Assembly (NCBI RefSeq): GCF_006442545.2
Contig: NZ_CP083952.1
Span: 2,659,501 to 2,723,500, forward strand
Direction of reading: 5' to 3'
Source: Mesorhizobium sp. B2-1-8
GTDB lineage: Bacteria; Pseudomonadota; Alphaproteobacteria; Rhizobiales; Rhizobiaceae
Length of the DNA stretch: 64,000 nt
Part shown: piece after piece, positions 1 to 64,000 of the stretch
Position numbering within the stretch: position 1 is the first letter of the stretch
How the letters are laid out: each line of letters opens with the position of its first letter
Notes under the pieces: model-generated
What the model saw: only the letters and a program-made list of their open reading frames with translations
Databases searched by the model: none
Told to the model about the DNA's origin: nothing
Position numbers and translations under genes: made by a program

Positions 1-124
1 CTGCGCCGGGACCTGCCGGCCCATCGACGACAAGCGAGGCACAATCGAGTTCAGGCGCAAGGTTGCGGGCGTGTTGGCCAAACGGGCCGCACAGACCGCC
101 TATGCACGTGCAGGAGGCAAATGA
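1..124 (+). CDS. FAD-binding (medium) subunit of a molybdenum hydroxylase, C-terminal end only
   Basis: Only the last 40 codons are in the window, read in frame from base 2 to the TGA at 122-124. The visible tail contains RPIDDKRGTIEFRRKVAGVL, which resembles the C-terminus of CoxM-type FAD subunits of the CO dehydrogenase/xanthine dehydrogenase family. The stop overlaps the start of the next gene (ATGA), and the two following genes encode the 2Fe-2S and molybdopterin subunits, so this is the electron-transferring flavin subunit of the same enzyme. The upstream part is missing because the window begins here. Confidence 0.8.
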   Translation, partial: CAGTCRPIDDKRGTIEFRRKVAGVLAKRAAQTAYARAGGK

Positions 125-600
125 TGGCTGGTGTAGCTGTTTCAACCACAATCAACGGCGACAGCGTCGAATATCTCTGCCAGCCCGACGAGACGCTGCT
201 CGACGTGCTGCGCGACCGGCTCGGGCTGACCGGTGCGAAGGAAGGCTGCGGCACCGGCGACTGCGGCGCCTGCAGCGTCATCGTCGACGACCGGCTGGTG
301 TGTTCGTGCCTGGTGCTCGGCGCGGAAGCGGAAGGCCGCCGCATCGAGACCGTCGAGGGCATGGCGCATGGCGACAAGCTGCACCCGCTGCAGCAGAAGT
401 TTTTGGAGCACGCCGCACTGCAATGCGGCATCTGCACGCCCGGCTTCCTGATCGCGGCGAAGGACCTGCTGGCGAAAAACCCCGACCCGACCGAGGAGGA
501 AATCCGCTTCGGGCTTGCCGGAAACCTCTGCCGCTGCACCGGCTACGACAAGATCGTGCGCGCCGTCCAGGATGCCGCCACCGTAATGAAGGGAGCCTGA
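121..600 (+). CDS. 2Fe-2S small subunit of molybdenum hydroxylase (CoxS/XdhA type)
   Basis: A 159-residue protein of normal length for the iron-sulfur subunit of xanthine dehydrogenase/CO dehydrogenase-type enzymes. It passes electrons from the Mo site to FAD. The plant-type [2Fe-2S] ligands are C43, C48, C51 and C63; the second cluster uses C102, C105, C137 and C139 (motifs CGIC and CRC). The start ATG overlaps the stop of the flavin-subunit gene and the next gene follows after one base, so the three subunits are translationally coupled. There is no Tat or Sec signal, so it is cytoplasmic. The real substrate cannot be read from this subunit. Confidence 0.93.
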   Translation: MMAGVAVSTTINGDSVEYLCQPDETLLDVLRDRLGLTGAKEGCGTGDCGACSVIVDDRLVCSCLVLGAEAEGRRIETVEGMAHGDKLHPLQQKFLEHAALQCGICTPGFLIAAKDLLAKNPDPTEEEIRFGLAGNLCRCTGYDKIVRAVQDAATVMKGA

Positions 601-601
601 G

Positions 602-2866
602 ATGAATTTCGATCCGCGTTTTTCAGGGCGTAAATTCGCTTCCGTCGGCACGCGCCCGATCCGTCCCGACGGTGTCGACAAGGTGACCGGCCGCGCCCGC
701 TATGGCGCCGACTTCAACATGGCCGGCCAGCTGGTCGGCCGCGTGCTGCGCAGCCCACACGCGCATGCGAAAATCCGGAAGATCGACACTTCGAAGGCGG
801 AAGCGCTTGCCGGCGTGAAGGCGGTGATCACCGCTGCCGACCTGCCTGATCTCACCGATGGCGATGCCGCCATGTACGACATCCTCGACAATTGCATGGC
901 GCGCACCAAGGCGCTCTATGACGGCCATGCGGTGGCAGCCGTCGCCGCGATCGATGCCCACACGGCCAGGCAGGCGCTGAAGCTGATCGTGGTCGACTAT
1001 GAGGTGCTGCCGCATGTCACCGATGTCGACGAGGCGATGCAGCACCACGCCCCCCTGATCAACGACGCGATCTTCACCGAGGGGCTGGAGGAAAAGCCGG
1101 TCAAGGCGTCCAACGTGACCAAGCGCTCGCAGTTCGGCCATGGCGACGTCCATCAGGGTTTCGGCCACGCCGATTTCATCGTCGAGCGCTCGTTCAAGAC
1201 CGAGCAGACGCACCAGGGCTATATCGAGCCGCATGCCTGCGTGGCCAATGTCAGCACCGACGGCACCGCCGACCTCTGGGTCTGCACGCAGGGCCATTTC
1301 GTCTACCGCCAGCACTGCGCGCAGCTGCTCGGCATGGAAGCCTCGAAGCTGCGCGTCACCTCCTCGGAGATCGGCGGCGGTTTCGGCGGCAAGACCCATG
1401 TCTGGGCCGAGCCGGTGGCGCTCGCTCTGTCGCGCAAGGCCGGACGCCCGGTGAAGCTGGTGATGACCCGCGACGAGGTGTTCCGCGCCTCGGGCCCGAC
1501 CAGCGCCACCTCGATCGACGTCAAGATCGGCGCCCGCAAGGACGGCACGATCACGGCGGCCGAAGCGACGCTGCGTTACACAAGCGGCCCCTATGCCGGC
1601 ACCTGGGCCGAGATCGGCGCCATGACGGCGTTCGCCTGCTACAGGCTCGACAACGTCAAGACGGTGGGCTTCGAAGTGCTGGTCAACCGGCCGAAGACCG
1701 CCGCCTACCGCGCGCCGTCGGCGCCGATGGCGGCCTTCGCGGTGGAAAGCACCGTCGACGAGCTCGCCAAGGAGCTCGGCATGGATCCGGTCGAGTTCCG
1801 CATCAGGAACGCCGCCCAGGAAGGCACGCGGTCGTCCTACGGCCCGGTCTACGGGCCGATCGGCATCGGCCCGACGCTGGAAGCGGTGAAGAACCACGCG
1901 CACATGAAGGCGCCGCTCAAGGCAAACCAGGGGCGCGGCATGGCCTGCGGCTTCTGGTTCAATTTCGGCGGCCAGACCTGCACCGACCTGAACATCGGCA
2001 TGGACGGCTCGGTCTCGCTCGCCGTCGGCACGGTCGATGTCGGCGGGTCCCGCGCCTCGCTGTCGCTGGTGGCGGCGGAGGAGCTCGGCATCGCCTATGA
2101 GCAGGTCAAGGCCATCGTCGCCGACACGTCGAGCCTCGGCTACAACGACATGACCGACGGCAGCCGCGGCACCTTCTCGTCCTCGATGGCGACGATCTCG
2201 GCCGCCCGCAACGCGATAAAAATCCTGCGCGAGCGCGCCGCGCAGATGTGGGATATCTCGGTCGACGACGTGGTCTGGGAACAGGGCCACGCGGTCGCCA
2301 AGGGCGAGAAGCACGGCAATCTCGGCAAGCTGTCGCTGAAGGAGATCGCGGCGCAATCCGGCAAGACCGGCGGGCCGATCGCCGGCCACAGCGAGCTCGT
2401 CGCCGACGGCGCCGGCGTCTCCTTCGCCACCCATATATGCGACGTCGAGGTCGACCCCGAGACGGGTTCGACCAGGGTGATCCGCTACACGGTGGTGCAG
2501 GATGCCGGCAAGGCGGTGCACCCGACCTATGTCGAGGGCCAGTACCAGGGCGGTGCGGCGCAAGGCATAGGCTGGGCGCTCAACGAGGAGTATATTTACG
2601 GCAAGGACGGCCGGCTGCAGAACGCCGGCTTCCTCGACTACCGCATCCCGGTCTGCTCCGACCTGCCGATGATCGACACGCAGATCCTGGAAATCCCCAA
2701 CCCCAACCACCCCTATGGCGTGCGCGGCGTCGGCGAAACCTCGATCGTGCCGCCGCTGGCGGCGATCGCCAACGCGGTCTCGAACGCGGCGGGCGTGCGC
2801 ATGACCCACATCCCGATGTCGCCGCCCCGCATCCTGGCGGCGATCGAGGCGGAACGGGAAGGCTAG
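602..2866 (+). CDS. Molybdopterin-binding large subunit of molybdenum hydroxylase (xanthine dehydrogenase family)
   Basis: A 754-residue catalytic subunit. The N-terminal a/b hammerhead domain (about residues 15-125) is followed by the Mo-cofactor domains. GGGFGGKTH lies near residue 262, and the Mo-site glutamate is expected in GVRGVGETS near residue 705. The active-site loop near residue 364 reads AYRAPSAP. It lacks the AYRCSFR signature of true form I CO dehydrogenase, so CO oxidation is unlikely; an aldehyde, purine or aromatic CoA-ester hydroxylase is more plausible. It follows the 2Fe-2S subunit by one base and precedes a MoaD-like gene. The order FAD, FeS, Mo matches the coxMSL arrangement. 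Confidence 0.92.
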   Translation: MNFDPRFSGRKFASVGTRPIRPDGVDKVTGRARYGADFNMAGQLVGRVLRSPHAHAKIRKIDTSKAEALAGVKAVITAADLPDLTDGDAAMYDILDNCMARTKALYDGHAVAAVAAIDAHTARQALKLIVVDYEVLPHVTDVDEAMQHHAPLINDAIFTEGLEEKPVKASNVTKRSQFGHGDVHQGFGHADFIVERSFKTEQTHQGYIEPHACVANVSTDGTADLWVCTQGHFVYRQHCAQLLGMEASKLRVTSSEIGGGFGGKTHVWAEPVALALSRKAGRPVKLVMTRDEVFRASGPTSATSIDVKIGARKDGTITAAEATLRYTSGPYAGTWAEIGAMTAFACYRLDNVKTVGFEVLVNRPKTAAYRAPSAPMAAFAVESTVDELAKELGMDPVEFRIRNAAQEGTRSSYGPVYGPIGIGPTLEAVKNHAHMKAPLKANQGRGMACGFWFNFGGQTCTDLNIGMDGSVSLAVGTVDVGGSRASLSLVAAEELGIAYEQVKAIVADTSSLGYNDMTDGSRGTFSSSMATISAARNAIKILRERAAQMWDISVDDVVWEQGHAVAKGEKHGNLGKLSLKEIAAQSGKTGGPIAGHSELVADGAGVSFATHICDVEVDPETGSTRVIRYTVVQDAGKAVHPTYVEGQYQGGAAQGIGWALNEEYIYGKDGRLQNAGFLDYRIPVCSDLPMIDTQILEIPNPNHPYGVRGVGETSIVPPLAAIANAVSNAAGVRMTHIPMSPPRILAAIEAEREG

Positions 2867-2882
2867 GGCAGGGCAAGCGGCG

Positions 2883-3128
2883 ATGGTCGAAGTCACCCTC
2901 TGGGGCGCGCTTGGCCAGGTCGCCGGAGGCAGAAGCAAGGTCGAGGTCGAGGCCAAGGACATAAGGGAGCTGTTCAGGAAACTGGCTGAACAGTATCCCG
3001 GCCTGGAGCCGTGGATCGACCGCGGGATCGCGGTGGCGATCGACGGGACGATTTATCGGGATACGTGGTCGAAGGAGTTGCCGCCGGGGGCGGAGATATT
3101 TTTGTTGCCGAGATTGGCTGGGGGGTGA
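2883..3128 (+). CDS. MoaD/ThiS family sulfur-carrier-like protein
   Basis: An 81-residue beta-grasp protein ending in a Gly-Gly pair (LPRLAGG), the hallmark of MoaD and ThiS sulfur carriers that are thiocarboxylated at the terminal glycine. It begins 16 bases after the large-subunit gene of the Mo hydroxylase and is probably cotranscribed. A dedicated role in making or sulfurating the molybdenum cofactor of that enzyme is inferred from position. It may differ from the housekeeping MoaD, since no moaE or moeB gene is beside it. The following sequence to about 3230 shows no gene and marks the left edge of the defence operon. Confidence 0.82.
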   Translation: MVEVTLWGALGQVAGGRSKVEVEAKDIRELFRKLAEQYPGLEPWIDRGIAVAIDGTIYRDTWSKELPPGAEIFLLPRLAGG

Positions 3129-3229
3129 GGGGCTGTCGGCTTGCGTCAGGTCTCACACATCTTGGTAGTGCCGTTAGCGGACCGGCGGGTTTTGCAGTAC
3201 CCCCTGGAGCGGACAATCCTTGGAACGCG

Positions 3230-3243
3230 ATTCTAATTAGAAT
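3230..3243. repeat. 14-bp perfect palindrome at the end of the HNH gene
   Basis: ATTCTAATTAGAAT is a perfect palindrome that overlaps the stop codon of the minus-strand HNH nuclease gene. It is too A+T-rich to be a strong terminator and has no T-tract. A near-identical palindrome, ATTCTAGTTAGAAT, occurs at 34059-34072 in front of the YeiH gene. Whether either binds a protein is unknown. Confidence 0.4.
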
Positions 3244-4315
3244 ACTCGACGAAATTCCAAAGCCACTGCCTGACGTCTTCGCCAATCTCTGGATCGTTGC
3301 AGGACCGATCTAGTAGTCGGAAGGCTTCCGCCTTTAAAAACGCACGGTCTGCATACCCGTCTTGAACTACGCCTTCGATGTATCGTGGGACCTCCGCTGC
3401 TACTTGATCAGCAGTTTGATCTCTTCCCTTTTCAACCAAGAACCACTTGCTGTAGTGGCCAATCCAAGAGAGGAAGTCAGCATCAAGAACGTCTCGTGAA
3501 TATCTGAGCTTGATTTGATAAACGCTATTCCATGTTTCAGCTCTATCCAGCTCGTCGCCCACAATATTGATATTCCAGCGCGGCAAGGTATAGCCCCCAA
3601 CCTCATTGCCGATGAAAAATTCGCTCCCCTCTAGCGTGATACGGTAGGTAGGCCCGAGGTACGGATCTGAGCAGCGGCGCCTCAGTCCGCCACCTCCTGT
3701 GAGGATGTCGGTACTGCCTTTGTACGTCGAATTGCATTCGTCGCACGCTGGTGGGAGGTTGCGTAGGTCGGCAGCGGCAAACGGATATATCGAAATCGGC
3801 AACAGATGGTCGAGTGCATGACGTGGTGCACCGGGAGCCCGAAAGTAATTCAGGCCGCAAAACGGACACTGCCTAATGTTAGCAGCGTAAATAGTGCCGT
3901 ACTGATTGTCCCGAAGGAAGCCATTCCCCTCTTTGATACTAGCTAGCTGACCGAAGAGATATACTGCCAGCGCGCGCGCGGGCGCTCTGATTGAAAGCGG
4001 GAGGGTATCGATGGTCGGGCAAAAGGCGTTATCGTTGAAAACGTTCGGCAAGGCCGTCTGTCTCATGATTGCCGCGCGAACGGGCGGCCGCTCTTGGGCG
4101 GGTAGCTCAGAATATTTTAGCAAGAAACTCGCAAGCTTTGATCTCAAACCGGTACGCTGTGCTAAAATCTCGCGCCGGCCCTCTGGCAGGCATTCCGGCC
4201 AGCTCTCGGGCTCGGCGTTAGCGTCAATCGCATCCATTCCCGCCAACATCACGTCAACAGCCGAGGTGTTCAGCCAATTGGCGCCCAATGCTTCAATCGG
4301 GTAGGAAAACAGCAT
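3233..4315 (-). CDS. HNH endonuclease, last gene of the hsdM-hsdS-ATPase-HNH defence operon
   Basis: A 360-residue protein with a central HNH/McrA-like nuclease fold. A zinc knuckle is formed by CPFC (150-153) and CDEC (191-194), with the catalytic DH at 169-170 and Asn 195 in CDECN. The N-terminal 140 residues and the C-terminal 150 residues match no family I recognise and may be target-binding or partner-binding regions. The start lies one base after the ATPase stop, so the two are translationally coupled. An ATPase/HNH pair recalls the PtuA-PtuB pair of Septu and the effector module of retron Ec78. Here it follows hsdS where hsdR would be expected, so it is a candidate cleavage subunit. 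The gene is clearly lower in G+C than its flanks. Confidence 0.85.
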   Translation of the reverse strand: MLFSYPIEALGANWLNTSAVDVMLAGMDAIDANAEPESWPECLPEGRREILAQRTGLRSKLASFLLKYSELPAQERPPVRAAIMRQTALPNVFNDNAFCPTIDTLPLSIRAPARALAVYLFGQLASIKEGNGFLRDNQYGTIYAANIRQCPFCGLNYFRAPGAPRHALDHLLPISIYPFAAADLRNLPPACDECNSTYKGSTDILTGGGGLRRRCSDPYLGPTYRITLEGSEFFIGNEVGGYTLPRWNINIVGDELDRAETWNSVYQIKLRYSRDVLDADFLSWIGHYSKWFLVEKGRDQTADQVAAEVPRYIEGVVQDGYADRAFLKAEAFRLLDRSCNDPEIGEDVRQWLWNFVEYSN

Positions 4316-4316
4316 T

Positions 4317-5912
4317 CTAGGCTTGGCTTTTCAGCTTTCGCAGATGATCCGCCAGAAGAGCTTTTCCGATAGACGGCCCGAGCTCCCTAAAACCATCTTC
4401 TATCTCTTCGATGTCATCCGATTTCAAGAGTTTCGCGATTTCTTTCTCGGCAATGTGCGAATTGGGAGGGCGGATATCGAAACAGCTTTCTAGAATGCGA
4501 TCGAAAGTTGTTCCAAAGGTCTCAATTTTCGGGTCTTTGACATTGAACTTGCCTGATGCTTCATCTCTGGAGAAGATCATGACCTGATCTCTCGGCATGT
4601 CCGAAGGTACAAACGGCGCATGGGTCGTGAGCAGGAATTCCTGATTGCCGCGACTTCCCACCATTTTCATTAATTGTTGAACGAATTCTACGCGCCATTT
4701 CGGGTTAAAATGCGATTCAGGCTCGTCGAGCAGGAAAATCGCGTTCGTGTCAGCGATCATGGCATAGGTGCCTAGGATCAGCGCTTGCTGATGCTCACCG
4801 TCAGAGAGGGAGACATAGTCAACGGCGCCCGACTTATGTCCCTCGGGCCAGAAGCGGACTTCCTCGAAGCTGAAGACCATGTCCTCCTGTTGCGGCTCGG
4901 GCAGTCTGGAGGCAAATCGTCGTTCCTTCACGGCTTTGTCGAACCGGCGTCGTGCGGTGCGCGGGATGGCTAGATCGTTCAGTAGGGCAAGCTTGTGCAG
5001 AGACCGGTAAAGCGTGAAGGCCTCATCCCAGAAGTGGGCGAATGCCTCTCGGGTCGCGTCCGTGATCAGAAAATCGAATGTGTAAGTCTCCGTTTTCTCG
5101 TTGACGTGCCAGCAGGTTGCGGTGCGCTGGAGATGAGCGATAACGGTCTCAAGTTCGTCGGTAAGCTGGATACCCTTGCGCGCCAAGGTGCGCCTCTTGG
5201 ATTTCGGGATTTTGGGAACGGCGGAATGCGCAAGGCGCACGATACATCGGCAGGAGGCAAGATCGCCCAGGCGGGCGTGTCGCAGAAGCTCCTTTCTAAT
5301 GTGGGTCGAACCCAGCATGAGATTGGAGAACAGGACCTCAAGGTTGGTGCCATAGTCGATAAGCATCAACTTGTTATCCGGAATCGCCTTTGCATTTCCT
5401 TTGAGTGCTGCAGTTGCGACATCGCCAGCGTATCCGCTTCGGCTGGCGAGAAAGGGTAAGCTTAAGGTTTCATTGTCTCCAGACGTATACCCAACGATCA
5501 AAGACGGCAGAAACTGACCGAACGCTGGTTCTTTTGATCTTATGATCTGTCCGTCGGCACGGATAAGTTCAATCGGTCCCGGCTTCTTGCCCTTCAGCGC
5601 CCTAACGAGACGCACGGTCTCATGATCGTCCCCGTGAGCGGGTTTGATCATGTATTCGAGGTCAAAGAGTACCGCGTCGTTAGCGCTGCGTCGCTCCTCC
5701 GTAGGCGCGTGCTCATGCCATGCTGCCTGGAAAATTTCTGCGATCAGTTGGAGGAACTGAGATTTGCCCGATCCGTTCGGGCCAATCATACAAAGCGGCG
5801 CAAGTGGTTCGCCATCCTTACCGTCATTGCCGCGGCCAAACCAGACCTCCGTGCCGTCAAAGAGCCCGCCGCCGGTTCCCGATCGCTCTATCTTGAGCAG
5901 CCTCAGCCTCAT
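4317..5912 (-). CDS. AAA/ABC-type ATPase associated with a restriction system
   Basis: A 531-residue OLD/RecF/SMC-like ATPase. The Walker A motif GPNGSGKS is at 44-51, an ABC-like signature LSDGEHQQ at 369-376, Walker B IFLLDEPES at 392-400, and an H-loop TTHAPF at 429-434. The middle (about 60-360) is the lobe that in SMC-like proteins carries a coiled coil or specificity region. There is no TOPRIM domain at the C-terminus, so it is not an OLD nuclease; nuclease activity would come from the HNH partner. Its ATG overlaps the hsdS stop by four bases. NCBI describes restriction-system-associated AAA ATPases next to type I loci, and this gene fits that description; PtuA of Septu is an alternative relative. 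Confidence 0.87.
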   Translation of the reverse strand: MRLRLLKIERSGTGGGLFDGTEVWFGRGNDGKDGEPLAPLCMIGPNGSGKSQFLQLIAEIFQAAWHEHAPTEERRSANDAVLFDLEYMIKPAHGDDHETVRLVRALKGKKPGPIELIRADGQIIRSKEPAFGQFLPSLIVGYTSGDNETLSLPFLASRSGYAGDVATAALKGNAKAIPDNKLMLIDYGTNLEVLFSNLMLGSTHIRKELLRHARLGDLASCRCIVRLAHSAVPKIPKSKRRTLARKGIQLTDELETVIAHLQRTATCWHVNEKTETYTFDFLITDATREAFAHFWDEAFTLYRSLHKLALLNDLAIPRTARRRFDKAVKERRFASRLPEPQQEDMVFSFEEVRFWPEGHKSGAVDYVSLSDGEHQQALILGTYAMIADTNAIFLLDEPESHFNPKWRVEFVQQLMKMVGSRGNQEFLLTTHAPFVPSDMPRDQVMIFSRDEASGKFNVKDPKIETFGTTFDRILESCFDIRPPNSHIAEKEIAKLLKSDDIEEIEDGFRELGPSIGKALLADHLRKLKSQA

Positions 5913-7552
5913 CGCGCCACCCTCTTAAGGAGCATGCGACCTTCATCCTTGTCGAACACCTGCACCAACTCGGGAGCTTTACCGCTCAGAAGCTCAAAGA
6001 GGGCATCGCGTACCGCGCCGTAGGGCAACACCACGCGTTGGACGATCGCCTCGAATGCCAGCCCCTTCTCCGGCCAATTGGCGCTGTCGGTCAAAAGTAC
6101 CTGCTTTGGATCCGTTTTCACTGTCTTCGCTCTCGGGCGCTTTGGACGCACTTCCATGACGGAGATGGTACTCGTCTCTCGTATACGATCCAGCATTTTG
6201 TCTGCCGGTTCCTCGCCGACATCCTGTTCGACCAGCTGTCCTGTGAAAGCCTTGGCGAGGATGCGCTGCTCCGCTCGACCGACGAGCCACAAGGAGCGTT
6301 CCACCTCGCGAGCGAGGTGGCTGACCCTAGAGAATGCGTCCTCGATCTGTCGTACGATTTCCCGCTGCTCCTCGAGCGGGGCGAGCTTAATGTTGAAGGC
6401 CCTGATCTCAGGGAAATATATGGTCGTGTGGGTAGTTCCTCGTCCAAAATTGCGAATGTCATCACCTTCGGAAAGCAAGGCGTACATAAGGTATTTGGGA
6501 TCGACGGCATCGGTGCAGGACCAGGTAGCGAAGTCTTGGCTCGTGGCCATCTCGCGGCCCATGATCGCGACATATCCGACCGACGCCGTGCGGGAAAGAA
6601 TGACAGTACCCGCCGGAAGTAGTCGCGCGGAGGAATTGGATAGTCCTGTGTCGTTGATTTTCTGGATTGTGTCATCGATCGTGCTCCCATGATGCCGATT
6701 GGCGTCAGGAATGCCGATCCATGGTACATCGCCGCCCCACCATTCGGGATGGGAACGACTTGGTGTGTGCCCGGTCTCTTGGCGCGCCACTCGCAGGAGA
6801 GGAACCCAGTCCCATCCAGTAGGGAGGACCGTGCCGGGATTATTGATCGAGATACCACCTCTGCCTTCGATGATTTCATTCGTCGCATGGCGCCCGCCAC
6901 GCGTCTGCTCGGGCTCGTCAATTCTCGCGAGAAGTTGCTCCACGGGCTCGAGCACTTGCTGCTTGCGAAACCCTGCCGTAAGTTCGCCCCGGAAGGCAGA
7001 CCGCAGGAGGTTGAGCTTGTAATACTCGACCAACGGTGAAATCTTTTGCAGTTCGCTGCGCGAGAGGTCAACGCGCGAGCTCAGTTCATCGAGCCGCGCC
7101 ACAATCCGGCGTTGCTCGGACACTGGCGGGATGGCGGCCGAATAGCCTTCGATATGGTGCTTTGAAAGTCCCGGGATGTCGCCGTGGGCGTTCTCGATGA
7201 TCTCTTCTGCACGGTAGGCGATCGTCCTTAGAATGAATTGAAAGTCTAGTTCAGCGCTGGGTTGATAGGCATAGATATCTCGCCCGATCGCGGCGGGAAT
7301 GCCCGGGAAGGTTTTGCCCACGCCGGCGCCCTTAACCGTGATAAAGATGCAGCCTTCGGGAACCACCCGCTTGGGGTCGGTCGTCCATTTCGGCTTGTGG
7401 AACGCGCTACCATCCCACTGCTCAGGTCCGGTTACATAGCTGGTTCCCCGCCCCTCCTGGTTGACGGTGTCAGCGCTCGGTGACTGTCCTGTATGCAAAA
7501 CGCCGATGTCGCCTAGCCTCGCTCGAGCCCATCCGGCTGGAAGCTCATTCAT
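5909..7552 (-). CDS. hsdS: Type I restriction-modification specificity subunit HsdS
   Basis: A 547-residue specificity subunit that would dictate the bipartite DNA target of the methyltransferase. Two target-recognition domains are visible: TRD1 at about 1-150 (starts LPAGWARARLGDI) and TRD2 at about 240-390 (starts LPTGWDWVPL). Each is followed by the conserved helical spacer (PPVSEQRRIVARLDEL and APLEEQREIVRQIEDAF). A further 90 residues at the C-terminus (basic linker RPKRPRAK, then a globular part ending near DKDEGRMLLKRV) extend beyond the minimal HsdS. The ATG start is fixed because an in-frame stop lies seven codons upstream. It overlaps the ATPase gene by four bases and a 46-codon ORF at its 5' end. 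Confidence 0.93.
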   Translation of the reverse strand: MNELPAGWARARLGDIGVLHTGQSPSADTVNQEGRGTSYVTGPEQWDGSAFHKPKWTTDPKRVVPEGCIFITVKGAGVGKTFPGIPAAIGRDIYAYQPSAELDFQFILRTIAYRAEEIIENAHGDIPGLSKHHIEGYSAAIPPVSEQRRIVARLDELSSRVDLSRSELQKISPLVEYYKLNLLRSAFRGELTAGFRKQQVLEPVEQLLARIDEPEQTRGGRHATNEIIEGRGGISINNPGTVLPTGWDWVPLLRVARQETGHTPSRSHPEWWGGDVPWIGIPDANRHHGSTIDDTIQKINDTGLSNSSARLLPAGTVILSRTASVGYVAIMGREMATSQDFATWSCTDAVDPKYLMYALLSEGDDIRNFGRGTTHTTIYFPEIRAFNIKLAPLEEQREIVRQIEDAFSRVSHLAREVERSLWLVGRAEQRILAKAFTGQLVEQDVGEEPADKMLDRIRETSTISVMEVRPKRPRAKTVKTDPKQVLLTDSANWPEKGLAFEAIVQRVVLPYGAVRDALFELLSGKAPELVQVFDKDEGRMLLKRVAR

Positions 7553-7685
7553 GGCGCCAGTGTTCCCGCCTCAACGTGCCCCCCGGCAAAGAAATTCTGG
7601 CTATCACCATCCCGCGCCGAACAGCTGCACGTGCAAAACGCTGGGAACTTGGTTCATTGGACATCGCTCGGGAAGGCATGCTCAT
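7545..7685 (-). CDS. Possible 46-residue protein bridging hsdM and hsdS
   Basis: A 46-codon ORF begins at an ATG that overlaps the hsdM stop (ATGA) and ends eight bases inside hsdS, so it exactly tiles the 129-base gap between the two genes. The product is basic (many Arg, starts MSMPSRAMSNEPSSQ) and has no motif I know. The overlaps at both ends suggest translation at least for coupling: ribosomes ending hsdM could re-start here and deliver to hsdS. It could equally be a chance ORF in a short spacer. No homology claim is made. Confidence 0.4.
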   Translation of the reverse strand: MSMPSRAMSNEPSSQRFARAAVRRGMVIARISLPGGTLRREHWRHE

Positions 7686-9100
7686 GAAGCGTGCTTAGGC
7701 TGAAGGTCTTCTGCTTCAACTTCCGAGCTCAGGGCATCGATCTCGCCCAGCGCTGAACGCAAGTGGCCGATTATTGCGATAAGGATTTCATTGGGATCCT
7801 GCATCTCGTCGTCTTGATCACTGCTCTCGTCACGGAGCCATAGCCAGTTGAGATTATCACCGCGCTCTGCAATGGCGTCCCGCGAAAGCCTGCGCCATCT
7901 GCCACTCTCGCCTTGTTCCCGGCGCTGTGTGGCACCTCCAGTATCAGCGCCGTACAGGTGCTCGAATTCTTCAAAATGGGAGTCGGTCAGCGCATTTGTT
8001 TTGCCAAATGCCGGCATGTTGGTGCGCAGGTCGTAGAACCAGACGCCGTCCGTCGCGACCCCGGCCTGCTTGCGGAAAAAGAGCACGTTGGTCTTGACCC
8101 CCGCTCCAGGAAAGATGCCCTTGGGAAGCCGGAGGATCGTGTGCAAGCTACACCTAGCCATCAGGTCCTGGCGTACGGACCTGCCGGCCCCATCTTCGAA
8201 CAACACATTGTCGGGAAGCACGACCGCAGCCCGACCGCCATCGTTGAGGGTCAGATAGATATGCTGAAGAAATGCCAGCTGCTTGTTCGTATTGCGGTAG
8301 GGGAAATCCGCTCGTAGTGCCCGCCGGCTTCCTGCCTTGCTCCCAAACGGCGGGTTCGCCAGCACTAGGCTTGCTGCGCCCAGCTCGCGACCGTCTTCAG
8401 TCAACGCGTCTCCGTGTATAATTTCAGCATCCAGACCGTTCAGGAACGTGTTCATCAAACATATTCTGCGGGTATTTTTTTCAATCTCGACCCCCTGATA
8501 TTTCGGGGGATTTTCCCGATAGGATTGTTCCGAACAATTTGAGCGAATGAAGCGGTCTGCGGAGATCAAAAACCCGCCGCTCCCGACAGCTGGATCTTGG
8601 ATCCGGTCACCTAAACCAGGCTTCGATACCCTGATCATAGAATTTACGAGCGCGCGCGGAGTAAAATACTGCCCCGCGCCAGATCGAACATCCTGAGAGC
8701 TTTTCTCGATTAGCCCTTCGTATATCTCACCAAATCGGTCACCGCTAACGTCATGCCAAGCGATTTTCGCGATCCCGTCAATAACGGCGTGGAGATTTTC
8801 CGAATGAGAGAAAACAGTAGTTGGAAAGGCGTAAATTGACCGGATGACCTCACTCTCAGCGCTAGCGCCAAGATGGGTCAACATTTCTTGATAGAAACCT
8901 AGAAGTCCCTCCTTTGGATGATTGACAAGGTCTTGCCAACGATAATTTATAGGAAGAAGTTTCTCAATCTCATTTTCTTCTGCAATCTTAAGGAAGAGGA
9001 GGTAGGTTAGTTCAGATACATATTGATGATAGCTAATTCCATCTCCACGAAGGATATGGCACAGAGCCCAAATCTTTTGGACGACGTTTTCGTTCTTCAT
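7682..9100 (-). CDS. hsdM: Type I DNA methyltransferase subunit HsdM (N6-adenine)
   Basis: A 472-residue modification subunit, first gene of the minus-strand defence operon. The HsdM N-terminal helical domain occupies about 1-130. QYFTPR is at 144-149, the AdoMet-binding motif I DPAVGSGGF at 169-177, and the catalytic motif IV NPPF at 249-252. These are typical of gamma-class N6-adenine methylases. With HsdS it should form a site-specific methyltransferase. No hsdR is present anywhere in the window. The downstream ATPase and HNH nuclease are therefore the only visible cleavage candidates. The gene is lower in G+C than the genes before 3128 and after 9741, suggesting horizontal acquisition. 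Confidence 0.93.
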   Translation of the reverse strand: MKNENVVQKIWALCHILRGDGISYHQYVSELTYLLFLKIAEENEIEKLLPINYRWQDLVNHPKEGLLGFYQEMLTHLGASAESEVIRSIYAFPTTVFSHSENLHAVIDGIAKIAWHDVSGDRFGEIYEGLIEKSSQDVRSGAGQYFTPRALVNSMIRVSKPGLGDRIQDPAVGSGGFLISADRFIRSNCSEQSYRENPPKYQGVEIEKNTRRICLMNTFLNGLDAEIIHGDALTEDGRELGAASLVLANPPFGSKAGSRRALRADFPYRNTNKQLAFLQHIYLTLNDGGRAAVVLPDNVLFEDGAGRSVRQDLMARCSLHTILRLPKGIFPGAGVKTNVLFFRKQAGVATDGVWFYDLRTNMPAFGKTNALTDSHFEEFEHLYGADTGGATQRREQGESGRWRRLSRDAIAERGDNLNWLWLRDESSDQDDEMQDPNEILIAIIGHLRSALGEIDALSSEVEAEDLQPKHAS

Positions 9101-9740
9101 TCTAACTGCAATCGCTCAAACTCGAAATAGGTCGCATCGCCGCTGTCCTGCTGGCACACGCCAGTGATCCTATCGCGGATAAGTCAAACTGGAAACGAGA
9201 GAATACGTATTTTCGCGCGAGATTTCTGATCTGGGCAGGGCGCGGCAATGCGCCACGCACTATCGTTCTTCGAGACGATTTTAACCGCACAGAGTGGCCG
9301 TTCGCATTGAGTTGGACTGCCCCTCAACAAACGGCCGGTTTCGAGGCCGAGGCCTTGGGCACAGGGGGATTGATCCTTGCTGAGCTCCAGATCACTGCGG
9401 CACACGACGATGGGGGCGCGCCTGACATCGAGCCGCGCCCGCAGCCATCCGCTCACGTCACAACAAAAACGTCTGTCTCTCCCTCAGGTCGCCGTGATCG
9501 CGCCAATACCCTCCTCGATCCCCCGCTTGCTCACCGATATCCCATGCCCCGCCGCGCCTTCGAGCATCGATCGCAACAACCCGCCTGGCCTACTAGATCT
9601 GCATCCTTCTCTGCCAAAGCGGCCAGAGTGCCCGCTTCTAGGCTCAGGGTTATCCGGTCATTCTCCGGCACCAGCTGGCAGCGGATCAGGTCTTCCAGCG
9701 CGCCGACGTCGCGCCCGTTCCCGCCGTTCCCGACCTTGCC
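9101..9740 (-). other. Island edge with degenerate coding remnants, no intact gene
   Basis: No complete gene is supported here. On the minus strand a frame from about 9720 reads DLIRCQLVPENDRITLSLEA and then shifts frame near 9590 into LLRSMLEGAAGHGISVSKRG, ending at 9484; this looks like the C-terminal end of a broken gene. A second frame runs 9456-9184, stops, and continues in the same frame after the TGA to GDATYFEFERLQLE, ending with an ATGA overlap at the hsdM start. Such an overlap is typical of operon genes, so a decayed gene may once have preceded hsdM. Neither fragment could be assigned to a family. Confidence 0.4.
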
Positions 9741-10706
9741 CTACGCCCCAAGCGCCCCAGCCGCCTGCGCCCGCAGATACGCCAGCGCTGCCACCGCCAG
9801 ATCCCCCACCGCCAGCCCCCGGAAAACAAACGCCGTGGTCTCGCCCGGCCCCTCCCGGCCCGCAAAATCACCGCAGACCAAACCCGTCAGGTCGCCGGCG
9901 ACCAGGCCGGGGTCGATCATGGGCTTGGCCATATTTCTCTCCTGCTCCAGGTCGTCGACGATGATGCGGTCGAAACGGGGCATCGTTTCGGGCAGCCAGG
10001 GCAGGGCCTGGTCGGTCATCACGGTGAAGCTTCCCGGCTTCAGCCAGTTCGCATCGAGGAATGGCGCGGGCCTGGGCACCAGGGTCACCGTCGTCACCAC
10101 CATGTCGGCGCCTTCGACCGCTTCCCTTGCCGTGTCGCATGGGATTGCTTGCAGCCCTCGCGAGCGTGCCATCTGGCACAGCGCGTCGCGATTGGCCGTG
10201 CCGCGGCCGTAGGCGCGGATTTCGCGCAAGGGGAAGAGGTCGGCGAAGGCTTCGAGGTGGCCGCGCGCCTGCACGCCGCAGCCGATGAAGGCCAGGGATG
10301 ACGCATCGCTGCTCGCCATGCGCCTGGCGGCGACGGCGCTCAAGGCGGCCGTGCGTTTCTCCGTCACCCAATTGCCGTCGACCAGGGCAAGCGGCAGGCC
10401 CGTTTCGGCGTCGAGCAGCGTGATCAGCGAATTCAGCCTGGGCAGTCCGCGCCCGGCGTTGCGCGGATTGACGACCAGCGATTTCGTGGCCAGCACGGGC
10501 GGCGTGGAGGCAACGCCGAGCGTCGCCATGATGTAGCGGTCGTCGCCCGGCAGCACCACCGCTTTCGGGGCGCACCAGACCTCGCCGCGCCGCTGGCCGA
10601 CGATCTGGCGTTCGATCTCGTCGACCATGTCGACTGTCGAGATCGACAGGCGGTCGAGCAGCGCGGATGACAGATAGGACAAGGTTTCGGCGGCCATGGA
10701 TTTCAT
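9741..10706 (-). CDS. Ornithine cyclodeaminase/mu-crystallin family protein
   Basis: About 321 residues, the usual length for this NAD(P)-binding family, which includes ornithine cyclodeaminase, alanine dehydrogenase and various ketimine reductases. The Rossmann motif reads FIGCGVQARGHLEAF, close to the family consensus GxGxQA, and the N-terminal half carries LVVNPRNAGRGLPRLNSL, where the substrate-binding residues lie. The exact substrate cannot be read off. The chosen ATG (MKSMAAETL) has GGGGA eight bases upstream; an in-frame ATG five codons earlier and another three codons later are possible. It ends at the right border of the defence island and is followed upstream by a DOPA dioxygenase-like gene on the same strand. 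Confidence 0.85.
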   Translation of the reverse strand: MKSMAAETLSYLSSALLDRLSISTVDMVDEIERQIVGQRRGEVWCAPKAVVLPGDDRYIMATLGVASTPPVLATKSLVVNPRNAGRGLPRLNSLITLLDAETGLPLALVDGNWVTEKRTAALSAVAARRMASSDASSLAFIGCGVQARGHLEAFADLFPLREIRAYGRGTANRDALCQMARSRGLQAIPCDTAREAVEGADMVVTTVTLVPRPAPFLDANWLKPGSFTVMTDQALPWLPETMPRFDRIIVDDLEQERNMAKPMIDPGLVAGDLTGLVCGDFAGREGPGETTAFVFRGLAVGDLAVAALAYLRAQAAGALGA

Positions 10707-10772
10707 CCTGTCATTCCCCATGGGTTATCAAACCCGCGAGAGGGCCAAACGGCCTTCTCATCGCGGCGCCCC

Positions 10773-11204
10773 TCACGCCCCCAGCGTCGGCTCCGTATTC
10801 ACCTCCAGCGCCTCTTCCGCCTCATGCTCCTCGCCAAGCACCTCCCCATGCACTTCCAACGGCCGGCCGATCCAGATCGGGTCGACCAGGTGGTCGCGCT
10901 TGGGGTTGGTGGTGTTGGGGTGGATGAGGATGCTCAAGCCCCGGTGGTTCAGCATCAGCCAGGGCACCAGCGTGGCGAAAATTTCTGTGGCGAAGGAGAC
11001 CTGGTACATGGCCTGCCCGTGCGGGCCGACTGGTCCGTCGTGCCAGTTGCCGAGGCGCACGCGGAAACGTTCGGCGATGCGCTGGCGCAGCCATTCGGCA
11101 TGCTGCCGCTCGGCCTGCCCGGCATAGTAGATATGGGCGTGGTAGCTGGCGATCTCGGCGAGCGGTCTGGGTTGCCCGGCCGGCGTTGAACTGGCTTCGC
11201 TCAT
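10773..11204 (-). CDS. DOPA 4,5-dioxygenase family protein
   Basis: A 143-residue protein of the DOPA_dioxygen family. YHAHIYY near residue 23, the GPHGQAMYQ segment (about 62-70) and LIHPNT near 94 supply the histidines expected for metal binding. Fungal and plant relatives open the catechol ring of DOPA; in bacteria the physiological substrate is usually unknown. It lies 67 bases upstream of the ornithine cyclodeaminase-like gene on the same strand and may form a two-gene unit with it. It is cytoplasmic, with no signal peptide. Confidence 0.83.
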   Translation of the reverse strand: MSEASSTPAGQPRPLAEIASYHAHIYYAGQAERQHAEWLRQRIAERFRVRLGNWHDGPVGPHGQAMYQVSFATEIFATLVPWLMLNHRGLSILIHPNTTNPKRDHLVDPIWIGRPLEVHGEVLGEEHEAEEALEVNTEPTLGA

Positions 11205-11411
11205 CTCGGTTCTTCCCCTGGTGACGCGTCTGGCGAAACTCTAGCCGAAGGACCGGCGCCTTGTCTGTAGCCGGTGCGGCCTGCGCCGAGATCGGCGACA
11301 AATGGCTGTGGGCACCGCGCAATGGTCGGCTATTCGATCGAATTTCTTTGCAACCCGTTAATGCGGCCATGCGTCAATAAGCGTCCGCTAATTATCGGTT
11401 CGGGATACGCA

Positions 11412-11555
11412 ATGACCAAGAATCTCGGCAATGGACGCTATGTCCCGCCCAAGGACACGAGCGTCTCCTTCTTCGGCAAGGTCGCGCCGACGCTGTTTCC
11501 GCTCGTCGCGGCGGCGCTGGGCTATATGATCGGGCGGCAGTTCTTCGGGCTGTAG
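11412..11555 (+). CDS. Small single-span membrane protein
   Basis: A 47-residue ORF (MTKNLGNGRYVPPKDTS...) ending in one hydrophobic helix followed by GRQFFGL. The N-terminal half is polar and would be cytoplasmic or periplasmic. The ATG at 11412 is preferred over longer upstream readings because composition becomes protein-like only from there; the ribosome-binding site is weak. It sits between two minus-strand genes and converges on the antiporter gene. The function is unknown. Confidence 0.5.
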   Translation: MTKNLGNGRYVPPKDTSVSFFGKVAPTLFPLVAAALGYMIGRQFFGL

Positions 11556-11567
11556 CACCGCAGGGCA

Positions 11568-13898
11568 TCAGGCGCCGGTCTCGGCCTCCTCGGCGCCGGC
11601 CTCCGTTCGCCTGACGCGGTCGCTGGCCAGAAGCACGACCGGGCAGGCGACGGCCGCCAGCACCGCGGTCGCCGTGTCGCCGAAGAACAGCTCGTCGCCT
11701 GGCCGCTGGGTGACGCCCATCACCACCATGGCGGCGCCCTTGGTCACCTCCCTGGCGATCGCCCTGTCTGGCGTGGCGCGCGTCCTGATCGCGGTCTCGA
11801 CGGCGACGCCATAGCGGTCGGCGAGATCGGCGACATCCTTGAGCACGGCCTCCTCGCGGCGGTGCGAAACCGTGCTTGGCCGGCTGCCCTTGCGGGCCTG
11901 CGAGACATAGAGGGCTTTCACGCGAGCCCGGTGCGGCCGCGCCAAGGCGAGCGCGAAATCGGCCGCGCGCCGCGCCACCTCGGTGCCATTGACGGGAACC
12001 AGGATGGTCGCGCCGGCGCGCAGCAACGGCATCTTGCCGCTGGATTTGGCGCCATTCAGCACCAGGCAGAGCGGGCCGTCGAAACCGCTGGTGATATCCT
12101 TCAGCGTACCGCTGAAGGTGCCTTTGTCGGTCATCGCGTTGTCCAGCCCGACCAGCAGCAGGCCGTAGCCCTTGCGGGCTTCGGCGGCGATCGTTTCGGT
12201 GGTGGCTTCAAGCTCGGTGCGGGCTGTCAGGTGGACCTTGTCGACCGGCGTATCTTCGGCCTTGCGGACGGCCCTGGCGCTTCTGGCGGCCCCCTTCTTG
12301 ACCTGCCGCGAAGCCTGCTCGGGACCTTTGTCGCGGACAGGGCCGGGCAGTTCCCCGCCCTCGAGGTGGAGCAGCGTGGTCGGCATGCCGCTGCCGCCGC
12401 CGACGAGACCGGCGAGATAGGCGGTGAACTTGCCGACCGGGCTGTCGTCGACGAGCAGCAGCAACCGCTCCAGCTTGGAGACGAAGCCGCGCTCGTCCAG
12501 CAGTTCGCGGTCGACGCGCTGCTTTTCCGCATTGCCGACCGGCAGCCGGCCGAGCGCCCAGCGCAGCATTGGCGGCATGGCCAGCGTGGTGATGACGGCC
12601 ATGGTGACGATCATCGTGAACAGATTGTGGGACAGGATGTTCATCGACAGGCCGATCGAGGCGACGATGACCTCGGTCGAGCCGCGCGCGTTCATGGCGC
12701 TGCCGACGGCGGTGGCCTCCTTCAGCGACATGCCGGACAGCCGGCCGCCGAGGAAGGCGCCCGAGAATTTGCCGATGCTGGCGATCAGCACCAGCGCCAG
12801 CGTCAGCAGCGCCAGCGTGGGGTCGGCAAGCACGGTGAGGTCGGCGGACAGGCCGGCCATGCCGAAGAACACCGGCATGAACAGCGCCGTGATGACGCCG
12901 CGCAACTGGCCCTCTATGTGGTCGGACAGGATCGGCGATTCCCCGACCAGTATGCCGGCGACGAAGGCGCCGAGCACGGTGTGCACGCCGATCAGATTGG
13001 TGATCAGCGCCATCACCCCCATGATGATGAGGATGACCGATATGACGGCGTATTCGCTGCGGAAGCTGTCGTTGCTCCAGCGGATCAGCGTGAACACCAG
13101 GCGGCGGCCGATGGTGAAGGAGAACAGCATGAACAGCGCCACTTCGGCGACCGTCAGCACCAATGGCAGCACCTGCAGGCTGCCATTGGTGGCGATGCCG
13201 AAGGTGACGGCGATGACCAGCCAGCCGATCGTGTCCTCGATGATGGCGGAGGAAACGATGATCTGGCCGAGATTGCGGCGCATGAAGTTCATCTCGCGCA
13301 CCACCATGGCGACGATCTTGACCGAGGAGATCGACAGCGCGGTGCCGAGGAACAGTCCGGCGACGATGCGCTCGGTCGGCTCGGGCAGAAGGGAATCCGG
13401 CAGCACCTGCGCCAGCGCGAAGCCGCAGGCAAAGGGCAGGACGACGCCGGTGATCGAGATCGAGAAGCAGGCGGCACCCACCCGCCGCACGAGGCGCAAA
13501 TCCGTCTCCATGCCGGTCAGCAGCAAGAGGAGCAGAATGCCGAGCTGCGAGACGGCATCGATCATGCTTTTCTGCGCGGGATCGGTGGAAAAGATCAGAT
13601 GCTGGGCGTCGGGCCAGAGCCAGCCGAACAGCGACGGCCCGAGCAGGATGCCGCCGATCAGCTGGCCCATGATCGCCGGCTGGCGATAGCGCTGGAAGAT
13701 CTCGCCGAGGCCGCGCCCGACCAGAAGCAGGAGGACGATCTCGGCAACGAACAGCCCTTCGGCCGAGCCGCCCATGCCAGAGGCGTGACCGGCCGGCTGC
13801 GCGGCCAGCGCATCGCTTGCCGCCGACGCCAGGACGAGAATTGCCAGCGAAAAGGCGACCGCAGCGCCGTGCGACCTCGTTGCCGTTAGGTGGATCAT
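11568..13898 (-). CDS. CPA2 cation:proton antiporter fused to UspA-like domains
   Basis: A 776-residue inner-membrane protein. After a signal-like first segment come about twelve membrane helices of the Na+/H+ exchanger (KefB/NhaS3-type) fold, roughly residues 45-440, with SIEDTIGW-like core residues (SSAIIEDTIGW) and the unwound-helix segment near HTVLGAFVAGIL. The C-terminal half is soluble and contains universal-stress-protein-like repeats (ILVPVNGTEVARRAADFALA, then VVMGVTQRPG near the end). These domains probably sense nucleotide or stress signals and gate monovalent cation/proton exchange. The ATG at 13898 has AAGGGA just upstream; a TTG four codons earlier is less likely. A DUF2270 membrane protein gene lies upstream on the same strand. 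Confidence 0.9.
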   Translation of the reverse strand: MIHLTATRSHGAAVAFSLAILVLASAASDALAAQPAGHASGMGGSAEGLFVAEIVLLLLVGRGLGEIFQRYRQPAIMGQLIGGILLGPSLFGWLWPDAQHLIFSTDPAQKSMIDAVSQLGILLLLLLTGMETDLRLVRRVGAACFSISITGVVLPFACGFALAQVLPDSLLPEPTERIVAGLFLGTALSISSVKIVAMVVREMNFMRRNLGQIIVSSAIIEDTIGWLVIAVTFGIATNGSLQVLPLVLTVAEVALFMLFSFTIGRRLVFTLIRWSNDSFRSEYAVISVILIIMGVMALITNLIGVHTVLGAFVAGILVGESPILSDHIEGQLRGVITALFMPVFFGMAGLSADLTVLADPTLALLTLALVLIASIGKFSGAFLGGRLSGMSLKEATAVGSAMNARGSTEVIVASIGLSMNILSHNLFTMIVTMAVITTLAMPPMLRWALGRLPVGNAEKQRVDRELLDERGFVSKLERLLLLVDDSPVGKFTAYLAGLVGGGSGMPTTLLHLEGGELPGPVRDKGPEQASRQVKKGAARSARAVRKAEDTPVDKVHLTARTELEATTETIAAEARKGYGLLLVGLDNAMTDKGTFSGTLKDITSGFDGPLCLVLNGAKSSGKMPLLRAGATILVPVNGTEVARRAADFALALARPHRARVKALYVSQARKGSRPSTVSHRREEAVLKDVADLADRYGVAVETAIRTRATPDRAIAREVTKGAAMVVMGVTQRPGDELFFGDTATAVLAAVACPVVLLASDRVRRTEAGAEEAETGA

Positions 13899-14011
13899 GG
13901 GTCCCTTCAAGACGCCGCCGCGGACTGACCATCACAACGCGCGGCCGAGGTTTGCGTTGCAGCCATCCGTCGCGAGACATCGAACTCAGATATCTCGTTC
14001 AGATATCGGGC

Positions 14012-14704
14012 TCAGACGTGGACGTCGCCGAAGGAAAGTTCGCCGTCGTCGCCCGGCGTCAGGAAGGCGGCCGCCAGCAGGCCGGCATAGAGGAGGGCAA
14101 TCGCGGCGACGATGGCCACGCCCGGAATGGGACCGAGCGCCGCGGCACCTACGGCCTCGCGCAATGTGCCGACAAAGCCGACCGGCGCGGCCTGATCGAT
14201 CAGGCTCGGTGTCGACAGTTTGAGGATCCAGGCGAGCAGCAGGATCAGCATCATGTGCAGGTAGTTGCGGCGCAAACGGCGCGCCAGCGCCACGCGCTGC
14301 GAAACCAGGAACTTCGGCGTCCGCAGGCTCTCGCCAACGACCAGCAGCCAGTCGGAGGCGAAGTCGGGCTGCGGCGAGAAGATCTGCGCGAAATAATGGC
14401 GCTCGAATTGGCGCACGCGGGCGCGGTAGACATCGAAGAAGCGGTAGCGGCGCGCCTCAATCCACAGCAACAGCAGCACCAGCAGCATGGCGAACAGCAG
14501 CACGCCGTGATGGGCGCTGGCCGTCGACAGCGACACCGACAGCATCGCCGCGACAACGGTGATCGCCCAATTGCTGGTGCGGTCGAGGCGGTCGCGCCAG
14601 CCGGCCATGCGGGCGATCTCGGCGCGATGGAAATGGGACATCACGGTGACCAGCTCGCCTGACGAAAGCGGCCTGCCGACCGGCGTTGCCGGCGCATCGT
14701 TCAT
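14012..14704 (-). CDS. DUF2270 integral membrane protein
   Basis: A 230-residue protein matching the DUF2270 pattern: HFHRAEIARMAGWRDRLDRT followed by NWAITVV, a pair of N-terminal membrane helices, the loop EARRYRFFDVYRARVRQFE, and two C-terminal helices. The biochemical function of the family is unknown. The ATG at 14704 has an excellent ribosome-binding site (GGAGGAAG), so an in-frame ATG 16 codons upstream is rejected. It precedes the antiporter gene on the same strand by about 110 bases and may be cotranscribed with it. Confidence 0.85.
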   Translation of the reverse strand: MNDAPATPVGRPLSSGELVTVMSHFHRAEIARMAGWRDRLDRTSNWAITVVAAMLSVSLSTASAHHGVLLFAMLLVLLLLWIEARRYRFFDVYRARVRQFERHYFAQIFSPQPDFASDWLLVVGESLRTPKFLVSQRVALARRLRRNYLHMMLILLLAWILKLSTPSLIDQAAPVGFVGTLREAVGAAALGPIPGVAIVAAIALLYAGLLAAAFLTPGDDGELSFGDVHV

Positions 14705-15244
14705 GGCTTCCTCCCAACCCGATGAAACGTTCCGGGAGCGATCTCGTTCCATGACGACCGCCGTGTCGTGACGCGGGCGACCAGCCGGCCGGTGTCGTGA
14801 GTTAGAGATTGGGTCTGGCGAAGATGTCTATCCAAATGCGGCGTGGAGCTTTGATTTTTAGTCCCGCTCCATTTCGAACAATGGCGCCGATCACATTGCA
14901 TTACCAGGTCTTGACCCCGCCGCAACGAAGCCCAGATCGACCATGCCGGCTCAGACGGGGCCGTTCCGGAACGCGTGTCGGCGCTTCGTGTCGGCGCGTC
15001 GGGTGACCGTTCGGACCCGGGCATCATGTGCCGGAGGCGATGACGTCTCGCGAGACGCGCGACCGGCCGCGACCGGCAAGGGCGGTCCCAAAGGTGGAGC
15101 GGATCGGACCAAAGCAGAGCGAAAACAGCGAGCGCAAACGGGGTCGGCAGCGATGCCTGCGTCAGACGGCGCATTGTCCCCGGAGCATGGCAGCCAGGGT
15201 ATGCAAGCGTGCCAGAAACAGGATCAAGAAAAGGAGAAAATGCA
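14705..15244. other. 540-base intergenic region between DUF2270 and Hsp20
   Basis: This region separates two divergently transcribed genes. I see no ORF with coding character on either strand. It must contain the hsp20 promoter. A CTTGAC at about 14912 could be a heat-shock-type -35 element, but no convincing -10 partner follows, so no promoter is called. The last 20 bases carry the hsp20 ribosome-binding site AAGGAG. Confidence 0.6.
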
Positions 15245-15766
15245 ATGACCATTCGTGATCTCATGCCATGGAGCCGCGACACCAGCCAATCCGCGACCCG
15301 CTTTCGCGAAGGCGACCCGGACCCGTTCATGGGTCTGCATCGCGAAATGAGCCGCCTAGTCGACGACATGTTCCGGGGCTTCGATTCGCGGCTTCCTTCC
15401 ATGGGCAGGTTCTCTTTGGCCGGCACCGGTTGGCCCAGCGTGGAAATCTCCGAAACGGACAAGGAGCTCCGCGTGACCGCCGAGATACCTGGCATGGAGG
15501 AGAAGGACGTCGAAGTGCTGCTCGATGACGGCGTCCTGACGTTGCGCGGCGAAAAACACGCCGAAACCGAGGACAAGGAGCGTCAGTTCTCCGAGCGGTT
15601 CTATGGCCGCTTCGAACGTCGTATCCCGATCGGCTTCGAAGTCGCGGAGGACAAGATCGCCGCCGATTTCCGCAACGGCGTACTGTCCGTGAGCTTGCCG
15701 AAATCCGAGAAGGCGCAGAACAAGGCAAAGCGCATCCCCATCGGCGGCAAGGGCACCAAGCACTAG
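15245..15766 (+). CDS. Small heat-shock protein, Hsp20/alpha-crystallin family
   Basis: A 173-residue ATP-independent holdase. The alpha-crystallin domain spans about residues 58-160: it opens with WPSVEISETDKELRVTAEIP, contains DGVLTLRGEK, and ends with the conserved NGVLSVSLPK. The N-terminal arm is of the class A type (starts MTIRDLMPWSRD). The start is fixed by AAGGAG eight to twelve bases upstream; a longer frame beginning 12 codons earlier has no ribosome site. It stands alone, and no ROSE-like thermometer was clear in the leader. It protects cytoplasmic proteins during heat or symbiotic stress. Confidence 0.93.
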   Translation: MTIRDLMPWSRDTSQSATRFREGDPDPFMGLHREMSRLVDDMFRGFDSRLPSMGRFSLAGTGWPSVEISETDKELRVTAEIPGMEEKDVEVLLDDGVLTLRGEKHAETEDKERQFSERFYGRFERRIPIGFEVAEDKIAADFRNGVLSVSLPKSEKAQNKAKRIPIGGKGTKH

Positions 15767-15813
15767 AACAGAGCTGCCGGGCGCGGGCCGCGCACGCCTC
15801 TGAATCAAATGGA

Positions 15814-15867
15814 TAGAGCATGATGTCGTCCGAAAACCGCTTCACACTTTTTCGGCATCATGCTCTA
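15814..15867. repeat. 54-bp palindromic repeat unit
   Basis: TAGAGCATGATG (15814-15825) and CATCATGCTCTA (15856-15867) are perfect 12-base inverted arms, with an inner CCGAAAA/TTTTCGG pair. The element can fold into a long hairpin between hsp20 and the ChaC gene. Similar but diverged palindromes occur at 42646-42693 and 59592-59638. This resembles the short dispersed palindromes common in rhizobial genomes. Confidence 0.75.
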
Positions 15868-15954
15868 GCCGGCGGATTTGGCGCCGGTCGCAAGGAGGCC
15901 TCTTGAGAATCTCGCAGCCTTCGGCAAGATGGCGGCAAGGCTGGGAGCGCAAGG

Positions 15955-16671
15955 ATGAGCAAGGCCATTTCCGCCGCACCGCCGCGCAAAACGCCGATGG
16001 CGCTGACCGAGGCGCTGGTGGCGCGCACCTCGCGCGCGGTCGAGGATGCCGGGCCGACGCCGGGCATGGTCTATATGACCGACCAGGACTATGCGCGTTT
16101 TCGTGACGAGATCATGGCCTCGGCACCGGTTGGGCCGCTGAAACTGTTCGCCTATGGCTCGCTGCTGTGGAAACCGGCGGGGGAGGTGCGGGGTGGCGAG
16201 CATGCGGTGGCGCGAGGCTGGCACCGGTCGTTCTGCTTCACGGTGCAGCGCTTTCGCGGCACGCTCGATCAGCCAGGCCTGATGATGGCGCTCGACCGCG
16301 GCGGCCAGTGCCAGGGCATGGTGTTCGAGATCGCCGAACCTGTTGCCGCCAATCTGGAGGCGCTGCTGCGCCGCGAAATGACCATCCTGCCCGCCGTCAA
16401 CGTGCCGCGCTGGCTGCGGGTCAGCACCGAAGGCGGGCCGTGCCTGGCGCTGGGTTTCGTGGTCGATTCCGCCAATCCGCGCTATGCCGGCAAGCTCGAC
16501 AAGCAGGCGGTCGCGGCGACGTTGGCCAGAGCCGTCGGCCATTGGGGCTCGGGCGCTGAGTATCTGTTCGAGACGATCCGCCATCTCGACGCCTGCGGTA
16601 TCCGCGACCGCAATCTGTGGCAATTGCAGGAACTGGTGGCGCAGGAAATTGGCCGCACCCACGTCCGCTGA
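15955..16671 (+). CDS. Gamma-glutamylcyclotransferase, ChaC-like
   Basis: A 238-residue protein. The glutathione-specific gamma-glutamylcyclotransferase signature LFAYGSLLWKP occurs near residue 63, followed by GWHRSFCFTVQRFRGT and the region with MVFEIAE, as in ChaC proteins. The family cleaves glutathione into 5-oxoproline and Cys-Gly in the cytoplasm. A catalytic glutamate is expected in the central part, but I did not align it. The N-terminus is about 60 residues longer than the minimal domain, a feature seen in many alphaproteobacterial members. It is monocistronic, flanked by a palindromic repeat on the left and about 300 bases of empty sequence on the right. Confidence 0.88.
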   Translation: MSKAISAAPPRKTPMALTEALVARTSRAVEDAGPTPGMVYMTDQDYARFRDEIMASAPVGPLKLFAYGSLLWKPAGEVRGGEHAVARGWHRSFCFTVQRFRGTLDQPGLMMALDRGGQCQGMVFEIAEPVAANLEALLRREMTILPAVNVPRWLRVSTEGGPCLALGFVVDSANPRYAGKLDKQAVAATLARAVGHWGSGAEYLFETIRHLDACGIRDRNLWQLQELVAQEIGRTHVR

Positions 16672-16968
16672 AAAACCGGAGCCGGCGCCGCGCGAATGCG
16701 TCTGCGTGAACAGGAAATAGCTGACGACCGCCGAAGGGCGGGGGGCGGGGTATCGACGGTCGCCTGAGCGGAAGAGGCCATGGATTGAGCAAACTACGTT
16801 GCGGCAGGCCCTTACCTATAATACCTGATTTGGCCAAGATGAACAGCCTGTTCGTCCGGTTGGACGAAGCCGCTGTCAACGGGTGAAGGCGATCGCGTCC
16901 AGCGCCGAAGGAACTATGTTGGCTTTGCCGTCCATCTCACCGATATTCCTGTCGCTCCAATCTTCCAC
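16672..16968. other. Intergenic region, no gene seen
   Basis: About 300 bases between the ChaC gene and the ArsR promoter. No reading frame with plausible coding content, no recognisable repeat and no T-tract terminator were found. Confidence 0.6.
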
Positions 16969-16997
16969 TTGACGAACATATATCCCTGCGGTTATAC
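16969..16997 (+). promoter_or_regulatory. Sigma-70-type promoter of the ArsR operon
   Basis: TTGACG (16969-16974) and TTATAC (16992-16997) are separated by exactly 17 bases, a near-consensus housekeeping promoter. The predicted transcript would start near 17004. The next bases, ACCAATAGCCAATGGGT, form an imperfect palindrome that could be the operator for the ArsR-type repressor encoded immediately downstream. Confidence 0.65.
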
Positions 16998-17030
16998 GTC
17001 AACCAATAGCCAATGGGTTATCGATTTCGG

Positions 17031-17354
17031 ATGCCAGACGCTCATGACATGCTCTTCAGGACGCTCGCCGACCCGACCAGGCGGGCGATCTTCGAACGGC
17101 TGTGCCGCCAGGGAGAGCAGACGGTCGGGGCACTGACGAGCCAGTCCGGCGTCTCGCAGCCGGCGGTGTCGAAGCATCTCGGCTTGCTGAAGCAGGCCGG
17201 GCTGGTGCGCGACCGGCATGAAGGTCGCCAGACGCATTACAGCGCGCAGCTTGCCGCGCTGGCGCCGCTGATGGACTGGACGCGTGAGATGGCGGGGTTC
17301 TGGGAAAGCCGGTTCGACGACCTCGAGGATTTGCTCAAAAGGATGGACCAGTGA
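17031..17354 (+). CDS. ArsR-family winged-helix transcriptional regulator
   Basis: A 107-residue repressor-like protein. LFRTLADPTRRAIFERL opens the winged helix-turn-helix; SGVSQPAVSKHLGLLKQAGL is the recognition region and HYSAQ part of the wing. No metal-binding cysteine pair (CxC) is visible, so it is probably of the non-metal subgroup that controls SRPBCC genes. An in-frame ATG at 17013 is possible but lies about nine bases from the predicted transcript start. Its stop overlaps the GTG start of the SRPBCC gene, a very common ArsR-SRPBCC pairing. It probably represses the whole six-gene operon to 19401. Confidence 0.88.
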   Translation: MPDAHDMLFRTLADPTRRAIFERLCRQGEQTVGALTSQSGVSQPAVSKHLGLLKQAGLVRDRHEGRQTHYSAQLAALAPLMDWTREMAGFWESRFDDLEDLLKRMDQ

Positions 17355-17782
17355 ACGATAGTGCCCAGGAGACCCGCACTGTCGTCGTCGAGCGGGAAGT
17401 CTCCCATCCACCTGAAAAACTCTGGCGCGCGCTGACGCAACCGCATCTGATCGAGGAGTGGCTGATGAAGAATGATTTCAATCCGGTCGTCGGCCATCGC
17501 TTCAACCTCCGCGGCGACTGGGGCGGCGTGCTGGATTGCGAGGTGCTTGCCGTCGAGCCGCACAAGACGCTGTCCTACAGCTGGAACCTCGCGCACCAGG
17601 ATCCGGCTTTCGATCTCAGGAGCGTGGTGACTTTCACGCTCACCCCAACGTCGACGGGAACCCATCTGCGCATGGAGCAGGCCGGTTTCCGGCCCGACCA
17701 GAGACGGGCCTATGGCGGCGCCAAGGTGGGGTGGCCGCAATTCCTGGAGAAGCTGGAAGAGCTTCTGGCGCGGACCGACTGA
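17351..17782 (+). CDS. SRPBCC/AHSA1 domain protein
   Basis: A 143-residue protein starting with GTG inside the ArsR stop (GTGA overlap). It has the START-like AHSA1 fold: VVEREVSHPPEKLWRALTQP at the start, EEWLMKNDFNP, and the C-terminal helix GWPQFLEKLEELL. These proteins bind hydrophobic ligands in a deep pocket; the ligand is unknown. The tight coupling to the regulator suggests that the ligand or its toxicity is what the operon responds to. It is cytoplasmic. Confidence 0.87.
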   Translation: MNDSAQETRTVVVEREVSHPPEKLWRALTQPHLIEEWLMKNDFNPVVGHRFNLRGDWGGVLDCEVLAVEPHKTLSYSWNLAHQDPAFDLRSVVTFTLTPTSTGTHLRMEQAGFRPDQRRAYGGAKVGWPQFLEKLEELLARTD

Positions 17783-17860
17783 GGTCTCCGGCCAGGCCGA
17801 ATGCCACACAGCGGTAGTAAAGGGCGGTCCTCCGCCAGCAAAACCTATGGAGAAAAAGCG

Positions 17861-18253
17861 ATGAAACTCAAACTGACCAGCATCTATGTCGACGATCAGG
17901 AAAAGGCGCTCGCCTTCTATACCGATGTGCTCGGCCTCACCAAAAAGGCCGATTTCAGCAACGGTCCGTTCCGCTGGCTGACGGTCGTCTCGGCCGAAGA
18001 GCCCGACGGGACCGAATTGCAGCTGGCGCTGAATGACAATCCGGCGGCCAAGGCCTACCAGCAGGCGATCTTCAAGCAGGGACAGCCGGCGCTGATGCTC
18101 TTCACCGACGACATCAAGGGCGATCACGAGCGCATCAAGGCGAATGGAGGTGCCTTCGCCATGGCGCCGACCGCGGTGACCGGCTCGACCATCGCGCAGG
18201 TGAATGATGGCTGCGGCAATCTCGTCCAGATCACAGAGCTGGCGCGCTGGTAG
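17861..18253 (+). CDS. VOC (glyoxalase/bleomycin-resistance fold) protein
   Basis: A 130-residue vicinal-oxygen-chelate protein with two beta-alpha-beta-beta-beta modules; YVDDQEKALAFYTDVLGL is the usual first helix. The ATG at 17861 has GGAGAAAAAG upstream, which rejects a frame starting 20 codons earlier. Members include glyoxalases, dioxygenases and drug-binding proteins; none of these can be chosen from sequence alone. It is the third gene of the ArsR-led operon. Confidence 0.87.
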   Translation: MKLKLTSIYVDDQEKALAFYTDVLGLTKKADFSNGPFRWLTVVSAEEPDGTELQLALNDNPAAKAYQQAIFKQGQPALMLFTDDIKGDHERIKANGGAFAMAPTAVTGSTIAQVNDGCGNLVQITELARW

Positions 18254-18291
18254 GGCGCCGGGTTTCAACGCATAGTGCAAAGGAGGCAGAA

Positions 18292-18513
18292 TTGGACTGG
18301 AGCAAATGGATACGGCAGGCGCATCGCTGGCTGTCGATTATTTTCACGATCACCGTCGCCGCGAACTTCGCCACCATGGCGTTCGGGCAGCCGCCCGCCT
18401 GGCTGGTCTATTCGCCGCTCCTGCCGCTGTTCCTTTTGCTGTTCAGCGGCCTCTATATGTTCGTGCTGCCCTATGTTTCCAGGGGACGCAGCGTGCAGCG
18501 GGCCAACGGATAG
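18292..18513 (+). CDS. Two-helix small membrane protein
   Basis: A 73-residue protein that begins with TTG, chosen because a perfect AGGAGG lies at 18281-18286 and no in-frame ATG is better placed. It begins MDWSKWIRQAHRWLS, followed by two hydrophobic helices (about residues 14-31 and 40-62). The family is unknown to me. It is the fourth gene of the ArsR-led operon and probably an inner-membrane accessory. Confidence 0.72.
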   Translation: MDWSKWIRQAHRWLSIIFTITVAANFATMAFGQPPAWLVYSPLLPLFLLLFSGLYMFVLPYVSRGRSVQRANG

Positions 18514-18524
18514 GAAGGGAGGGT

Positions 18525-18968
18525 ATGGCCAAGACCGAGCGGAAATCGAGCAAGCCCGCCAAGGCTGAGCCGAAGCTGCTTTCCGGCGGCAATCCGCAGA
18601 TCGCCAAGGGCTATGGCGATGCACCGGTGCAGGCCTATATCGCGGCCATGCCGGGCTGGAAGCGCGAGGTCGGCCAACGCCTCGACGCGCTCATCGAGCG
18701 CGCCGTGCCCGGTGTCCACAAGGCGGTCAAATGGAACTCGCCCTTCTACGGCGTCGAAAGCGAGGGCTGGTTCCTCAACATCCATTGCTTCACCAAGTAC
18801 ATCAAGGTCGCTTTCTTCCGCGGCCAGTCGCTGGACCCGGTGCCTCCGGTCGCGTCCAAGAGCAAGGATATGCGCTATTTCCACATTCACGAGGACGATG
18901 CCTTCGATGAGGCGCAGTTCAGCGCCTGGGTGAAGCAGGCCAGCCAATTGCCTGGCGAGCGTATGTGA
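18525..18968 (+). CDS. DUF1801 domain protein
   Basis: A 147-residue protein with a basic N-terminus (MAKTERKSSKPAK) and a DUF1801/YdhG-like domain: WKREVGQRLDALIERAVPG, AVKWNSPFYG, and WFLNIHCFTKYIKVAFF. The family has a b-strand-rich fold of unknown biochemical role and often accompanies ArsR/SRPBCC genes. The start is 11 bases after the previous stop and is preceded by GGAAGGGAGGG. A second DUF1801 gene follows directly. Confidence 0.85.
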   Translation: MAKTERKSSKPAKAEPKLLSGGNPQIAKGYGDAPVQAYIAAMPGWKREVGQRLDALIERAVPGVHKAVKWNSPFYGVESEGWFLNIHCFTKYIKVAFFRGQSLDPVPPVASKSKDMRYFHIHEDDAFDEAQFSAWVKQASQLPGERM

Positions 18969-19002
18969 GTGCGCTATTTCTAGGGTTCGAAGGAGAAACG
19001 GT

Positions 19003-19401
19003 ATGACGACCACGGAAACGCAGGACAGCAAATCTCCCTCCGAGCTGATCGACGGCAGGATCAGGGAATTGGGCGACTGGCGCGGCGAGATGTTGGGCCG
19101 GCTGCGCGCGCTGATCCATCAAGCCGATCCCGATGTGGTCGAGACGTGGAAATGGCGCGGCGTGCCGGTGTGGGAGGACGCCGGCATGATCTGCACCGGC
19201 GAGACCTACAAGGCCGTCGTCAAGCTGACCTTCGCCAAGGGGGCCGCGCTGCCCGATCCGGCAAGGCTGTTCAACTCCAGCCTCGAAGGCAACACGCGCC
19301 GCGCTATCGATTTCCAGAAAGGCGAAGAAGTCAATGAGGAAGCCTTCAAGGCGCTGGTACACGCCGCCGTGGCGCTGAACAAGTCGAAGGCGCGAAGGTA
19401 A
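19003..19401 (+). CDS. DUF1801 domain protein, second copy
   Basis: A 132-residue protein. LGRLRALIHQADPDVVETWKW and GMICTGETYKAVVKLTF match the DUF1801 core. It differs from the preceding DUF1801 protein enough to suggest an old duplication or separate acquisition. The ribosome site GAAGGAGAAA precedes the ATG. It ends the operon, which is closed by a 180-bp inverted-repeat element beginning 17 bases downstream. Confidence 0.85.
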   Translation: MTTTETQDSKSPSELIDGRIRELGDWRGEMLGRLRALIHQADPDVVETWKWRGVPVWEDAGMICTGETYKAVVKLTFAKGAALPDPARLFNSSLEGNTRRAIDFQKGEEVNEEAFKALVHAAVALNKSKARR

Positions 19402-19418
19402 CCGCGTCAACAGTCGCC

Positions 19419-19598
19419 GTCGGCGCTGCCCCTCACTGTCCTGCCGGACATCTCTCCCCGTAAACGGGGCGAGAGAGGCTGGCTGCAACGCCGGCGCCTT
19501 TCTGCAACGCTGACGATTGTCGAAAGCAGTCGCGAAAGCGTTCCTCGCCCCGTTTACGGGGAGAGGATGCCGGCAGGCAGGTGAGGGGCAGCGCCGAC
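19419..19598. repeat. 180-bp element with long terminal inverted repeats (copy 1)
   Basis: The ends are perfect 18-base inverted repeats (GTCGGCGCTGCCCCTCAC and its complement), and inside them TCTCCCCGTAAACGGGG pairs with CCCCGTTTACGGGGAGA. Related elements lie at 27479-27660, 38490-38675, 40633-40819 and, more diverged, 60641-60803. No coding capacity is visible. It may act as a transcription terminator for the operon ending at 19401. Confidence 0.8.
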
Positions 19599-19726
19599 GA
19601 TGGAAATTGCAATCATTTCGTCGCGGCAAGAGGCCAGGCGCGTTTACGATCTGGGAAGCTTGATGGTGCTAGACATCGCCGGATGATGGCTGGCCAGCCG
19701 GGCCGGCCCGGTCTGGATTCGCCGCC

Positions 19727-20821
19727 ATGAAAAGCCCGATGCGCATGCCGTGGGTGGATACGGCCAAAGGCCTCTCCATCATCCTCGTGGTCATGATGTA
19801 CTCAGCCTACAACACCGGCGAGTACACGGGCGGCGTCGGCTTCCTCCACTACGTCATCGGCTTCGCGACGCCGTTTCGGATGCCCGAATTCTTCCTGATC
19901 TCGGGGCTTTTCCTGTCGCAGGTGATCGACCGGCCGTGGCGGCGCTATATCGACCGGCGCGTCGTCCATTATCTCTATTTCTACGTGCTGTGGGCGATCA
20001 TCTCGATCGGGCTGAAGATCGGCATTTTCAGCCGGGATCCCGCCGGCATGCTGCACGACCTGGCAATGGCCGTCGTCCAGCCCTATGGCGTGTTGTGGTT
20101 CATCTACATGCTGGCGGTGTTCGGCCTTGCCGCGAAACTGCTGCGGCAGTTCGCCGTCCCTGCCTGGATCGTCATCCCGATCGCCGCCTGCCTGCAGATG
20201 TGGGCGCCCCATCCGGACAGCTATGCGGTCGAACAATTCGCGGCCTATTTCGTCTTTTTCTACGTCGGCTTCGTGATGGCGCCGCTGGTGTTCCGGCTCG
20301 TCGAATGGACGCAAGCCCGCCCGGCGCTGGCCGTTGCCGGGCTGCTGCTGTGGGCTGTTGTCAACGGCCTGCTGGTCTATTCGCCGGGTTATGCCATGCA
20401 GCCCGTCGGCATGCGGATGGGCTTGGCGGCATGGCCGCCGCTGCATCTGGTGCTGGCCGTCGCTGGAGCGGTGGCGCTTTGCGTGCTTGGCGGCTTCCTG
20501 TCGAAATTTCCCGCCATGGAATGGCTGCGCTGGCTCGGCGAACACTCACTGGTCGTCTATGTCGCCTTCACCATCCCGATGTCGCTGTTTCGCGGCGCGG
20601 CGCTGGCCAGCGGCCTGTTGACCGACACGGGCATGCTCAGCCTGGCAGTGCTGTTGGTCTCGATCATAAGCCCCGTCGTGCTCTACTTCATCGTCCAGCG
20701 CATTGGTTTCGGCATGTTCCTATTCGAACGGCCAGCCTGGGCGCATGTCGACAGGAGCGCCGCGCAAGCGGCGCCGAAAACGCCGCTGCCCGCGGCGGCT
20801 ACCCAGTCAAGCCGGACATAA
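19727..20821 (+). CDS. Acyltransferase family 3 membrane protein
   Basis: A 364-residue integral membrane protein with about ten hydrophobic helices. It opens with PWVDTAKGLSIILVVMMYSA, matching the acyltransferase-3 motif around the first helix (DxxKGxxI), and has PEFFLISGLFLS. This family (OafA, OpgC, NodX relatives) transfers acyl groups such as acetyl or succinyl to surface or exported carbohydrates at the inner membrane. The acceptor is unknown. It is monocistronic, divergent from nothing close, and convergent with the GH127 gene. The C-terminal 25 residues are Ala/Pro-rich and probably disordered. Confidence 0.87.
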   Translation: MKSPMRMPWVDTAKGLSIILVVMMYSAYNTGEYTGGVGFLHYVIGFATPFRMPEFFLISGLFLSQVIDRPWRRYIDRRVVHYLYFYVLWAIISIGLKIGIFSRDPAGMLHDLAMAVVQPYGVLWFIYMLAVFGLAAKLLRQFAVPAWIVIPIAACLQMWAPHPDSYAVEQFAAYFVFFYVGFVMAPLVFRLVEWTQARPALAVAGLLLWAVVNGLLVYSPGYAMQPVGMRMGLAAWPPLHLVLAVAGAVALCVLGGFLSKFPAMEWLRWLGEHSLVVYVAFTIPMSLFRGAALASGLLTDTGMLSLAVLLVSIISPVVLYFIVQRIGFGMFLFERPAWAHVDRSAAQAAPKTPLPAAATQSSRT

Positions 20822-20858
20822 CAGGGCCGCGAGAGGTTTGCGGGCCCCGCAACCAACC

Positions 20859-22841
20859 TCATCCATCCCGCAGCCAGACCAGCATCTCGCCGGGCTCGCG
20901 GTTATCCCAGGCGAAATAGGGGATGGCCGTCAGGCGCGTCTCGACCTTGGCCGGCGGTTCGGAACGATAGAGCCCGTCTTGCCAGCCGTCGCCGGCGTCG
21001 GCTTGTGCGACAGTTGAAAGCGTCACCACACCGCCGAGCAGGTCCGGTTCGTCATGGGCCTCTATGCCGGCCGTGCGCGGCAGGGTCAGGCGATGCAGGC
21101 TGGCGTCATTGTCTGATGCCTCGACGCAGTAGATCAGCGGCCCGCGCGACAGTGCGACGCGGCCGACATCCTGCCGGACCTCGGGATTGGCGTAGAGCCG
21201 CTCGATCGGCATTTCGAGATCGAGCCGGATACGATCGCCCTTTGTCCAGTTGCGCCGGATCGCGGCATATCCGTCGCTGGTGACTTCCTCGAGGTCGACC
21301 GTCTCGCCATTGACGGCGAGGCCGGCCTTGGAGCTCCAACCCGGCACCCGCAAATGCAGCGTGAACTCCACCGGCGATTGCGGCTCGACCGCGATCTCGA
21401 CGGCACCATCCCAGGGATAGCGGCTCGCCTGCGTCAGCGTTACCGGCGTGCCCGACATGTCGAAGCGGGCGGTGGAGTCGCCATAGAGATGGACCGCAAG
21501 TGCATCGTCCGCCAGGCTGTAGAAATAGCTGCCGATCGAGGCCACCATGCGCCCGACATTGGGCGGGCAGCAAGGGCAGCGGTGCCATTTCCACCTGTTA
21601 TGCTTGCCCCGGCTTTCCAGCGGGTTCTCGTAGAAGAACAGCGAGCCGTCGAGCGACAGGCCCGAGATCGAACCATTGTAGAGTGCGCGCTCCATCATGT
21701 CGGCGTAGCGGGCGTTGGGGCCCATGCCGAGCATGCGGCTCGCCCAGAACACCAGCCCGACCGACGCACAGGTCTCGGCGTAGGCGGTCTCGTTGGGCAG
21801 GTCGTAGTCGCTGGTGAAACCCTCATTGTGCGCCGACGGCCCGAGCCCGCCGGTGATGTAGAGGTTCTTGGTGGTGAGGTCGTCCCATAGCCGGTCGAGC
21901 GCTACCCGCAGCGTGTCGTCGCCATATTCGGTGGCGATGTCGGCCATGCCCGAATAGAGATACATGGCCCGCACCGCATGGCCGACGACCTTGTCCTGCT
22001 CGCGCACCTGGATGTGCGACTGGCTGTATTCGTAGGTCTTGAAATGATAGGCCTTCGGGTCGGCGCCGCGGGCGCGCGCCTCCTCGTCGAAATAATGCGG
22101 CTGCTGGCCGCGCTGGTCGATGAAGTATTTGGCCAGCTCCATGTACTTTTGTTCGCCGGTTACCCGCGCCAGCTTGACCAGCGCCAGCTCGATCTCCTCA
22201 TGGCCGCAATAGCCCTTCTTCTTGCCGGGCTCGGGGCCCAGTACCGAGGCGATGTGGTCGGCGTAGCGGCACATGATGTCGAGCAGCTTGCGCTTGCCGG
22301 TCGCCTGGTAGTAGGCGACCGCGCCTTCGATCAGGTGGCCGGCGCAGTAGAGCTCGTGGCAATCGCGCAGATTGGTCCAGCGCTTGCCGGGCTGGATGCG
22401 TTGGTACCAGCTGGAGAGATAGCCGTCGTCCTGCTGCAGCCTGCCGTACATGTCGATGACGGCGTCGATCTTTTTCTCCAGTTCAGGGTTCTTGCGCCGG
22501 TAGAGCGAATAGGCCGCGGTCTCGATAGTCTTGCCGAGATCGGAATCCCAGAACATCTGCGTGGTCACGGTCGAACCGGTGAAGCCGGGGGAGGCGGCCT
22601 CGTCGGGCGAAGGCGAATGGAACGGAATGACGATGCCGGGCGAGGGGCGGTCGGGATCGATCTGCTCCAGCATGCGCGCCTCCACGCAGCGGTCGTAAAG
22701 GATGTCGGCGGTGCGCGTCGCCACCGCCTCGGCGCGGTCGCCCCAGAAGCCGTGCACGTCGACCTGCGGCACCGGCAGCGGGCGGAAGGCGAGCTTCGGC
22801 TTACCCGTTCTAGCCGTTTTTGCGGTTTGCGATCCGGTCAT
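20859..22841 (-). CDS. Glycoside hydrolase family 127, beta-L-arabinofuranosidase-like
   Basis: A 660-residue protein, normal length for GH127 (formerly DUF1680). A catalytic barrel of paired helices carries the CxCCPPN motif near residue 420, containing the cysteine that is the nucleophile in HypBA1, and NETAYAETCASVG near 345, where the zinc-binding Glu and Cys lie. A C-terminal beta-sandwich follows. There is no signal peptide, so it acts on imported beta-L-arabinofuranosyl oligosaccharides in the cytoplasm. Such sugars occur on plant extensins and root glycoproteins. It is the last gene of the LacI-ABC operon, 21 bases after the permease stop, with GGAGTGAG before the ATG. Confidence 0.88.
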   Translation of the reverse strand: MTGSQTAKTARTGKPKLAFRPLPVPQVDVHGFWGDRAEAVATRTADILYDRCVEARMLEQIDPDRPSPGIVIPFHSPSPDEAASPGFTGSTVTTQMFWDSDLGKTIETAAYSLYRRKNPELEKKIDAVIDMYGRLQQDDGYLSSWYQRIQPGKRWTNLRDCHELYCAGHLIEGAVAYYQATGKRKLLDIMCRYADHIASVLGPEPGKKKGYCGHEEIELALVKLARVTGEQKYMELAKYFIDQRGQQPHYFDEEARARGADPKAYHFKTYEYSQSHIQVREQDKVVGHAVRAMYLYSGMADIATEYGDDTLRVALDRLWDDLTTKNLYITGGLGPSAHNEGFTSDYDLPNETAYAETCASVGLVFWASRMLGMGPNARYADMMERALYNGSISGLSLDGSLFFYENPLESRGKHNRWKWHRCPCCPPNVGRMVASIGSYFYSLADDALAVHLYGDSTARFDMSGTPVTLTQASRYPWDGAVEIAVEPQSPVEFTLHLRVPGWSSKAGLAVNGETVDLEEVTSDGYAAIRRNWTKGDRIRLDLEMPIERLYANPEVRQDVGRVALSRGPLIYCVEASDNDASLHRLTLPRTAGIEAHDEPDLLGGVVTLSTVAQADAGDGWQDGLYRSEPPAKVETRLTAIPYFAWDNREPGEMLVWLRDG

Positions 22842-22862
22842 GAACTCACTCCATTCGATCTG

Positions 22863-23720
22863 CTATTTGACGGCCCCGGCCATCAGGCCGCGGATGTAGA
22901 AGCGCTGCAAAGCGAGGAACAGGATCAGGCACGGCACCATCATCACGGTGACGCCCGCCTGCACGGCGCCCCAGTCGATGGCGCCGAAGCGGCCCGACTG
23001 AAGCGCTGTCATCATCACCGGCAGCGTGAATTTGGATTGGTCGGTCATCAGCACCAGGGCCGCGAGGAATTCGTTCCAGGCGCCGAGGAAGGCAAACAGC
23101 GCAATGGTGACGACACCCGGCCAGACCAGCGGCAGCATGACCTTAATGAGCATGGTGGCGTTGCCGGCGCCGTCCATGCGCGCGGCCTCCTCGATCTCGC
23201 GCGGCACCGCGTCGAAGGCGTTGCGCATCATGAAGATCGAGAACGGCAGCTGCAGCGTCACGTAGACGCCGACCAGGCCGGTCAGCGTGTTGTGCAGGCC
23301 AAGCTTGGTCAGCACCAGGAAGATCGGCGTCAGGATCGACTGGAACGGGATCATGATCGTCGACAGGATGAGGACGAAGAACAGATCCTTCAGGGGAAAC
23401 CGGAACCGCGAAAAACCGTAGCCGGCGAGCACGCTGACGATGACCGACAATATTACGGTCATCACCGAGACGTAGATGCTGTTCTGGGTCGAGACCCACA
23501 GCCCGTCGCCGAAGCTGTTCAACGTGGCGTAGTTTTCGAGCGAGAATCCCGTCGTCGGCCAGGGCGGCAGCGGTGGCAGGCGGGCCTCCTGCGCCGGCTT
23601 GAAGGCCGACAGCACCGTCCACACGATCGGCGCCACGAACAGCACCGAGGCAATGATGCCGGTGGAATGCCTGGCCAAGCGAGCCGCGAGCTTGCCTGTG
23701 TCTGACATCGCCTGCGCCAT
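22863..23720 (-). CDS. Sugar ABC transporter permease, MalG type (CUT1)
   Basis: A 285-residue inner-membrane permease with six helices. The EAA loop that docks the ATPase reads EEAARMDGAGNATMLIKVMLP. The ATG at 23720 overlaps the stop of the MalF-type gene by one base (TGATG). It should form a heterodimeric channel with that protein to import an oligosaccharide, probably an arabinose-containing one given the GH127 gene downstream. No ATP-binding gene is in this cluster, so an ATPase encoded elsewhere must energise it. Confidence 0.92.
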   Translation of the reverse strand: MAQAMSDTGKLAARLARHSTGIIASVLFVAPIVWTVLSAFKPAQEARLPPLPPWPTTGFSLENYATLNSFGDGLWVSTQNSIYVSVMTVILSVIVSVLAGYGFSRFRFPLKDLFFVLILSTIMIPFQSILTPIFLVLTKLGLHNTLTGLVGVYVTLQLPFSIFMMRNAFDAVPREIEEAARMDGAGNATMLIKVMLPLVWPGVVTIALFAFLGAWNEFLAALVLMTDQSKFTLPVMMTALQSGRFGAIDWGAVQAGVTVMMVPCLILFLALQRFYIRGLMAGAVK

Positions 23721-24646
23721 CAGTCGAGCCCCTCTGGCTTGCGCAGCAGCCAGAGCTGGACGAGGCTGAGCGTCACCAGGATCACCAGCAGCACCATCGA
23801 GAGTGCGGCGCCGTAACCGAGCTTGAACGACACGAAGGACTGGTTGAAGATCCAGTACACCGCCGTCAGCGTTTGGTTGCGCGGGCCGCCGCGCAGGATG
23901 ATGTAGAACTGGTCGAAGGCCAGGATCGAACCGGCCACCGACAGGATCAGCGCCAGCGCCAGTGTGCGGCGCATCAGCGGCAGGGTGATTGCCCTGAACC
24001 GGGCGAACGGCCCGGCGCCGTCGATGACGGCGGCCTCCTGCAGGTCCTGCGGGATCGATTGCAGGCCGGTCATCAGGATGATCATGGTGAAGCCGGCGAC
24101 CTTCCACACCACCATGGCGATGATCGACCAGAAGGCCGGCTGGAAGGTGGCGAGCAGGTTGAATTTCTTGTCGATCAGGCCGAGGTCGTAGGCGGCCGGG
24201 CTGAACAGGCCGGAATCGACGTTGAGCAGCCACGACCAAAGCAGGCTCGCCGAGGCAAAGCCGACCACCGCCGGCATGAAGAACATTGTGCGGTAGAGAT
24301 TGGTGAACGGGCGCGGCCGCTCGATGAAGATCGCCAGCGGAAAGGCGACGGCGAAGATCGCGATGGTGACGACCACCGTGTAGTAGCCGGTGAATCTCAG
24401 CGCGTTCCAGAATCTGGTGTCGCGCAGGATCGCCCAGTAATTGCCGAGGCCGATGAAGGAGTGCTCGCCCATCAGCGGCCAGTTGTGCAGCGACATCCAC
24501 GCCGTCATGCCGAGCGGAATGACGAAGAACACCATCACCAGCGCCACCGCCGGCGCGACATAGAGCAGGCCGATCCATTGCCGGCGCCCGGCACCGACGA
24601 GTTTGCGAGCGCGAGGCGGGGCGGTGGTTGCGGTGATGGTGGTCAT
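23720..24646 (-). CDS. Sugar ABC transporter permease, MalF type (CUT1)
   Basis: A 308-residue permease with about six membrane helices after a basic N-terminus. The docking loop reads QEAAVIDGAGPFARFRAITLP. The start MTTITATT is chosen because the frame upstream is repeat-derived; an earlier TTG/ATG would run into the intergenic repeat. The gene is separated from the binding-protein gene by about 275 bases that hold a different palindromic repeat (24685-24832). This spacing allows the binding protein to be made in excess. Confidence 0.92.
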   Translation of the reverse strand: MTTITATTAPPRARKLVGAGRRQWIGLLYVAPAVALVMVFFVIPLGMTAWMSLHNWPLMGEHSFIGLGNYWAILRDTRFWNALRFTGYYTVVVTIAIFAVAFPLAIFIERPRPFTNLYRTMFFMPAVVGFASASLLWSWLLNVDSGLFSPAAYDLGLIDKKFNLLATFQPAFWSIIAMVVWKVAGFTMIILMTGLQSIPQDLQEAAVIDGAGPFARFRAITLPLMRRTLALALILSVAGSILAFDQFYIILRGGPRNQTLTAVYWIFNQSFVSFKLGYGAALSMVLLVILVTLSLVQLWLLRKPEGLD

Positions 24647-24684
24647 GGTTGAGCGCTCGATGCTGTTAGGGCATCGGCCAAGTA

Positions 24685-24832
24685 CCCCCTCACCCGGATT
24701 GCCAACCGAATTGCGAAGGGCAATTCGGGGCAATCCGACCTCTCCCCGAGGGGAGAGGAGGGCGCCGGCACGGGCGCCAGCCGCTTCTCCCCAGCGGGGA
24801 GAAGGTGGCCGCGTAGCGGCCGGATGAGAGGG
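24685..24832. repeat. Compound palindromic repeat inside the ABC operon
   Basis: The segment contains three nested hairpins: CGAATTGCGAAGGGCAATTCG, CCTCTCCCCGAGGGGAGAGG and CTTCTCCCCAGCGGGGAGAAG, between CCCCTCACCCGG and CCGGATGAGAGGG outer arms. It differs in sequence from the 19419-type elements. It lies between the binding-protein gene and the permease genes, where it could stabilise or attenuate the transcript. Confidence 0.75.
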
Positions 24833-24922
24833 TCTTGTCTCAACGCGATAGCCCTGTCGTTAGCGATGCAAATTCCCGGCCGCCCGCCCAGGGAGACAGG
24901 CGGGCGGCCGGACAGGCGCGCG

Positions 24923-26170
24923 CTACTTCTGCGGCGCCTGGTCGATGATCGACTGCATGGTTTCCTGTGCATTGGCGATCGCGCCGTCGACGTCGTCGCC
25001 GAAGAAGACCTCGTTGATCATCTGCGTCCACGGGCCATTGGCGGAGTTGATCAGGTCGTTGAACACCACGGAATAGGGCGTCTTGCCCTTGGCCATGGCT
25101 TCGGCGGCGATCTGGTAGCGCGGGTCGAGATCTTTGAGCGCTTCCTTGGCGATGTCGCCGCGCACCGGCAGGCTGCCGTATTTGGCGAGGATGGTCTGGC
25201 CTTCGAGCGAATAGGCGAAGTCCAGGAACTCCTTCACCACGGCCAGCTTCTTGGTGCCTTTGGTGACGACGAAATTGTCGCCGCCGGCAAAGGACGACCA
25301 GTTGCCATCCTTGCCCGGCAGGAAGGTGACGCCGTAGTCGACATTGGGATACTGCGTGTTGAGCGCGCCGATAGCGAAGGCGCCGGACGGCGAGATGCCG
25401 ATATTGCCGGCGGCGAAGGCGGCAAAGAAATTGGCGCCGGTGTCGGTCTGGGCTCCCGCCGGCACCAGATCCTTCTTGACCATGGAGCGGTAGAGATCGA
25501 TGGCGCCGCGCAGCTGCGGGCTGTCCAGCGTCGCCTTCGAGCCGTCCTCCGACAGGATGTCGCCGCCCGAGGCCCAGATCAGCGGCGTGAAGGTGAAGAT
25601 GTTGCAGCCGCCGCAATTGCCGGAGAAATAAAAGCCCTTGATGTTGCCGCCAAGCGCGTTGACCTTCTCGGCGTCGGCTTCGATCTCGGCCCAGTTGGTG
25701 GGACCTTTCTCGGGGTCGAGGCCGGCCTGCTTGAACAGCTTCTTGTTCCAGATCAGCACCGAGGCGTCGGCCGAGAAGGGCAGGCCGTAAATATGGTCCT
25801 TGTAGGTGCCGGTCTTCACATGCGCCGGAGACAGGCTGGCGAAATAGGGCAGGGATTTCGCCCAGTCGGTGATGTCCTCCAGCTGGCCGGCGGCGGCGAA
25901 GGAGGGCGTGTAGATCAGGTCGAGCGACAACGCGTCGGGCGCCGTGCCGCCGGCGGCGGCCGCACCATATTTCGGGATGATCTCGGCATTGGGGATGATG
26001 TCGAGCTTGACCTGGTCCTTGTTCGCCTTGTTGAAGGCGTCGACGATCTTCGGCATGAAGTTCGAGCCGTCGGCACGTACCCAGATGTTGGCGGTCTCGG
26101 CGGCGGCAAATTGCAGGCCGCAGCCCAGAGCGGCAGCCGTCAGGGCCAGTTTGGCAATCAAAGTCCTCAT
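24923..26170 (-). CDS. Sugar ABC transporter substrate-binding protein (CUT1)
   Basis: A 415-residue periplasmic protein with a clear Sec signal (MRTLIAKLALTAAALGCGLQ, cleavage after AAAE). The mature part is a type I cluster B/extracellular solute-binding family 1 protein, with VDAFNKANKDQVKLD near the start and GDNFVVTKGTKKLAVVKEFL in the C-lobe. The chosen ATG has GGAGGAGGAGAA upstream. It captures the oligosaccharide for the two permeases encoded downstream. The LacI regulator gene precedes it by 74 bases on the same strand. Confidence 0.92.
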   Translation of the reverse strand: MRTLIAKLALTAAALGCGLQFAAAETANIWVRADGSNFMPKIVDAFNKANKDQVKLDIIPNAEIIPKYGAAAAGGTAPDALSLDLIYTPSFAAAGQLEDITDWAKSLPYFASLSPAHVKTGTYKDHIYGLPFSADASVLIWNKKLFKQAGLDPEKGPTNWAEIEADAEKVNALGGNIKGFYFSGNCGGCNIFTFTPLIWASGGDILSEDGSKATLDSPQLRGAIDLYRSMVKKDLVPAGAQTDTGANFFAAFAAGNIGISPSGAFAIGALNTQYPNVDYGVTFLPGKDGNWSSFAGGDNFVVTKGTKKLAVVKEFLDFAYSLEGQTILAKYGSLPVRGDIAKEALKDLDPRYQIAAEAMAKGKTPYSVVFNDLINSANGPWTQMINEVFFGDDVDGAIANAQETMQSIIDQAPQK

Positions 26171-26244
26171 GTTCTCCTCCTCCACATTGGCCGCGATGCG
26201 CGGCTTGCCGCCAATCGCGGCGTTTCGTTCTTCAGCCGTCTTTC

Positions 26245-27288
26245 TCAGCCATTTGACAGGCGGCCGCAGGACTGCCGCACCACCAGCCGGCACGGCAGTT
26301 TTCGAATGCCCGGCGTGGCGGGCTTGCCGCCAACCTGGGAAAGCAGGGTCAGCCCGGCCTCGCGTCCAAGCGCTGCCAGGTTCATGTCGATGGAGGTCAG
26401 CGGCGGGCGGGTCGCCTCGGCCACGATCTCCCAATTGTCGAAGCCGATGACGCCGACATCATTGGGCACGCCGAGGCCTCGTTCGCGCAGAGCATCGATG
26501 ACGCCGCGCGCGATCTGATCGTTGCCGCAGAAGACAGCGTCCGGTTTTTCGCCGTTGGTGTCGAACAGTTTTGCCACGGCCTCATGTCCCCAGGCTTCCG
26601 ACCAGGCGCCGAGCAGCGGCTCGATGGCAGGCAGGCCGTTTTCGGTCAGCGCGGCGCGATAGGCCTGCGCCCGTTCGTGCACCACGGCAAAGCTCGCCGG
26701 GCCGGTGACATGGGCGATGCGCTTGCGGCCGAGCCGGCAGAAATGCTCGATCGCCAGCCGCGCGCCACCGGCATCGTCGGAAACGAAGGCGACGGCGTCG
26801 GGATCGGGCTGGGTGAAGGCATAGATCACCGGGACATGCAGATTGGACAGGTCGACCGGCAAATGGCGGTCGATGCGCTTGCCGGTGGCGATGATGCCGT
26901 CGACGCGCTTGTCGAGCATGGCCTCGACATGAAGCTGGCCGAGGCGCGGATCCTCCTCGACATTGCACAGGAACACCGAGACGCCGGCATCGACCAGCGC
27001 GTCAGATATGCCCGACATCAGCGGCAGCGAGAAACGGCCATAGGTATCGTTGGTGAGCAGGCCGACGGTGAAGGAGCGCCGCCTCAGCAGGCTCTGCGCC
27101 AGGCTGTTGGGACGAAACCCCAGGCTGCGCGCCGTGTCGCGGATGCGCTCGCGGGTCTCGGCGGTCATCCGCCCCTGGTCGTTGAGCGCCTTCGAGGCGG
27201 TGGCGACGCTGACGCCGGCCCGGGCGGCCACGTCACGCAAGGTGACGGGCTTGGGAAAGACCGGAACTGGCTGATCGTCCGATGCCAT
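26245..27288 (-). CDS. LacI-family transcriptional regulator
   Basis: A 347-residue repressor. The N-terminal helix-turn-helix reads VTLRDVAARAGVSVATASKA and the hinge helix PNSLAQSLLRRRS; residues 70-335 form the periplasmic-binding-like sugar domain. It is first in the operon with the ABC importer and GH127 enzyme, so it should sense an arabinose-type sugar and repress all five genes. Two copies of a LacI-like palindrome lie in front of it (27309-27324 and 27377-27392), indicating autoregulation. Confidence 0.92.
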   Translation of the reverse strand: MASDDQPVPVFPKPVTLRDVAARAGVSVATASKALNDQGRMTAETRERIRDTARSLGFRPNSLAQSLLRRRSFTVGLLTNDTYGRFSLPLMSGISDALVDAGVSVFLCNVEEDPRLGQLHVEAMLDKRVDGIIATGKRIDRHLPVDLSNLHVPVIYAFTQPDPDAVAFVSDDAGGARLAIEHFCRLGRKRIAHVTGPASFAVVHERAQAYRAALTENGLPAIEPLLGAWSEAWGHEAVAKLFDTNGEKPDAVFCGNDQIARGVIDALRERGLGVPNDVGVIGFDNWEIVAEATRPPLTSIDMNLAALGREAGLTLLSQVGGKPATPGIRKLPCRLVVRQSCGRLSNG

Positions 27289-27308
27289 CGCGGCGAGAAT
27301 CCTTAGTT

Positions 27309-27324
27309 GGGAAAAGGTTTTCCC
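27309..27324. promoter_or_regulatory. Probable LacI-family operator, proximal
   Basis: GGGAAAAGGTTTTCCC lies 20 bases before the LacI start. Its arms GGGAAAA/TTTTCCC are perfect inverted repeats around a GG centre, the geometry expected for a LacI-family site. A second near-copy is at 27377-27392. Confidence 0.7.
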
Positions 27325-27376
27325 TTACCGGTCGGAATAAAGCCCGGCCAACGGCCGAGCTTGATCGGGAACATCT

Positions 27377-27392
27377 GGAAAAACCTTTTCTC
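27377..27392. promoter_or_regulatory. Probable LacI-family operator, distal
   Basis: GGAAAAACCTTTTCTC matches the complement of the proximal site at 14 of 16 positions and is 68 bases from it, centre to centre. Paired sites could support cooperative binding or looping by the LacI-type regulator. Confidence 0.6.
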
Positions 27393-27478
27393 AAATCAAG
27401 GCTAGGCCAGATTGGGTGTGGGTTCAAGGGGAAAAGTGTTGGATAAGCTCCTCCATTCCACCACGCCATTCCGAGCGG

Positions 27479-27660
27479 TGGCGCTGCCCCTCTCCCTGCC
27501 GGGCACTTCTCCCCGTACGGTGACGGGGAGAAGGGGCGGCCGCGACCTCGGCGCCCTCTTTTGCAACGTTGGCGATTGGCGAAGCCATCAATAAGCGCCC
27601 CTCTCCCCGTCCCTATACGGGGAGAGGATGCCGGCAGGCAGATGAGGGGCGGCGCCGACT
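27479..27660. repeat. 182-bp element with terminal inverted repeats (copy 2)
   Basis: It starts GGCGCTGCCCCTC and ends GAGGGGCGGCGCCGAC, with inner arms CTCCCCGT.ACGGGGAG in two places. It occupies most of the intergenic space between the LacI gene and the diguanylate cyclase gene; nothing else is seen between 27393 and 27750 apart from the cyclase leader. Same family as 19419-19598. Confidence 0.78.
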
Positions 27661-27750
27661 TCGACAATCGATTCCATCAAAACCAGGCCTGCCGTCAGCG
27701 AAGTTTTAAGGGCTGTTGCGCCATGGTGGTCGCCCGCCAGGAGGTCCTCC

Positions 27751-28812
27751 ATGCCCGATACATCCTGCATTCCGAAAGACCCGGCCTCGCTACCCGGCAA
27801 GCGGATGGGGCAAGGCAGCGCCGACGAACGGCGCCACGATGCCGCGACCATCGCCAGGCTCGAGGCGGAACTTGCCGCGCAGGCGGCGCTGATCGCCAGT
27901 CAGGATGTTTCGCTTGCCCACAGCCGCAAGATCTTCGACCGGGCGTCGGCCGCGGCGCGCATCGGCGTGTGGGAATGCAGCCTGCCCGACGAGCGACTTA
28001 CCTGGACCGATGTGGTCTACGACCTGTTCGACTTGCCGCGCGGCTCGGTGCTCGACCGCGGCGAGATCATCAAGTGCTATCCGGCTGAATCGCGCAAGGC
28101 ACTGGATAGTCTGCGCGGCCGTGCCATCGCCGAGCGCAGCGGCTTCACCCTCGATGCCGAGATCACGACCGTGGCCGGCCATTGGCGCTGGATCCGCATC
28201 ACCGCCACCGTCGAGTGCGAGGCTGATGTGCCCGTGCGCATCTTCGGCATGAAGCAGGACATCTCCGAGGAAAAAATCCTTTCGGACCGGATGCGCTATC
28301 TGGCCGAATTCGACGCCATGACCGGGCTTGCCAACCGCGCTCGCTTCCAGGCGCGGCTCGGGCATGCGGAGGAGGGCCGACCCGTCGGCGCGCTCCTTTT
28401 GATCGACCTCGACGGCTTCAAGGCCGTCAACGACACCTTCGGCCATGTCGTCGGCGACGAGTGCCTGAAGGCGGCGGCAGAACGCCTTGCCGGCGGTTGC
28501 GGCGAGGCGGAGCTGGTGGCGCGCGTCGGCGGCGACGAGTTCGCGGTGCTGCTTGGGCCGCATCTCGATCGAGCCGCCGTCTCAGGCATGGCGCGCCACC
28601 TCATCGAGGCGATGGCCAAGCCGCTTCCCGTCCGTGGCCAGTCGCTCAGATTGGGCGCCTCGGTCGGCATTGCCTTCGCCGAGGCCGGTCAGCCCTGCGA
28701 CCTGTTCATGCAGGCCGACACCGCGCTCTATGCCGCCAAGGCCGCAGGCCGCAACACGTTCCGCATCTTCAAGGCCGAGGGGCAAGTGAAAGGGCGCAGC
28801 GCCGCGGCATGA
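27751..28812 (+). CDS. PAS-GGDEF diguanylate cyclase
   Basis: A 353-residue soluble signalling enzyme. A short coiled coil (about 25-60) leads into a PAS fold (about 62-175, GVWECSLPDERLTWTD ... GMKQDISEE), then a GGDEF domain (about 180-340) with DAMTGLANRARF, the substrate-binding segment AVNDTFGHVVGDECLK and an intact active-site VGGDEF near residue 260. It should make c-di-GMP in response to a cytoplasmic signal. No RxxD inhibitory site is obvious just before GGDEF. AGGAGG precedes the ATG. It is monocistronic. Confidence 0.91.
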   Translation: MPDTSCIPKDPASLPGKRMGQGSADERRHDAATIARLEAELAAQAALIASQDVSLAHSRKIFDRASAAARIGVWECSLPDERLTWTDVVYDLFDLPRGSVLDRGEIIKCYPAESRKALDSLRGRAIAERSGFTLDAEITTVAGHWRWIRITATVECEADVPVRIFGMKQDISEEKILSDRMRYLAEFDAMTGLANRARFQARLGHAEEGRPVGALLLIDLDGFKAVNDTFGHVVGDECLKAAAERLAGGCGEAELVARVGGDEFAVLLGPHLDRAAVSGMARHLIEAMAKPLPVRGQSLRLGASVGIAFAEAGQPCDLFMQADTALYAAKAAGRNTFRIFKAEGQVKGRSAAA

Positions 28813-28866
28813 GGGCTGAACGCTCTTTGCCCGCGCGAGCGAAACCGCCGCACCTTCCTGGAATTT

Positions 28867-29100
28867 CTAGGCCTTCTTTACCGCCCGTTTCTTCTTCGGT
28901 GTCGGGTTCTGGGCTTCCGCCATGCGGTCGGCTTCTTCCTTGGCCAGCCGCAGCTCTCTCAGCCGTTTCGTCTTGATCTCCCTGGCCCGCGCCTCGGACA
29001 TGTATTCAGCGGTTGCCTTGTTGTGCTCGGCCGTCTTCTTCTGCTTGTCGACAAAGCGGGCTTGGGCTTTTTCCATCAGAGTGTGATTGCCATCGGCCAT
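28867..29100 (-). CDS. DUF6481 family small basic protein
   Basis: A 77-residue, strongly helical, lysine-rich protein (FVDKQKKTAEHNKATAEYM, ending KKKRAVKK). It resembles the DUF6481 family, small proteins common in Hyphomicrobiales and of unknown function. The start MADGNHTL is preferred over an ATG six codons upstream because AAGGAG lies nine bases before it. It converges with the diguanylate cyclase gene and is divergent from groES. Confidence 0.75.
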   Translation of the reverse strand: MADGNHTLMEKAQARFVDKQKKTAEHNKATAEYMSEARAREIKTKRLRELRLAKEEADRMAEAQNPTPKKKRAVKKA

Positions 29101-29264
29101 CGAACAAATCTCCTTCATGCTGAAATCGTGAAAACGAACTTGTCAGATAAATAGGGGCTCGGCAGGAAAAATTCAATCTTTCGAATTATTTGGGCCCTTG
29201 CCGGCGTGGAGAAACCGAGCGCTGAAATAATACTTCTAATATTTAATTCGTCTCACGATAAATT

Positions 29265-29291
29265 TTGGCACTCCTATCTATCGAGTGCCAA
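29265..29291. promoter_or_regulatory. CIRCE operator of groESL
   Basis: TTGGCACTC-N9-GAGTGCCAA matches the CIRCE element, the binding site of the HrcA repressor, with perfect nine-base arms and the canonical nine-base spacer. It ends 54 bases before the groES start. The sequence just upstream is A+T-rich and should contain the promoter. hrcA itself is not in the window. HrcA control of groESL is established in several alphaproteobacteria. Confidence 0.93.
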
Positions 29292-29345
29292 ACCGCCTAT
29301 AGGAGAGGGCGCGGTCGCCTATGCCGGCCCCAGAAAGAAGTTCTC

Positions 29346-31348
<2,003 letters not shown>

Positions 31349-31496
31349 GGATTCAGTCGACCTGCGGGGGTGGCTTCATCGAAGCCGCTTTCCAGGCCTG
31401 CCTCAATCCGGCGGCGCCGGCTGCTCACTGAAGCTCGATATTGCCGCCGGGGGATTTTCTCCCGGCGCGCAGGCCTCTAGCCCAGGAGATCGATCC

Positions 31497-31655
31497 ATGA
31501 TCGTGGTCGCGCAGAAGCCAGAGACGGTCGTCACGACCGAGACGACCAAGGAAAGCCGCTTCGACCGCATCCGCAGGATTGCCGCCGACAAGCATAAGAA
31601 GTCCGATTCAGATGCGGCAACGCCACAAAAGGGCGAACCCAAGCGCCCGATGTAA
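31497..31655 (+). CDS. Small basic protein downstream of groEL
   Basis: A 52-residue protein, MIVVAQKPETVVTTETTKES then FDRIRRIAADKHKKSDSD, rich in charged residues and probably helical or disordered. The ATG is preceded by a good ribosome site (AGGAG, eight bases). It lies 148 bases after groEL on the same strand and could be read from the same transcript. I do not recognise a family. The next 280 bases contain no gene apart from the leader of the GYD gene. Confidence 0.6.
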   Translation: MIVVAQKPETVVTTETTKESRFDRIRRIAADKHKKSDSDAATPQKGEPKRPM

Positions 31656-31935
31656 GGCCGCGCCGCTACTGGCCGTTCAACCTCAGACCACATCGCGCGT
31701 CAACGGCGCGAGCTCGATGCGGTTGGCCGAGCGTGGTCCAGCCAGACAATCCTGTCGGCAGCGTCGGAGTGTCCGGTATTGTCATTATATTAGCTTGAGA
31801 GCATATTTGTCCGGCAGCGAGCCCTTGGCCGCCGACGCGTCCCGGGGGCGCCTGCGATTGTTCCGAAAAATAAATCACTCCGTGCCGCTCGAATTATGGA
31901 GCAGCACGAGACAATGACATTTGGAGGAAATACCC

Positions 31936-32250
31936 ATGAAAGTGATTATCTTGGCAAACTATGCGCCTCATGCCGCCAAAGGATTGATGCAGGGCTCGGA
32001 CAGGCAGGCTGCGGTCAAGGCGCTTTTTGAAAGCGTTGGCGGCAAGGTGAGCAGCGTGATGTTCACGCGCGGCATCTATGACGTCGTTGTCAATGGCGAG
32101 GTGCCGGACCAGTCAGCGGGGATTGGCATGTCCCTTGCCGTGCGAGCGAGCGGCTCGCTGACCGAGATGGTTGTACTGGAAGAACTCGATATGAAGGCAG
32201 TGCTCGCGGCCGCCAAAAAGGCTGCGGGCGCGTACAAACCCGCCGGCTGA
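31936..32250 (+). CDS. GYD domain protein
   Basis: A 104-residue protein with the dimeric alpha/beta-barrel-like GYD fold: VIILANYAPHAAKGLM at the start, the central GGKVSSVMFTRGIYDVVV (the G-x-YD pattern that names the family), and a C-terminal helix. The function of the family is unknown. GGAGGAAAT precedes the ATG, so an alternative TTG five codons upstream is rejected. It stands alone. Confidence 0.82.
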   Translation: MKVIILANYAPHAAKGLMQGSDRQAAVKALFESVGGKVSSVMFTRGIYDVVVNGEVPDQSAGIGMSLAVRASGSLTEMVVLEELDMKAVLAAAKKAAGAYKPAG

Positions 32251-32432
32251 CGAACTTGCCTTCTTGATCAAGGCAGCACGGTTCGATGGACGTGCCGTGC
32301 TGCCGAGTGTCCGACTAGGCATCTTCTTCCGACTTTCGCGGCGACTGGAATTCAAGCTAGTATCGTCGGGTGGTCGTTTGGTGCAGGGAGCTTGCGGAAA
32401 CGGAACCGCGATTCTCAGTTCGGAGACAAGTC

Positions 32433-32930
32433 ATGTTTGCCGCCAAGGCCATCGATACCTCGGACAAGGTCGCATTCTATCGCGACCTCGCCGCGCAACT
32501 GAAGGCATTGCTGGAGGGCGAGGGCGATTCCATCGCCAATGCCGCCAACACCTCGGCACTGATCTTCCAGATGGTGCCCGACCTCAACTGGGCTGGCTTC
32601 TACTTCCTGGCATCGGACGAGGAACTGGTGCTCGGACCCTTCCAAGGCAAGCCGGCCTGCGTGCGCATCGCTGTCGGCAACGGCGTGTGCGGAACGGCGG
32701 TCGAGCTCGGCACCTCGATGCTGATCAAGGACGTGCATGATTTCCCCGGCCACATCGCCTGCGACGCCGCCTCGCGCTCCGAGCTAGTGGTGCTGCTGGA
32801 AGACGAGGAGGGCGTCTTCGGCGTGCTCGACCTCGACAGTCCGACGCCCGGCCGTTTCGACAGTGCCGACCAGGCCGGCATCGAGGCGCTGGCGGCGATC
32901 TATGTCGCGGCGAGTTCGTTTGTGGATTGA
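32433..32930 (+). CDS. Free methionine-(R)-sulfoxide reductase, GAF domain (MsrC type)
   Basis: A 165-residue single-GAF-domain enzyme that reduces free Met-R-sulfoxide with thioredoxin. The family pattern is complete: NWAGFYFL, then LGPFQGKPACVRIAVGNGVC with two cysteines, and HIACDAASRSELVV with the catalytic-site cysteine and the conserved serine-rich stretch. These correspond to Cys84, Cys94 and Cys118 of the E. coli enzyme. Cytoplasmic antioxidant repair. It converges with the YeiH gene, whose stop touches its own. Confidence 0.9.
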   Translation: MFAAKAIDTSDKVAFYRDLAAQLKALLEGEGDSIANAANTSALIFQMVPDLNWAGFYFLASDEELVLGPFQGKPACVRIAVGNGVCGTAVELGTSMLIKDVHDFPGHIACDAASRSELVVLLEDEEGVFGVLDLDSPTPGRFDSADQAGIEALAAIYVAASSFVD

Positions 32931-34052
32931 TTAGCCTGAGACCTTCACCAGCATCAGGCTGAAGCAGCCGATGAACAGGAAGGCGCAGAAGGCGAGCGCC
33001 AGCGGGCGCAGGCCGCGCGAGCGCAGCTGCGAGATGTCGGCCTGAAGGCCCATGGCGGCCAGTCCCATGGTGAGCATGATGGTGGTGGCGATCGCCATTG
33101 CCTGCTTCACCTCAGCCGGCATCGCGACCAGGCTGTTCAGCGCCACGACGGCGACGAAAGCGGCGACGAACCATGGCATGGGCGGGCGTGCCGCCGACTG
33201 GTCGCTGCTCCCGCGGCGCGCCGCCAGGCCGAGCGCGATGACCATCGGCGCCAGCATGGCGACGCGGGTCAGCTTGGCCACCGTGGCGATCTCGCCGGAC
33301 TGGGTGCCGTTCTGGAAACCGGCGCCGATGACCTGCGCCACCTCATGGATCGAAGCGCCCGCCCACAGGCCGAACGCATGCTGGTCGAGGCCGAGCATCG
33401 GCGCCAGCAGCGGAAAGCCGAGCATGGCGACGGTGCCGAACAAAGTAATCGAGGCGACGGCGTAGGTGACGTCCTCGTCGCGCGCATCGGTGACGATGTT
33501 GGTGGCCACGATCGCCGAGGCGCCGCAGATCGAGGTGCCGGCGGCGATCAGCCGCGCCAGCTTGGCGTCGACGCCGATCAGCCGGCCGAGCGTGATGGTG
33601 AGGAGGAAGGTGGCGCCAAGGGTCAGCGCCACGATGCCGACGCCGCTAGCGCCGATGGAGACGACCTGGCTAAGCGTCAGCTGGAAACCGAGCAGCACGA
33701 TGGCGAAGCGCAAAAGGCGCTTTTGCGAGAAGGCGATGCCGGCCTTGGCGTGCGCCGGCGTGCCGAGCACGTTGGAATAGATCATGCCGGCGACGACGGC
33801 CAGGATCATGGGGCTGAACAAGGCGAAGCCGGAGACATTGCGGGCGGAGAAGGCGACGGCGGTGATCATCGCCACCAGCACGATGCCGGGGATGATGCCG
33901 TTCCAAAGGGAATCGACGCGCTTGCGGCCTGCGACCAGATCGGTGGAAATCCTGCTTTTCGGAATATCGTTCGCAATGCGGGTCAGGGAAGACAATGCAA
34001 TTCTCCAGGCGGGTATGCTGGGGAAATGCCATTTCACAATCGATCTTTCCAA
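32931..34052 (-). CDS. YeiH family putative sulfate exporter
   Basis: About 373 residues with ten or so membrane helices, matching the conserved hypothetical 698 (YeiH/YeeE-unrelated) family. [18 protein letters not shown] and the signature [16 protein letters not shown] near residue 190 are diagnostic, as is [13 protein letters not shown]. Family members are annotated as putative sulfate exporters, and some are induced by taurine or oxidative conditions; the substrate here is unproven. The TTG at 34052 is the longest start; a later TTG or GTG could be the true one since the first 40 residues are not conserved-looking. A 14-base palindrome at 34059-34072 abuts this start. Confidence 0.85.
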
Positions 34053-34058
34053 CGAATT

Positions 34059-34072
34059 ATTCTAGTTAGAAT
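34059..34072. promoter_or_regulatory. Palindrome upstream of the YeiH gene
   Basis: ATTCTAGTTAGAAT has six-base inverted arms and lies six bases from the predicted YeiH start, a good place for a repressor or LysR-type site. It is nearly identical to the palindrome at 3230-3243. YeiH genes are often next to a LysR regulator, but none is adjacent here. Confidence 0.45.
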
Positions 34073-34189
34073 GATCGAATTTTTCGAACGATCGCGCTCA
34101 AAAAAACGGCCTCAAGAACGCGTGCGCGCATTGCTGGTGCCTTGGCGATCATACAAGCGCACCGAACTGCGAGGACGCAAGCCGTCGGG

Positions 34190-34475
34190 CTACAACAATT
34201 CCTGCCACCGCCGTGCGCCATGAATAACACGCACGATCTCCGCACCGTCGTCCGTTTGGCGATAGAGGATCAAGTAGTTTCCCGCGGGGAACGTGCGCAA
34301 GCCTGCTCGCACTTCCGGCCGGGCAATGCCCATGCCCGGCATGTCGGCGATGCGTTCGCAATGGGCATGGATTTCGTCATACCAAACGCAATGCCGCCGA
34401 GGGACTGTCCTCGGCTATATAAAGCGCGATGGCTTCGATATCAGCTTCGGCCTCCGGTCTTAGGCGCAGCGTCAT
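34190..34475 (-). pseudogene. parE: ParE/RelE-family toxin gene with a one-base frameshift
   Basis: The first frame starts with an ATG overlapping the antitoxin stop (ATGA) and reads [20 protein letters not shown] for 32 codons to a TGA at 34377. Shifting by one base at about 34380 restores a full ParE-like C-terminus: DEIHAHCERIADMPGMGIAR, LRTFPAGNYLILYRQ, and VIRVIHGARRWQELL-like ending at 34190. The expected RLVDEIH junction is broken by one extra base (GTATGAC instead of GTTGAC). The toxin would be truncated and inactive unless the sequence is in error or frameshifting occurs. Confidence 0.85.
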
Positions 34476-34753
34476 CGCGATGTGCGCTCGGCAATCCTCG
34501 CATCAAGCTTGCCTTTGATCCGGGCGAAGGCATCCCGTCCATCTACGGGATCGCCGCTTGCCATGCCTTCGTCCCATAGGCGGCCTAACTCGTCGATGGC
34601 TTGGTCGCGTTGCACCCGACGAAACTTCCACTCGCGCAAGGCCTCGCGCATGACTTCGCTCGCCAAAGCGTATTCGCCCGCCGCAACGACCTCGCGCATC
34701 ATGGTTGCCATTTCGGGCGTGAGGGCAACGCTCACTTTCTCGACATTCGCCAT
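34472..34753 (-). CDS. parD: ParD-like type II antitoxin
   Basis: A 93-residue antitoxin. The N-terminal ribbon-helix-helix ([20 protein letters not shown], then [17 protein letters not shown]) binds DNA, and the acidic C-terminal tail would neutralise ParE. The gene is intact and overlaps the toxin gene by four bases, the usual antitoxin-first order. As the partner is frameshifted, this antitoxin is probably an orphan, although it may still repress its own promoter or protect against other ParE toxins. Confidence 0.88.
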
Positions 34754-34826
34754 CGGCGGCTACTCCTATCTGGACAAAGTAGGCAAGTTTACCACCGGCT
34801 GCAAAGAGGATAGGTGGCGCATGACA

Positions 34827-35204
34827 TCAAAGCTGCGCCTCGATCGCCGCCTTGTCGATCACGGACCAGACGTTCCTGATCCTGTCGTTCAGAAACTCGT
34901 AGAAGACGTTCTCGCTGAAGGAGACTTTCCTGCCGTTGACGAGCAGTCCGAGGAAAGTTCCCTTGGGCGTGCAATTGAACTGGAGGCGGCTCGCTATGAA
35001 CGGTGGGTCTGAGATCAACAGCTGGACATCGAAATAGAGGTCCGGGATTTCGCGAAAATCCCGTTCCAGCATGTCGCGATAGCCCGACAGTCCAACCCGG
35101 TCGCCATTATAATGCACCTCGTCATGGACGAAGCGATGCAGCCTTTGCCAATCCTGATTGTTGAGGCAGTCGATATAGCCTCGATAGAGATCGGTTTCGG
35201 TCAC
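34827..35204 (-). CDS. SnoaL/NTF2-like protein (ester cyclase family)
   Basis: A 125-residue cone-shaped alpha+beta-barrel protein: LYRGYIDCLNNQDWQRLHRF, then LSGYRDMLERDFREIPDLYF, and a strand ending NVWSVIDKAAIEAQ. It resembles ester cyclase/SnoaL-like proteins, some of which are polyketide cyclases while most have unknown ligands. A GTG start is chosen because GGAG lies eight bases before it; the longer frame to 35345 has no coding character at its N-terminus. It lies 73 bases upstream of parD on the same strand, with no evident link. Confidence 0.8.
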   Translation of the reverse strand: MTETDLYRGYIDCLNNQDWQRLHRFVHDEVHYNGDRVGLSGYRDMLERDFREIPDLYFDVQLLISDPPFIASRLQFNCTPKGTFLGLLVNGRKVSFSENVFYEFLNDRIRNVWSVIDKAAIEAQL

Positions 35205-35590
35205 GGCGATGGCTCCGTTGGTAGAACGCCCGATCGGGAAGATAGAACGGCCACGGATACAATCCAGCCGCTTTACCCGCGATATCGCAAGGCATCGACC
35301 AGCGTCGGGAGGGCCGGCGTCGCTGCCGGCCCGATATCGATGCAAATCGGCTTCACAAGAAGCTGGGCTTCAGCCTGCTTTGACCATGCCTTGCCAAAGC
35401 GCTGCCGATAGTTGGCCTAACGATCGGCCTGGACCGTGCCTTGACGCATGGCAGTTGCTGCCCCAGCCTGCCGCCATGTTCGTTCTCGCGCCCGCCGACA
35501 CCAAGCGACGCCGCCCCCGCACAATGCGGAAGGGCACGCTGGTTGCGCGACGAGGAAGATCGGCTTTATAGATCCGCTTCGTTTCCCCAG
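35205..35590. other. Intergenic region that may hold a short transcript
   Basis: About 385 bases separate the SnoaL-like gene from a strong terminator. No normal gene is present. A 31-codon ORF (35476-35571, MFVLAPADTKRRRPRTMRKG...) is very basic and ends 20 bases before the terminator hairpin, so it could be a micro-protein or, more simply, an untranslated small RNA may end there. Neither is proven. Confidence 0.35.
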
Positions 35591-35621
35591 CCCGCCCGCG
35601 AATAACGCCGGCGGGTTTTTT
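35591..35621 (+). terminator. Rho-independent terminator
   Basis: CCCGCC (35591-35596) pairs with GGCGGG (35610-35615) and is followed by six T residues. It reads on the plus strand, but no annotated plus-strand gene precedes it, so it must end an unannotated short transcript or prevent read-through into the GNAT gene that starts 18 bases later. Confidence 0.75.
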
Positions 35622-35639
35622 CATGCCTGGAGCCTTCTG

Positions 35640-36125
35640 ATGATTGTCAATTCTTCCATCCGGTTTCGGCCGGCCGAACCTGCTGACGCCGCAGCGATCC
35701 GCGACATAGTCCGTGCCGCCTATGCCAGATGGGTGCCGGTGATCGGCCGCGAGCCGCTGCCGATGCGCGCCGATTACGACAAGGCCATCGCCGAACACCA
35801 GATCGAGCTCGCCGTCGCGGAGGACCGCATCGTCGGCATGATCGAGACCATGCTGGAGGACGGTCACCTCTGGATCGAGAATGTCTGCGTCGCGCCGGAG
35901 GCGCACGGCAGGGGCATCGGCCGGCTGCTGCTGGAGCGTGCGGAAACCAAGGCGCGCGAGGCAGGACGCCCGGAGCTCCGCCTGTTGACCAACGGCGCCT
36001 TCGAAGCCAATGTGTCGCTCTATCGCAAGCTTGGCTATACGATCGATCGGGAGGAGCCGTTCATGAACGGAACGACGGTCTATATGAGCAAGCGGCCAGT
36101 TGGATGCCCACCAATCGGAGCGTGA
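35640..36125 (+). CDS. GNAT family N-acetyltransferase
   Basis: A 161-residue acetyltransferase. FRPAEPADAAAIRDIVRAAY is the usual N-terminal motif, VCVAPEAHGRGIGRLLLERAE is the acetyl-CoA pyrophosphate-binding loop (R/QxxGxG/A), and NVSLYRKLGYTIDREE is the C-terminal signature. The acceptor is unknown. It starts three genes that touch or overlap (35640-36870), suggesting one transcript. It is cytoplasmic. Confidence 0.9.
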   Translation: MIVNSSIRFRPAEPADAAAIRDIVRAAYARWVPVIGREPLPMRADYDKAIAEHQIELAVAEDRIVGMIETMLEDGHLWIENVCVAPEAHGRGIGRLLLERAETKAREAGRPELRLLTNGAFEANVSLYRKLGYTIDREEPFMNGTTVYMSKRPVGCPPIGA

Positions 36126-36127
36126 GC

Positions 36128-36535
36128 ATGGCTGCCAGGATCAAGCTTAAGCAACTCCCCGGCCTGTACGCGATTTCGCGGCTTGAAGCCGGTGACGGCA
36201 TTCCTGCCTGGGCGGACGGGCCAGGCTTCGTCAGCATCACCAGAACCGACGACGAGCTCTCGATCACCTGCCTCCAGCATCGCGTGCCGGATGCCGTCAA
36301 GCACGATCGCGACTGGGTCGCCTTCAAATTGCAGGGACCCTTTGCGTTCGACGAAACCGGCATCGTGCTGTCGGTCATCAGGCCGCTGTCGGAAAACGAG
36401 CTGGGCATCTTCCTGGTATCGACCTTCGATGGCGACCACCTGCTGGTGAAAGCGTCGGATCAGGAAGCGGCGAGACGGCTGTTGGGCGAGGCGGGTCATA
36501 CGCTTACCTCTGAGCAAATAGGGAGGCTGGCGTGA
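36128..36535 (+). CDS. ACT-domain protein (CASTOR-like)
   Basis: A 135-residue protein built from two ACT-like modules: KLKQLPGLYAISRLEAGDGI at the start and IVLSVIRPLSENELGIFLVS in the second half. Such stand-alone proteins probably bind amino acids. It begins two bases after the GNAT stop and overlaps the next gene, so it is likely cotranscribed; an effector link between the amino-acid sensor and the acetyltransferase is possible but only an inference. Confidence 0.83.
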   Translation: MAARIKLKQLPGLYAISRLEAGDGIPAWADGPGFVSITRTDDELSITCLQHRVPDAVKHDRDWVAFKLQGPFAFDETGIVLSVIRPLSENELGIFLVSTFDGDHLLVKASDQEAARRLLGEAGHTLTSEQIGRLA

Positions 36536-36870
36536 TGCAGAAAGCCGTGCGCGGTCTCTGGGGGATTGCTCCGAAGTTGACGGAAGATCTCACTCTCGAG
36601 CAAATTGCCGCGGCGCAAACGTGCATTGAATCCCTGCTTCCCCCACTGTCTGCCGATGACGTCAGCGCCCTGATATCGTTGCTGCCTGCCGACGGCGACA
36701 CAGGCTACGGGCTCAACTGGTCCATTTTACGTGCTGTCGAAACGGCTCCCGAATGGCCGCTGTGGGATATGCTTCGGGACGAAGGCAACGAGTGGGTTCG
36801 CCGCTTTCGCCAGCGGCTTGCCAATGCAGGTTTCGAGGTTCCATGCGATATCGGTTCAAAGCCGAACTGA
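36535..36870 (+). CDS. Conserved-looking hypothetical protein
   Basis: A 111-residue acidic, helical protein (LTLEQIAAAQTCIESLLPPL, LRAVETAPEWPLWDML). The ATG at 36535 overlaps the stop of the ACT gene; a GTG one codon earlier is equally possible. The region around TAPEWP-LWD recalls small immunity or SMI1-like helical proteins, but I cannot assign a family. It ends the three-gene unit; 154 bases follow before the aldehyde dehydrogenase. Confidence 0.6.
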   Translation: MQKAVRGLWGIAPKLTEDLTLEQIAAAQTCIESLLPPLSADDVSALISLLPADGDTGYGLNWSILRAVETAPEWPLWDMLRDEGNEWVRRFRQRLANAGFEVPCDIGSKPN

Positions 36871-37024
36871 TCGCACTGCTCGCCGGCCCAACCGCGCTGG
36901 CTCAACCACTGGCGCGCTGGCTCAACCAATTCGGGGGTTGCGTTTGACAGCGCCGTTTGCGCATCGTTATTTCTTGCCCGATATGACGGCCTGACCGGCC
37001 ATGCGGCACACCCCAGGAGAAACC

Positions 37025-38458
37025 ATGTCACACAATCTGCAGTTCTATATCGACGGCGCATGGGTCGATCCTGTCGTGCCCAACACGCTCGACGTCGTCG
37101 ATCCGTCGAACGAGGATGTGTTCGCGCAGATCTCACTCGGCTCCAGAGCCGATGTCGACAAGGCGGTGGCCGCCGCCAAGCGCGCCTTCGACTCATATGG
37201 CTTCACCTCGGTCGAGGAGCGCCTCGATATCCTCAACCGCGTCATCGAAGTCTACAAGAAGCGCAGCAAGGACCTGGCGCTCGCCGTGTCGCGCGAGATG
37301 GGCGCGCCGCGCCAGATGGCGCTCGACAGCCAGGTCGGCGTTGGCCTCGCACATCTGACCAAGATGGCCGAGACGCTGAAGAATTTCCAATTCCGCCACG
37401 TCAAGGGCAACCACCTCGTGGTCAAGGAACCGATCGGCGTCGTCGGCCTGATCACGCCCTGGAACTGGCCGCTGAACCAGATCACCTGCAAGGTGGGTCC
37501 GGCACTCGCCGCCGGCTGCACCATGGTGCTGAAGCCGTCCGAAATCGCTCCGCTCGACGCCATCATCTTCGCCGAGATCATCGACGAGGCCGGCGTGCCG
37601 AAGGGCGTGTTCAACCTCGTCAACGGCGACGGCCCGGGCGTCGGCCAGGCGCTGTCCAGCCACCCCGACATCGACATGATGTCGTTTACCGGTTCGACGC
37701 GGGCCGGCATATTGGTGGCCAAGGCCGCCGCCGACACGGTCAAGCGCGTGCACCAGGAGCTTGGCGGCAAATCGGCCAACATCCTGTTTCCGGATGTCGA
37801 CCTCGCCACCGCCGTCAGCAAGGGCGTCGCCGGCTGCTTCAGCAATAGCGGCCAGTCCTGCAACGCGCCGACCCGCATGTTCGTGCCGCGCGACCGCCAC
37901 GACGAGGCCGCCGGATATGCCAAGGTCGCGGCTGAAAAGTTCACGGTCGGCCCGGCCGACGGCGCCAACACCAAGCTTGGCCCTGTCGTCAGCCAGGTCC
38001 AGTTCGACAAGATCCAGGAGCTGATCCAGAGCGGCATCGACGAGGGTGCGACGCTGGTCGCCGGCGGCCCCGGCCGCCCGGCCGAACTCAACCGCGGCTA
38101 CTATGTCAGGCCGACCGTTTTCGCCGACGTCACCCACGACATGCGCATCGCGCGCGAAGAGGTCTTTGGGCCGGTGCTGGCGATCCTGCCCTACGACACG
38201 GTCGAACAGGCGGTGGAGCAGGCCAACGACACCGTCTACGGCCTTGCCTCCTACATCCAGGCCAAGGACCTGCAGAAGGCGCGCGACGTGGCGGCGCGCA
38301 TGCGCTCGGGCAATGTCTACATCAACTATCCCCAATGGGACGCCGGCCTGCCCTTCGGCGGCTACAAGCAGTCAGGCAACGGCCGGGAGTACGCCGAATA
38401 CGGGCTCGAGGATTTCCTCGAGATCAAGGGCATCGCGGGGTATGAGGCGGCTGAGTAG
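37025..38458 (+). CDS. NAD(P)-dependent aldehyde dehydrogenase
   Basis: A 477-residue cytoplasmic enzyme oxidising an aldehyde to its acid. The cofactor region reads PWNWPL and LKPSEIAPLDA, the catalytic glutamate lies in ELGGKSAN near residue 245, and the nucleophilic cysteine in SNSGQSCNAPTRM near 280. YYVRPTVFADV and EEVFGPVLAILPYD complete the signature. Length is typical. The substrate is not evident and no partner alcohol dehydrogenase is adjacent. A repeat element follows its stop. Confidence 0.93.
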   Translation: MSHNLQFYIDGAWVDPVVPNTLDVVDPSNEDVFAQISLGSRADVDKAVAAAKRAFDSYGFTSVEERLDILNRVIEVYKKRSKDLALAVSREMGAPRQMALDSQVGVGLAHLTKMAETLKNFQFRHVKGNHLVVKEPIGVVGLITPWNWPLNQITCKVGPALAAGCTMVLKPSEIAPLDAIIFAEIIDEAGVPKGVFNLVNGDGPGVGQALSSHPDIDMMSFTGSTRAGILVAKAAADTVKRVHQELGGKSANILFPDVDLATAVSKGVAGCFSNSGQSCNAPTRMFVPRDRHDEAAGYAKVAAEKFTVGPADGANTKLGPVVSQVQFDKIQELIQSGIDEGATLVAGGPGRPAELNRGYYVRPTVFADVTHDMRIAREEVFGPVLAILPYDTVEQAVEQANDTVYGLASYIQAKDLQKARDVAARMRSGNVYINYPQWDAGLPFGGYKQSGNGREYAEYGLEDFLEIKGIAGYEAAE

Positions 38459-38489
38459 TTCTTTGGCTGCAGCGTAGCTGGAGAGGCGC

Positions 38490-38675
38490 CGGCGCCGCCC
38501 CTCATCTGCCTGCCGGCATCTTCTCCCCGTATAGAGACGGGGAGAAGGACGCTTCCGCGGCGGATTTCGCCAATCGCCAACATTAGAGAAAGAGCGCCGA
38601 CATTACCGCCAGCCCCTTTCTCCCCGTCACTATACGGGGAGAAATGTCCGGCAGGACAATGAGGGGCGGCGCCGA
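38490..38675. repeat. 186-bp element with terminal inverted repeats (copy 3)
   Basis: It begins GCCGGCGCCGCCCCTCAT and ends ATGAGGGGCGGCGCCGAC, with inner arms CTCCCCGTATAGAGACGGGGAG and CTCCCCGTCACTATACGGGGAG. It is very similar to the 40633 copy. Apart from it, the 345-base gap between aldehyde dehydrogenase and the Xre antitoxin holds only the antitoxin promoter. Confidence 0.8.
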
Positions 38676-38761
38676 CTTCGGCGTTGTAGGTCCCCACGGA
38701 GTTCGAACTGTTTCTGGAGCAGGTGCCCTGCGCTTGACTCTCAGCCTCCATCCTTGCCAAT

Positions 38762-38777
38762 TGGCATATACATGCCA
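38762..38777. promoter_or_regulatory. Probable operator of the Xre-RES toxin-antitoxin pair
   Basis: TGGCATATACATGCCA has perfect six-base arms and lies 27 bases before the antitoxin start; a further half-site TGCCAT follows at 38784. Antitoxins of this type usually autorepress from such palindromes. Confidence 0.6.
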
Positions 38778-38804
38778 TATATCTGCCATTAGCGAGGTCT
38801 AAAC

Positions 38805-39215
38805 ATGCAGCTTCAGTCCATCGTCACCACGCCAGCCACGGTTGGCAGCGCCATTTCGGATGAGGAGGCGGGTGCGCTCGCGCGGACCACGGTCAATCTA
38901 TTCAAGGCGTGGAATCTGACCGACTTCGAGGCTTGCGTGCTGCTTGGCGGCATCTCGGCGCGCACCTGGGCGCGCTGGAAGGAAGGCGGCATCGGCCGGA
39001 TCGACCGCGACCTGCGCACCCGCATGGCGCATCTGATGGGCATCCACAAAGGGCTGCGCTACCTCTTTACCGAACCGGCGCGCGGCTATGCGTGGATCCG
39101 CAAGCCCAATGCCACCTTCGGCGGGCAATCGGCGCTCGACCTGATGCTGCGCGGCGACATTGCCGATCTCGCGGCGATGCGCGAATGGCTCGACGCGGAG
39201 CGTGGTGCATGGTGA
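38805..39215 (+). CDS. Xre/MbcA/ParS-type antitoxin
   Basis: A 136-residue antitoxin of RES-Xre systems. The Xre-like helix-turn-helix is in the first part (NLTDFEACVLLGGISARTWARW), followed by the toxin-binding DUF2384-like region (RMAHLMGIHKGLRYLFTEPA, then KPNATFGGQSALDLMLRGD). It overlaps the RES toxin gene by seven bases. It should bind the toxin active site and repress the operon through the palindrome at 38762. Confidence 0.92.
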   Translation: MQLQSIVTTPATVGSAISDEEAGALARTTVNLFKAWNLTDFEACVLLGGISARTWARWKEGGIGRIDRDLRTRMAHLMGIHKGLRYLFTEPARGYAWIRKPNATFGGQSALDLMLRGDIADLAAMREWLDAERGAW

Positions 39216-39907
39216 GTGGACTTGCGGTCCGGCGCCGCGTCCACCGGCCCCAGACCTATCGCATCATCCGCTCCATCCATCCGCCGATCGACCTCTTCGA
39301 GGACATCGCCGACCCGCGCGACTGGGATGCGCTGGCCGCCGTCGAGGAGAAGACCAACCCGCGCATCCGGCTCGAGCTCGGTGATCTCGGCAAGGTGCCG
39401 GCCGCAAGGCGGGTTTCGGGTCCCGGCGCCAGTTTCGTCATGGCGCCTTTCGTGCATTGCTCGACCTTACGACCCGGCCGCTTCTCGGATGGCAGCTACG
39501 GCATTTATTATGCCGGCGACAGCGAGGACGTGGCTCTGGCCGAAACCATCCACCATCACCAGAACTTCATGCGCGCCACCAACGAGGCGCCCGGCTGGAC
39601 GGCCGATTTTCGCGTGCTGATCGGCAGCGTCGACCGCGATCTCGACGACGTCAACGCCGTGCCCGGCGTGCTCGACCCGGACGACTATACGGCGTCGCAG
39701 GCGGAAGGGCGGGCGCTGCGGGCCGCCGGCAGCGACGGGCTGGTGTGGAACAGCGTGCGCATGGCGGAAGGAGAGTGCATCGGCATCTTCTGGCCAGACG
39801 TCATCGATGTCCCGGTCCAGGGCCGCCACTACAGCTACCACTGGGACGGCGGACGCGTCGACTTCGTGCGCCAGCACGACACGGGCAAGGTGCTGGCGGT
39901 GGTGTGA
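39209..39907 (+). CDS. RES-domain toxin
   Basis: A 232-residue toxin. RES toxins degrade NAD+ in related systems. The conserved residues that name the family fall in GRFSDGSYGIYYAGDSEDVALAE (Arg, Glu) and in the later NSVRMAEG region (Ser). FVHCSTLRPGRFSD near residue 85 and the glutamate of ALAETIHHHQ are intact, so the toxin looks functional. Start ATG overlaps the antitoxin stop. Cytoplasmic. Confidence 0.9.
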   Translation: MVSGLAVRRRVHRPQTYRIIRSIHPPIDLFEDIADPRDWDALAAVEEKTNPRIRLELGDLGKVPAARRVSGPGASFVMAPFVHCSTLRPGRFSDGSYGIYYAGDSEDVALAETIHHHQNFMRATNEAPGWTADFRVLIGSVDRDLDDVNAVPGVLDPDDYTASQAEGRALRAAGSDGLVWNSVRMAEGECIGIFWPDVIDVPVQGRHYSYHWDGGRVDFVRQHDTGKVLAVV

Positions 39908-40007
39908 ATGCGGGTGGTGCGGCCACGGGTTGAATATGCCCTGGCGAATGAACACGCGAAGCAGCGCTGACCAACGGCGCCATTTTGAAGATATCGAGTT
40001 GCGGCCG

Positions 40008-40457
40008 CTATCGCACCACGAGCACCGGGATTTCGGTGTAGGACAGCACCTCCGCCGTCTGGCTGCCCAGAAGCAGCCTGCCCAGCCCGCGGCGGCCGTG
40101 CGAGGCCATGACGATCAGGTCGCAACCCTGCGCCCGCGACAGTTCCAAGATCGCCTCGGCGGGTCTTTTCTCCTCGACATGGATCAGTTTGGCGGATACT
40201 CCGGCGGCCTCGGCCGATGCCTTGCATTTGTCGAGCACTTCCTTGCCGTAGCGGCGCGCTTCTTCCTGGTAGGCGGCCAGTTCATCGCCAGCGGCATAGC
40301 CGGCCATGGCGCCGCCCCAGGCGAAGATCGGGAATTGTTCCGAGACGGTGATGAAGGTGACGGCGGCGCCGATGCCCTTGGCCAGCGTGAGGCCATGGGC
40401 AACGCCCTTGTCGGCCAGTTCAGAGCCGTCGGTGGCGATGAGCAGATGTTTGTACAT
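40008..40457 (-). CDS. Universal stress protein UspA family
   Basis: A 149-residue single Usp domain: MYKHLLIATDGSELADKGV at the start and the nucleotide-binding C-terminal motif VMASHGRRGLGRLLLGSQTAEV, close to the G-2x-G-9x-G(S/T) consensus, so it probably binds ATP. It lies alone and is convergent with the RES toxin gene. It is probably induced under stress or low oxygen; no promoter was clear. Confidence 0.92.
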   Translation of the reverse strand: MYKHLLIATDGSELADKGVAHGLTLAKGIGAAVTFITVSEQFPIFAWGGAMAGYAAGDELAAYQEEARRYGKEVLDKCKASAEAAGVSAKLIHVEEKRPAEAILELSRAQGCDLIVMASHGRRGLGRLLLGSQTAEVLSYTEIPVLVVR

Positions 40458-40632
40458 GATGATCCGACCTGTCGTGCGAGGATTGTCCGCGGGCGGACAT
40501 GTTCCGGTGATGACTATCCAACAGAGATAGTTATGCCCCCGCGCTCATTCATTGAGCCAATGCGGCGGGCATCAGGGCCAGAAATGTGGCTTGATATCCA
40601 GAGCTTGGTTTCTCGCGCGGTCAATTGTTGGC

Positions 40633-40819
40633 GTCGGCGCCGCCCCTCATTGCCCTGCCGGGCATTTCTCCCCGTATAGAGACGGGGAGAAAGGGCAGTT
40701 GCGACCTTGGCGCTCTTTCTGCGGCGCTGGAGATTCGCGAAATCATCGACGAATGCGTCCTTCTCCCCGTCACTATACGGGGAGAAGATGGCGGCAGCCA
40801 GATGAGGGGCGGCGCCAAC
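40633..40819. repeat. 187-bp element with terminal inverted repeats (copy 4)
   Basis: It begins GTCGGCGCCGCCCCTCAT and ends ATGAGGGGCGGCGCCAAC (one mismatch between arms). The inner segments CTCCCCGTATAGAGACGGGGAG and CTCCCCGTCACTATACGGGGAG are the same as in copy 3. The rest of the 454-base gap (40458-40911) shows no gene. Confidence 0.8.
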
Positions 40820-40911
40820 CTATCGAGAAGAAGCACCGCGCAGATTTAGCCAGCCGGATTCCCCTTGGCGGAATCGTCCTCTAAGGTGCCGACAACTCCG
40901 AAAGGCACCCC

Positions 40912-41493
40912 ATGAGCAACGCGTTTCCGCAGATTCATCTGGTCCGGCATGGCGAGACGGCATGGAGCCTTTCGGGGCAGCATACCGGGCGCACCGACAT
41001 GCCGCTAACGCCGGCCGGCGAGGCGGCCGCGCGCGGCGTCGCGGATCGGCTCAAGGGCCTGTCGTTTTCGGCGGTGTGGTCGAGCCCTTCTCAGCGCGCC
41101 TACAACACCAGCGTGCTCGCCGGCTTTGGGGAGCGCAGCGTCAGGATGGACGACCTGCAGGAATGGGATTACGGCGCTTATGAAGGGCGCGCCACGAAAG
41201 AAATCCTGGCCGAGCGGCCGGGCTGGAACGTGTTTCGCGACGGCTGCCCGCAAGGCGAGACGGCGGCCGATGTCGGCGCCCGTGCCGACAGGATCATCGA
41301 CCGTCTGCGCAAGGCCAATGCCGACATACTGATCTTTTCCAGCGCGCATTTCCTGCGCGTGCTCGCCGCCCGCTGGCTCGGGCTGCCGCCGGAAGGCGGC
41401 GCGCTGTTCGTGCTCGACACGGCCAGCATCAGCGTGCTCGGCTACGAGCATGGCCTCGGCGAGCCGGTCGTGCGCAAGTGGAATCTGAGGTAG
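40912..41493 (+). CDS. Histidine phosphatase family protein
   Basis: A 193-residue phosphoglycerate-mutase-fold phosphatase. The catalytic motif LVRHGET is at about residues 10-16; a glutamate in LQEWDYGAYEGR and the second histidine in SSAHFLRVLAARWL complete the active site. The substrate may be a sugar phosphate or nucleotide; none is indicated by the neighbours. It is cytoplasmic and monocistronic. Confidence 0.91.
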   Translation: MSNAFPQIHLVRHGETAWSLSGQHTGRTDMPLTPAGEAAARGVADRLKGLSFSAVWSSPSQRAYNTSVLAGFGERSVRMDDLQEWDYGAYEGRATKEILAERPGWNVFRDGCPQGETAADVGARADRIIDRLRKANADILIFSSAHFLRVLAARWLGLPPEGGALFVLDTASISVLGYEHGLGEPVVRKWNLR

Positions 41494-41522
41494 GGCTGGC
41501 AGCTTAGCGCCGACATCAATCG

Positions 41523-41703
41523 CTTCGTCAACCACGGGCGGAGCAAGGAGCGAAGCGACGCGGCGCAGACCCGAGGATCCATGCCGCGAGCTCAAGGCGT
41601 CGCCAACGGTGCCGATCCTGCTCCGCTGCACCCCTCGATCGATGTCACGGCATGGATACCAGGGTCTCCGCGACGCCGCTTCGCGGCTGCTTCGTCCTGG
41701 CGA
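41523..41703. repeat. Dispersed repeat of a second family
   Basis: This gap contains GGAGCAAGGAGCGAAGCGAC then CGGCGCAGACCCGAGGATCC. The same words, in reverse complement, form part of 57591-57774. The segment has no coding potential and fills the space between the phosphatase and the minus-strand VOC gene. Confidence 0.65.
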
Positions 41704-41707
41704 AAAC

Positions 41708-42109
41708 CTACCTCTCGAACTTCCGAATCGCCTCGGCGGTGACAGGCTGGAAGAAATTCACCAGATTGCCGTCGGGGTCGCGAAACAGCAACGAGCGGTT
41801 GCCCCAGGGCATGGTGGTCGGCTGCTGCACGGTCGTGCCCTTGATGATATCCGACAGCCGGGCGAATTCGGCATCGACGTCGCCGACGCGGAATTCGAGG
41901 ATGGCCGTGTGGTTGTCGGCGGGGCGGGCGATGTCGCCGCCGAACAGCATCAAGGTGCGCGTGCTGCCGATCGCCAGCGTGCAGGCCGGCGTCGCCAGTT
42001 CGGCGAAGTCTTCGGTGTACACCGTCACCGGCATGCCGGTGATCTCACCGTAGAAGCGCACGAGGCGCTGGACATCCGAGGTTATGATGCGGACAGAGAC
42101 GAAATTCAT
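41708..42109 (-). CDS. VOC family protein
   Basis: A 133-residue vicinal-oxygen-chelate protein: IITSDVQRLVRFYGEITGMP opens the first module, and the C-terminal SLLFRDPDGNLVNFFQPVT supplies the metal-binding glutamate-equivalent region. The family includes glyoxalase I and ring-cleaving dioxygenases; the substrate is unknown. It is monocistronic, bordered downstream by a dispersed repeat. Confidence 0.88.
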   Translation of the reverse strand: MNFVSVRIITSDVQRLVRFYGEITGMPVTVYTEDFAELATPACTLAIGSTRTLMLFGGDIARPADNHTAILEFRVGDVDAEFARLSDIIKGTTVQQPTTMPWGNRSLLFRDPDGNLVNFFQPVTAEAIRKFER

Positions 42110-42310
42110 CGCATTGGCTCCTTGATCTCGAAGCCGCGACCGGCTCCCGACCGATCCATAACCCAGGTCTCCTGCCAGCTTTCTGTCAGGAGGCCTGTGC
42201 GACTCTCATTCGTTCGCCGGTTTGCCAAGGATATGATTGGGGCGATAAACTGGACGGCCCATGGCCGATCTCTTGGGCGCCAATAAACAACAGCCTGGGA
42301 GGAATGTACG

Positions 42311-42580
42311 ATGACGACGCTGTTCGTGAGACATACCGTGTCCGACTACAAGGCCTGGCGCAAAGTCTATGACGGGTTCGCCCCGGTTCAAAAGGCCAAT
42401 GGCGTGAAGGCAGAGGCTGTCTATCAGGCGGCGGACAACCCCAACGACGTCACCGTAACGCATGATTTCGCCAGTGCCGCCGAAGCGCAGGCCTTCATCA
42501 AAAACCCAAAATTGAAAGAGGCGATGGCGAGCGCCGGCGTGGTAGGCGCGCCAACCATGTGGATCACCAACAAGGCCTGA
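42311..42580 (+). CDS. Dimeric alpha/beta-barrel small protein (ABM-like)
   Basis: An 89-residue protein starting MTTLFVRHTVSDYKAWRKVY, with FASAAEAQAFIKNPKLKEAM in the second half. This pattern is that of small ferredoxin-like dimeric proteins related to antibiotic-biosynthesis monooxygenases and stress barrel proteins. No catalytic residues can be assigned. GGAGGAATG is the ribosome site. It is monocistronic. Confidence 0.75.
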   Translation: MTTLFVRHTVSDYKAWRKVYDGFAPVQKANGVKAEAVYQAADNPNDVTVTHDFASAAEAQAFIKNPKLKEAMASAGVVGAPTMWITNKA

Positions 42581-42645
42581 TCGACTGCTCTACAGCATGT
42601 CGCGGCGAATAGAATTCGCCCGACCTGCTGTAGACTTCTGATTTT

Positions 42646-42693
42646 ATGCATGTCGTTGTCCCGGAACCGAGGACACTTCCGGGCGACATGCAT
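42646..42693. repeat. 48-bp palindromic repeat unit
   Basis: ATGCATGTCG...CCCGGAA pairs with TTCCGGG.CGACATGCAT around a short loop. It is in the same size class as 15814-15867. It lies between the small barrel protein and the pseudouridine synthase, both of which point toward it, so it could serve as a bidirectional terminator. Confidence 0.7.
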
Positions 42694-42764
42694 TAACTCG
42701 ATCTGACCGCCAGTGCCGCATGAATGGCCAGGCCGCTTTCGGTCTGGCGGGCGGGGGCGTTTTT

Positions 42765-43538
42765 TCAGCCCGCCAGCAATGCCAGTTCCTGCGCCGTCAA
42801 ATGCCGCGCCGTGCCCTTGGCGAGGTCGCCGAGCGGCAGCCGGCCGATGGCGATGCGGATAAGGCGCTTGACCTCGATGCCATACGCGGCGAGCAGGCGG
42901 CGGATGTGGCGGTTCTTGCCTTCGTCGAGCACGATCTCCAGCCAGGCGGTGCGGCCGCCGCTGCGCAGCAGTTGGATCGAGTTTGCCGCCAGGGTCTCGC
43001 CGTCGACTGTGACGCCGGCGCGGAGCTGGTCCAGCAGCGTTTCATCCGGCACCGTGGCGACCTGCACGTGGTAGGTCTTGGGCAGATGCGAGGCCGGGTC
43101 CATCAGGCGGTTGGCGAACTGCGTGTCGTTTGTCATCAGCAGCAGGCCTTCGCTCGCCTTGTCGAGACGGCCGACCGGCGAGACGTAGGGCAAGCCGAGC
43201 CCTTCGAGACAGGCATAGACGGTATCGCGCTCGAGCGGATCGTCGCGGGTGGTGACGACCCCGCGCGGCTTGTTGAGCATGACGTAGACCTTGCGCTCGG
43301 CAACGACCGCTTCGCCATCGACGACGATGCGGTCGCGGTTCAAGTCGACGCGCAGCGAGGCATCGCGCACCACCTTGCCGCCGACGCGCACGCGGCCATC
43401 CGCGATCAGCACCTGCGCCTGCGTGCGCGAACACAGGCCGAGTTTCGACAGCGCGCGGCTCAGGCTGACGCCGGGAGGCCCGGCGCTGCGTGGCTTGCCG
43501 GGTGGCGGCCTGCCGGGCGGTGGTGGTCGTGGGGCCAT
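42765..43538 (-). CDS. Pseudouridine synthase, RsuA/RluB/RluE family
   Basis: A 257-residue RNA-modifying enzyme. A proline/glycine-rich N-terminus is followed by an S4 RNA-binding domain (SRALSKLGLCSRTQAQVLIA, DGRVRVGGK) and the catalytic domain: VMLNKPRGVVTTRDDP and GRLDKASEGLLLMTND with the catalytic aspartate, then DEGKNRHIRRLLAAYG. It converts a uridine in rRNA to pseudouridine. The ATG at 43538 is the first plausible start; the frame is open to 43676 and upstream contains a CPACGAH sequence, probably fortuitous. Confidence 0.9.
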   Translation of the reverse strand: MAPRPPPPGRPPPGKPRSAGPPGVSLSRALSKLGLCSRTQAQVLIADGRVRVGGKVVRDASLRVDLNRDRIVVDGEAVVAERKVYVMLNKPRGVVTTRDDPLERDTVYACLEGLGLPYVSPVGRLDKASEGLLLMTNDTQFANRLMDPASHLPKTYHVQVATVPDETLLDQLRAGVTVDGETLAANSIQLLRSGGRTAWLEIVLDEGKNRHIRRLLAAYGIEVKRLIRIAIGRLPLGDLAKGTARHLTAQELALLAG

Positions 43539-43719
43539 GCTGCTGCCGGTGATCCGTTCCAGCCGACAGATGCCATGGGTGAGGTGGGCACCGCAAGCCG
43601 GGCAAGCCACGCGGCTGGATTGCCGGCAAGACCAAGGAACGAATCGTCGAGGACCGGGTTGAACTTTGCAAGCCATGGCTGATATTCGTGGATCGGGGTG
43701 ATAGGGCGGGACAGACTAC

Positions 43720-44463
43720 TTGGGACTTGGTGCGGGCCGAGCGGATTTCATAGAGTCAGGAATAACGCCGGTCGCGGAACTGGCGCCGGCCGACCGCGAC
43801 CAGATGTTCGCCCTCTACGAGACCTACTACGAGGCTATCGATCGCGACCTTTTCGAGCGCGATCTGTCCGAGAAGGACGCCGTCGTGCTGGTCCGCCGCA
43901 GCCGGAAGATCATCGGTTTCTCGACCTATCTCGTCCGGCACCAGGCGATCGGCGCCGAGACCGTACATTACCTCTTCTCCGGGGACACCGTCCTGCATTC
44001 CTCGCTTTGGGGCAATCCCGTGCTCCTGCAAGGTTTTTTCCGCGCGGCCGGCGCTGCCAAGGCCCAGGTCGAGGGTCGGCTGTTCTGGTTCTCCATCATA
44101 GGCGGCCATAGGACATTCCGTATCCTGCCCAATTTCTTCCGCGAGTTCGTTCCAGCCGTCGATGCCCAGGATTCGAGCCAACTGCGGACAATACGTGACA
44201 CGATAGCGGTTGCGCGCCATGGCCATTCTTTCGAACCCTCCACAGGGCTGATCGACTTCGGTTCGTCGCAAGGTCATTTGCGGGAAGAATGGGCGGATGT
44301 AGAGGACACAGCGATTCGAAACCGCTTCGCCGCGTTCTTTCTCAAGGCCAATCCTTTCTATTTCCGGGGCGTCGAACTCGCCTGCCTGACCGAACTCGAG
44401 ATCGGCAATTTGAAGCGCTATGGCGCCACGAGCTTTGCCGAAGGGGTGCGCGATGGCCGCTGA
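43720..44463 (+). CDS. GNAT-like protein coupled to a GH3-type synthetase
   Basis: About 247 residues. The middle (LVRRSRKIIGFSTYLVRHQA, then VLLQGFFRAAGAAKAQ) has the layout of a GNAT or N-acyltransferase fold, but the acyl-CoA loop is weak, so the assignment is tentative. Only a TTG start is available between the upstream in-frame stop and the conserved region. It overlaps the GH3-like gene by 11 bases and is certainly translated with it. A role in transferring or trimming an acyl group made by the GH3 enzyme is inferred from coupling only. Confidence 0.6.
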   Translation: MGLGAGRADFIESGITPVAELAPADRDQMFALYETYYEAIDRDLFERDLSEKDAVVLVRRSRKIIGFSTYLVRHQAIGAETVHYLFSGDTVLHSSLWGNPVLLQGFFRAAGAAKAQVEGRLFWFSIIGGHRTFRILPNFFREFVPAVDAQDSSQLRTIRDTIAVARHGHSFEPSTGLIDFGSSQGHLREEWADVEDTAIRNRFAAFFLKANPFYFRGVELACLTELEIGNLKRYGATSFAEGVRDGR

Positions 44464-46045
44464 GGCCTGGGCACGGATTGCCGGCGCGACCGCTGCCGCC
44501 GAAGCCGGTTTTCAGGCGCTGCTTGGCCAATTGGAGACGACGCAGCGCGAGCTGTTGCGGGGGCTGATCGAAGCCAATGCCGGGACGGAATTCGGCCGCG
44601 ACCACGCTTTCGCCAGCGCCACATCGGCCGAAGCGTTTCGCGATCTGGTTCCAGTCGCCGATTACGAGGCGTTGCTGCCTTACATCAGGCGCACAGTCGA
44701 TGGCGCTGGCAATGTGCTGACCGCCGAGCCGGTCCGGTTCCTGGAGCAGACCGGCGGCAGTTCGGGCGGCTCGAAATATATCCCCTATACGGACAGCGGC
44801 CTGCGGGCCTTCACCTCTTGCCTTTATCCCTGGCTGGCGGACCTGATCCGCCGCCGGCCGGGTGTGGCGCAAGGAAACGGCTATTTCGCGCTGAGCCCCG
44901 TGGGCCGCGGCGCGGACGAACGCGTCGGCGCCCACAGGCTCGGCAGTCCGGTGCCTTTTGCCTATTTCGGCGCCTTGCGCGACAGCCTCATCGAGCTTTC
45001 GGCCGTTCCGATGGAGCTCAGGCTGCTCGGCGATTTCGCCAGCTGGCAAAGGCAGACCTGCCTGCACCTATTGGCCGCCGATGAGCTGAGCCTGATCTGG
45101 GTCTGGAGCCCGACCTATTTGACGGAGATCCTGCGCGCCATGCAGCGCGATGCGGCGAGCCTGCTGCCGGAACTCGCGGACAGGCTTGGCGCTACGCGGC
45201 CGGCGGGCAGGGTGAGCCGCCGCATTGCCGTTCTGGAGGCAGCTCTTGGAGGATCCGGCGCGGGGCTGTCGGCGATCTGGCCTCGGCTCGACACGATCAG
45301 CTGCTGGACCGATGCCTCGAGCCGCGGCTTTGCCGCCGAATTGCAGGGGCAATTTCCCCAAACCTTCATCCAGTCGAAAGGACTGATGTCGACCGAGGCC
45401 GCCGTGTCATTTCCGTATGCCGATGGTCCCGGCTGCATCCTGGCATCGCAAAGCGGGTTCTTCGAATTTCTCGACGACAGCGGTGCCGGCCGTTTTGCCT
45501 GGCAGCTGGAGGTCGGCGGCTGCTACCGGCTGATCGTCACCACGGGCTCGGGGCTCTATCGCTACGACACGCAAGACATGGTCGAGGTTTGTGGCTTCAC
45601 CGGCGATACGCCGCGCCTGCGCTTCATCGGTCGCGCCGGCATGGTGTCGGATCTCTGCGGCGAAAAACTCACGGAAGCCTTCGTCGCGCGCTGTCTTGCC
45701 GATACAGGGCTCGATCCCCGCACCTATGCGCTGCTCGTCGCGGTCGCGGCGCCGCACCCGCACTATCGGCTTTTCGTCGAAACCGGGGGAACCGCAGGGA
45801 GAATTGCGCCGCCCGGTCCAGCCGTCGAGCACGCACTGATGGCCAATCCGCAATATGAATATGCACGCCGCATCGGTCAGTTGGGCGCGTTGCGGGCGAC
45901 CACCGTCGACGACCTCTATGGCAGGCTGAAGCGCCACCGCATGAAAGGCGGCGCGAGCATTGCCGGCATGAAGGCGCCAATCCTGCTCAGGCAATCGGAC
46001 GACGCACTTCTGTCGGCCCTCGATGCCGGCGAAGCGGGAGTTTAG
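44453..46045 (+). CDS. GH3-family acyl-acid amide synthetase
   Basis: A 530-residue member of the GH3 family, adenylating enzymes best known from plants, where they conjugate auxin or jasmonate to amino acids. The ATP-binding motif 1 reads TGGSSGGSKYIPYT (about 103-116). Motif 2 corresponds to STEAAVSFP near 315 and motif 3 to YRYDTQDMVEVCGF near 370. The first 100 residues (GLIEANAGTEFGRDHAFASA) also match the GH3 N-terminus. It should activate a carboxylic acid and form an amide. Substrates are unknown. It overlaps the GNAT-like gene and converges on a P450 gene. Confidence 0.85.
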   Translation: MAAEAWARIAGATAAAEAGFQALLGQLETTQRELLRGLIEANAGTEFGRDHAFASATSAEAFRDLVPVADYEALLPYIRRTVDGAGNVLTAEPVRFLEQTGGSSGGSKYIPYTDSGLRAFTSCLYPWLADLIRRRPGVAQGNGYFALSPVGRGADERVGAHRLGSPVPFAYFGALRDSLIELSAVPMELRLLGDFASWQRQTCLHLLAADELSLIWVWSPTYLTEILRAMQRDAASLLPELADRLGATRPAGRVSRRIAVLEAALGGSGAGLSAIWPRLDTISCWTDASSRGFAAELQGQFPQTFIQSKGLMSTEAAVSFPYADGPGCILASQSGFFEFLDDSGAGRFAWQLEVGGCYRLIVTTGSGLYRYDTQDMVEVCGFTGDTPRLRFIGRAGMVSDLCGEKLTEAFVARCLADTGLDPRTYALLVAVAAPHPHYRLFVETGGTAGRIAPPGPAVEHALMANPQYEYARRIGQLGALRATTVDDLYGRLKRHRMKGGASIAGMKAPILLRQSDDALLSALDAGEAGV

Positions 46046-46121
46046 GATGACACGCTACCCCTCTGAACTGGAATCGGAATTTGCCGTGATGTCTGGCGAG
46101 GAAGGAACCGGGCTGTCCCGG

Positions 46122-47321
46122 TCAGGCCGTCAGGCGCAACGTCAATGCGTCCAGGCCACGGATGGAGGAATTGTTCATCCATCGCCAGGCGACAGGCTCG
46201 ATGGCTTTCCAGCGGACGAGTGCGGCTTCCAGCATCGCATTGCCTTCCATCTCGGCCAGCGCCCTGCCTATGCAGACATGCGCGCCCCGGCCAAAGGCGA
46301 GGTTCTGCTTGCCGGCGCGGCGAAGGTTGAAACGGGATGCATCGGCAAACTGGGAAGGGTCGCGATTGGCGGCGCCGACCAGCAGCACCATCAGCCGGTC
46401 CTTTCCGATCTCCTGGCCGCCAACAACCACGGGCTCGAGCGGCCAGCGGCAGATCTTCTGCACCGGGCTTTCCAGCCGCAGCGTTTCGGCAACGGCGCTG
46501 GCGGCAAGCCGGCGATCGGCCCGCAGTGCCGACCATTGGTCGGGCTGGTGGGCAAGATGGAACAGCATGTTGCCGATGAGATGCACCGTGGTCTCATGGC
46601 CGGCAAAGGCCAGGAAGGCGATGTTGCGGCCGGCAGCCGTCAGCCCCAGCGCGTCGACCAGAGCCGGCATGCCCGTCAGCAACGGCGGCAGGCGCTGGGC
46701 GGCGAGCAGATGGCGCAGATGCTCGACGAAATAGCCGGACATCTCGTCGGCCGGGTTGGCGCGGCCGCCAAAGGCGTCGTCGAAGCCGGTGTCGAGCATC
46801 GTGCGGATCGAAACCGACCAGGCGCGGATCAGCGGCATGTCCTTCCCCGGCACGCCCAACAGGCGGCAGATAACACGTTCGGGGACGGCGCGCGTGAAGG
46901 CGGCGACGACATCGACGGGGCCCGACAGGCCGGCATCGCCGACGAGTTCGTCAACCGCTTGCGCGACCGCTGGGCGCAGGGCTGCCATACCCTTGCCGAC
47001 AAAGGGTTGCTGCAGGGATTGGCGCAACGCGGCATGGGCCCTGCCTTCCTGGTAGATCAGCCAGTCGCGTGTCGCCGAATTCGGCCCCGCCGCCTCGCTA
47101 CCCGGCGGCACGTGCGACAGGCTGCGATTGGCAAGACTGCTCGAAACGAGATCGTATCCGGTGACATAGACATCGCCCCACGGCGCCTGCCAGACGGGGG
47201 CCAGCCGCCGCATTTCATCATGGATGGCATAAGTGTCGGCGGCGGCCTCGAAGGCACCGGCTCGAATCCCTTGCCATGGATGCTCGACTGCCTCGAACGA
47301 GGAGGAGGGCCCGGTATGCAT
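46122..47321 (-). CDS. Cytochrome P450 (bacterial, soluble)
   Basis: A 399-residue monooxygenase with a complete signature: I-helix AFAGHETT (238-245), the K-helix ETLR (279-282) and the heme-binding loop FGRGAHVCIG with Cys350. No membrane anchor, so it is the soluble class needing a ferredoxin partner; no ferredoxin gene is present in the window. It converges with the GH3-like gene and is divergent from the ATP-grasp-like gene by 74 bases. A tailoring oxidation of the GH3 product is the simplest inference. Confidence 0.94.
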   Translation of the reverse strand: MHTGPSSSFEAVEHPWQGIRAGAFEAAADTYAIHDEMRRLAPVWQAPWGDVYVTGYDLVSSSLANRSLSHVPPGSEAAGPNSATRDWLIYQEGRAHAALRQSLQQPFVGKGMAALRPAVAQAVDELVGDAGLSGPVDVVAAFTRAVPERVICRLLGVPGKDMPLIRAWSVSIRTMLDTGFDDAFGGRANPADEMSGYFVEHLRHLLAAQRLPPLLTGMPALVDALGLTAAGRNIAFLAFAGHETTVHLIGNMLFHLAHQPDQWSALRADRRLAASAVAETLRLESPVQKICRWPLEPVVVGGQEIGKDRLMVLLVGAANRDPSQFADASRFNLRRAGKQNLAFGRGAHVCIGRALAEMEGNAMLEAALVRWKAIEPVAWRWMNNSSIRGLDALTLRLTA

Positions 47322-47395
47322 CGCTTTTCAAAAAACCCCACCTTGCCAGCCAGACCAGGCATGCGTCGAGCGCGCCGGGAAACCATTAGCCGGCC

Positions 47396-48457
47396 ATGAC
47401 CACCGATCAAGGACCGATCTACTATTTCTGCACCCGCCAACACGCTTACACGGTGGGCGTGATGCTTGGCTATTATGACCATGGACTAGGCGACCTGGTG
47501 CGGATCATTCCCTATGAGCATATGGCTAGGCTTGGGCCCGTCGCGCCCGGCACCTTCATCTTCACCGACTTCGAAAGGCTGTCCGCCGCGCGGCTGCAGG
47601 CGGCTATTTCGCTGCACAGGCGGATTGGCTCCCTCAATCCCGACCTGTTGCTGCTCAACAGTCCGGCGATCGTGCCTCGTCGCTTCGACCTGCTGAAACG
47701 GCTGAAGGCGGCCGGCCTCAACCATTTCGACGTGCATCGCCTGGAGGACCGCAAGGCAATCCATCGCTTTCCCATCTTCGTGCGCTGGGAGAGCCAGCAT
47801 GAGCCGCCGTTGACCGGATTGATCGACAGTGCGGATGGCCTGGAGCGGGCCATCGCCAGTTTGCCGGCGCGTATTCGCAGCGACCCGGACCTGATGATCG
47901 TCGAATATGGCGCAGCGCCATCGGCCGACGGGCGGTTTCGCAAATATTCGGCCTACAAGGTCGGACCGACGGTCTATCCGCAGCACTGCTTCATCAATGA
48001 AAGCTGGTACATCAAGTTTCCCGGCACCCGCTTCAGCGAGGCGGACAGGGCCGAGAGCCGCGCCTATGTAGCGCAAAATCCGCATGCCGCGCAGATCGAG
48101 CGCGTCTTTGCGCTGGCCGGCATCGACTATGGCCGCATCGACTACGGCATCGTCGACGGCCAGGTCCAGACCTTCGAGATCAATAGCAACCCGACGGTCC
48201 TGGCGCGACCGCCCGGGTGGGAGGCGGGCGCCGACTACAGCCGCTACGCCCAGATGCATGCCCAGGCGTTGCGCGGTATCATGCGGCCGGCCTCCGGCCC
48301 CAACCTTCTGCTCGGCGACGGCAGCATGAGCGTCGATGCCGTTCATGCCGACGCCATGCGGACAGTGCGCTGGCGCGTCGCGGGATTTTCGCTGAGGTGG
48401 CGCCTGTCCCTGCGGGCGCTGAAGAAACGGCTGGCACGCATTTTCGGTCATGGATGA
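47396..48457 (+). CDS. ATP-grasp-like protein
   Basis: A 353-residue protein. The C-terminal half has the look of an ATP-grasp ligase: SAYKVGPTVYPQHCF near 185, then the pair DYGRIDYGIVDGQ and TFEINSNPTVL near 260, where the acidic residue and Asn that bind Mg-ATP would lie (ExNxNP in RimK-like enzymes). The N-terminal 130 residues include NSPAIVPRRFDLLKRLKAAG, similar to the pre-ATP-grasp domain. A final basic stretch (LRALKKRLARIFG) may contact membrane or partner. It is divergent from the P450. Ligation of an amino acid or sugar acid is likely; the true substrate is unknown. Confidence 0.72.
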   Translation: MTTDQGPIYYFCTRQHAYTVGVMLGYYDHGLGDLVRIIPYEHMARLGPVAPGTFIFTDFERLSAARLQAAISLHRRIGSLNPDLLLLNSPAIVPRRFDLLKRLKAAGLNHFDVHRLEDRKAIHRFPIFVRWESQHEPPLTGLIDSADGLERAIASLPARIRSDPDLMIVEYGAAPSADGRFRKYSAYKVGPTVYPQHCFINESWYIKFPGTRFSEADRAESRAYVAQNPHAAQIERVFALAGIDYGRIDYGIVDGQVQTFEINSNPTVLARPPGWEAGADYSRYAQMHAQALRGIMRPASGPNLLLGDGSMSVDAVHADAMRTVRWRVAGFSLRWRLSLRALKKRLARIFGHG

Positions 48458-48637
48458 GTGTCGGCGAGCACGCGCTCGACGGGTGCGTCGAAAATCCGCC
48501 CGACAGCAAAGCTGCGGTCGGATGCGGTGGACGCGTTCATTTCGGCCTGTCCGTGCGGTACCACAGCCGCGAGGCCGTGAAGGTGAGGGCGGCTGCCGGG
48601 GAGCAAGTTCCTACCCGGCAGAGTTCTGCTGGAAACC

Positions 48638-49519
48638 TCAGGCCGCCTTGGCCTCGCCGCCTATCCCGTTCAGCACCTCGATCGCGTCGGCCGGTAGCGT
48701 CAGCTCGGCCGCCGCCAGATTCTCCCTGAGATGCCCGACCGACGAGGTGCCGGGGATCAGCAGGATGTTGGGGGAGCGCTGCAACAGCCAGGCGAGCGCC
48801 ACCTGCATGGGGGTGGCGCCGAGCTTTTGCGCGACGTCGGCAAGCGTGCCCGACTGCAGCGGCGTGAAACCGCCGAGCGGGAAGAACGGCACATAAGCGA
48901 TGCCGTCGGCGGCAAGCTCGTCGATCAGCCCGTCATCCTGGCGATGCGCGATGTTGTATTGGTTCTGCACGCAGACGATGTCGACCATGCCGCGTCCCTG
49001 TGCGATCTGTTTGCGGGTGACGTTGCTCAGGCCGATATGGCGCACCAGGCCCCGGCGCTGCAGTTCGGCGAGCGTGTCGAGCTGCGGCTCGAGCGATCCC
49101 TCGACGGGTCCGTGGATGCCATGCATGGAGCGCAGGTTCACGACCTCGAGCACGTCCAGCCCGAGATTGCGCAGATTGTCGTGCACGGCCTGCGTCAGCT
49201 CCCGCGGTGACATTGCGGGGATCCACGATGCATCCGCGCCGCGCCGGGCACTGATCTTGGTGACGACGGTGAGGTTGGCGGGGTAGGGATGCAGCGCCTC
49301 GCGGATGATCTGGTTGGTGACGTGCGGGCCGTAGAAATCCGATGTGTCGATGTGGTCGACGCCGCTGGCAACAGCCTCGCGCAGCACGGCGAGCGCGGCG
49401 TCACGGTCCTTCGGCGGGCCGAAGACGCCCGGTCCGGCCAGTTGCATGGCGCCGTAGCCGAGGCGCTTCACGGTGCGGTCGCCGAGCCTGAAGCTTCCGG
49501 CCTTGCTGATGTCTGTCAT
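48638..49519 (-). CDS. Aldo/keto reductase
   Basis: A 293-residue (alpha/beta)8 NADPH-dependent oxidoreductase. The catalytic tetrad is recognisable: Asp and Tyr in DHIDTSDFYGPHVTN near 55-68, Lys in LTVVTKISARRG near 88, and a region MHGI corresponding to the conserved His. LIPGTSSVGHLRENLAA near the end is the cofactor-binding segment. It lies back-to-back with a LysR-type regulator (93 bases between starts), which probably controls it. Confidence 0.92.
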   Translation of the reverse strand: MTDISKAGSFRLGDRTVKRLGYGAMQLAGPGVFGPPKDRDAALAVLREAVASGVDHIDTSDFYGPHVTNQIIREALHPYPANLTVVTKISARRGADASWIPAMSPRELTQAVHDNLRNLGLDVLEVVNLRSMHGIHGPVEGSLEPQLDTLAELQRRGLVRHIGLSNVTRKQIAQGRGMVDIVCVQNQYNIAHRQDDGLIDELAADGIAYVPFFPLGGFTPLQSGTLADVAQKLGATPMQVALAWLLQRSPNILLIPGTSSVGHLRENLAAAELTLPADAIEVLNGIGGEAKAA

Positions 49520-49612
49520 GGTCTCATCTCCGTTGGATCAGCCAGATATAGACAACGCCTGCCTGCACGATAATATGGTGCAATCGGTACGGCCTGTGCG
49601 GAAAGGCGAACA

Positions 49613-50515
49613 ATGGCGGATCTGGGCGACCTCCAGGCATTCATGGCGGTGGCGCGCGCCGGCGGCTTCCGCGAGGCCGCCCGGGTGGGCGGCGTCAGCG
49701 CCTCCAGCCTCAGCGAGACGGTGCGGCGGCTGGAGAGCGGGCTGGGCGTGCGGCTCCTCAACCGCACCACGCGCAGCGTGGCGCCGACCGAGGCCGGTGC
49801 GCGGCTGCTCGAGCGGCTCGGCCCCGCGCTCGGCGAGGTCGAGGCGGCGCTCGACGTGGTCAACGGTTTTCGAGGCCGCCCGGCCGGCACGCTGCGGCTC
49901 AACGTGCCTGTCGTCGCTGCGAAACTGGTGCTGCCGCGCCTTTTGCCGCCCTTTCTCGCGGCCTATCCCGAAATTCGCCTGGAAGTGACCGCCGAGGACA
50001 GTTTCGTCGACATACTGGCGAGTGGCTGCGACGCCGGTATCCGCTATGACGAGCGGCTGGAGCAGGACATGATCGCCGTGCCGATCGGCCCGCGCCGGCA
50101 GCGCTTCGCCACAGCCGCCGCAACGACCTATCTCGACCGGCGCGGCCGGCCCGTCCATCCGCGCGACCTGCTCGATCATGCCTGCCTGCGCGGCCGCTTC
50201 GCCAGCGGTTTCACGCCGCCCTGGGAGTTCGAGCGCGATGGCGAGGTGGTGAGCGTCGAACCGACTGGACCGCTGCTGGTCAGCACCGGCACGGCGATGG
50301 CGCTTGCGCTCGAGGTGGCGGTCGCCGGCGGCGGCATCGTCTCGCTGTTCGAGGACTGGCTGCGCCCGTATTTCGACGACGGCCGGCTGGAGCCGGTGCT
50401 GGAGCCCTGGTGGCAGGAATTTTCAGGCCCGTTCCTCTATTATCCCGGCCGCCGCCTGACGCCGGCGCCGCTGCGGGCGTTCATTGATTTTGTCGGTGGG
50501 ATGCGCTGGGGGTGA
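49613..50515 (+). CDS. LysR-family transcriptional regulator
   Basis: A 300-residue regulator. The N-terminal winged helix-turn-helix reads DLQAFMAVARAGGFREAARV and SASSLSETVRRLESGLGVRL; residues 90-295 form the effector-binding fold (RLNVPVVAAKLVLPRLLPPF). It is divergent from the aldo/keto reductase gene, the classical LysR arrangement, so the 93-base space should carry a T-N11-A site. The effector is unknown, probably an aldehyde or ketone handled by the reductase. Confidence 0.92.
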   Translation: MADLGDLQAFMAVARAGGFREAARVGGVSASSLSETVRRLESGLGVRLLNRTTRSVAPTEAGARLLERLGPALGEVEAALDVVNGFRGRPAGTLRLNVPVVAAKLVLPRLLPPFLAAYPEIRLEVTAEDSFVDILASGCDAGIRYDERLEQDMIAVPIGPRRQRFATAAATTYLDRRGRPVHPRDLLDHACLRGRFASGFTPPWEFERDGEVVSVEPTGPLLVSTGTAMALALEVAVAGGGIVSLFEDWLRPYFDDGRLEPVLEPWWQEFSGPFLYYPGRRLTPAPLRAFIDFVGGMRWG

Positions 50516-50660
50516 TACCTGACCGATCTCGTCCCGCCGCATGTGTCGGCCTTTTCGACCCTGCCGCCGTGTTTCCCTTTTCGACCAAAGGGCAAATCCC
50601 CTGATGTAACACTTTGTTGTCATTGGAGGTCTATCGAAGAGGCGGTACGGCGAAAGCCCG

Positions 50661-52595
50661 ATGAAGGGAAAAAGGCGCGCAATGGGTTCGCCCTGGTCCG
50701 AATTGCTGGCCAATCTCGCGGTCGTGGCGATGTTCGTTTCGGTCTGGATCCACACGCATGTGTGGCTGGATCGCTGGCCGGCCGCCGTAAAGGCAGCGAC
50801 CTTCGGCGTGCTGATGGGCGCCGGCGCCATCGTCCTGATGCTCACACCCATGCAGTTGCAGCCTGGTGTTCTCGCCGATCTCAGGGCGACGATGATCGCC
50901 ATTGCCGGCTTCTTCGGCGGTCCTGTCGCCGGCATCGTCGCCGGGGTCATGGCCGGCGCCTTCCGGACATTCGAGGGCGGCATCGGCACCTTCGCCGGCG
51001 CGGTGGGAATAGCGGCAGCCATGCTGGTCGGTGTTGCCGGAAACCTGGCCCTGAAGGGCCGCCACGCCACCATACTCGACATCATGATCCTTGGCGGGGC
51101 CGCGGCGGCGGCGTCACTGCTTGGCCTCAGCGTCCTGCCGCGGGATGTCCTGCGAATGGTTCTGCCTGATGTGGCGCTGCCTTCCTCCCTGCTCATCTTT
51201 GTCTCGGTGGTGCTGTCGGGGCTGACGTTCTACCAGGAGCGGCGTCGCCTCGAAGCGCTGCGGTCCCGGCGCATTTACAAGACCGTGGTGGAGACGCTGC
51301 CCGATTGCCTCAACGTCAAGGATCTCGACGGACGGTTCATCGCGGCCAACCCGGCAACGGCCGAATTGCTGCATGCGCCCGATGCCAAGGCACTGATCGG
51401 CAAGACGGACTTCGACTTCTTTCCGCATGAGACGGCCAAAGGCTTCCGCGAGGACGAGCTTGTCGTGCTTGCGTCGGGCGCCTCGGCCACCATCGAACAG
51501 CGCCTTCGCCACGAGGACGGCACCGATGGCTGGCTGGCGACCTTGAAAGCTCCGTTCCGCGACAGGACCGGGGCGGTCGTCGGCCTGATCACCCACAATC
51601 GCGACATCACCGCGCGCAAGCAACTCGAGACCGAGCTGGCGGAAAGCCGGGTCCGGCTCGGAGACGCCTTGACGCACATGGCCGACGGCCTGGTGATGTT
51701 CGACCCGGATGGCGTGCTGGTGCTGTGCAACGCACAGTATCGCGCCATGTTTCCGAAGACGGCCGAATTAAGAGTTCCGGGTGCCGACTACCGTGACATC
51801 CTGCGCGCCGCGGCGGCGCGCGGCGAGGGGACCACACCGCCGGACGCGGTCGAGGACTGGATCGCCGACATTATGGCCTCGCAGAAGCTCGTCAGCCACC
51901 GCCTGGTCCGGCTTGCCGACGGGCGCTGGCTCGATGTGCGCACCCGGCCGACCGGCGATGGCGGAAGCCTCAGCGTGTTTTCCGACATCACCGAAGCCAA
52001 GCAGATCGAGGCCGAACTGATGGCCGCCAATGAGAAGCTGAACCTCCTGGCGCACCGCGACGGCCTGACCGAACTGTTGACGCGGCGCGCCTTCGACGAA
52101 GCGCTGGCGCGCGAATTCGCCCGCGCCACCCGCAACGCGATGCCGCTCAGCCTGCTCATCATCGACGTCGACTGGTTCAAGCGGTTCAACGACCATTACG
52201 GCCATCCGGCTGGCGATGACTGCCTGCGCGTCGTCAGCCGCTGCATCGAGGCCGCAGCCCGCCGGCCGGCGGACGCCGCCGCCCGTTACGGCGGCGAGGA
52301 GTTCGGCCTCATCCTGCCCGAGACCGACGCGCGGGGGGCCTTCGTCATCGCCGAAAACCTCAGGAGCAAGGTGCGCGACCTCGCTCTTGCGCATGCCGGC
52401 AGCGAAAAAGGCATCGTCACCGTCAGCATCGGTGTCAGCACCTTCGAGGCCGACGCCGCCATGGAGATCGCCGATCTCCTGAGCCGCGCCGACGAGGCGC
52501 TCTACGGCGCCAAGGCCGCGGGGCGGGACCGGGTGCATGGCTGGCGTCCGCATCTCAGCGGCCAACGCTCGACCGGTTCGCGGCGCAAGACATGA
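50661..52595 (+). CDS. Membrane 5TM-PAS-PAS-GGDEF diguanylate cyclase
   Basis: A 644-residue receptor. The first 200 residues hold about six hydrophobic helices with GFFGGPVAGIVAGVMAGAFR, matching the 5TMR-LYT sensor type found in LytS/YhcK proteins. Two PAS domains follow (about 215-330 and 340-455; the second begins LTHMADGLVMFDPDG), then a GGDEF domain (about 470-630) with the active-site variant GGEEF near 543 and KRFNDHYGHPAGDDCLR. It should make c-di-GMP in response to a membrane or cytoplasmic ligand. An in-frame ATG seven codons later is possible. Confidence 0.92.
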   Translation: MKGKRRAMGSPWSELLANLAVVAMFVSVWIHTHVWLDRWPAAVKAATFGVLMGAGAIVLMLTPMQLQPGVLADLRATMIAIAGFFGGPVAGIVAGVMAGAFRTFEGGIGTFAGAVGIAAAMLVGVAGNLALKGRHATILDIMILGGAAAAASLLGLSVLPRDVLRMVLPDVALPSSLLIFVSVVLSGLTFYQERRRLEALRSRRIYKTVVETLPDCLNVKDLDGRFIAANPATAELLHAPDAKALIGKTDFDFFPHETAKGFREDELVVLASGASATIEQRLRHEDGTDGWLATLKAPFRDRTGAVVGLITHNRDITARKQLETELAESRVRLGDALTHMADGLVMFDPDGVLVLCNAQYRAMFPKTAELRVPGADYRDILRAAAARGEGTTPPDAVEDWIADIMASQKLVSHRLVRLADGRWLDVRTRPTGDGGSLSVFSDITEAKQIEAELMAANEKLNLLAHRDGLTELLTRRAFDEALAREFARATRNAMPLSLLIIDVDWFKRFNDHYGHPAGDDCLRVVSRCIEAAARRPADAAARYGGEEFGLILPETDARGAFVIAENLRSKVRDLALAHAGSEKGIVTVSIGVSTFEADAAMEIADLLSRADEALYGAKAAGRDRVHGWRPHLSGQRSTGSRRKT

Positions 52596-52700
52596 GCGTT
52601 CCCAGGCACCGGGTTGCCAGTAGAATTTGGATCGAGGCTGAACTGGCGAGTGCCTGAACGAGGATCCGGGCGCGCACCTCTCTCAAGTGGCGTGCAAGCT

Positions 52701-52979
52701 TCAACCGGTGCGAACTGAATCCGTGCTGGCGTGATCGAGCTTCACAAGATGAGCCTTCGCCTCGCCGACACGTTGTTGCGCGGATCGTATCCTGTCACAA
52801 AGCGTCAGATTGATACCAACGCCACAGTGTTCGTCCAACATCGCGTTTGCACGTTCGAGGGCGAGTTCCGCTCGGTTAAGTCGCTGCCTAGCCCTGGCCA
52901 GTTCCAAGGTCAGAAGAAGTTCCATTACTGCTGTTTCCGTGGCTACGGTCCCTTCAAGTGGGAAACCGTTGCCGGTCAT
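52701..52979 (-). CDS. Small helical hypothetical protein
   Basis: A 92-residue protein with a long amphipathic helix pair (MELLLTLELARARQRLNRAE, then CDRIRSAQQRVGEAKAHLVK), likely a coiled coil. I do not recognise it. An upstream in-frame ATG at 53030 is possible, but its extra residues look non-coding. It is read in the same direction as the small membrane protein at 53039-53266, which lies upstream, and may share its transcript. Confidence 0.55.
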   Translation of the reverse strand: MTGNGFPLEGTVATETAVMELLLTLELARARQRLNRAELALERANAMLDEHCGVGINLTLCDRIRSAQQRVGEAKAHLVKLDHASTDSVRTG

Positions 52980-53038
52980 TTTGGTTCCGGCTGTTTGCGC
53001 GCACCTGCGTTCGCTGCCGCGCGCACCCATGATGCCCG

Positions 53039-53266
53039 TCAGGACGGCCTTGGATGGGCAAGGTTGGTGTCGAAAGTGCCCGGGAGGACAGGCGTGTCAT
53101 TCCGGCCGGTCGAGGCTGTCGACATCGTGTCGACCGGCGGAATGATGACCATGCGCACATGCTGCTCTGGCCACAATGGCTTTCCGAAAAGAACGAACGT
53201 GCCGGCGAGAAAACAGACCAGCAAGAGGATGGCCAAGATGTTGGCTATGATCTCACCAAGCTGCAT
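53039..53266 (-). CDS. Small single-span membrane protein
   Basis: A 75-residue protein with one N-terminal membrane helix (EIIANILAILLLVCFLAGTF) followed by a polar tail ending NLAHPRPS. The ribosome site GGAGGAAAG is excellent. No family recognised. With the 92-residue and 35-residue ORFs on the same strand it makes a set of small envelope genes between the diguanylate cyclase and DUF1236. Upstream, TGAAC-N16-CGTT at about 53310-53335 resembles an EcfG stress promoter except for its first base. Confidence 0.7.
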   Translation of the reverse strand: MQLGEIIANILAILLLVCFLAGTFVLFGKPLWPEQHVRMVIIPPVDTMSTASTGRNDTPVLPGTFDTNLAHPRPS

Positions 53267-53430
53267 TGCCTTTCCTCCAAATCACGCACCTGCAATCGGC
53301 AACGAGCACCAGCGGACTACGTTCAACGTTTAGGACCAATGCGCCCGGCACTTCGGACTTCGGTCCGAGTTGCGGGTCGAACGATAAGGGCACAGCCTGC
53401 GCACCGGCGGCCAGCCGGTAGCGAGGGCTG

Positions 53431-53538
53431 CTACCAGCTTAAGGTAAAGCTGACGAGCAGGACGGCAATCAAGGCCGATAACGGGACCGCCATCAATAGC
53501 GCCGCCTCGATAAGGCGGGTTTGCTTGTCGCCGAACAT
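53431..53538 (-). CDS. 35-residue membrane micropeptide
   Basis: A 35-codon gene, MFGDKQTRLIEAALLMAVPL followed by a hydrophobic stretch ending SFTLSW. The second half is one membrane helix. The ribosome site GAGGAG lies seven bases before ATG, which together with the composition makes it more convincing than a chance ORF. A 38-base hairpin (53578-53615) lies upstream of it. The function is unknown. Confidence 0.6.
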   Translation of the reverse strand: MFGDKQTRLIEAALLMAVPLSALIAVLLVSFTLSW

Positions 53539-53577
53539 CCGAATCTCCTCACATCTCGGCCCAAAACCAGGGAATTT

Positions 53578-53615
53578 AGGGTTCGCCCACCGCATGGAAG
53601 CGGTGAGCGAACCCT
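53578..53615. repeat. Long hairpin in the micropeptide leader
   Basis: AGGGTTCGCCCACCGC pairs with GCGGTGAGCGAACCCT (one mismatch) around ATGGAA. No T-tract follows on either strand. It sits 39 bases upstream of the micropeptide start. The remainder of the gap to 53896 has no gene apart from the DUF1236 leader. Confidence 0.7.
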
Positions 53616-53896
53616 ATTGGCGCAGGAAGGGACGTAGCTGCGCCAATTTGCAAAAAAATTCGCGGTTACTGTCCGGCTTTTAGCAACTACCCGCCGTGTC
53701 CTCGCAGCGAACAACGAGCGCGAAAGGCAGCCGTTCCCGGCGACGGTTCCGGCAGGACTATTGCGTTTTTATATGGGACTTAAGTCTTGGGCCGATGGGA
53801 CCGAAGCCCAAGCCTGGAACATTCGATGCTACCTGGAGTTCGATCCGCAGCGCAGTGACAATGTTGTGGCTGTGCGGATTGCAGATGGAGGAATTC

Positions 53897-54193
53897 ATGA
53901 AGAAGAATCTTGCCGCCGTAGCCGCGGTTCTGTTGCTCGCAGGTGTCGGCGCGGCCGCGGCCGAGGACGTCGTCATCCAGCCCGAGCAGGAAACGGTGAT
54001 CAAGGAATATGTGAAGAAGCAGCCGCTGGCTTCGATCAAGATTCCCGGCGTGGAACTCAATGTCGGCACGGCTTTGCCCGATACTGTCGAGCTGCACGAA
54101 GTTCCCAACGTCAAGTATCGCTACACCGTCGTCGACAACCATACCGTGATCGTGGATCCAGGCACCCGCAAGATCGTCAAGATCATCCAGTAA
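53897..54193 (+). CDS. DUF1236 periplasmic protein
   Basis: A 98-residue exported protein with a standard signal peptide (MKKNLAAVAAVLLLAGVGAA, cleaved near AAAE). The mature part matches DUF1236: PLASIKIPGVELNVGTALPD and YRYTVVDNHTVIVDPGTRKI. These small proteins are frequent in rhizobia and of unknown function; some are stress-induced. GGAGGAATTC precedes the ATG. It is monocistronic. Confidence 0.87.
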   Translation: MKKNLAAVAAVLLLAGVGAAAAEDVVIQPEQETVIKEYVKKQPLASIKIPGVELNVGTALPDTVELHEVPNVKYRYTVVDNHTVIVDPGTRKIVKIIQ

Positions 54194-54465
54194 CGGCGCC
54201 TGGCCCGCCACCGGGCTGGTGGCGGGCCGGCTACGCAAGATGGATTGCCTGAGCAATCGGAATTTGCGCGGGTCGATGCCCTTTAATGCATGTCGCCCGG
54301 AAGTGTCTTCGAGCCGGCCTGTAAGGGCTGCGGTTTCGCCGATCCTGACCTCGCGATCGTCGCAGCAGAACTCCCAGATCCACCTACCGGCATTCCGCGC
54401 AGGACACCTTCCAGTGGGGAACATTGCAGCCATGGACTTTGATCCGGTGGGCGAATGCCGTACCG

Positions 54466-54945
54466 CTAGCGGCTTGCTATCTTGTGCCGCAGAACGAGGC
54501 GGTACTCATGCCAGATCAGCCAGATGACGATCAGGTCGAATATGGTGAGCACGATCAACCCGGCCGAGTGAGTATAGCTGAAGCGGTAGAGCTGGTAGAC
54601 GATGAAGACCAGCAAGGCGACAAGCGATGCCGGATAGGCCCATAGCTTGCCCCACAACAGGCCTGCGACCAGGGCAATCTTGATCACGCCGTGACTGAGA
54701 AGGTAGAATGCGTAGAAATGCTGCGTGCCGACAGAGAAATGGCTTGCCGCGTCCATCAAATGGCCGGCGATGAAATCGTGCGGGTCGTCGACCAGCTCTT
54801 CCTGCGTGAGCCTGTTCACCAGCGACACGATCGTGCTGGTGCCGACGATGGCGAGCAGCAGGCCGCCGACGCATTCGACCAGGGCATGTGCGCCTTTTAG
54901 CAGCAGGCTGACCTCGAAAATCTGGTGGACACGCTGCTCGTTCAT
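54466..54945 (-). CDS. DUF2127 integral membrane protein
   Basis: A 159-residue protein with about four membrane helices. HQIFEVSLLLKGAHALVECV, then FYAFYLLSHGVIKIALVAGL and the C-terminal IFDLIVIWLIWHEYRLVLRH match DUF2127. Biochemical role unknown. It lies back-to-back with the PAP2-type gene, 47 bases between starts, so the two share a very short regulatory region. The preceding 270-base gap (54194-54465) shows no gene. Confidence 0.85.
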   Translation of the reverse strand: MNEQRVHQIFEVSLLLKGAHALVECVGGLLLAIVGTSTIVSLVNRLTQEELVDDPHDFIAGHLMDAASHFSVGTQHFYAFYLLSHGVIKIALVAGLLWGKLWAYPASLVALLVFIVYQLYRFSYTHSAGLIVLTIFDLIVIWLIWHEYRLVLRHKIASR

Positions 54946-54992
54946 GCGGTCTCCTGGCGTTTGGCGTGGCGCGTCGATGACAGGGTGAGTTG

Positions 54993-55534
54993 ATGGACGT
55001 GACGATTACACATTGGATCAATTCGGCGGCGGGAATAAGCCTGGTGCTGGATCAGATCATGATAGCCGTGACGAAATTCGGTGTTCCGCTTCTGGTGGCC
55101 TGCGTCGTGCTGCAATGGTGGAGCAGGACGGACAGGACGCATGTGGGTCATGCCGCGATCGCAGCCGGACTGTCTTCCTGATCGGACTTGGCGCCAACCA
55201 GATCATCCTGCTCTTCGTGCATCGAGTGCGTCCCTACGACGCCGGCGTGACCCACCTCATCATTCCCGCCAGCATCGACTGGTCGTTCCCTTCGGATCAC
55301 GCGACAGCGGCTTTCGCCATCGTTGCCGCATTCGTCCTGCAGGCGCTTCCGAGGCGCGCGTTGGTTTTCGGAGCAATGGCGCTGCTGGTTTGCTGCTCGC
55401 GGCTGTTTGTGGGCATCCATTACGCGACGGATGTGCTTGGCGGCGCTCTGACCGGCATTGCCGCCGCCGTGCTTGTCCGCGCCATATACCGCGAAGACTC
55501 CAGGCTGGACCGGCTGGCGACAAACATCCTGTGA
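54993..55534 (+). pseudogene. PAP2-family membrane phosphatase, frameshifted
   Basis: The N-terminus (MDVTITHWINSAAGISLVLD ... HAAIAAGLS) is in one frame and stops at 55181; from about 55174 the next frame continues with FLIGLGANQIILLF and the PAP2 signatures FVHRVRPYD, PSDHATAAF and GIHYATDVLGG. Joining them gives about 180 residues of a normal undecaprenyl-diphosphate phosphatase-like membrane enzyme. One base is missing at GGACTGTC-TTCCTG. All catalytic motifs (KxxxxxxRP variant, PSGH-like, SRxxxxxHxxxD) are after the break, so the natural protein would lose them. Confidence 0.82.
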
Positions 55535-55708
55535 GGGAAATCGGCTGTGGAGCAAACTGGGCCGTGCAGGCCTTGCGTCCATGACCGATTTCGCCAGACG
55601 CCTCGCTGACGCTCAGCGATTTCGCCGAACCGTCGATCCGCCCGCATGCCAATCTTTACTGGGGGCCGACTTTGCAGATCCTGAAGGCGGTGTGCGACGG
55701 ATCCAGCG

Positions 55709-56557
55709 TCATCGCGACAGGGCCGCCGCTTGCTCTTGGAGGCGCCGGGCCAGCGCGCGAATTCGATCGGCGACCTTGCTGTCCACCGGGTTGTAGACGG
55801 TCAGGCTCAGATCCGGCCGGCCGTCGACCGCGAAGGCCGAATATTCGAGCTCGATGTCTCCGAGTTCGGGATGCTTCAGGCGCTTTGTTCCGTCGCCATG
55901 GCTGAGCACGTCGTTTTCCCGCCATAGCGCGTCGAACTCCGGGCTGGCGCCGCAAAGCTCCTCCACCAACTGGGCGACCTCCGACACCGCGCCGGCGCGT
56001 GCCGCGTCGGCCCGGAACGCACCGACCACGAAGCGGGCGAGGTTTTCCCAATCGTGCTGCTTGGCACGGACGGTGGGGCTCAGGAACATGAAGCGCAGGA
56101 TGTTGCGCTGACCGGGGGGCAGGACGCTGTAGTCGGTGAGCACGACCTGCGCGGCGCGGTTCCAGGCAACGACATCCCAGGTCGCCGTCTTGATCAGGGC
56201 CGGGCTCGCCTCGAGCGTGTCGATGAGGCGCTGCAGCCGGGGGCTGACGCCCTCGGCGCCGACGTAGCGGACCTCCGGCGGGCGCCCCAGCCCGAGCATG
56301 AAAAGATGTTCGCGCTCGGCCTCGGTCAGCAGCAGCCCCTTGGCGATCCGGTTCAGCACGTCGGCCGAAGGCGCGCCGCCGCGGCCCTGTTCCAGCCATG
56401 TGTACCAGGTCGGGCTGATGTTGGCGCGCTGGGCGACCTCTTCCCGGCGCAGCCCTGGCGTGCGCCTGCGCCCGGAGAAGCCGAACGATGCGGGGTCGAG
56501 CCGGGTGCGCCGGTCTTTCAGAAATGCCGCGAGCGAACCGGTGGAAGTGTTGGGCAT
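55709..56557 (-). CDS. XRE-family regulator with MmyB-like ligand domain
   Basis: A 282-residue (from MPNTSTG) transcription factor. The helix-turn-helix region reads RRTPGLRREEVAQRANISPT followed by WYTWLEQGR, diagnostic of the XRE/MmyB group common in actinobacteria and proteobacteria. The C-terminal 170 residues form the PAS-like MmyB ligand domain (WDVVAWNRAAQVVLTDY). An ATG nine codons upstream is also possible. It is divergent from the SDR gene (105 bases) and probably regulates it. Confidence 0.9.
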   Translation of the reverse strand: MPNTSTGSLAAFLKDRRTRLDPASFGFSGRRRTPGLRREEVAQRANISPTWYTWLEQGRGGAPSADVLNRIAKGLLLTEAEREHLFMLGLGRPPEVRYVGAEGVSPRLQRLIDTLEASPALIKTATWDVVAWNRAAQVVLTDYSVLPPGQRNILRFMFLSPTVRAKQHDWENLARFVVGAFRADAARAGAVSEVAQLVEELCGASPEFDALWRENDVLSHGDGTKRLKHPELGDIELEYSAFAVDGRPDLSLTVYNPVDSKVADRIRALARRLQEQAAALSR

Positions 56558-56662
56558 CCTGTTAGCCTTCAAGCTGGTAGTCATTATACCATGATAAGAT
56601 CACTACTTTAATGGAATAATAGGGCAGCGATATTACGCAGGCAACTGTGCAGGAGATTTTGC

Positions 56663-57547
56663 ATGCATATCTTTCTTACCGGCGCCACCGGCTTCATCGG
56701 TTCGGCGATTGTCCCCGAACTCATCCAGGCCGGCCATCAGGTGGTCGGCGTCACCCGCTCCGATGCCGGCGCCGAAGCGTTGGCCGCCGCGGGCGCGGAG
56801 GTGTATCGCGGAACCCTCGAGGATCCCGAGGGGCTGCGCGACGGCGCGGCGAAGGCGGAGGCCGTGATCCACACCGCGTTCGACCATGATTTTTCGCGGT
56901 TTGCCGAGAATTGCGAAAAGGACAGGCGCGTGATCGCGGCACTCGGCCAGGCACTCGCCGGCTCCGACCGGCCGCTGGTGATCACGTCGGGCACCGGCAT
57001 GGGCGCCCCCGGACATGGTGAGTTGGCGGTCGAGGACGTCTTCAATCCCAGCCATCCCAATCCCCGCGTCGCCTCGGAACTCGCCGGAAATGCCCTGCTG
57101 GAGGCGGGCATCAACGTGTCGGTGATGCGGCTGCCGCAGGTCCATGACACGGTCAAGCAGGGGCTGATCTCGCCGCTCGTCGAAATCGCGCGCCAGAAAG
57201 GCGTCTCGGCCTATGTCGGTGAAGGCCGCAATCGTTTTGCGGCGGGCCATCTCCTCGACGTGGCGCGCCTCTATCGCCTTGCCGTGGAAAAGCGGCAGCC
57301 GGGCGCACGCTATCACGCCGTCGGCGAGGAAGGCGTCGAGGTGCGCGCCATCGCCGAGGCGCTTGGCCGGGGCCTGAACCTGCCGGTGGTTTCGATCGCG
57401 CCGGAAAAGGCGGCGGAGCATTTCGGCTGGATGGCGATGTTCGCTCCCATGGACCTGCCGGCTTCCAGCGCGCTGACCCAGGCGCGGCTCGGCTGGCATC
57501 CGACCGGGCCGACGCTGATCGCCGATCTCGACGCCATGCGGTATTGA
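56663..57547 (+). CDS. Atypical short-chain dehydrogenase/epimerase (SDR)
   Basis: A 294-residue NAD(P)-binding enzyme. The Rossmann motif TGATGFIG is at residues 7-14. The family active-site Tyr/Lys of classical SDRs is not obvious in the expected place, while AVEDVFNPSHPNPRVASELAG resembles atypical SDRs related to NmrA or YwnB-type proteins that bind NAD(P) and may act as sensors or reductases. It is divergent from the MmyB-type regulator, which usually controls such an adjacent oxidoreductase. GGAGATTTTGC precedes the ATG. Confidence 0.88.
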   Translation: MHIFLTGATGFIGSAIVPELIQAGHQVVGVTRSDAGAEALAAAGAEVYRGTLEDPEGLRDGAAKAEAVIHTAFDHDFSRFAENCEKDRRVIAALGQALAGSDRPLVITSGTGMGAPGHGELAVEDVFNPSHPNPRVASELAGNALLEAGINVSVMRLPQVHDTVKQGLISPLVEIARQKGVSAYVGEGRNRFAAGHLLDVARLYRLAVEKRQPGARYHAVGEEGVEVRAIAEALGRGLNLPVVSIAPEKAAEHFGWMAMFAPMDLPASSALTQARLGWHPTGPTLIADLDAMRY

Positions 57548-57590
57548 GGCGCTTAGCAACGTTCGAGGTTAGCCAAAGCCCTCTAAACTT

Positions 57591-57774
57591 CGTCATCCCT
57601 GGGCGCAGCAGGAGCGGCGCTCCGTCGCGGAGAGCCTGGGATCCTTCCGTGACCTGGGCCGAAGAGTGCAGCGGAGCAGAACTTTGCACTGTGGCGGTGC
57701 TCAGGAGTCCCGGCATGGATCCTCGGGTCTGCGCCGCGTCGCTACGCTCCTTGCTCCGCCCGTGCATGACGAAG
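57591..57774. repeat. Dispersed repeat of the second family (reverse copy)
   Basis: It opens CGTCATCCCTGGGCGCAGCA and ends CCGTGCATGACGAAG, containing GGATCCTCGGGTCTGCGCCG and CGCTACGCTCCTTGCTCCGC. The latter words are the reverse complement of those at 41523-41703. It fills most of the gap between the SDR and the RibD-like gene; nothing else is seen there. Confidence 0.7.
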
Positions 57775-57867
57775 CGATGGAGGCATGCAGTCCATAAACG
57801 CAAGCACGCAGCCTATTCAGGCTTTTGCACCAGGCAACCAGACGGAAAACGGTTTCCTGCTTCAGGA

Positions 57868-58566
57868 TCATGCAGGGCTGACGGCGTAGCGCAAATGGAC
57901 GAGGCCATGCGCCAGGGGTTCGCAGCTTTTGAGCGATAGCTGCACCTTGCCGGCAAGGCCGCTTTCGCCGAACTCGACAAAACCCTGGTTTGCCGCCCGC
58001 GCATCGAGCGCGGGGGTAACGAGAAGGCTGAGTTCATCGACAAGCCCTGCCGCGAAGAAGGAGCCGTTGATGCCGGCGCCGCCTTCGAGCAGCAGGCGGC
58101 GGATGCCGAGTTCGCGCCCGAGCACGTCGAGCATCGCGGCGAGATCGATGTCGGCCGTTTGCGACACGATATAGGACACGCCGTCGGCGGCGAGCTCGGC
58201 CAGATGGCTGTCGGCGACATCACGCCCGAGCAGCACCACGACATGGTCGCCGCCGATGTCGGGTTTGGCGAAGTGCAGCTTGCCGGAGGCATCGAGCGCC
58301 ACGGCATAGCTGCCCGCGTCGCGCCGCGCGAAATGATGCGGCCGGTCGACCTTGCCCCCATGCGCCGGCGGGTGCGCGCCGGCTTTGCTCATCTCCGCCA
58401 TGGTGACGCGGCCGACGATCCAGGCGTCGCCTTCGAGGTCGTTGTGGATCTGTTCATAGAGACCCGACCACTCGGCCCGGCTGCCATCGGGGCTGGCGGT
58501 ATAGCGGCTCGGATGAAGGCTGCCGTCGAGCGAGGCAAGCATATGGCAGATGATTTGCGGCTTCAT
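57868..58566 (-). CDS. Dihydrofolate reductase-like protein (RibD C-terminal domain)
   Basis: A 232-residue NADPH-dependent reductase of the RibD_C/DHFR-like fold: ICHMLASLDGSLHPSRYT, WIVGRVTMAEMSK, then LGIRRLLLEGGAGINGSFFA and the final strands. RibD_C proteins reduce the ribosyl side chain in riboflavin synthesis, but free-standing copies like this are usually of unknown substrate. No rib genes are adjacent. It has no signal peptide. It is monocistronic. Confidence 0.88.
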   Translation of the reverse strand: MKPQIICHMLASLDGSLHPSRYTASPDGSRAEWSGLYEQIHNDLEGDAWIVGRVTMAEMSKAGAHPPAHGGKVDRPHHFARRDAGSYAVALDASGKLHFAKPDIGGDHVVVLLGRDVADSHLAELAADGVSYIVSQTADIDLAAMLDVLGRELGIRRLLLEGGAGINGSFFAAGLVDELSLLVTPALDARAANQGFVEFGESGLAGKVQLSLKSCEPLAHGLVHLRYAVSPA

Positions 58567-58743
58567 GCGATTTCTCCGGAGATGGATTCCAAAATTCAGG
58601 CCTTGTCGTGCGTGGTCCCCCCAAACCGTACCGCTTTAGGTGCCCGTACGACACGAGACGGCTGGCCAAAGGAGCAGCCAAACTCTCGCAGACCGTGAAG
58701 TAACGCCGGCTATGTCGATTGCAATGTTTGGGGCGTGACCGGG

Positions 58744-59154
58744 CTAGGCCGCTTCAAGCGCCATCACCTTCTCCGCCGCCTTCGCCAGAAACCCCGATCG
58801 CGTATAGCCGTGGGCTTCGGCAAAGGCATCGATCCGCTGGAGAACATCGTCCGGCAGCGTCACGTTGATACGCACCGCCTTCCTGGCCCCGGTTCTTGCC
58901 GCGACCAGGATTGCAACGCCGTCACGATTGTCGGCGTCTGTCATCACTGTCTCCAGACTGGAAGGCTCCGGAATGGCATCGCCATCCTCGACCAGCCCTT
59001 CGATATGGAGGGCAAGCGCCTCTTCAGCCATGGACCGGGCGTCATCCAGATCCTTGCCGGCGGTAATCACGCCTGGGAAATCAGGGAAAGACACGCCGAA
59101 GTCGCTGTCGGCATCCTTGTGGATAAGTCCGATATACTGCTTCATGTCCGTCAC
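58744..59154 (-). CDS. hicB: HicB-family antitoxin
   Basis: A 136-residue antitoxin with the HicB partial RNase-H fold at the N-terminus (YIGLIHKDADSDFGVSFPDF, then VEDGDAIPEPSS) and a ribbon-helix-helix DNA-binding tail (KAVRINVTLPDDVLQRID). It starts inside the hicA stop (four-base ATGA overlap). An ATG three codons later is equally possible. HicB should sequester HicA and repress the operon through the palindrome at 59338-59355. Confidence 0.93.
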   Translation of the reverse strand: MTDMKQYIGLIHKDADSDFGVSFPDFPGVITAGKDLDDARSMAEEALALHIEGLVEDGDAIPEPSSLETVMTDADNRDGVAILVAARTGARKAVRINVTLPDDVLQRIDAFAEAHGYTRSGFLAKAAEKVMALEAA

Positions 59155-59339
59155 CTCAGTTTCAGTCCAGATTGCTTTTCGATGCTGCGCAAAGTGCCTA
59201 TCGGAATATCGCGCTTTGGATGGGGAACGGTGACGCGCCCTGGCTTGTCGCGGTGTTTGAATTGCGCATGGCTACCCTTTCGGGCGACCTCGAACCAACC
59301 GTCAGCTTCCAACAGACGGATGATTTCAGCGCTAGTCAT
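59151..59339 (-). CDS. hicA: HicA-family toxin (mRNA interferase)
   Basis: A 62-residue toxin: SAEIIRLLEADGWFEVARKG, then SHAQFKHRDKPGRVTVPHPK, with the catalytic histidine in KGSHAQF intact. It is first in the operon, the usual hicA-hicB order. The 18-base palindrome begins inside its start codon. It would cleave mRNA when released from HicB. Confidence 0.93.
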   Translation of the reverse strand: MTSAEIIRLLEADGWFEVARKGSHAQFKHRDKPGRVTVPHPKRDIPIGTLRSIEKQSGLKLR

Positions 59340-59355
59340 GTGTATTTATACACAT
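59338..59355. promoter_or_regulatory. HicAB operator palindrome
   Basis: ATGTGTAT-TT-ATACACAT is a perfect palindrome with eight-base arms that overlaps the hicA start. It is the obvious binding site for the ribbon-helix-helix domain of HicB. Beyond it, to 59591, no gene is seen. Confidence 0.75.
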
Positions 59356-59591
59356 CGAAAGGCGGCCTTTCAATAAAAATACGGAAGGAAGCCATGGCCC
59401 TCGAAGGAGCAGCATGCCCGCAATCCAAAATTCCGACAAGTCGCCGTCCGGCTCTGTTATATCGATGTTGCACAAACGGTTGACCCTGGGTTAGCATCCT
59501 CTTGTTGACGCCGATCGGAGGAATTTAGGCGGCGGTCAGCTGGAGCTGCATGCGTTCTTGGCGCAAGGAGGATGCTCCAACACTTTAACCG

Positions 59592-59638
59592 GCGCATGAT
59601 CCTTCCTGAAACCGGTCCCGGTTTTAAGGGACGTGCGC
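59592..59638. repeat. Diverged palindromic repeat with AAACCGG/CCGGTTT core
   Basis: GCGCATGATCC and GGACGTGCGC are imperfect outer arms; the inner AAACCGG-TC-CCGGTTT (59609-59624) is perfect. It ends 19 bases before the binding-protein start. It resembles the 15814 palindrome family, though as a LacI-like-size site it could also be an operator. Confidence 0.5.
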
Positions 59639-59657
59639 TTCAGTGGAGGAGGAACCC

Positions 59658-60605
59658 ATGAACAGACGTGAATTCCTGATGACGTCCGTGGCCGCGGGCG
59701 CCATGATGTTGGCCGCACGCTCGGCTTTCGCCGAGGACAAACTCACCATTCTCGGCTCGGTGCCCAGTCTCGGCTTTCCGTTCTTCGTGCACATGCTGAA
59801 CGAGATCAAGGCCGAAGCGCAGGCGCAAGGCGTCAACCTGACCGAGAGCGACGGCCAGAACTCGGCCACCAAGCAGACCGCCGACATCGAGGCGGCGCTG
59901 GTGCAGAAGGTCAATGCGATCGTCATCTCGCCGCTCGACGTCAACGCGCTGGCGCCGGCCATCGAGGAAGCGGTCAAGGCCGGCGTTCCCGTGGTGACGA
60001 TCGACCGCCGCGTCGACGGTGTCCAGGGCATTCTGGCCCATGTCGGCGCCGACAATGTGAAGGGCGGCGAGGCGGAAGCCCAGGCCGTGGTGGCGGCATT
60101 CCCCAATGGCGCCAAGCTGTTCCACCTGCAGGGCCAGCCGGGTGCCGGTCCCGCGATCGACCGCAACAAGGGCGTGCACAACGTGCTCGATCCGCTGAAG
60201 GACAAGTACCAGATCATCTATGAGCAGACCGCCAACTTCGCCCGCGCCGAGGCGCTGACGGTGACAGAAGCCGGCCTTGCCGCCAACGGCAAGCCGGACG
60301 CCATCATCTGCGCCAATGACGACATGGCGCTGGGCGCGCTCGAGGCGTGCGCCGCGCGCAACTTCAGCGACGTCAAGATCTACGGCTTCGATGCGCTGCC
60401 GGAAGCGCTGGTCGCCGTGCGCGACGGCAAGCTCGCCGGCACGGTCGAACAGTTCCCCGGCAAGCAGTCGCGCACCGCCGTGCAGATCGCGGTCGCCTAC
60501 GCCAAGAACAAGACCGAGCCGAAGGAGAAGCTGGTGCTGCTGACGCCCATCGTCATCGGCAAGGACAATCTCGACAAGGCCGAGAGGCTGAACGAGACGA
60601 AGTAG
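59658..60605 (+). CDS. Ribose-type ABC transporter substrate-binding protein (CUT2)
   Basis: A 315-residue periplasmic protein. The signal starts MNRREFLMTSVAAGAMMLAA and carries an arginine pair, weakly Tat-like, then cleavage near AFAE. The mature part is a RbsB-type binding protein: EIKAEAQAQGVNLTESDGQN, IEAALVQKVNAIVISPLDVN, DRRVDG and CANDDMALGALEA. GGAGGAGGAA precedes the ATG. It delivers a monosaccharide or polyol to the permease encoded downstream. A 163-bp inverted-repeat element separates it from the ATPase gene. Confidence 0.93.
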   Translation: MNRREFLMTSVAAGAMMLAARSAFAEDKLTILGSVPSLGFPFFVHMLNEIKAEAQAQGVNLTESDGQNSATKQTADIEAALVQKVNAIVISPLDVNALAPAIEEAVKAGVPVVTIDRRVDGVQGILAHVGADNVKGGEAEAQAVVAAFPNGAKLFHLQGQPGAGPAIDRNKGVHNVLDPLKDKYQIIYEQTANFARAEALTVTEAGLAANGKPDAIICANDDMALGALEACAARNFSDVKIYGFDALPEALVAVRDGKLAGTVEQFPGKQSRTAVQIAVAYAKNKTEPKEKLVLLTPIVIGKDNLDKAERLNETK

Positions 60606-60640
60606 AGGCAGTCAGCCTGCGATTGACAAGCCGGCGGGAC

Positions 60641-60803
60641 AGCGCCCCCCTCTGTCCTGCCGGACATCTCCCCCTCGAGGGGGGAGATCGGATGTCTCTT
60701 CTGCCTTCGCCAATCTCCAGCATTGCAGGAAAGGGCGCTGGCGTTCAGTCTGCCAATCTCCCCCCTTGAGGGGGAGATGTCCGGCAGGACAGAGGGGGGC
60801 GCT
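60641..60803. repeat. 163-bp element with about 36-base terminal inverted repeats (copy 5, diverged)
   Basis: AGCGCCCCCCTCTGTCCTGC (60641 on) and its complement at 60784-60803 form the outer part of long arms that continue inward through CGGACATCTCCCCCTCGAGG. It lies between the binding-protein and ATPase genes of one transport operon. It is related to, but clearly diverged from, the 19419-type elements. Confidence 0.8.
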
Positions 60804-60848
60804 CAGGCGCAACTTGACTCATGCAGGGATGGCAACAAGGAGAAGTCT

Positions 60849-62450
60849 TTGCCTTTAGCTGAAGCCGCATCCCCCATCCTGCTTGCCGTCGAGGGCGTCA
60901 CCAAGCATTTCGCCGGTGTCACCGCGCTGAGCGATGTCTCGCTCGACGTCCGGCCCGGCGAAATCCTCGGCCTGCTTGGCGAAAACGGCGCCGGCAAATC
61001 GACGCTTCTGAAAATCCTGTCCGGCGTCATGCCGCCTTCCGGCGGCCGTATCACCTTCGATGGCGCCGAATACCAGCCGGCGAGCCCGCAGGACGCCAAG
61101 CGGCACGGTATCGTCACCATCTACCAGGAGCTCAGCCTGATCCCGACGTTGACGGTGGCGGAGAACATTTTCATCGGCCGTGCGCCGACCGGACCGCTCG
61201 GGCTGGTGAGTTGGCGCAAGATGGAACAGGATTCCCGCGCCATCATTGCCCGCGTCGGTCTCTCCATCGACCCGATGACGCCGGTATCGGCACTGTCGGT
61301 GGCCGAGCAGCAGCTGGTCGAGATCGCCCGTGCGCTGTCGTTGAAAAGCCGGCTGATCATCATGGACGAGCCGACCTCGGCACTGACCGAGACCGAGGTG
61401 CAGCGGCTGCTGTCGATCATGGACCGGCTGCGCAAGGACCATGTCGCGATCATGTTCGTCACCCACCGGCTGGAGGAGGCATCCGCCATCTGCGACCGCA
61501 TGACGGTGCTGCGCGACGGCAGGCTGGCGGGGCATCTCGACCGTCAGGGCGGACCGATCAAGCTGCCCGCCATCATCGAAAAGATGGTCGGGCGCGCCGC
61601 CTCCGAACTTTACGCACGGCCCGCTCAACGCGCGGTGGCCGGCGATGTCGTGCTTTCCGTGCGCGGCTTGCGCACCGTGCGCGACCCCGAGGCGCCGCAT
61701 GCCATCGTGCTGGACGGTGTCGACATAGATCTCAAGGCCGGCGAGATCCTCGGCGTCGCCGGGCTTGTCGGCTCGGGCCGCACGGAACTGGCGCGTGCCA
61801 TTTTCGGCGCCGACCGCATCGCGGCGGGAACGATCACGCTTGATGGCAAACCAATAGCGCCTGTTTCGCCGGCCGACGCCATCGCGCTCGGCATCGGCCT
61901 GGTGCCGGAGGACCGCAAGCACCAGGCGATTTTTGCCGCGCTCGGTATCCTGCCGAATTTCTCCGTCGCCTCGCTCGGGCGCTTCAGCAACGGCTTCGGT
62001 TTCATGGCCGAGCGGCGCGAGCGCGACGCGCTGTCGGGGTTCAGGAAGATGCTGTCGATCCGCATGGCGTCGGCCGAACAGGCGATCGAGGGCCTGTCGG
62101 GCGGCAACCAGCAGAAGGTGATCCTGGCGCGCTGGCTGGCGCGCGACCCGAAAGTGCTGATCGTCGACGAGCCGACCCGCGGCGTCGATGTCGGCGCCAA
62201 GGCGGAAGTGCACCAGATCCTGGTGCAACTGGCGGCGCGCGGCATCGCGGTGATGATGATTTCGTCCGAGCTGCCCGAGGTGCTGGCGGTGTCGGACCGC
62301 ATCGTCACCATGCGCAAGGGGCGCATCACCGGGCAGATGCCGGGCGTCGAGGCAAACGAGGAAAAGCTGATGGAATTGATGGCGCTCGACAGGCAGGATA
62401 CGCCGGGACAGGACGCGCCGGGACAGGACGCGGAGGGGCAGGCACGATGA
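60849..62450 (+). CDS. Ribose-type ABC transporter ATPase with two nucleotide-binding domains
   Basis: A 533-residue RbsA-like protein with two ATP-binding halves. The first has GENGAGKST near residue 52, LSVAEQQLVEIARAL and Walker B IIMDEPTSAL; the second has a degenerate Walker A (GLVGSGRTEL), LSGGNQQKVILARWL and VLIVDEPTRGVD. This asymmetry is normal in the CUT2 family. TTG is chosen as start because AAGGAG is 6-11 bases upstream and earlier in-frame sequence is repeat. It overlaps the permease gene by four bases. Confidence 0.93.
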   Translation: MPLAEAASPILLAVEGVTKHFAGVTALSDVSLDVRPGEILGLLGENGAGKSTLLKILSGVMPPSGGRITFDGAEYQPASPQDAKRHGIVTIYQELSLIPTLTVAENIFIGRAPTGPLGLVSWRKMEQDSRAIIARVGLSIDPMTPVSALSVAEQQLVEIARALSLKSRLIIMDEPTSALTETEVQRLLSIMDRLRKDHVAIMFVTHRLEEASAICDRMTVLRDGRLAGHLDRQGGPIKLPAIIEKMVGRAASELYARPAQRAVAGDVVLSVRGLRTVRDPEAPHAIVLDGVDIDLKAGEILGVAGLVGSGRTELARAIFGADRIAAGTITLDGKPIAPVSPADAIALGIGLVPEDRKHQAIFAALGILPNFSVASLGRFSNGFGFMAERRERDALSGFRKMLSIRMASAEQAIEGLSGGNQQKVILARWLARDPKVLIVDEPTRGVDVGAKAEVHQILVQLAARGIAVMMISSELPEVLAVSDRIVTMRKGRITGQMPGVEANEEKLMELMALDRQDTPGQDAPGQDAEGQAR

Positions 62451-63463
62451 GCATCGCCGAGGAACAGAACCAGCGCGGCGGCGTGACGATCGCGCGGCTT
62501 TTGATGAGCTTCGGGCCGCTGCTGTTCCTGGCGGCGCTGGTCGTCGTCTTCACCGTGCTGAAGCCGAGCTTCATCGACCCGATCAACCTGTTCAACATCA
62601 CGCGCCAGATCTCGATCACCGGGCTGATCGCGCTCGGCATGACCTTCGTCATCCTCACCGCCGGCATCGACCTGTCGGTCGGCTCGCTGCTCGCCTTCTG
62701 CGGCATGGTGGCGGCCGTTGTCGCCAAGGGCGGCACCGCCAATACGCTCTCGCTGTCGACCTCAGGCACGCAGGGTTTTGGCTGGTTCGCCGCGCTGCTG
62801 GCCGCCGTCGTGGTCGGTGCGCTCGCCGGCGGCGTGCAGGGGTTCGCCATCACAAGGCTGAAAGTGCCGCCCTTCGTCGTCACGCTGGGCGGGCTGACGG
62901 TATTCCGCGGGCTGACGCTGACCATCTCCAATGGCGGGCCGATCTCGGGCTTCGACGCCTCGATGCGCTGGTTCGGCACCGGGCTGATCGGCCCGGTGCC
63001 GGTGCCGGCGCTGATCTTCGCCATCGCCGCCATCCTGTGCCACATCGTGCTGCGCTACACCCGCTACGGCCGCGCCGTCTACGCCGTCGGCGGCAATGCG
63101 GAGGCCGCGCGGCTATCGGGCCTGCGCGTCGACCGTATCCTGGTCTCCGTCTATGTCATCGTCGGCTTCTTCGCCGGGCTTGCCGCCTTCGTGCTGTCGG
63201 CGCGGCTGAATTCCTCCGAAGCGGTCGCCGGCATCGGCTATGAACTGACGGTGATCTCGGCCGTCGTCATCGGCGGCACCTCGCTGTTCGGCGGCATAGG
63301 CTCGGTCGGCGGCACGGTGGTGGGCGCGGCCCTGATCGGCGTGCTGCAGAACGGGCTGCAGTTCAACAACGTCTCGTCCTACACACAAAGCATCGTCATC
63401 GGGCTGATACTGATCCTGGCGGTGGCGTTCGACCGCTGGCTGAAATCACGGGTGAGGCGGTGA
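62447..63463 (+). CDS. Ribose-type ABC transporter permease (CUT2)
   Basis: A 338-residue RbsC-type permease with eight to ten membrane helices. TGLIALGMTFVILTAGIDLS is the family hallmark, with FVVTLGGLTVFRGL and GNAEAARLSGLRVDRI (the ATPase-contacting loop). It starts inside the ATPase stop (ATGA). With the binding protein and the ATPase it makes a complete importer; the sugar is unknown and no kinase or isomerase gene follows. Confidence 0.94.
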   Translation: MSIAEEQNQRGGVTIARLLMSFGPLLFLAALVVVFTVLKPSFIDPINLFNITRQISITGLIALGMTFVILTAGIDLSVGSLLAFCGMVAAVVAKGGTANTLSLSTSGTQGFGWFAALLAAVVVGALAGGVQGFAITRLKVPPFVVTLGGLTVFRGLTLTISNGGPISGFDASMRWFGTGLIGPVPVPALIFAIAAILCHIVLRYTRYGRAVYAVGGNAEAARLSGLRVDRILVSVYVIVGFFAGLAAFVLSARLNSSEAVAGIGYELTVISAVVIGGTSLFGGIGSVGGTVVGAALIGVLQNGLQFNNVSSYTQSIVIGLILILAVAFDRWLKSRVRR

Positions 63464-63470
63464 GGGGGTG

Positions 63471-63503
63471 GTTTTTCCTTCTCCCTTGTGGGAGAAGGGA
63501 AAA
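63471..63503. terminator. Terminator-like hairpin after the CUT2 transporter
   Basis: GTTTTTCCTTCTCCC pairs with GGGAGAAGGGAAAAC around TTGT. The run of T before the stem and A after it make it potentially bidirectional, suiting its place between the plus-strand permease and the convergent minus-strand gene. Confidence 0.65.
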
Positions 63504-63564
63504 CCGGCTGCCGCGTTGCTTGCAAAAGTCCTCGCCTGAAACCCGCAAATGGCGCTATCGAGCC

Positions 63565-63927
63565 TCAAGCCGCTTGCCTTGCCCAGAGATCATGGCCGTA
63601 GCGGCGGAAAAAACGGGCCAGGAGAAGCTGCTGCCTTGCCCTGGCGAGATCGGGCAAGCGCCGTTCCTGGCGCCAGCGCGGCATGTTGCGCCAGCCGGCG
63701 ATGAAGCGGATGGCATCCTCGACGGCTTCGTGCGCCGACAGCGCCGGGCCGATCGCGGCCAGGAACAGAAGCTCCGACGGCTTCAATTCGTCGATGACGG
63801 CCTTGCGCCTGAAATGATCCAGGCGGGCTTGCTCGATGCCGTTGCGGCGGATCGCCTCGAAGGCTTCGAGCAAAGTGGGACTGTCGCCGGTGTAACCGCA
63901 GGCGCGGGCGAAATCGGCGGCATCCAT
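63565..63927 (-). CDS. Hypothetical helical protein
   Basis: A 120-residue protein, MDAADFARACGYTGDSPTLL then EAFEAIRRNGIEQARLDHFR and FIAGWRNMPRWRQERRLPDL. It is helical and Arg-rich and I recognise no family. The ATG at 63927 has GGGAGCAAG upstream, so an ATG nine codons earlier is not used. Upstream to the window end lies its A+T-rich promoter region. Confidence 0.65.
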   Translation of the reverse strand: MDAADFARACGYTGDSPTLLEAFEAIRRNGIEQARLDHFRRKAVIDELKPSELLFLAAIGPALSAHEAVEDAIRFIAGWRNMPRWRQERRLPDLARARQQLLLARFFRRYGHDLWARQAA

Positions 63928-64000
63928 TCTTGCTCCCGGATCTGGCGCGTGCAAGCCAGCGCCGACTCATATTTGCAAGTCATATATAAGCATAACTCAA

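Follow-up and report, generated by a model that had tools for sequence, protein, structure and literature searches.

An hsdR-less type I-like modification operon of Mesorhizobium sp. B2-1-8 with a PtuA-related ATPase, a predicted PtuB-like HNH protein and a winged-helix tail on HsdS

A four-gene operon on the minus strand (9100-3233) of the 64,000-nucleotide stretch of DNA analysed here (the window) encodes HsdM, HsdS, a PtuA-like ATPase and an HNH protein with a PtuB-like predicted fold, and is probably a type I-like modification system in which a Septu-class pair acts as the effector instead of HsdR. New here are a winged-helix tail at the C-terminus of HsdS and a parallel cassette, HsdM-HsdS-PtuA-PtuB, with the same architecture.

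The operon and its chromosomal slot

The hsdM-like gene (7682..9100, minus strand) encodes an N6-adenine methyltransferase of 472 aa with intact DPAVGSGG and NPPF motifs, which matches N6_Mtase at 4e-68, HsdM_N, and PDLC03026 with 590 bits. The specificity subunit gene hsdS (5909..7552, minus strand; 547 aa) contains two target-recognition domains (TRDs), with a match to Methylase_S at 1.5e-29 in two stretches, and ends in a winged-helix tail (5912..6136, minus strand; residues 473-547 including a linker). It is followed by the gene for a PtuA-related ABC/AAA-type ATPase of the TIGR04435 family (4317..5912, minus strand; 531 aa), whose Walker A, signature and Walker B motifs are all intact, and by that for the HNH nuclease (3233..4315, minus strand; 360 aa). 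All four reading frames are open and their motifs intact. The locus has the HsdM and two-TRD HsdS of a type I restriction-modification system and lacks the HsdR translocase-nuclease, which the initial annotation had reported missing and which tblastn with two HsdR proteins did not find anywhere in the window. EcoEI-like systems (R-M-S) have HsdM and HsdS in common with the window, and those relatives of the window locus that keep hsdR carry it directly upstream of hsdM; the window differs from them in having no hsdR and an extra tail on HsdS.

The initial annotation had also counted a short ORF between hsdM and hsdS as a member of this unit, in which successive reading frames overlap by 4, 8 and 4 bases at the first three junctions and are separated by a single base at the last. 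The arithmetic holds, but the 46-aa ORF (7545..7685, minus strand) is probably not a gene, as the gap between hsdM and hsdS varies in length among seven near relatives, no common peptide was found in that gap in the three frames read, and in many relatives hsdM and hsdS overlap by 4 bases with no ORF in between. It was therefore rejected as a component of the system.

As first described, the operon lies between housekeeping-like genes, a ThiS-family gene (2883..3128, plus strand) on the left and an ornithine cyclodeaminase/mu-crystallin family gene (9741..10721, minus strand) on the right, and both flanking genes are conserved in all four of the sister genomes that were compared. The stretch between them (3134..9457) is a variable slot that is not shared with these four genomes, which carry other content between the same flanks, and in three of them the unshared stretch extends to 9741. 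Avs2 occupies the slot in one sister genome, while in the sister species G051 the same slot holds an HsdM-HsdS-PtuA-PtuB cassette.

The ATPase-HNH pair and its known relatives

The window ATPase scored 394.5 bits against TIGR04435 (residues 1-527 aligned to positions 1-566 of 568), above the curated cut-off of 300. This NCBIfam family, restrict_AAA_1, is described as a restriction system-associated AAA family ATPase, so that its name already records a link to restriction loci; it covers one protein only, and no papers on TIGR04435 or 'restriction system-associated AAA' were found in a limited paper collection. The ATPase is related to PtuA, matching PDLC00293 at 1.1e-39 over residues 40-476 and, among PDB chains searched with phmmer, 'Retron Ec78 probable ATPase' at 1.1e-8 and a chain named PtuA at 1e-7. 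Its HNH partner has neither an NCBIfam nor a Pfam model, goes by the annotation 'hypothetical protein' in three named plasmid records that were examined, and itself matches no Pfam or NCBIfam entry, although 97 homologues were collected. Residues C150, C153, D169, H170, N186, C194, N195 and K199 were invariant in an alignment of 22 of the 97. The match to PtuB profiles was weak (E 0.0015), and the three best structural matches of the predicted model were PtuB of retron Ec78/Eco7, none of the Foldseek matches reaching E 0.001; the fold, as modelled, is PtuB-like. The Walker residues are kept in 35/35 ATPase rows and the HNH D and H in 39/39 rows. Searches of the HNH protein against phage records and of one homologue's DNA (L012, nucleotide search only) against E. 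coli genomes gave no match. Three loci were found on viral contigs, one of them (L072) a full R-M-S-ATPase-HNH set and two weak.

These comparisons bear out the earlier suggestion that HsdMS without HsdR is tied here to an ATPase-HNH pair of the Septu or retron Ec78 kind. The Septu system and the retron Ec78/Eco7 effector likewise consist of two adjacent genes, ATPase then HNH, and the Walker and HNH residues of anti-phage Septu have apparent counterparts in the window proteins, judging from the alignments; the window pair differs in being bound to HsdM-HsdS and is thus not the stand-alone two-gene operon of Septu. Membership in retron Ec78 (type I-A), which is defined by a reverse transcriptase and an msr-msd RNA, was rejected since the operon has no reverse transcriptase ORF, the window has no Rfam match, and the PtuA equivalog model scored 51 of the 500 bits required. 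Membership in MADS (methylation-associated defence) was likewise rejected: the window HsdM and HsdS resemble mad2 and mad5 and the ATPase weakly resembles MAD3, but the scores (73.7 of 720 for MAD2 and 26.5 of 420 for MAD3) fall far below the curated cut-offs. The AriA model of PARIS matched the ATPase at 1.6e-14 over residues 332-435 only, and the partner is an HNH protein where PARIS has the TOPRIM protein AriB. Coupling of OLD-type ABC ATPases to various nucleases, including HNH, in loci resembling restriction-modification systems is attributed to a 2020 paper (doi 10.1093/nar/gkaa726) by PMC12839542, which cites it.

Recurrence of the gene order and the HsdS tail

A pattern scan with one genome per species yielded 39 loci, and the order M-S-ATPase-HNH was present in 32 of them, the remaining 7 being contig ends or HNH fragments. 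This recurrence led us to reject a chance neighbourhood, and the prospect that the pair would mostly occur apart from hsdMS was not borne out, as hsdMS was present at 32/32 loci with an intact ATPase. No hsdR lies beside hsdM in 20 of the 28 judgeable loci; in the other 8 it is directly upstream, and the one of these eight that was checked (L009) encodes an EcoEI_R_C protein (Pfam). Some relatives have a broken hsdM (L006, L010) or a split hsdS (L040). In the HsdM tree, the window protein belongs to a clade that has support and comprises 12 rows; the 9 rows that could be judged are all hsdR-less, and the other 3 could not be judged. The clade spans several bacterial families on a long stem (0.53). 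The NPPF motif is kept in 34/34 aligned HsdM rows. Between the hsdR-less loci L016 and L022, TRD2 is only 18% identical, versus 99% for TRD1, 97% for the tail, 97% for HsdM and 90% for the ATPase, a pattern in the sequences that indicates the swapping of target domains within an hsdR-less clade while the tail and the partner proteins stay.

The winged-helix tail was present in 32/32 HsdS proteins beside an ATPase-HNH pair and, in leave-one-out searches with near relatives removed, was recovered in 25/25 cases at 2.2e-14 or better. Across 398 genomes it occurred in 2, one of them the window's own, both with the ATPase-HNH pair, compared to 189 with Methylase_S. The HsdS proteins of two classical R-M-S relatives have no such tail. 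No Foldseek match of the tail model reached E 0.001.

The parallel cassettes in G051, on the Pseudoalteromonas plasmid NZ_CP032092.1 and in G319 share the architecture of the window operon, including the absence of an adjoining hsdR, and the plasmid HsdM is 56% identical to that of the window with the FPTTVF segment in common. They differ in having PtuA and PtuB of the standard families and an HsdS tail unlike that of the window. The ATPase gene of G319 has a broken reading frame; a fourth HsdM-HsdS-PtuA-PtuB locus, in G512, has hsdR. The HsdS proteins of these four loci end in another tail and were the four best matches of a second tail profile that was itself built from two of the four, and sequence comparison revealed no kinship between the two kinds of tail. 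The extra HsdS domain goes with the type of the neighbouring nuclease pair, and probably joins the methylase to that pair.

A methylation-gated effector and its alternatives

In the mechanism that we favour, HsdM2S would methylate its own target on host DNA as a mark of self, and on meeting an unmethylated, foreign target would signal by way of the winged-helix tail of HsdS, the proposed dock for the PtuA-like ATPase, which would then license the PtuB-like HNH protein to cut. Within this reading, the cut would most likely be made in DNA, at somewhat better than even chances, and otherwise in tRNA, giving an abortive defence against phage. Relatives of the pair offer precedents for both outputs: one Septu is reported to cut nicked DNA, and another Septu and retron Eco7 to cut tRNA-Tyr (PMC11555353 and PMC13096335).

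A different arrangement, in which the pair watches HsdMS in the manner of PrrC or PARIS and a phage anti-restriction protein, by inhibiting HsdMS, frees the nuclease to cut tRNA and abort infection, seems to us unlikely but deserving of weight. One precedent is PrrC, which is found within a type IC locus and becomes active upon inhibition of EcoPrrI by T4 Stp (PMC12707154); another is the depletion of tRNA-Tyr by the PtuAB of retron Eco7 and by Septu EcB88 (PMC11555353 and PMC13096335), and the 8/28 loci that retain hsdR are what would be expected of a guarded complete system. However, 20/28 loci have no HsdR beside hsdM to guard, and a bait needs neither methylation nor a change of specificity, yet NPPF is kept in all 34 rows and TRDs are swapped in an hsdR-less clade.

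Supply of HsdR in trans, which would make this an ordinary type I system with the ATPase-HNH pair as an accessory, is improbable. A search of the window's own genome for an orphan hsdR, as first proposed, did find two HsdR genes elsewhere, one on C2 and one for an EcoEI-type protein of 796 aa on C1, but neither is an orphan, each adjoining its own hsdM and hsdS; the L011 genome also encodes an EcoEI-type HsdR, on another contig. Searches used two profiles, PF04313 and A2 (built from 11 HsdR rows), because EcoEI-type HsdR lies near the PF04313 cut-off: the L009 protein scored 24.3 bits against 25.1, and PF04313 alone was judged insufficient. Neither profile found HsdR in 5 of the 33 cassette genomes searched, among them L014 (Pseudomonas fluorescens FW300-N2E3), titled a complete genome, with all four genes intact. 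The trans explanation is weakened because such genomes exist, and the uniformly hsdR-less state of the judged members of the window's HsdM clade also speaks against it; with the 20/28 loci, these genomes dispose of the concern that hsdR is always co-inherited.

Equally little probability attaches to a Septu-like defence that merely travels with an orphan regulatory methylase, with no joint action. PtuA-PtuB alone does suffice for a Septu (PMC13096335), but no intact pair was found without hsdMS, the HsdS tails match the effector type, and the distances of ATPase, HsdM and HNH are correlated, with 0/2000 permutations as high for each of the three pairs. The view that this is a type I locus in decay and about to be lost, to which the broken hsdM and split hsdS genes of a few relatives might point, was rejected as very improbable given the four intact window genes, the lack of any hsdR remnant upstream of hsdM in 20/20 hsdR-less loci, and the broad, long-stemmed HsdM clade.

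More tentatively, and at rather less than even odds, the favoured reading of an effector in place of HsdR may extend further, with HsdS as a modular adaptor and type I methylases as a general, sequence-programmable and methylation-gated sensor for plug-in effectors (HsdR, TIGR04435-HNH, PtuA-PtuB), the ATPase-nuclease ones attached through their own cognate winged-helix tails. HsdR would then be one option, replaced repeatedly, and the output of the window's branch may be tRNA cleavage, in which case an hsdR-less restriction system would stop the host cell and leave the invader uncut. What had been a vague co-occurrence, a restriction-associated ATPase, becomes a testable rule that the HsdS tail predicts the effector. 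If true, methylation-based self recognition would be separable from DNA translocation, the sensor of Septu-type pairs would be defined for at least one setting, and hsdMS genes classed as 'orphan' but lying beside a hypothetical protein may be complete defence systems.

Organization and recurrence of the cassette

The cassette comprises four minus-strand genes: hsdM (9100-7682, N6_Mtase/HsdM_N profile matches), hsdS (7552-5909, Methylase_S match), an ATPase gene (5912-4317) whose product scores 394.5 bits (cut-off 300) with TIGR04435, the model named 'restriction system-associated AAA family ATPase', and an HNH protein gene (4315-3233). The gene overlaps described in the initial annotation were confirmed, and the 46-aa ORF between hsdM and hsdS that it had listed in the unit was dropped as a component, being without conservation in seven near relatives. 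Pfam and NCBIfam scans of the HNH protein gave no match; in the PADLOC scan its best match was PDC-M62B (7e-12) and the PtuB profile scored weakly (0.0015). In the protein collection searched, 97 homologues were present.

A pattern scan with the HNH alignment over one genome per species (84,980 species) returned 39 loci. The four-gene order recurs, with HsdM, HsdS, ATPase and HNH in that order on the same strand in 32 of them, and the other seven are unable to show the cassette: L025, L026, L035, L039 and L041 start less than about 1.2 kb from a contig end (which truncates the ATPase in L035; in L026 the 570 bases preceding HNH hold no recognisable ATPase end), and L015 and L044 are HNH fragments without an ATPase. 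Among the 32, L006 and L010 have a broken hsdM and L040 a split hsdS. One or two additional ORFs separate M from S in L009, L018 and L034. Hosts are Proteobacteria, Cyanobacteria, Myxococcota and Chloroflexota, and plasmid cassettes extend the range to one Bacillota and one Bacteroidota. The ATPase family is rare: among 398 genomes of the phylum, four, the window's own included, have it at E 1e-30, and two of those four exceed the family cut-off. Pairwise distances are correlated among ATPase, HsdM and HNH (0.71 to 0.89, 33 rows), and for each of the three pairs none of 2000 permutations was equally high.

Outside the 39, L050 (G050 C1:826500-846000, 7353-13267, plus strand) has the rearranged order S-ATPase-HNH-M with a split ATPase; hsdR was not found within 19.5 kb, and its HsdS bears the tail, the C-terminal winged-helix extension. 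A 46-kb IMG/VR contig filed as viral (L072) carries a complete R-M-S-ATPase-HNH set at 2521-11053. On Allochromatium pALVIN01 (L085), an annotated HNH endonuclease (3634-4548) immediately precedes hsdR-hsdM-hsdS and has no match to the window's HNH family.

Occurrence and history of hsdR

Adjacency of hsdR was judged in 28 of the 39 loci, those with the cassette present and more than 3.5 kb upstream of hsdM, or with hsdR itself; L017, L036, L040 and L042 were left uncounted because a contig end lies too close to hsdM. HsdR is encoded immediately upstream of hsdM in 8 of the 28 according to profile A2, which was built from 11 HsdR rows, in part from seven of these eight (Pfam was run on one, L009). 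It is not directly upstream in the remaining 20, and tblastn found no hsdR remnant upstream of hsdM in any of these. An hsdR always co-inherited with the cassette, which the initial annotation had named as telling against its reading, was thus not seen. Within the 20, L033 and L037 carry a second, different type I locus complete with M, S and R in the same stretch, directly behind the HNH gene in L037, and L030 has another HsdR 6 kb distant. Additional loci L049, L051, L072 and plasmid pKN1 (L081) contain hsdR; the Priestia and Hymenobacter plasmid records yielded none by A2. hsdR is optional for the cassette.

On the ATPase tree (33 rows), hsdR presence requires 7 changes, no fewer than with shuffled labels (mean 7.2-7.3). 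On the HsdM tree (33 rows, omitting L006, L010, L049 and L050 and including L051 and pKN1), it requires 5 against a chance mean of 8.4-8.5, with 2-3 of 500 shuffles as low. HsdM thus tracks HsdR whereas the ATPase does not, and we infer from these sequence trees that hsdR and hsdM were exchanged jointly. The window's HsdM falls in a 12-row clade (support 100/100, stem 0.53) in which the nine judged rows are all hsdR-less and three are not judgeable, suggesting a lineage adapted to living without HsdR. The cyanobacterial hsdR-less loci branch elsewhere in this tree, which means that loss or omission of HsdR occurred on more than one occasion.

Both pKN1 and L018 have two added genes between hsdM and hsdS (5106-6823 in each), one annotated in pKN1 as a GIY-YIG nuclease; they occur with hsdR in pKN1 and without it in L018. 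The two become similar at the nucleotide level only from a point within hsdM, a pattern that joint exchange of hsdR and the front part of hsdM would produce.

The window's source genome and the 32 genomes that contain the cassette loci were searched in full with A2 at 1e-10 and PF04313 at 0.001, and five of the 33 (L010, L013, L014, L036 and L040) had no HsdR match by either. L014, P. fluorescens FW300-N2E3, is titled a complete genome and has all four cassette genes intact; L010 is also titled complete but has a broken hsdM, and L036 and L040 are drafts with contig ends near hsdM. The genome of L011 has an EcoEI-type HsdR on a different contig. The search for an orphan hsdR in the rest of the window's source genome, proposed in the initial annotation, found two further HsdR genes, on C2 and C1, each in a separate locus with its own M and S. 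The first set (C2:219000-238500, 4853-13207, plus strand) encodes a 1072-aa HsdR, whose gene is separated from hsdS by one for a DUF6119 protein and followed by one for a YgjP-like metallopeptidase. The second (C1:2130500-2150000, 5506-12997, minus strand) encodes a 796-aa EcoEI-type HsdR followed by HsdM, a 592-aa HsdS without the tail, and an AAA_15/AAA_21 ATPase of 618 aa; downstream of the ATPase no HNH was recognised. Despite the separate loci, these HsdR could conceivably cross-talk with the window's cassette.

The chromosomal slot

The cassette is flanked by a ThiS-family gene on one side and an ornithine cyclodeaminase-family gene on the other. DNA of the latter has matches in 14 of the 31 genomes of the genus searched, several of them short, and the slot was compared in four genomes where the match was nearly full-length. 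Each of these retains both flanks and carries other content: Avs2 (925 bits) in G071 (3374-8041, minus strand); HsdM-HsdS-PtuA-PtuB in G051 (3422-8943, minus strand), a genome without a match to A2; an HD-domain phosphohydrolase, a nucleoside deoxyribosyltransferase-PfkB protein and others in G448 (3340-10606); and in G438 (6162-11498, plus strand) a GHKL protein (832 aa, two HATPase matches), a receiver-like protein and an Eco57I-type methylase, which might be another uncharacterised methylase-linked system. The interval has the look of a hotspot for defence genes in this genus; two of its occupants, Avs2 and PtuA-PtuB, are established defence genes, so a defence role is supported by place.

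A candidate mechanism for the hsdR-less cassette

TIGR04435 already records the ATPase. In the portions seen of the literature on TIGR04435, on hsd genes with HNH or Septu and on PtuA with HsdS, no description of this cassette form or of the HsdS tail was found, and the effector-matched tail is the part for which those portions held no mention.

Between L016 and L022, both cyanobacterial and hsdR-less, HsdM is 97%, the ATPase 90%, TRD1 99% and the tail 97% identical, and TRD2 18%; between L028 and L031 the values are 95% (HsdM), 89% (ATPase), 15% and 23% (TRDs) and 84% (tail). Exchange of target-recognition domains in this way would be expected if defence depends on which DNA sequence is recognised. 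HsdM NPPF is conserved in 34/34 rows, the ATPase motifs in 35/35, and the HNH residues D and H in 39/39 and N in 38/39. The main rival is a guard model, in which the effector would watch HsdMS much as PrrC or PARIS are reported to act (PMC12707154, PMC12839542). It appears unlikely; methylase motifs are kept and target domains swapped in hsdR-less loci, both of which argue against a passive bait.

We consider it reasonably probable that the ATPase-HNH pair is instead a Septu-class effector that would dock on HsdS and be gated by methylation. Reported targets of effector relatives (PMC11555353, PMC13096335) are nicked DNA for one Septu and tRNA-Tyr for a second Septu and for retron Eco7; the pair of retron Eco4 reportedly lowered no tRNA. 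As these relatives differ in target, DNA and tRNA are both candidate substrates of the cassette.
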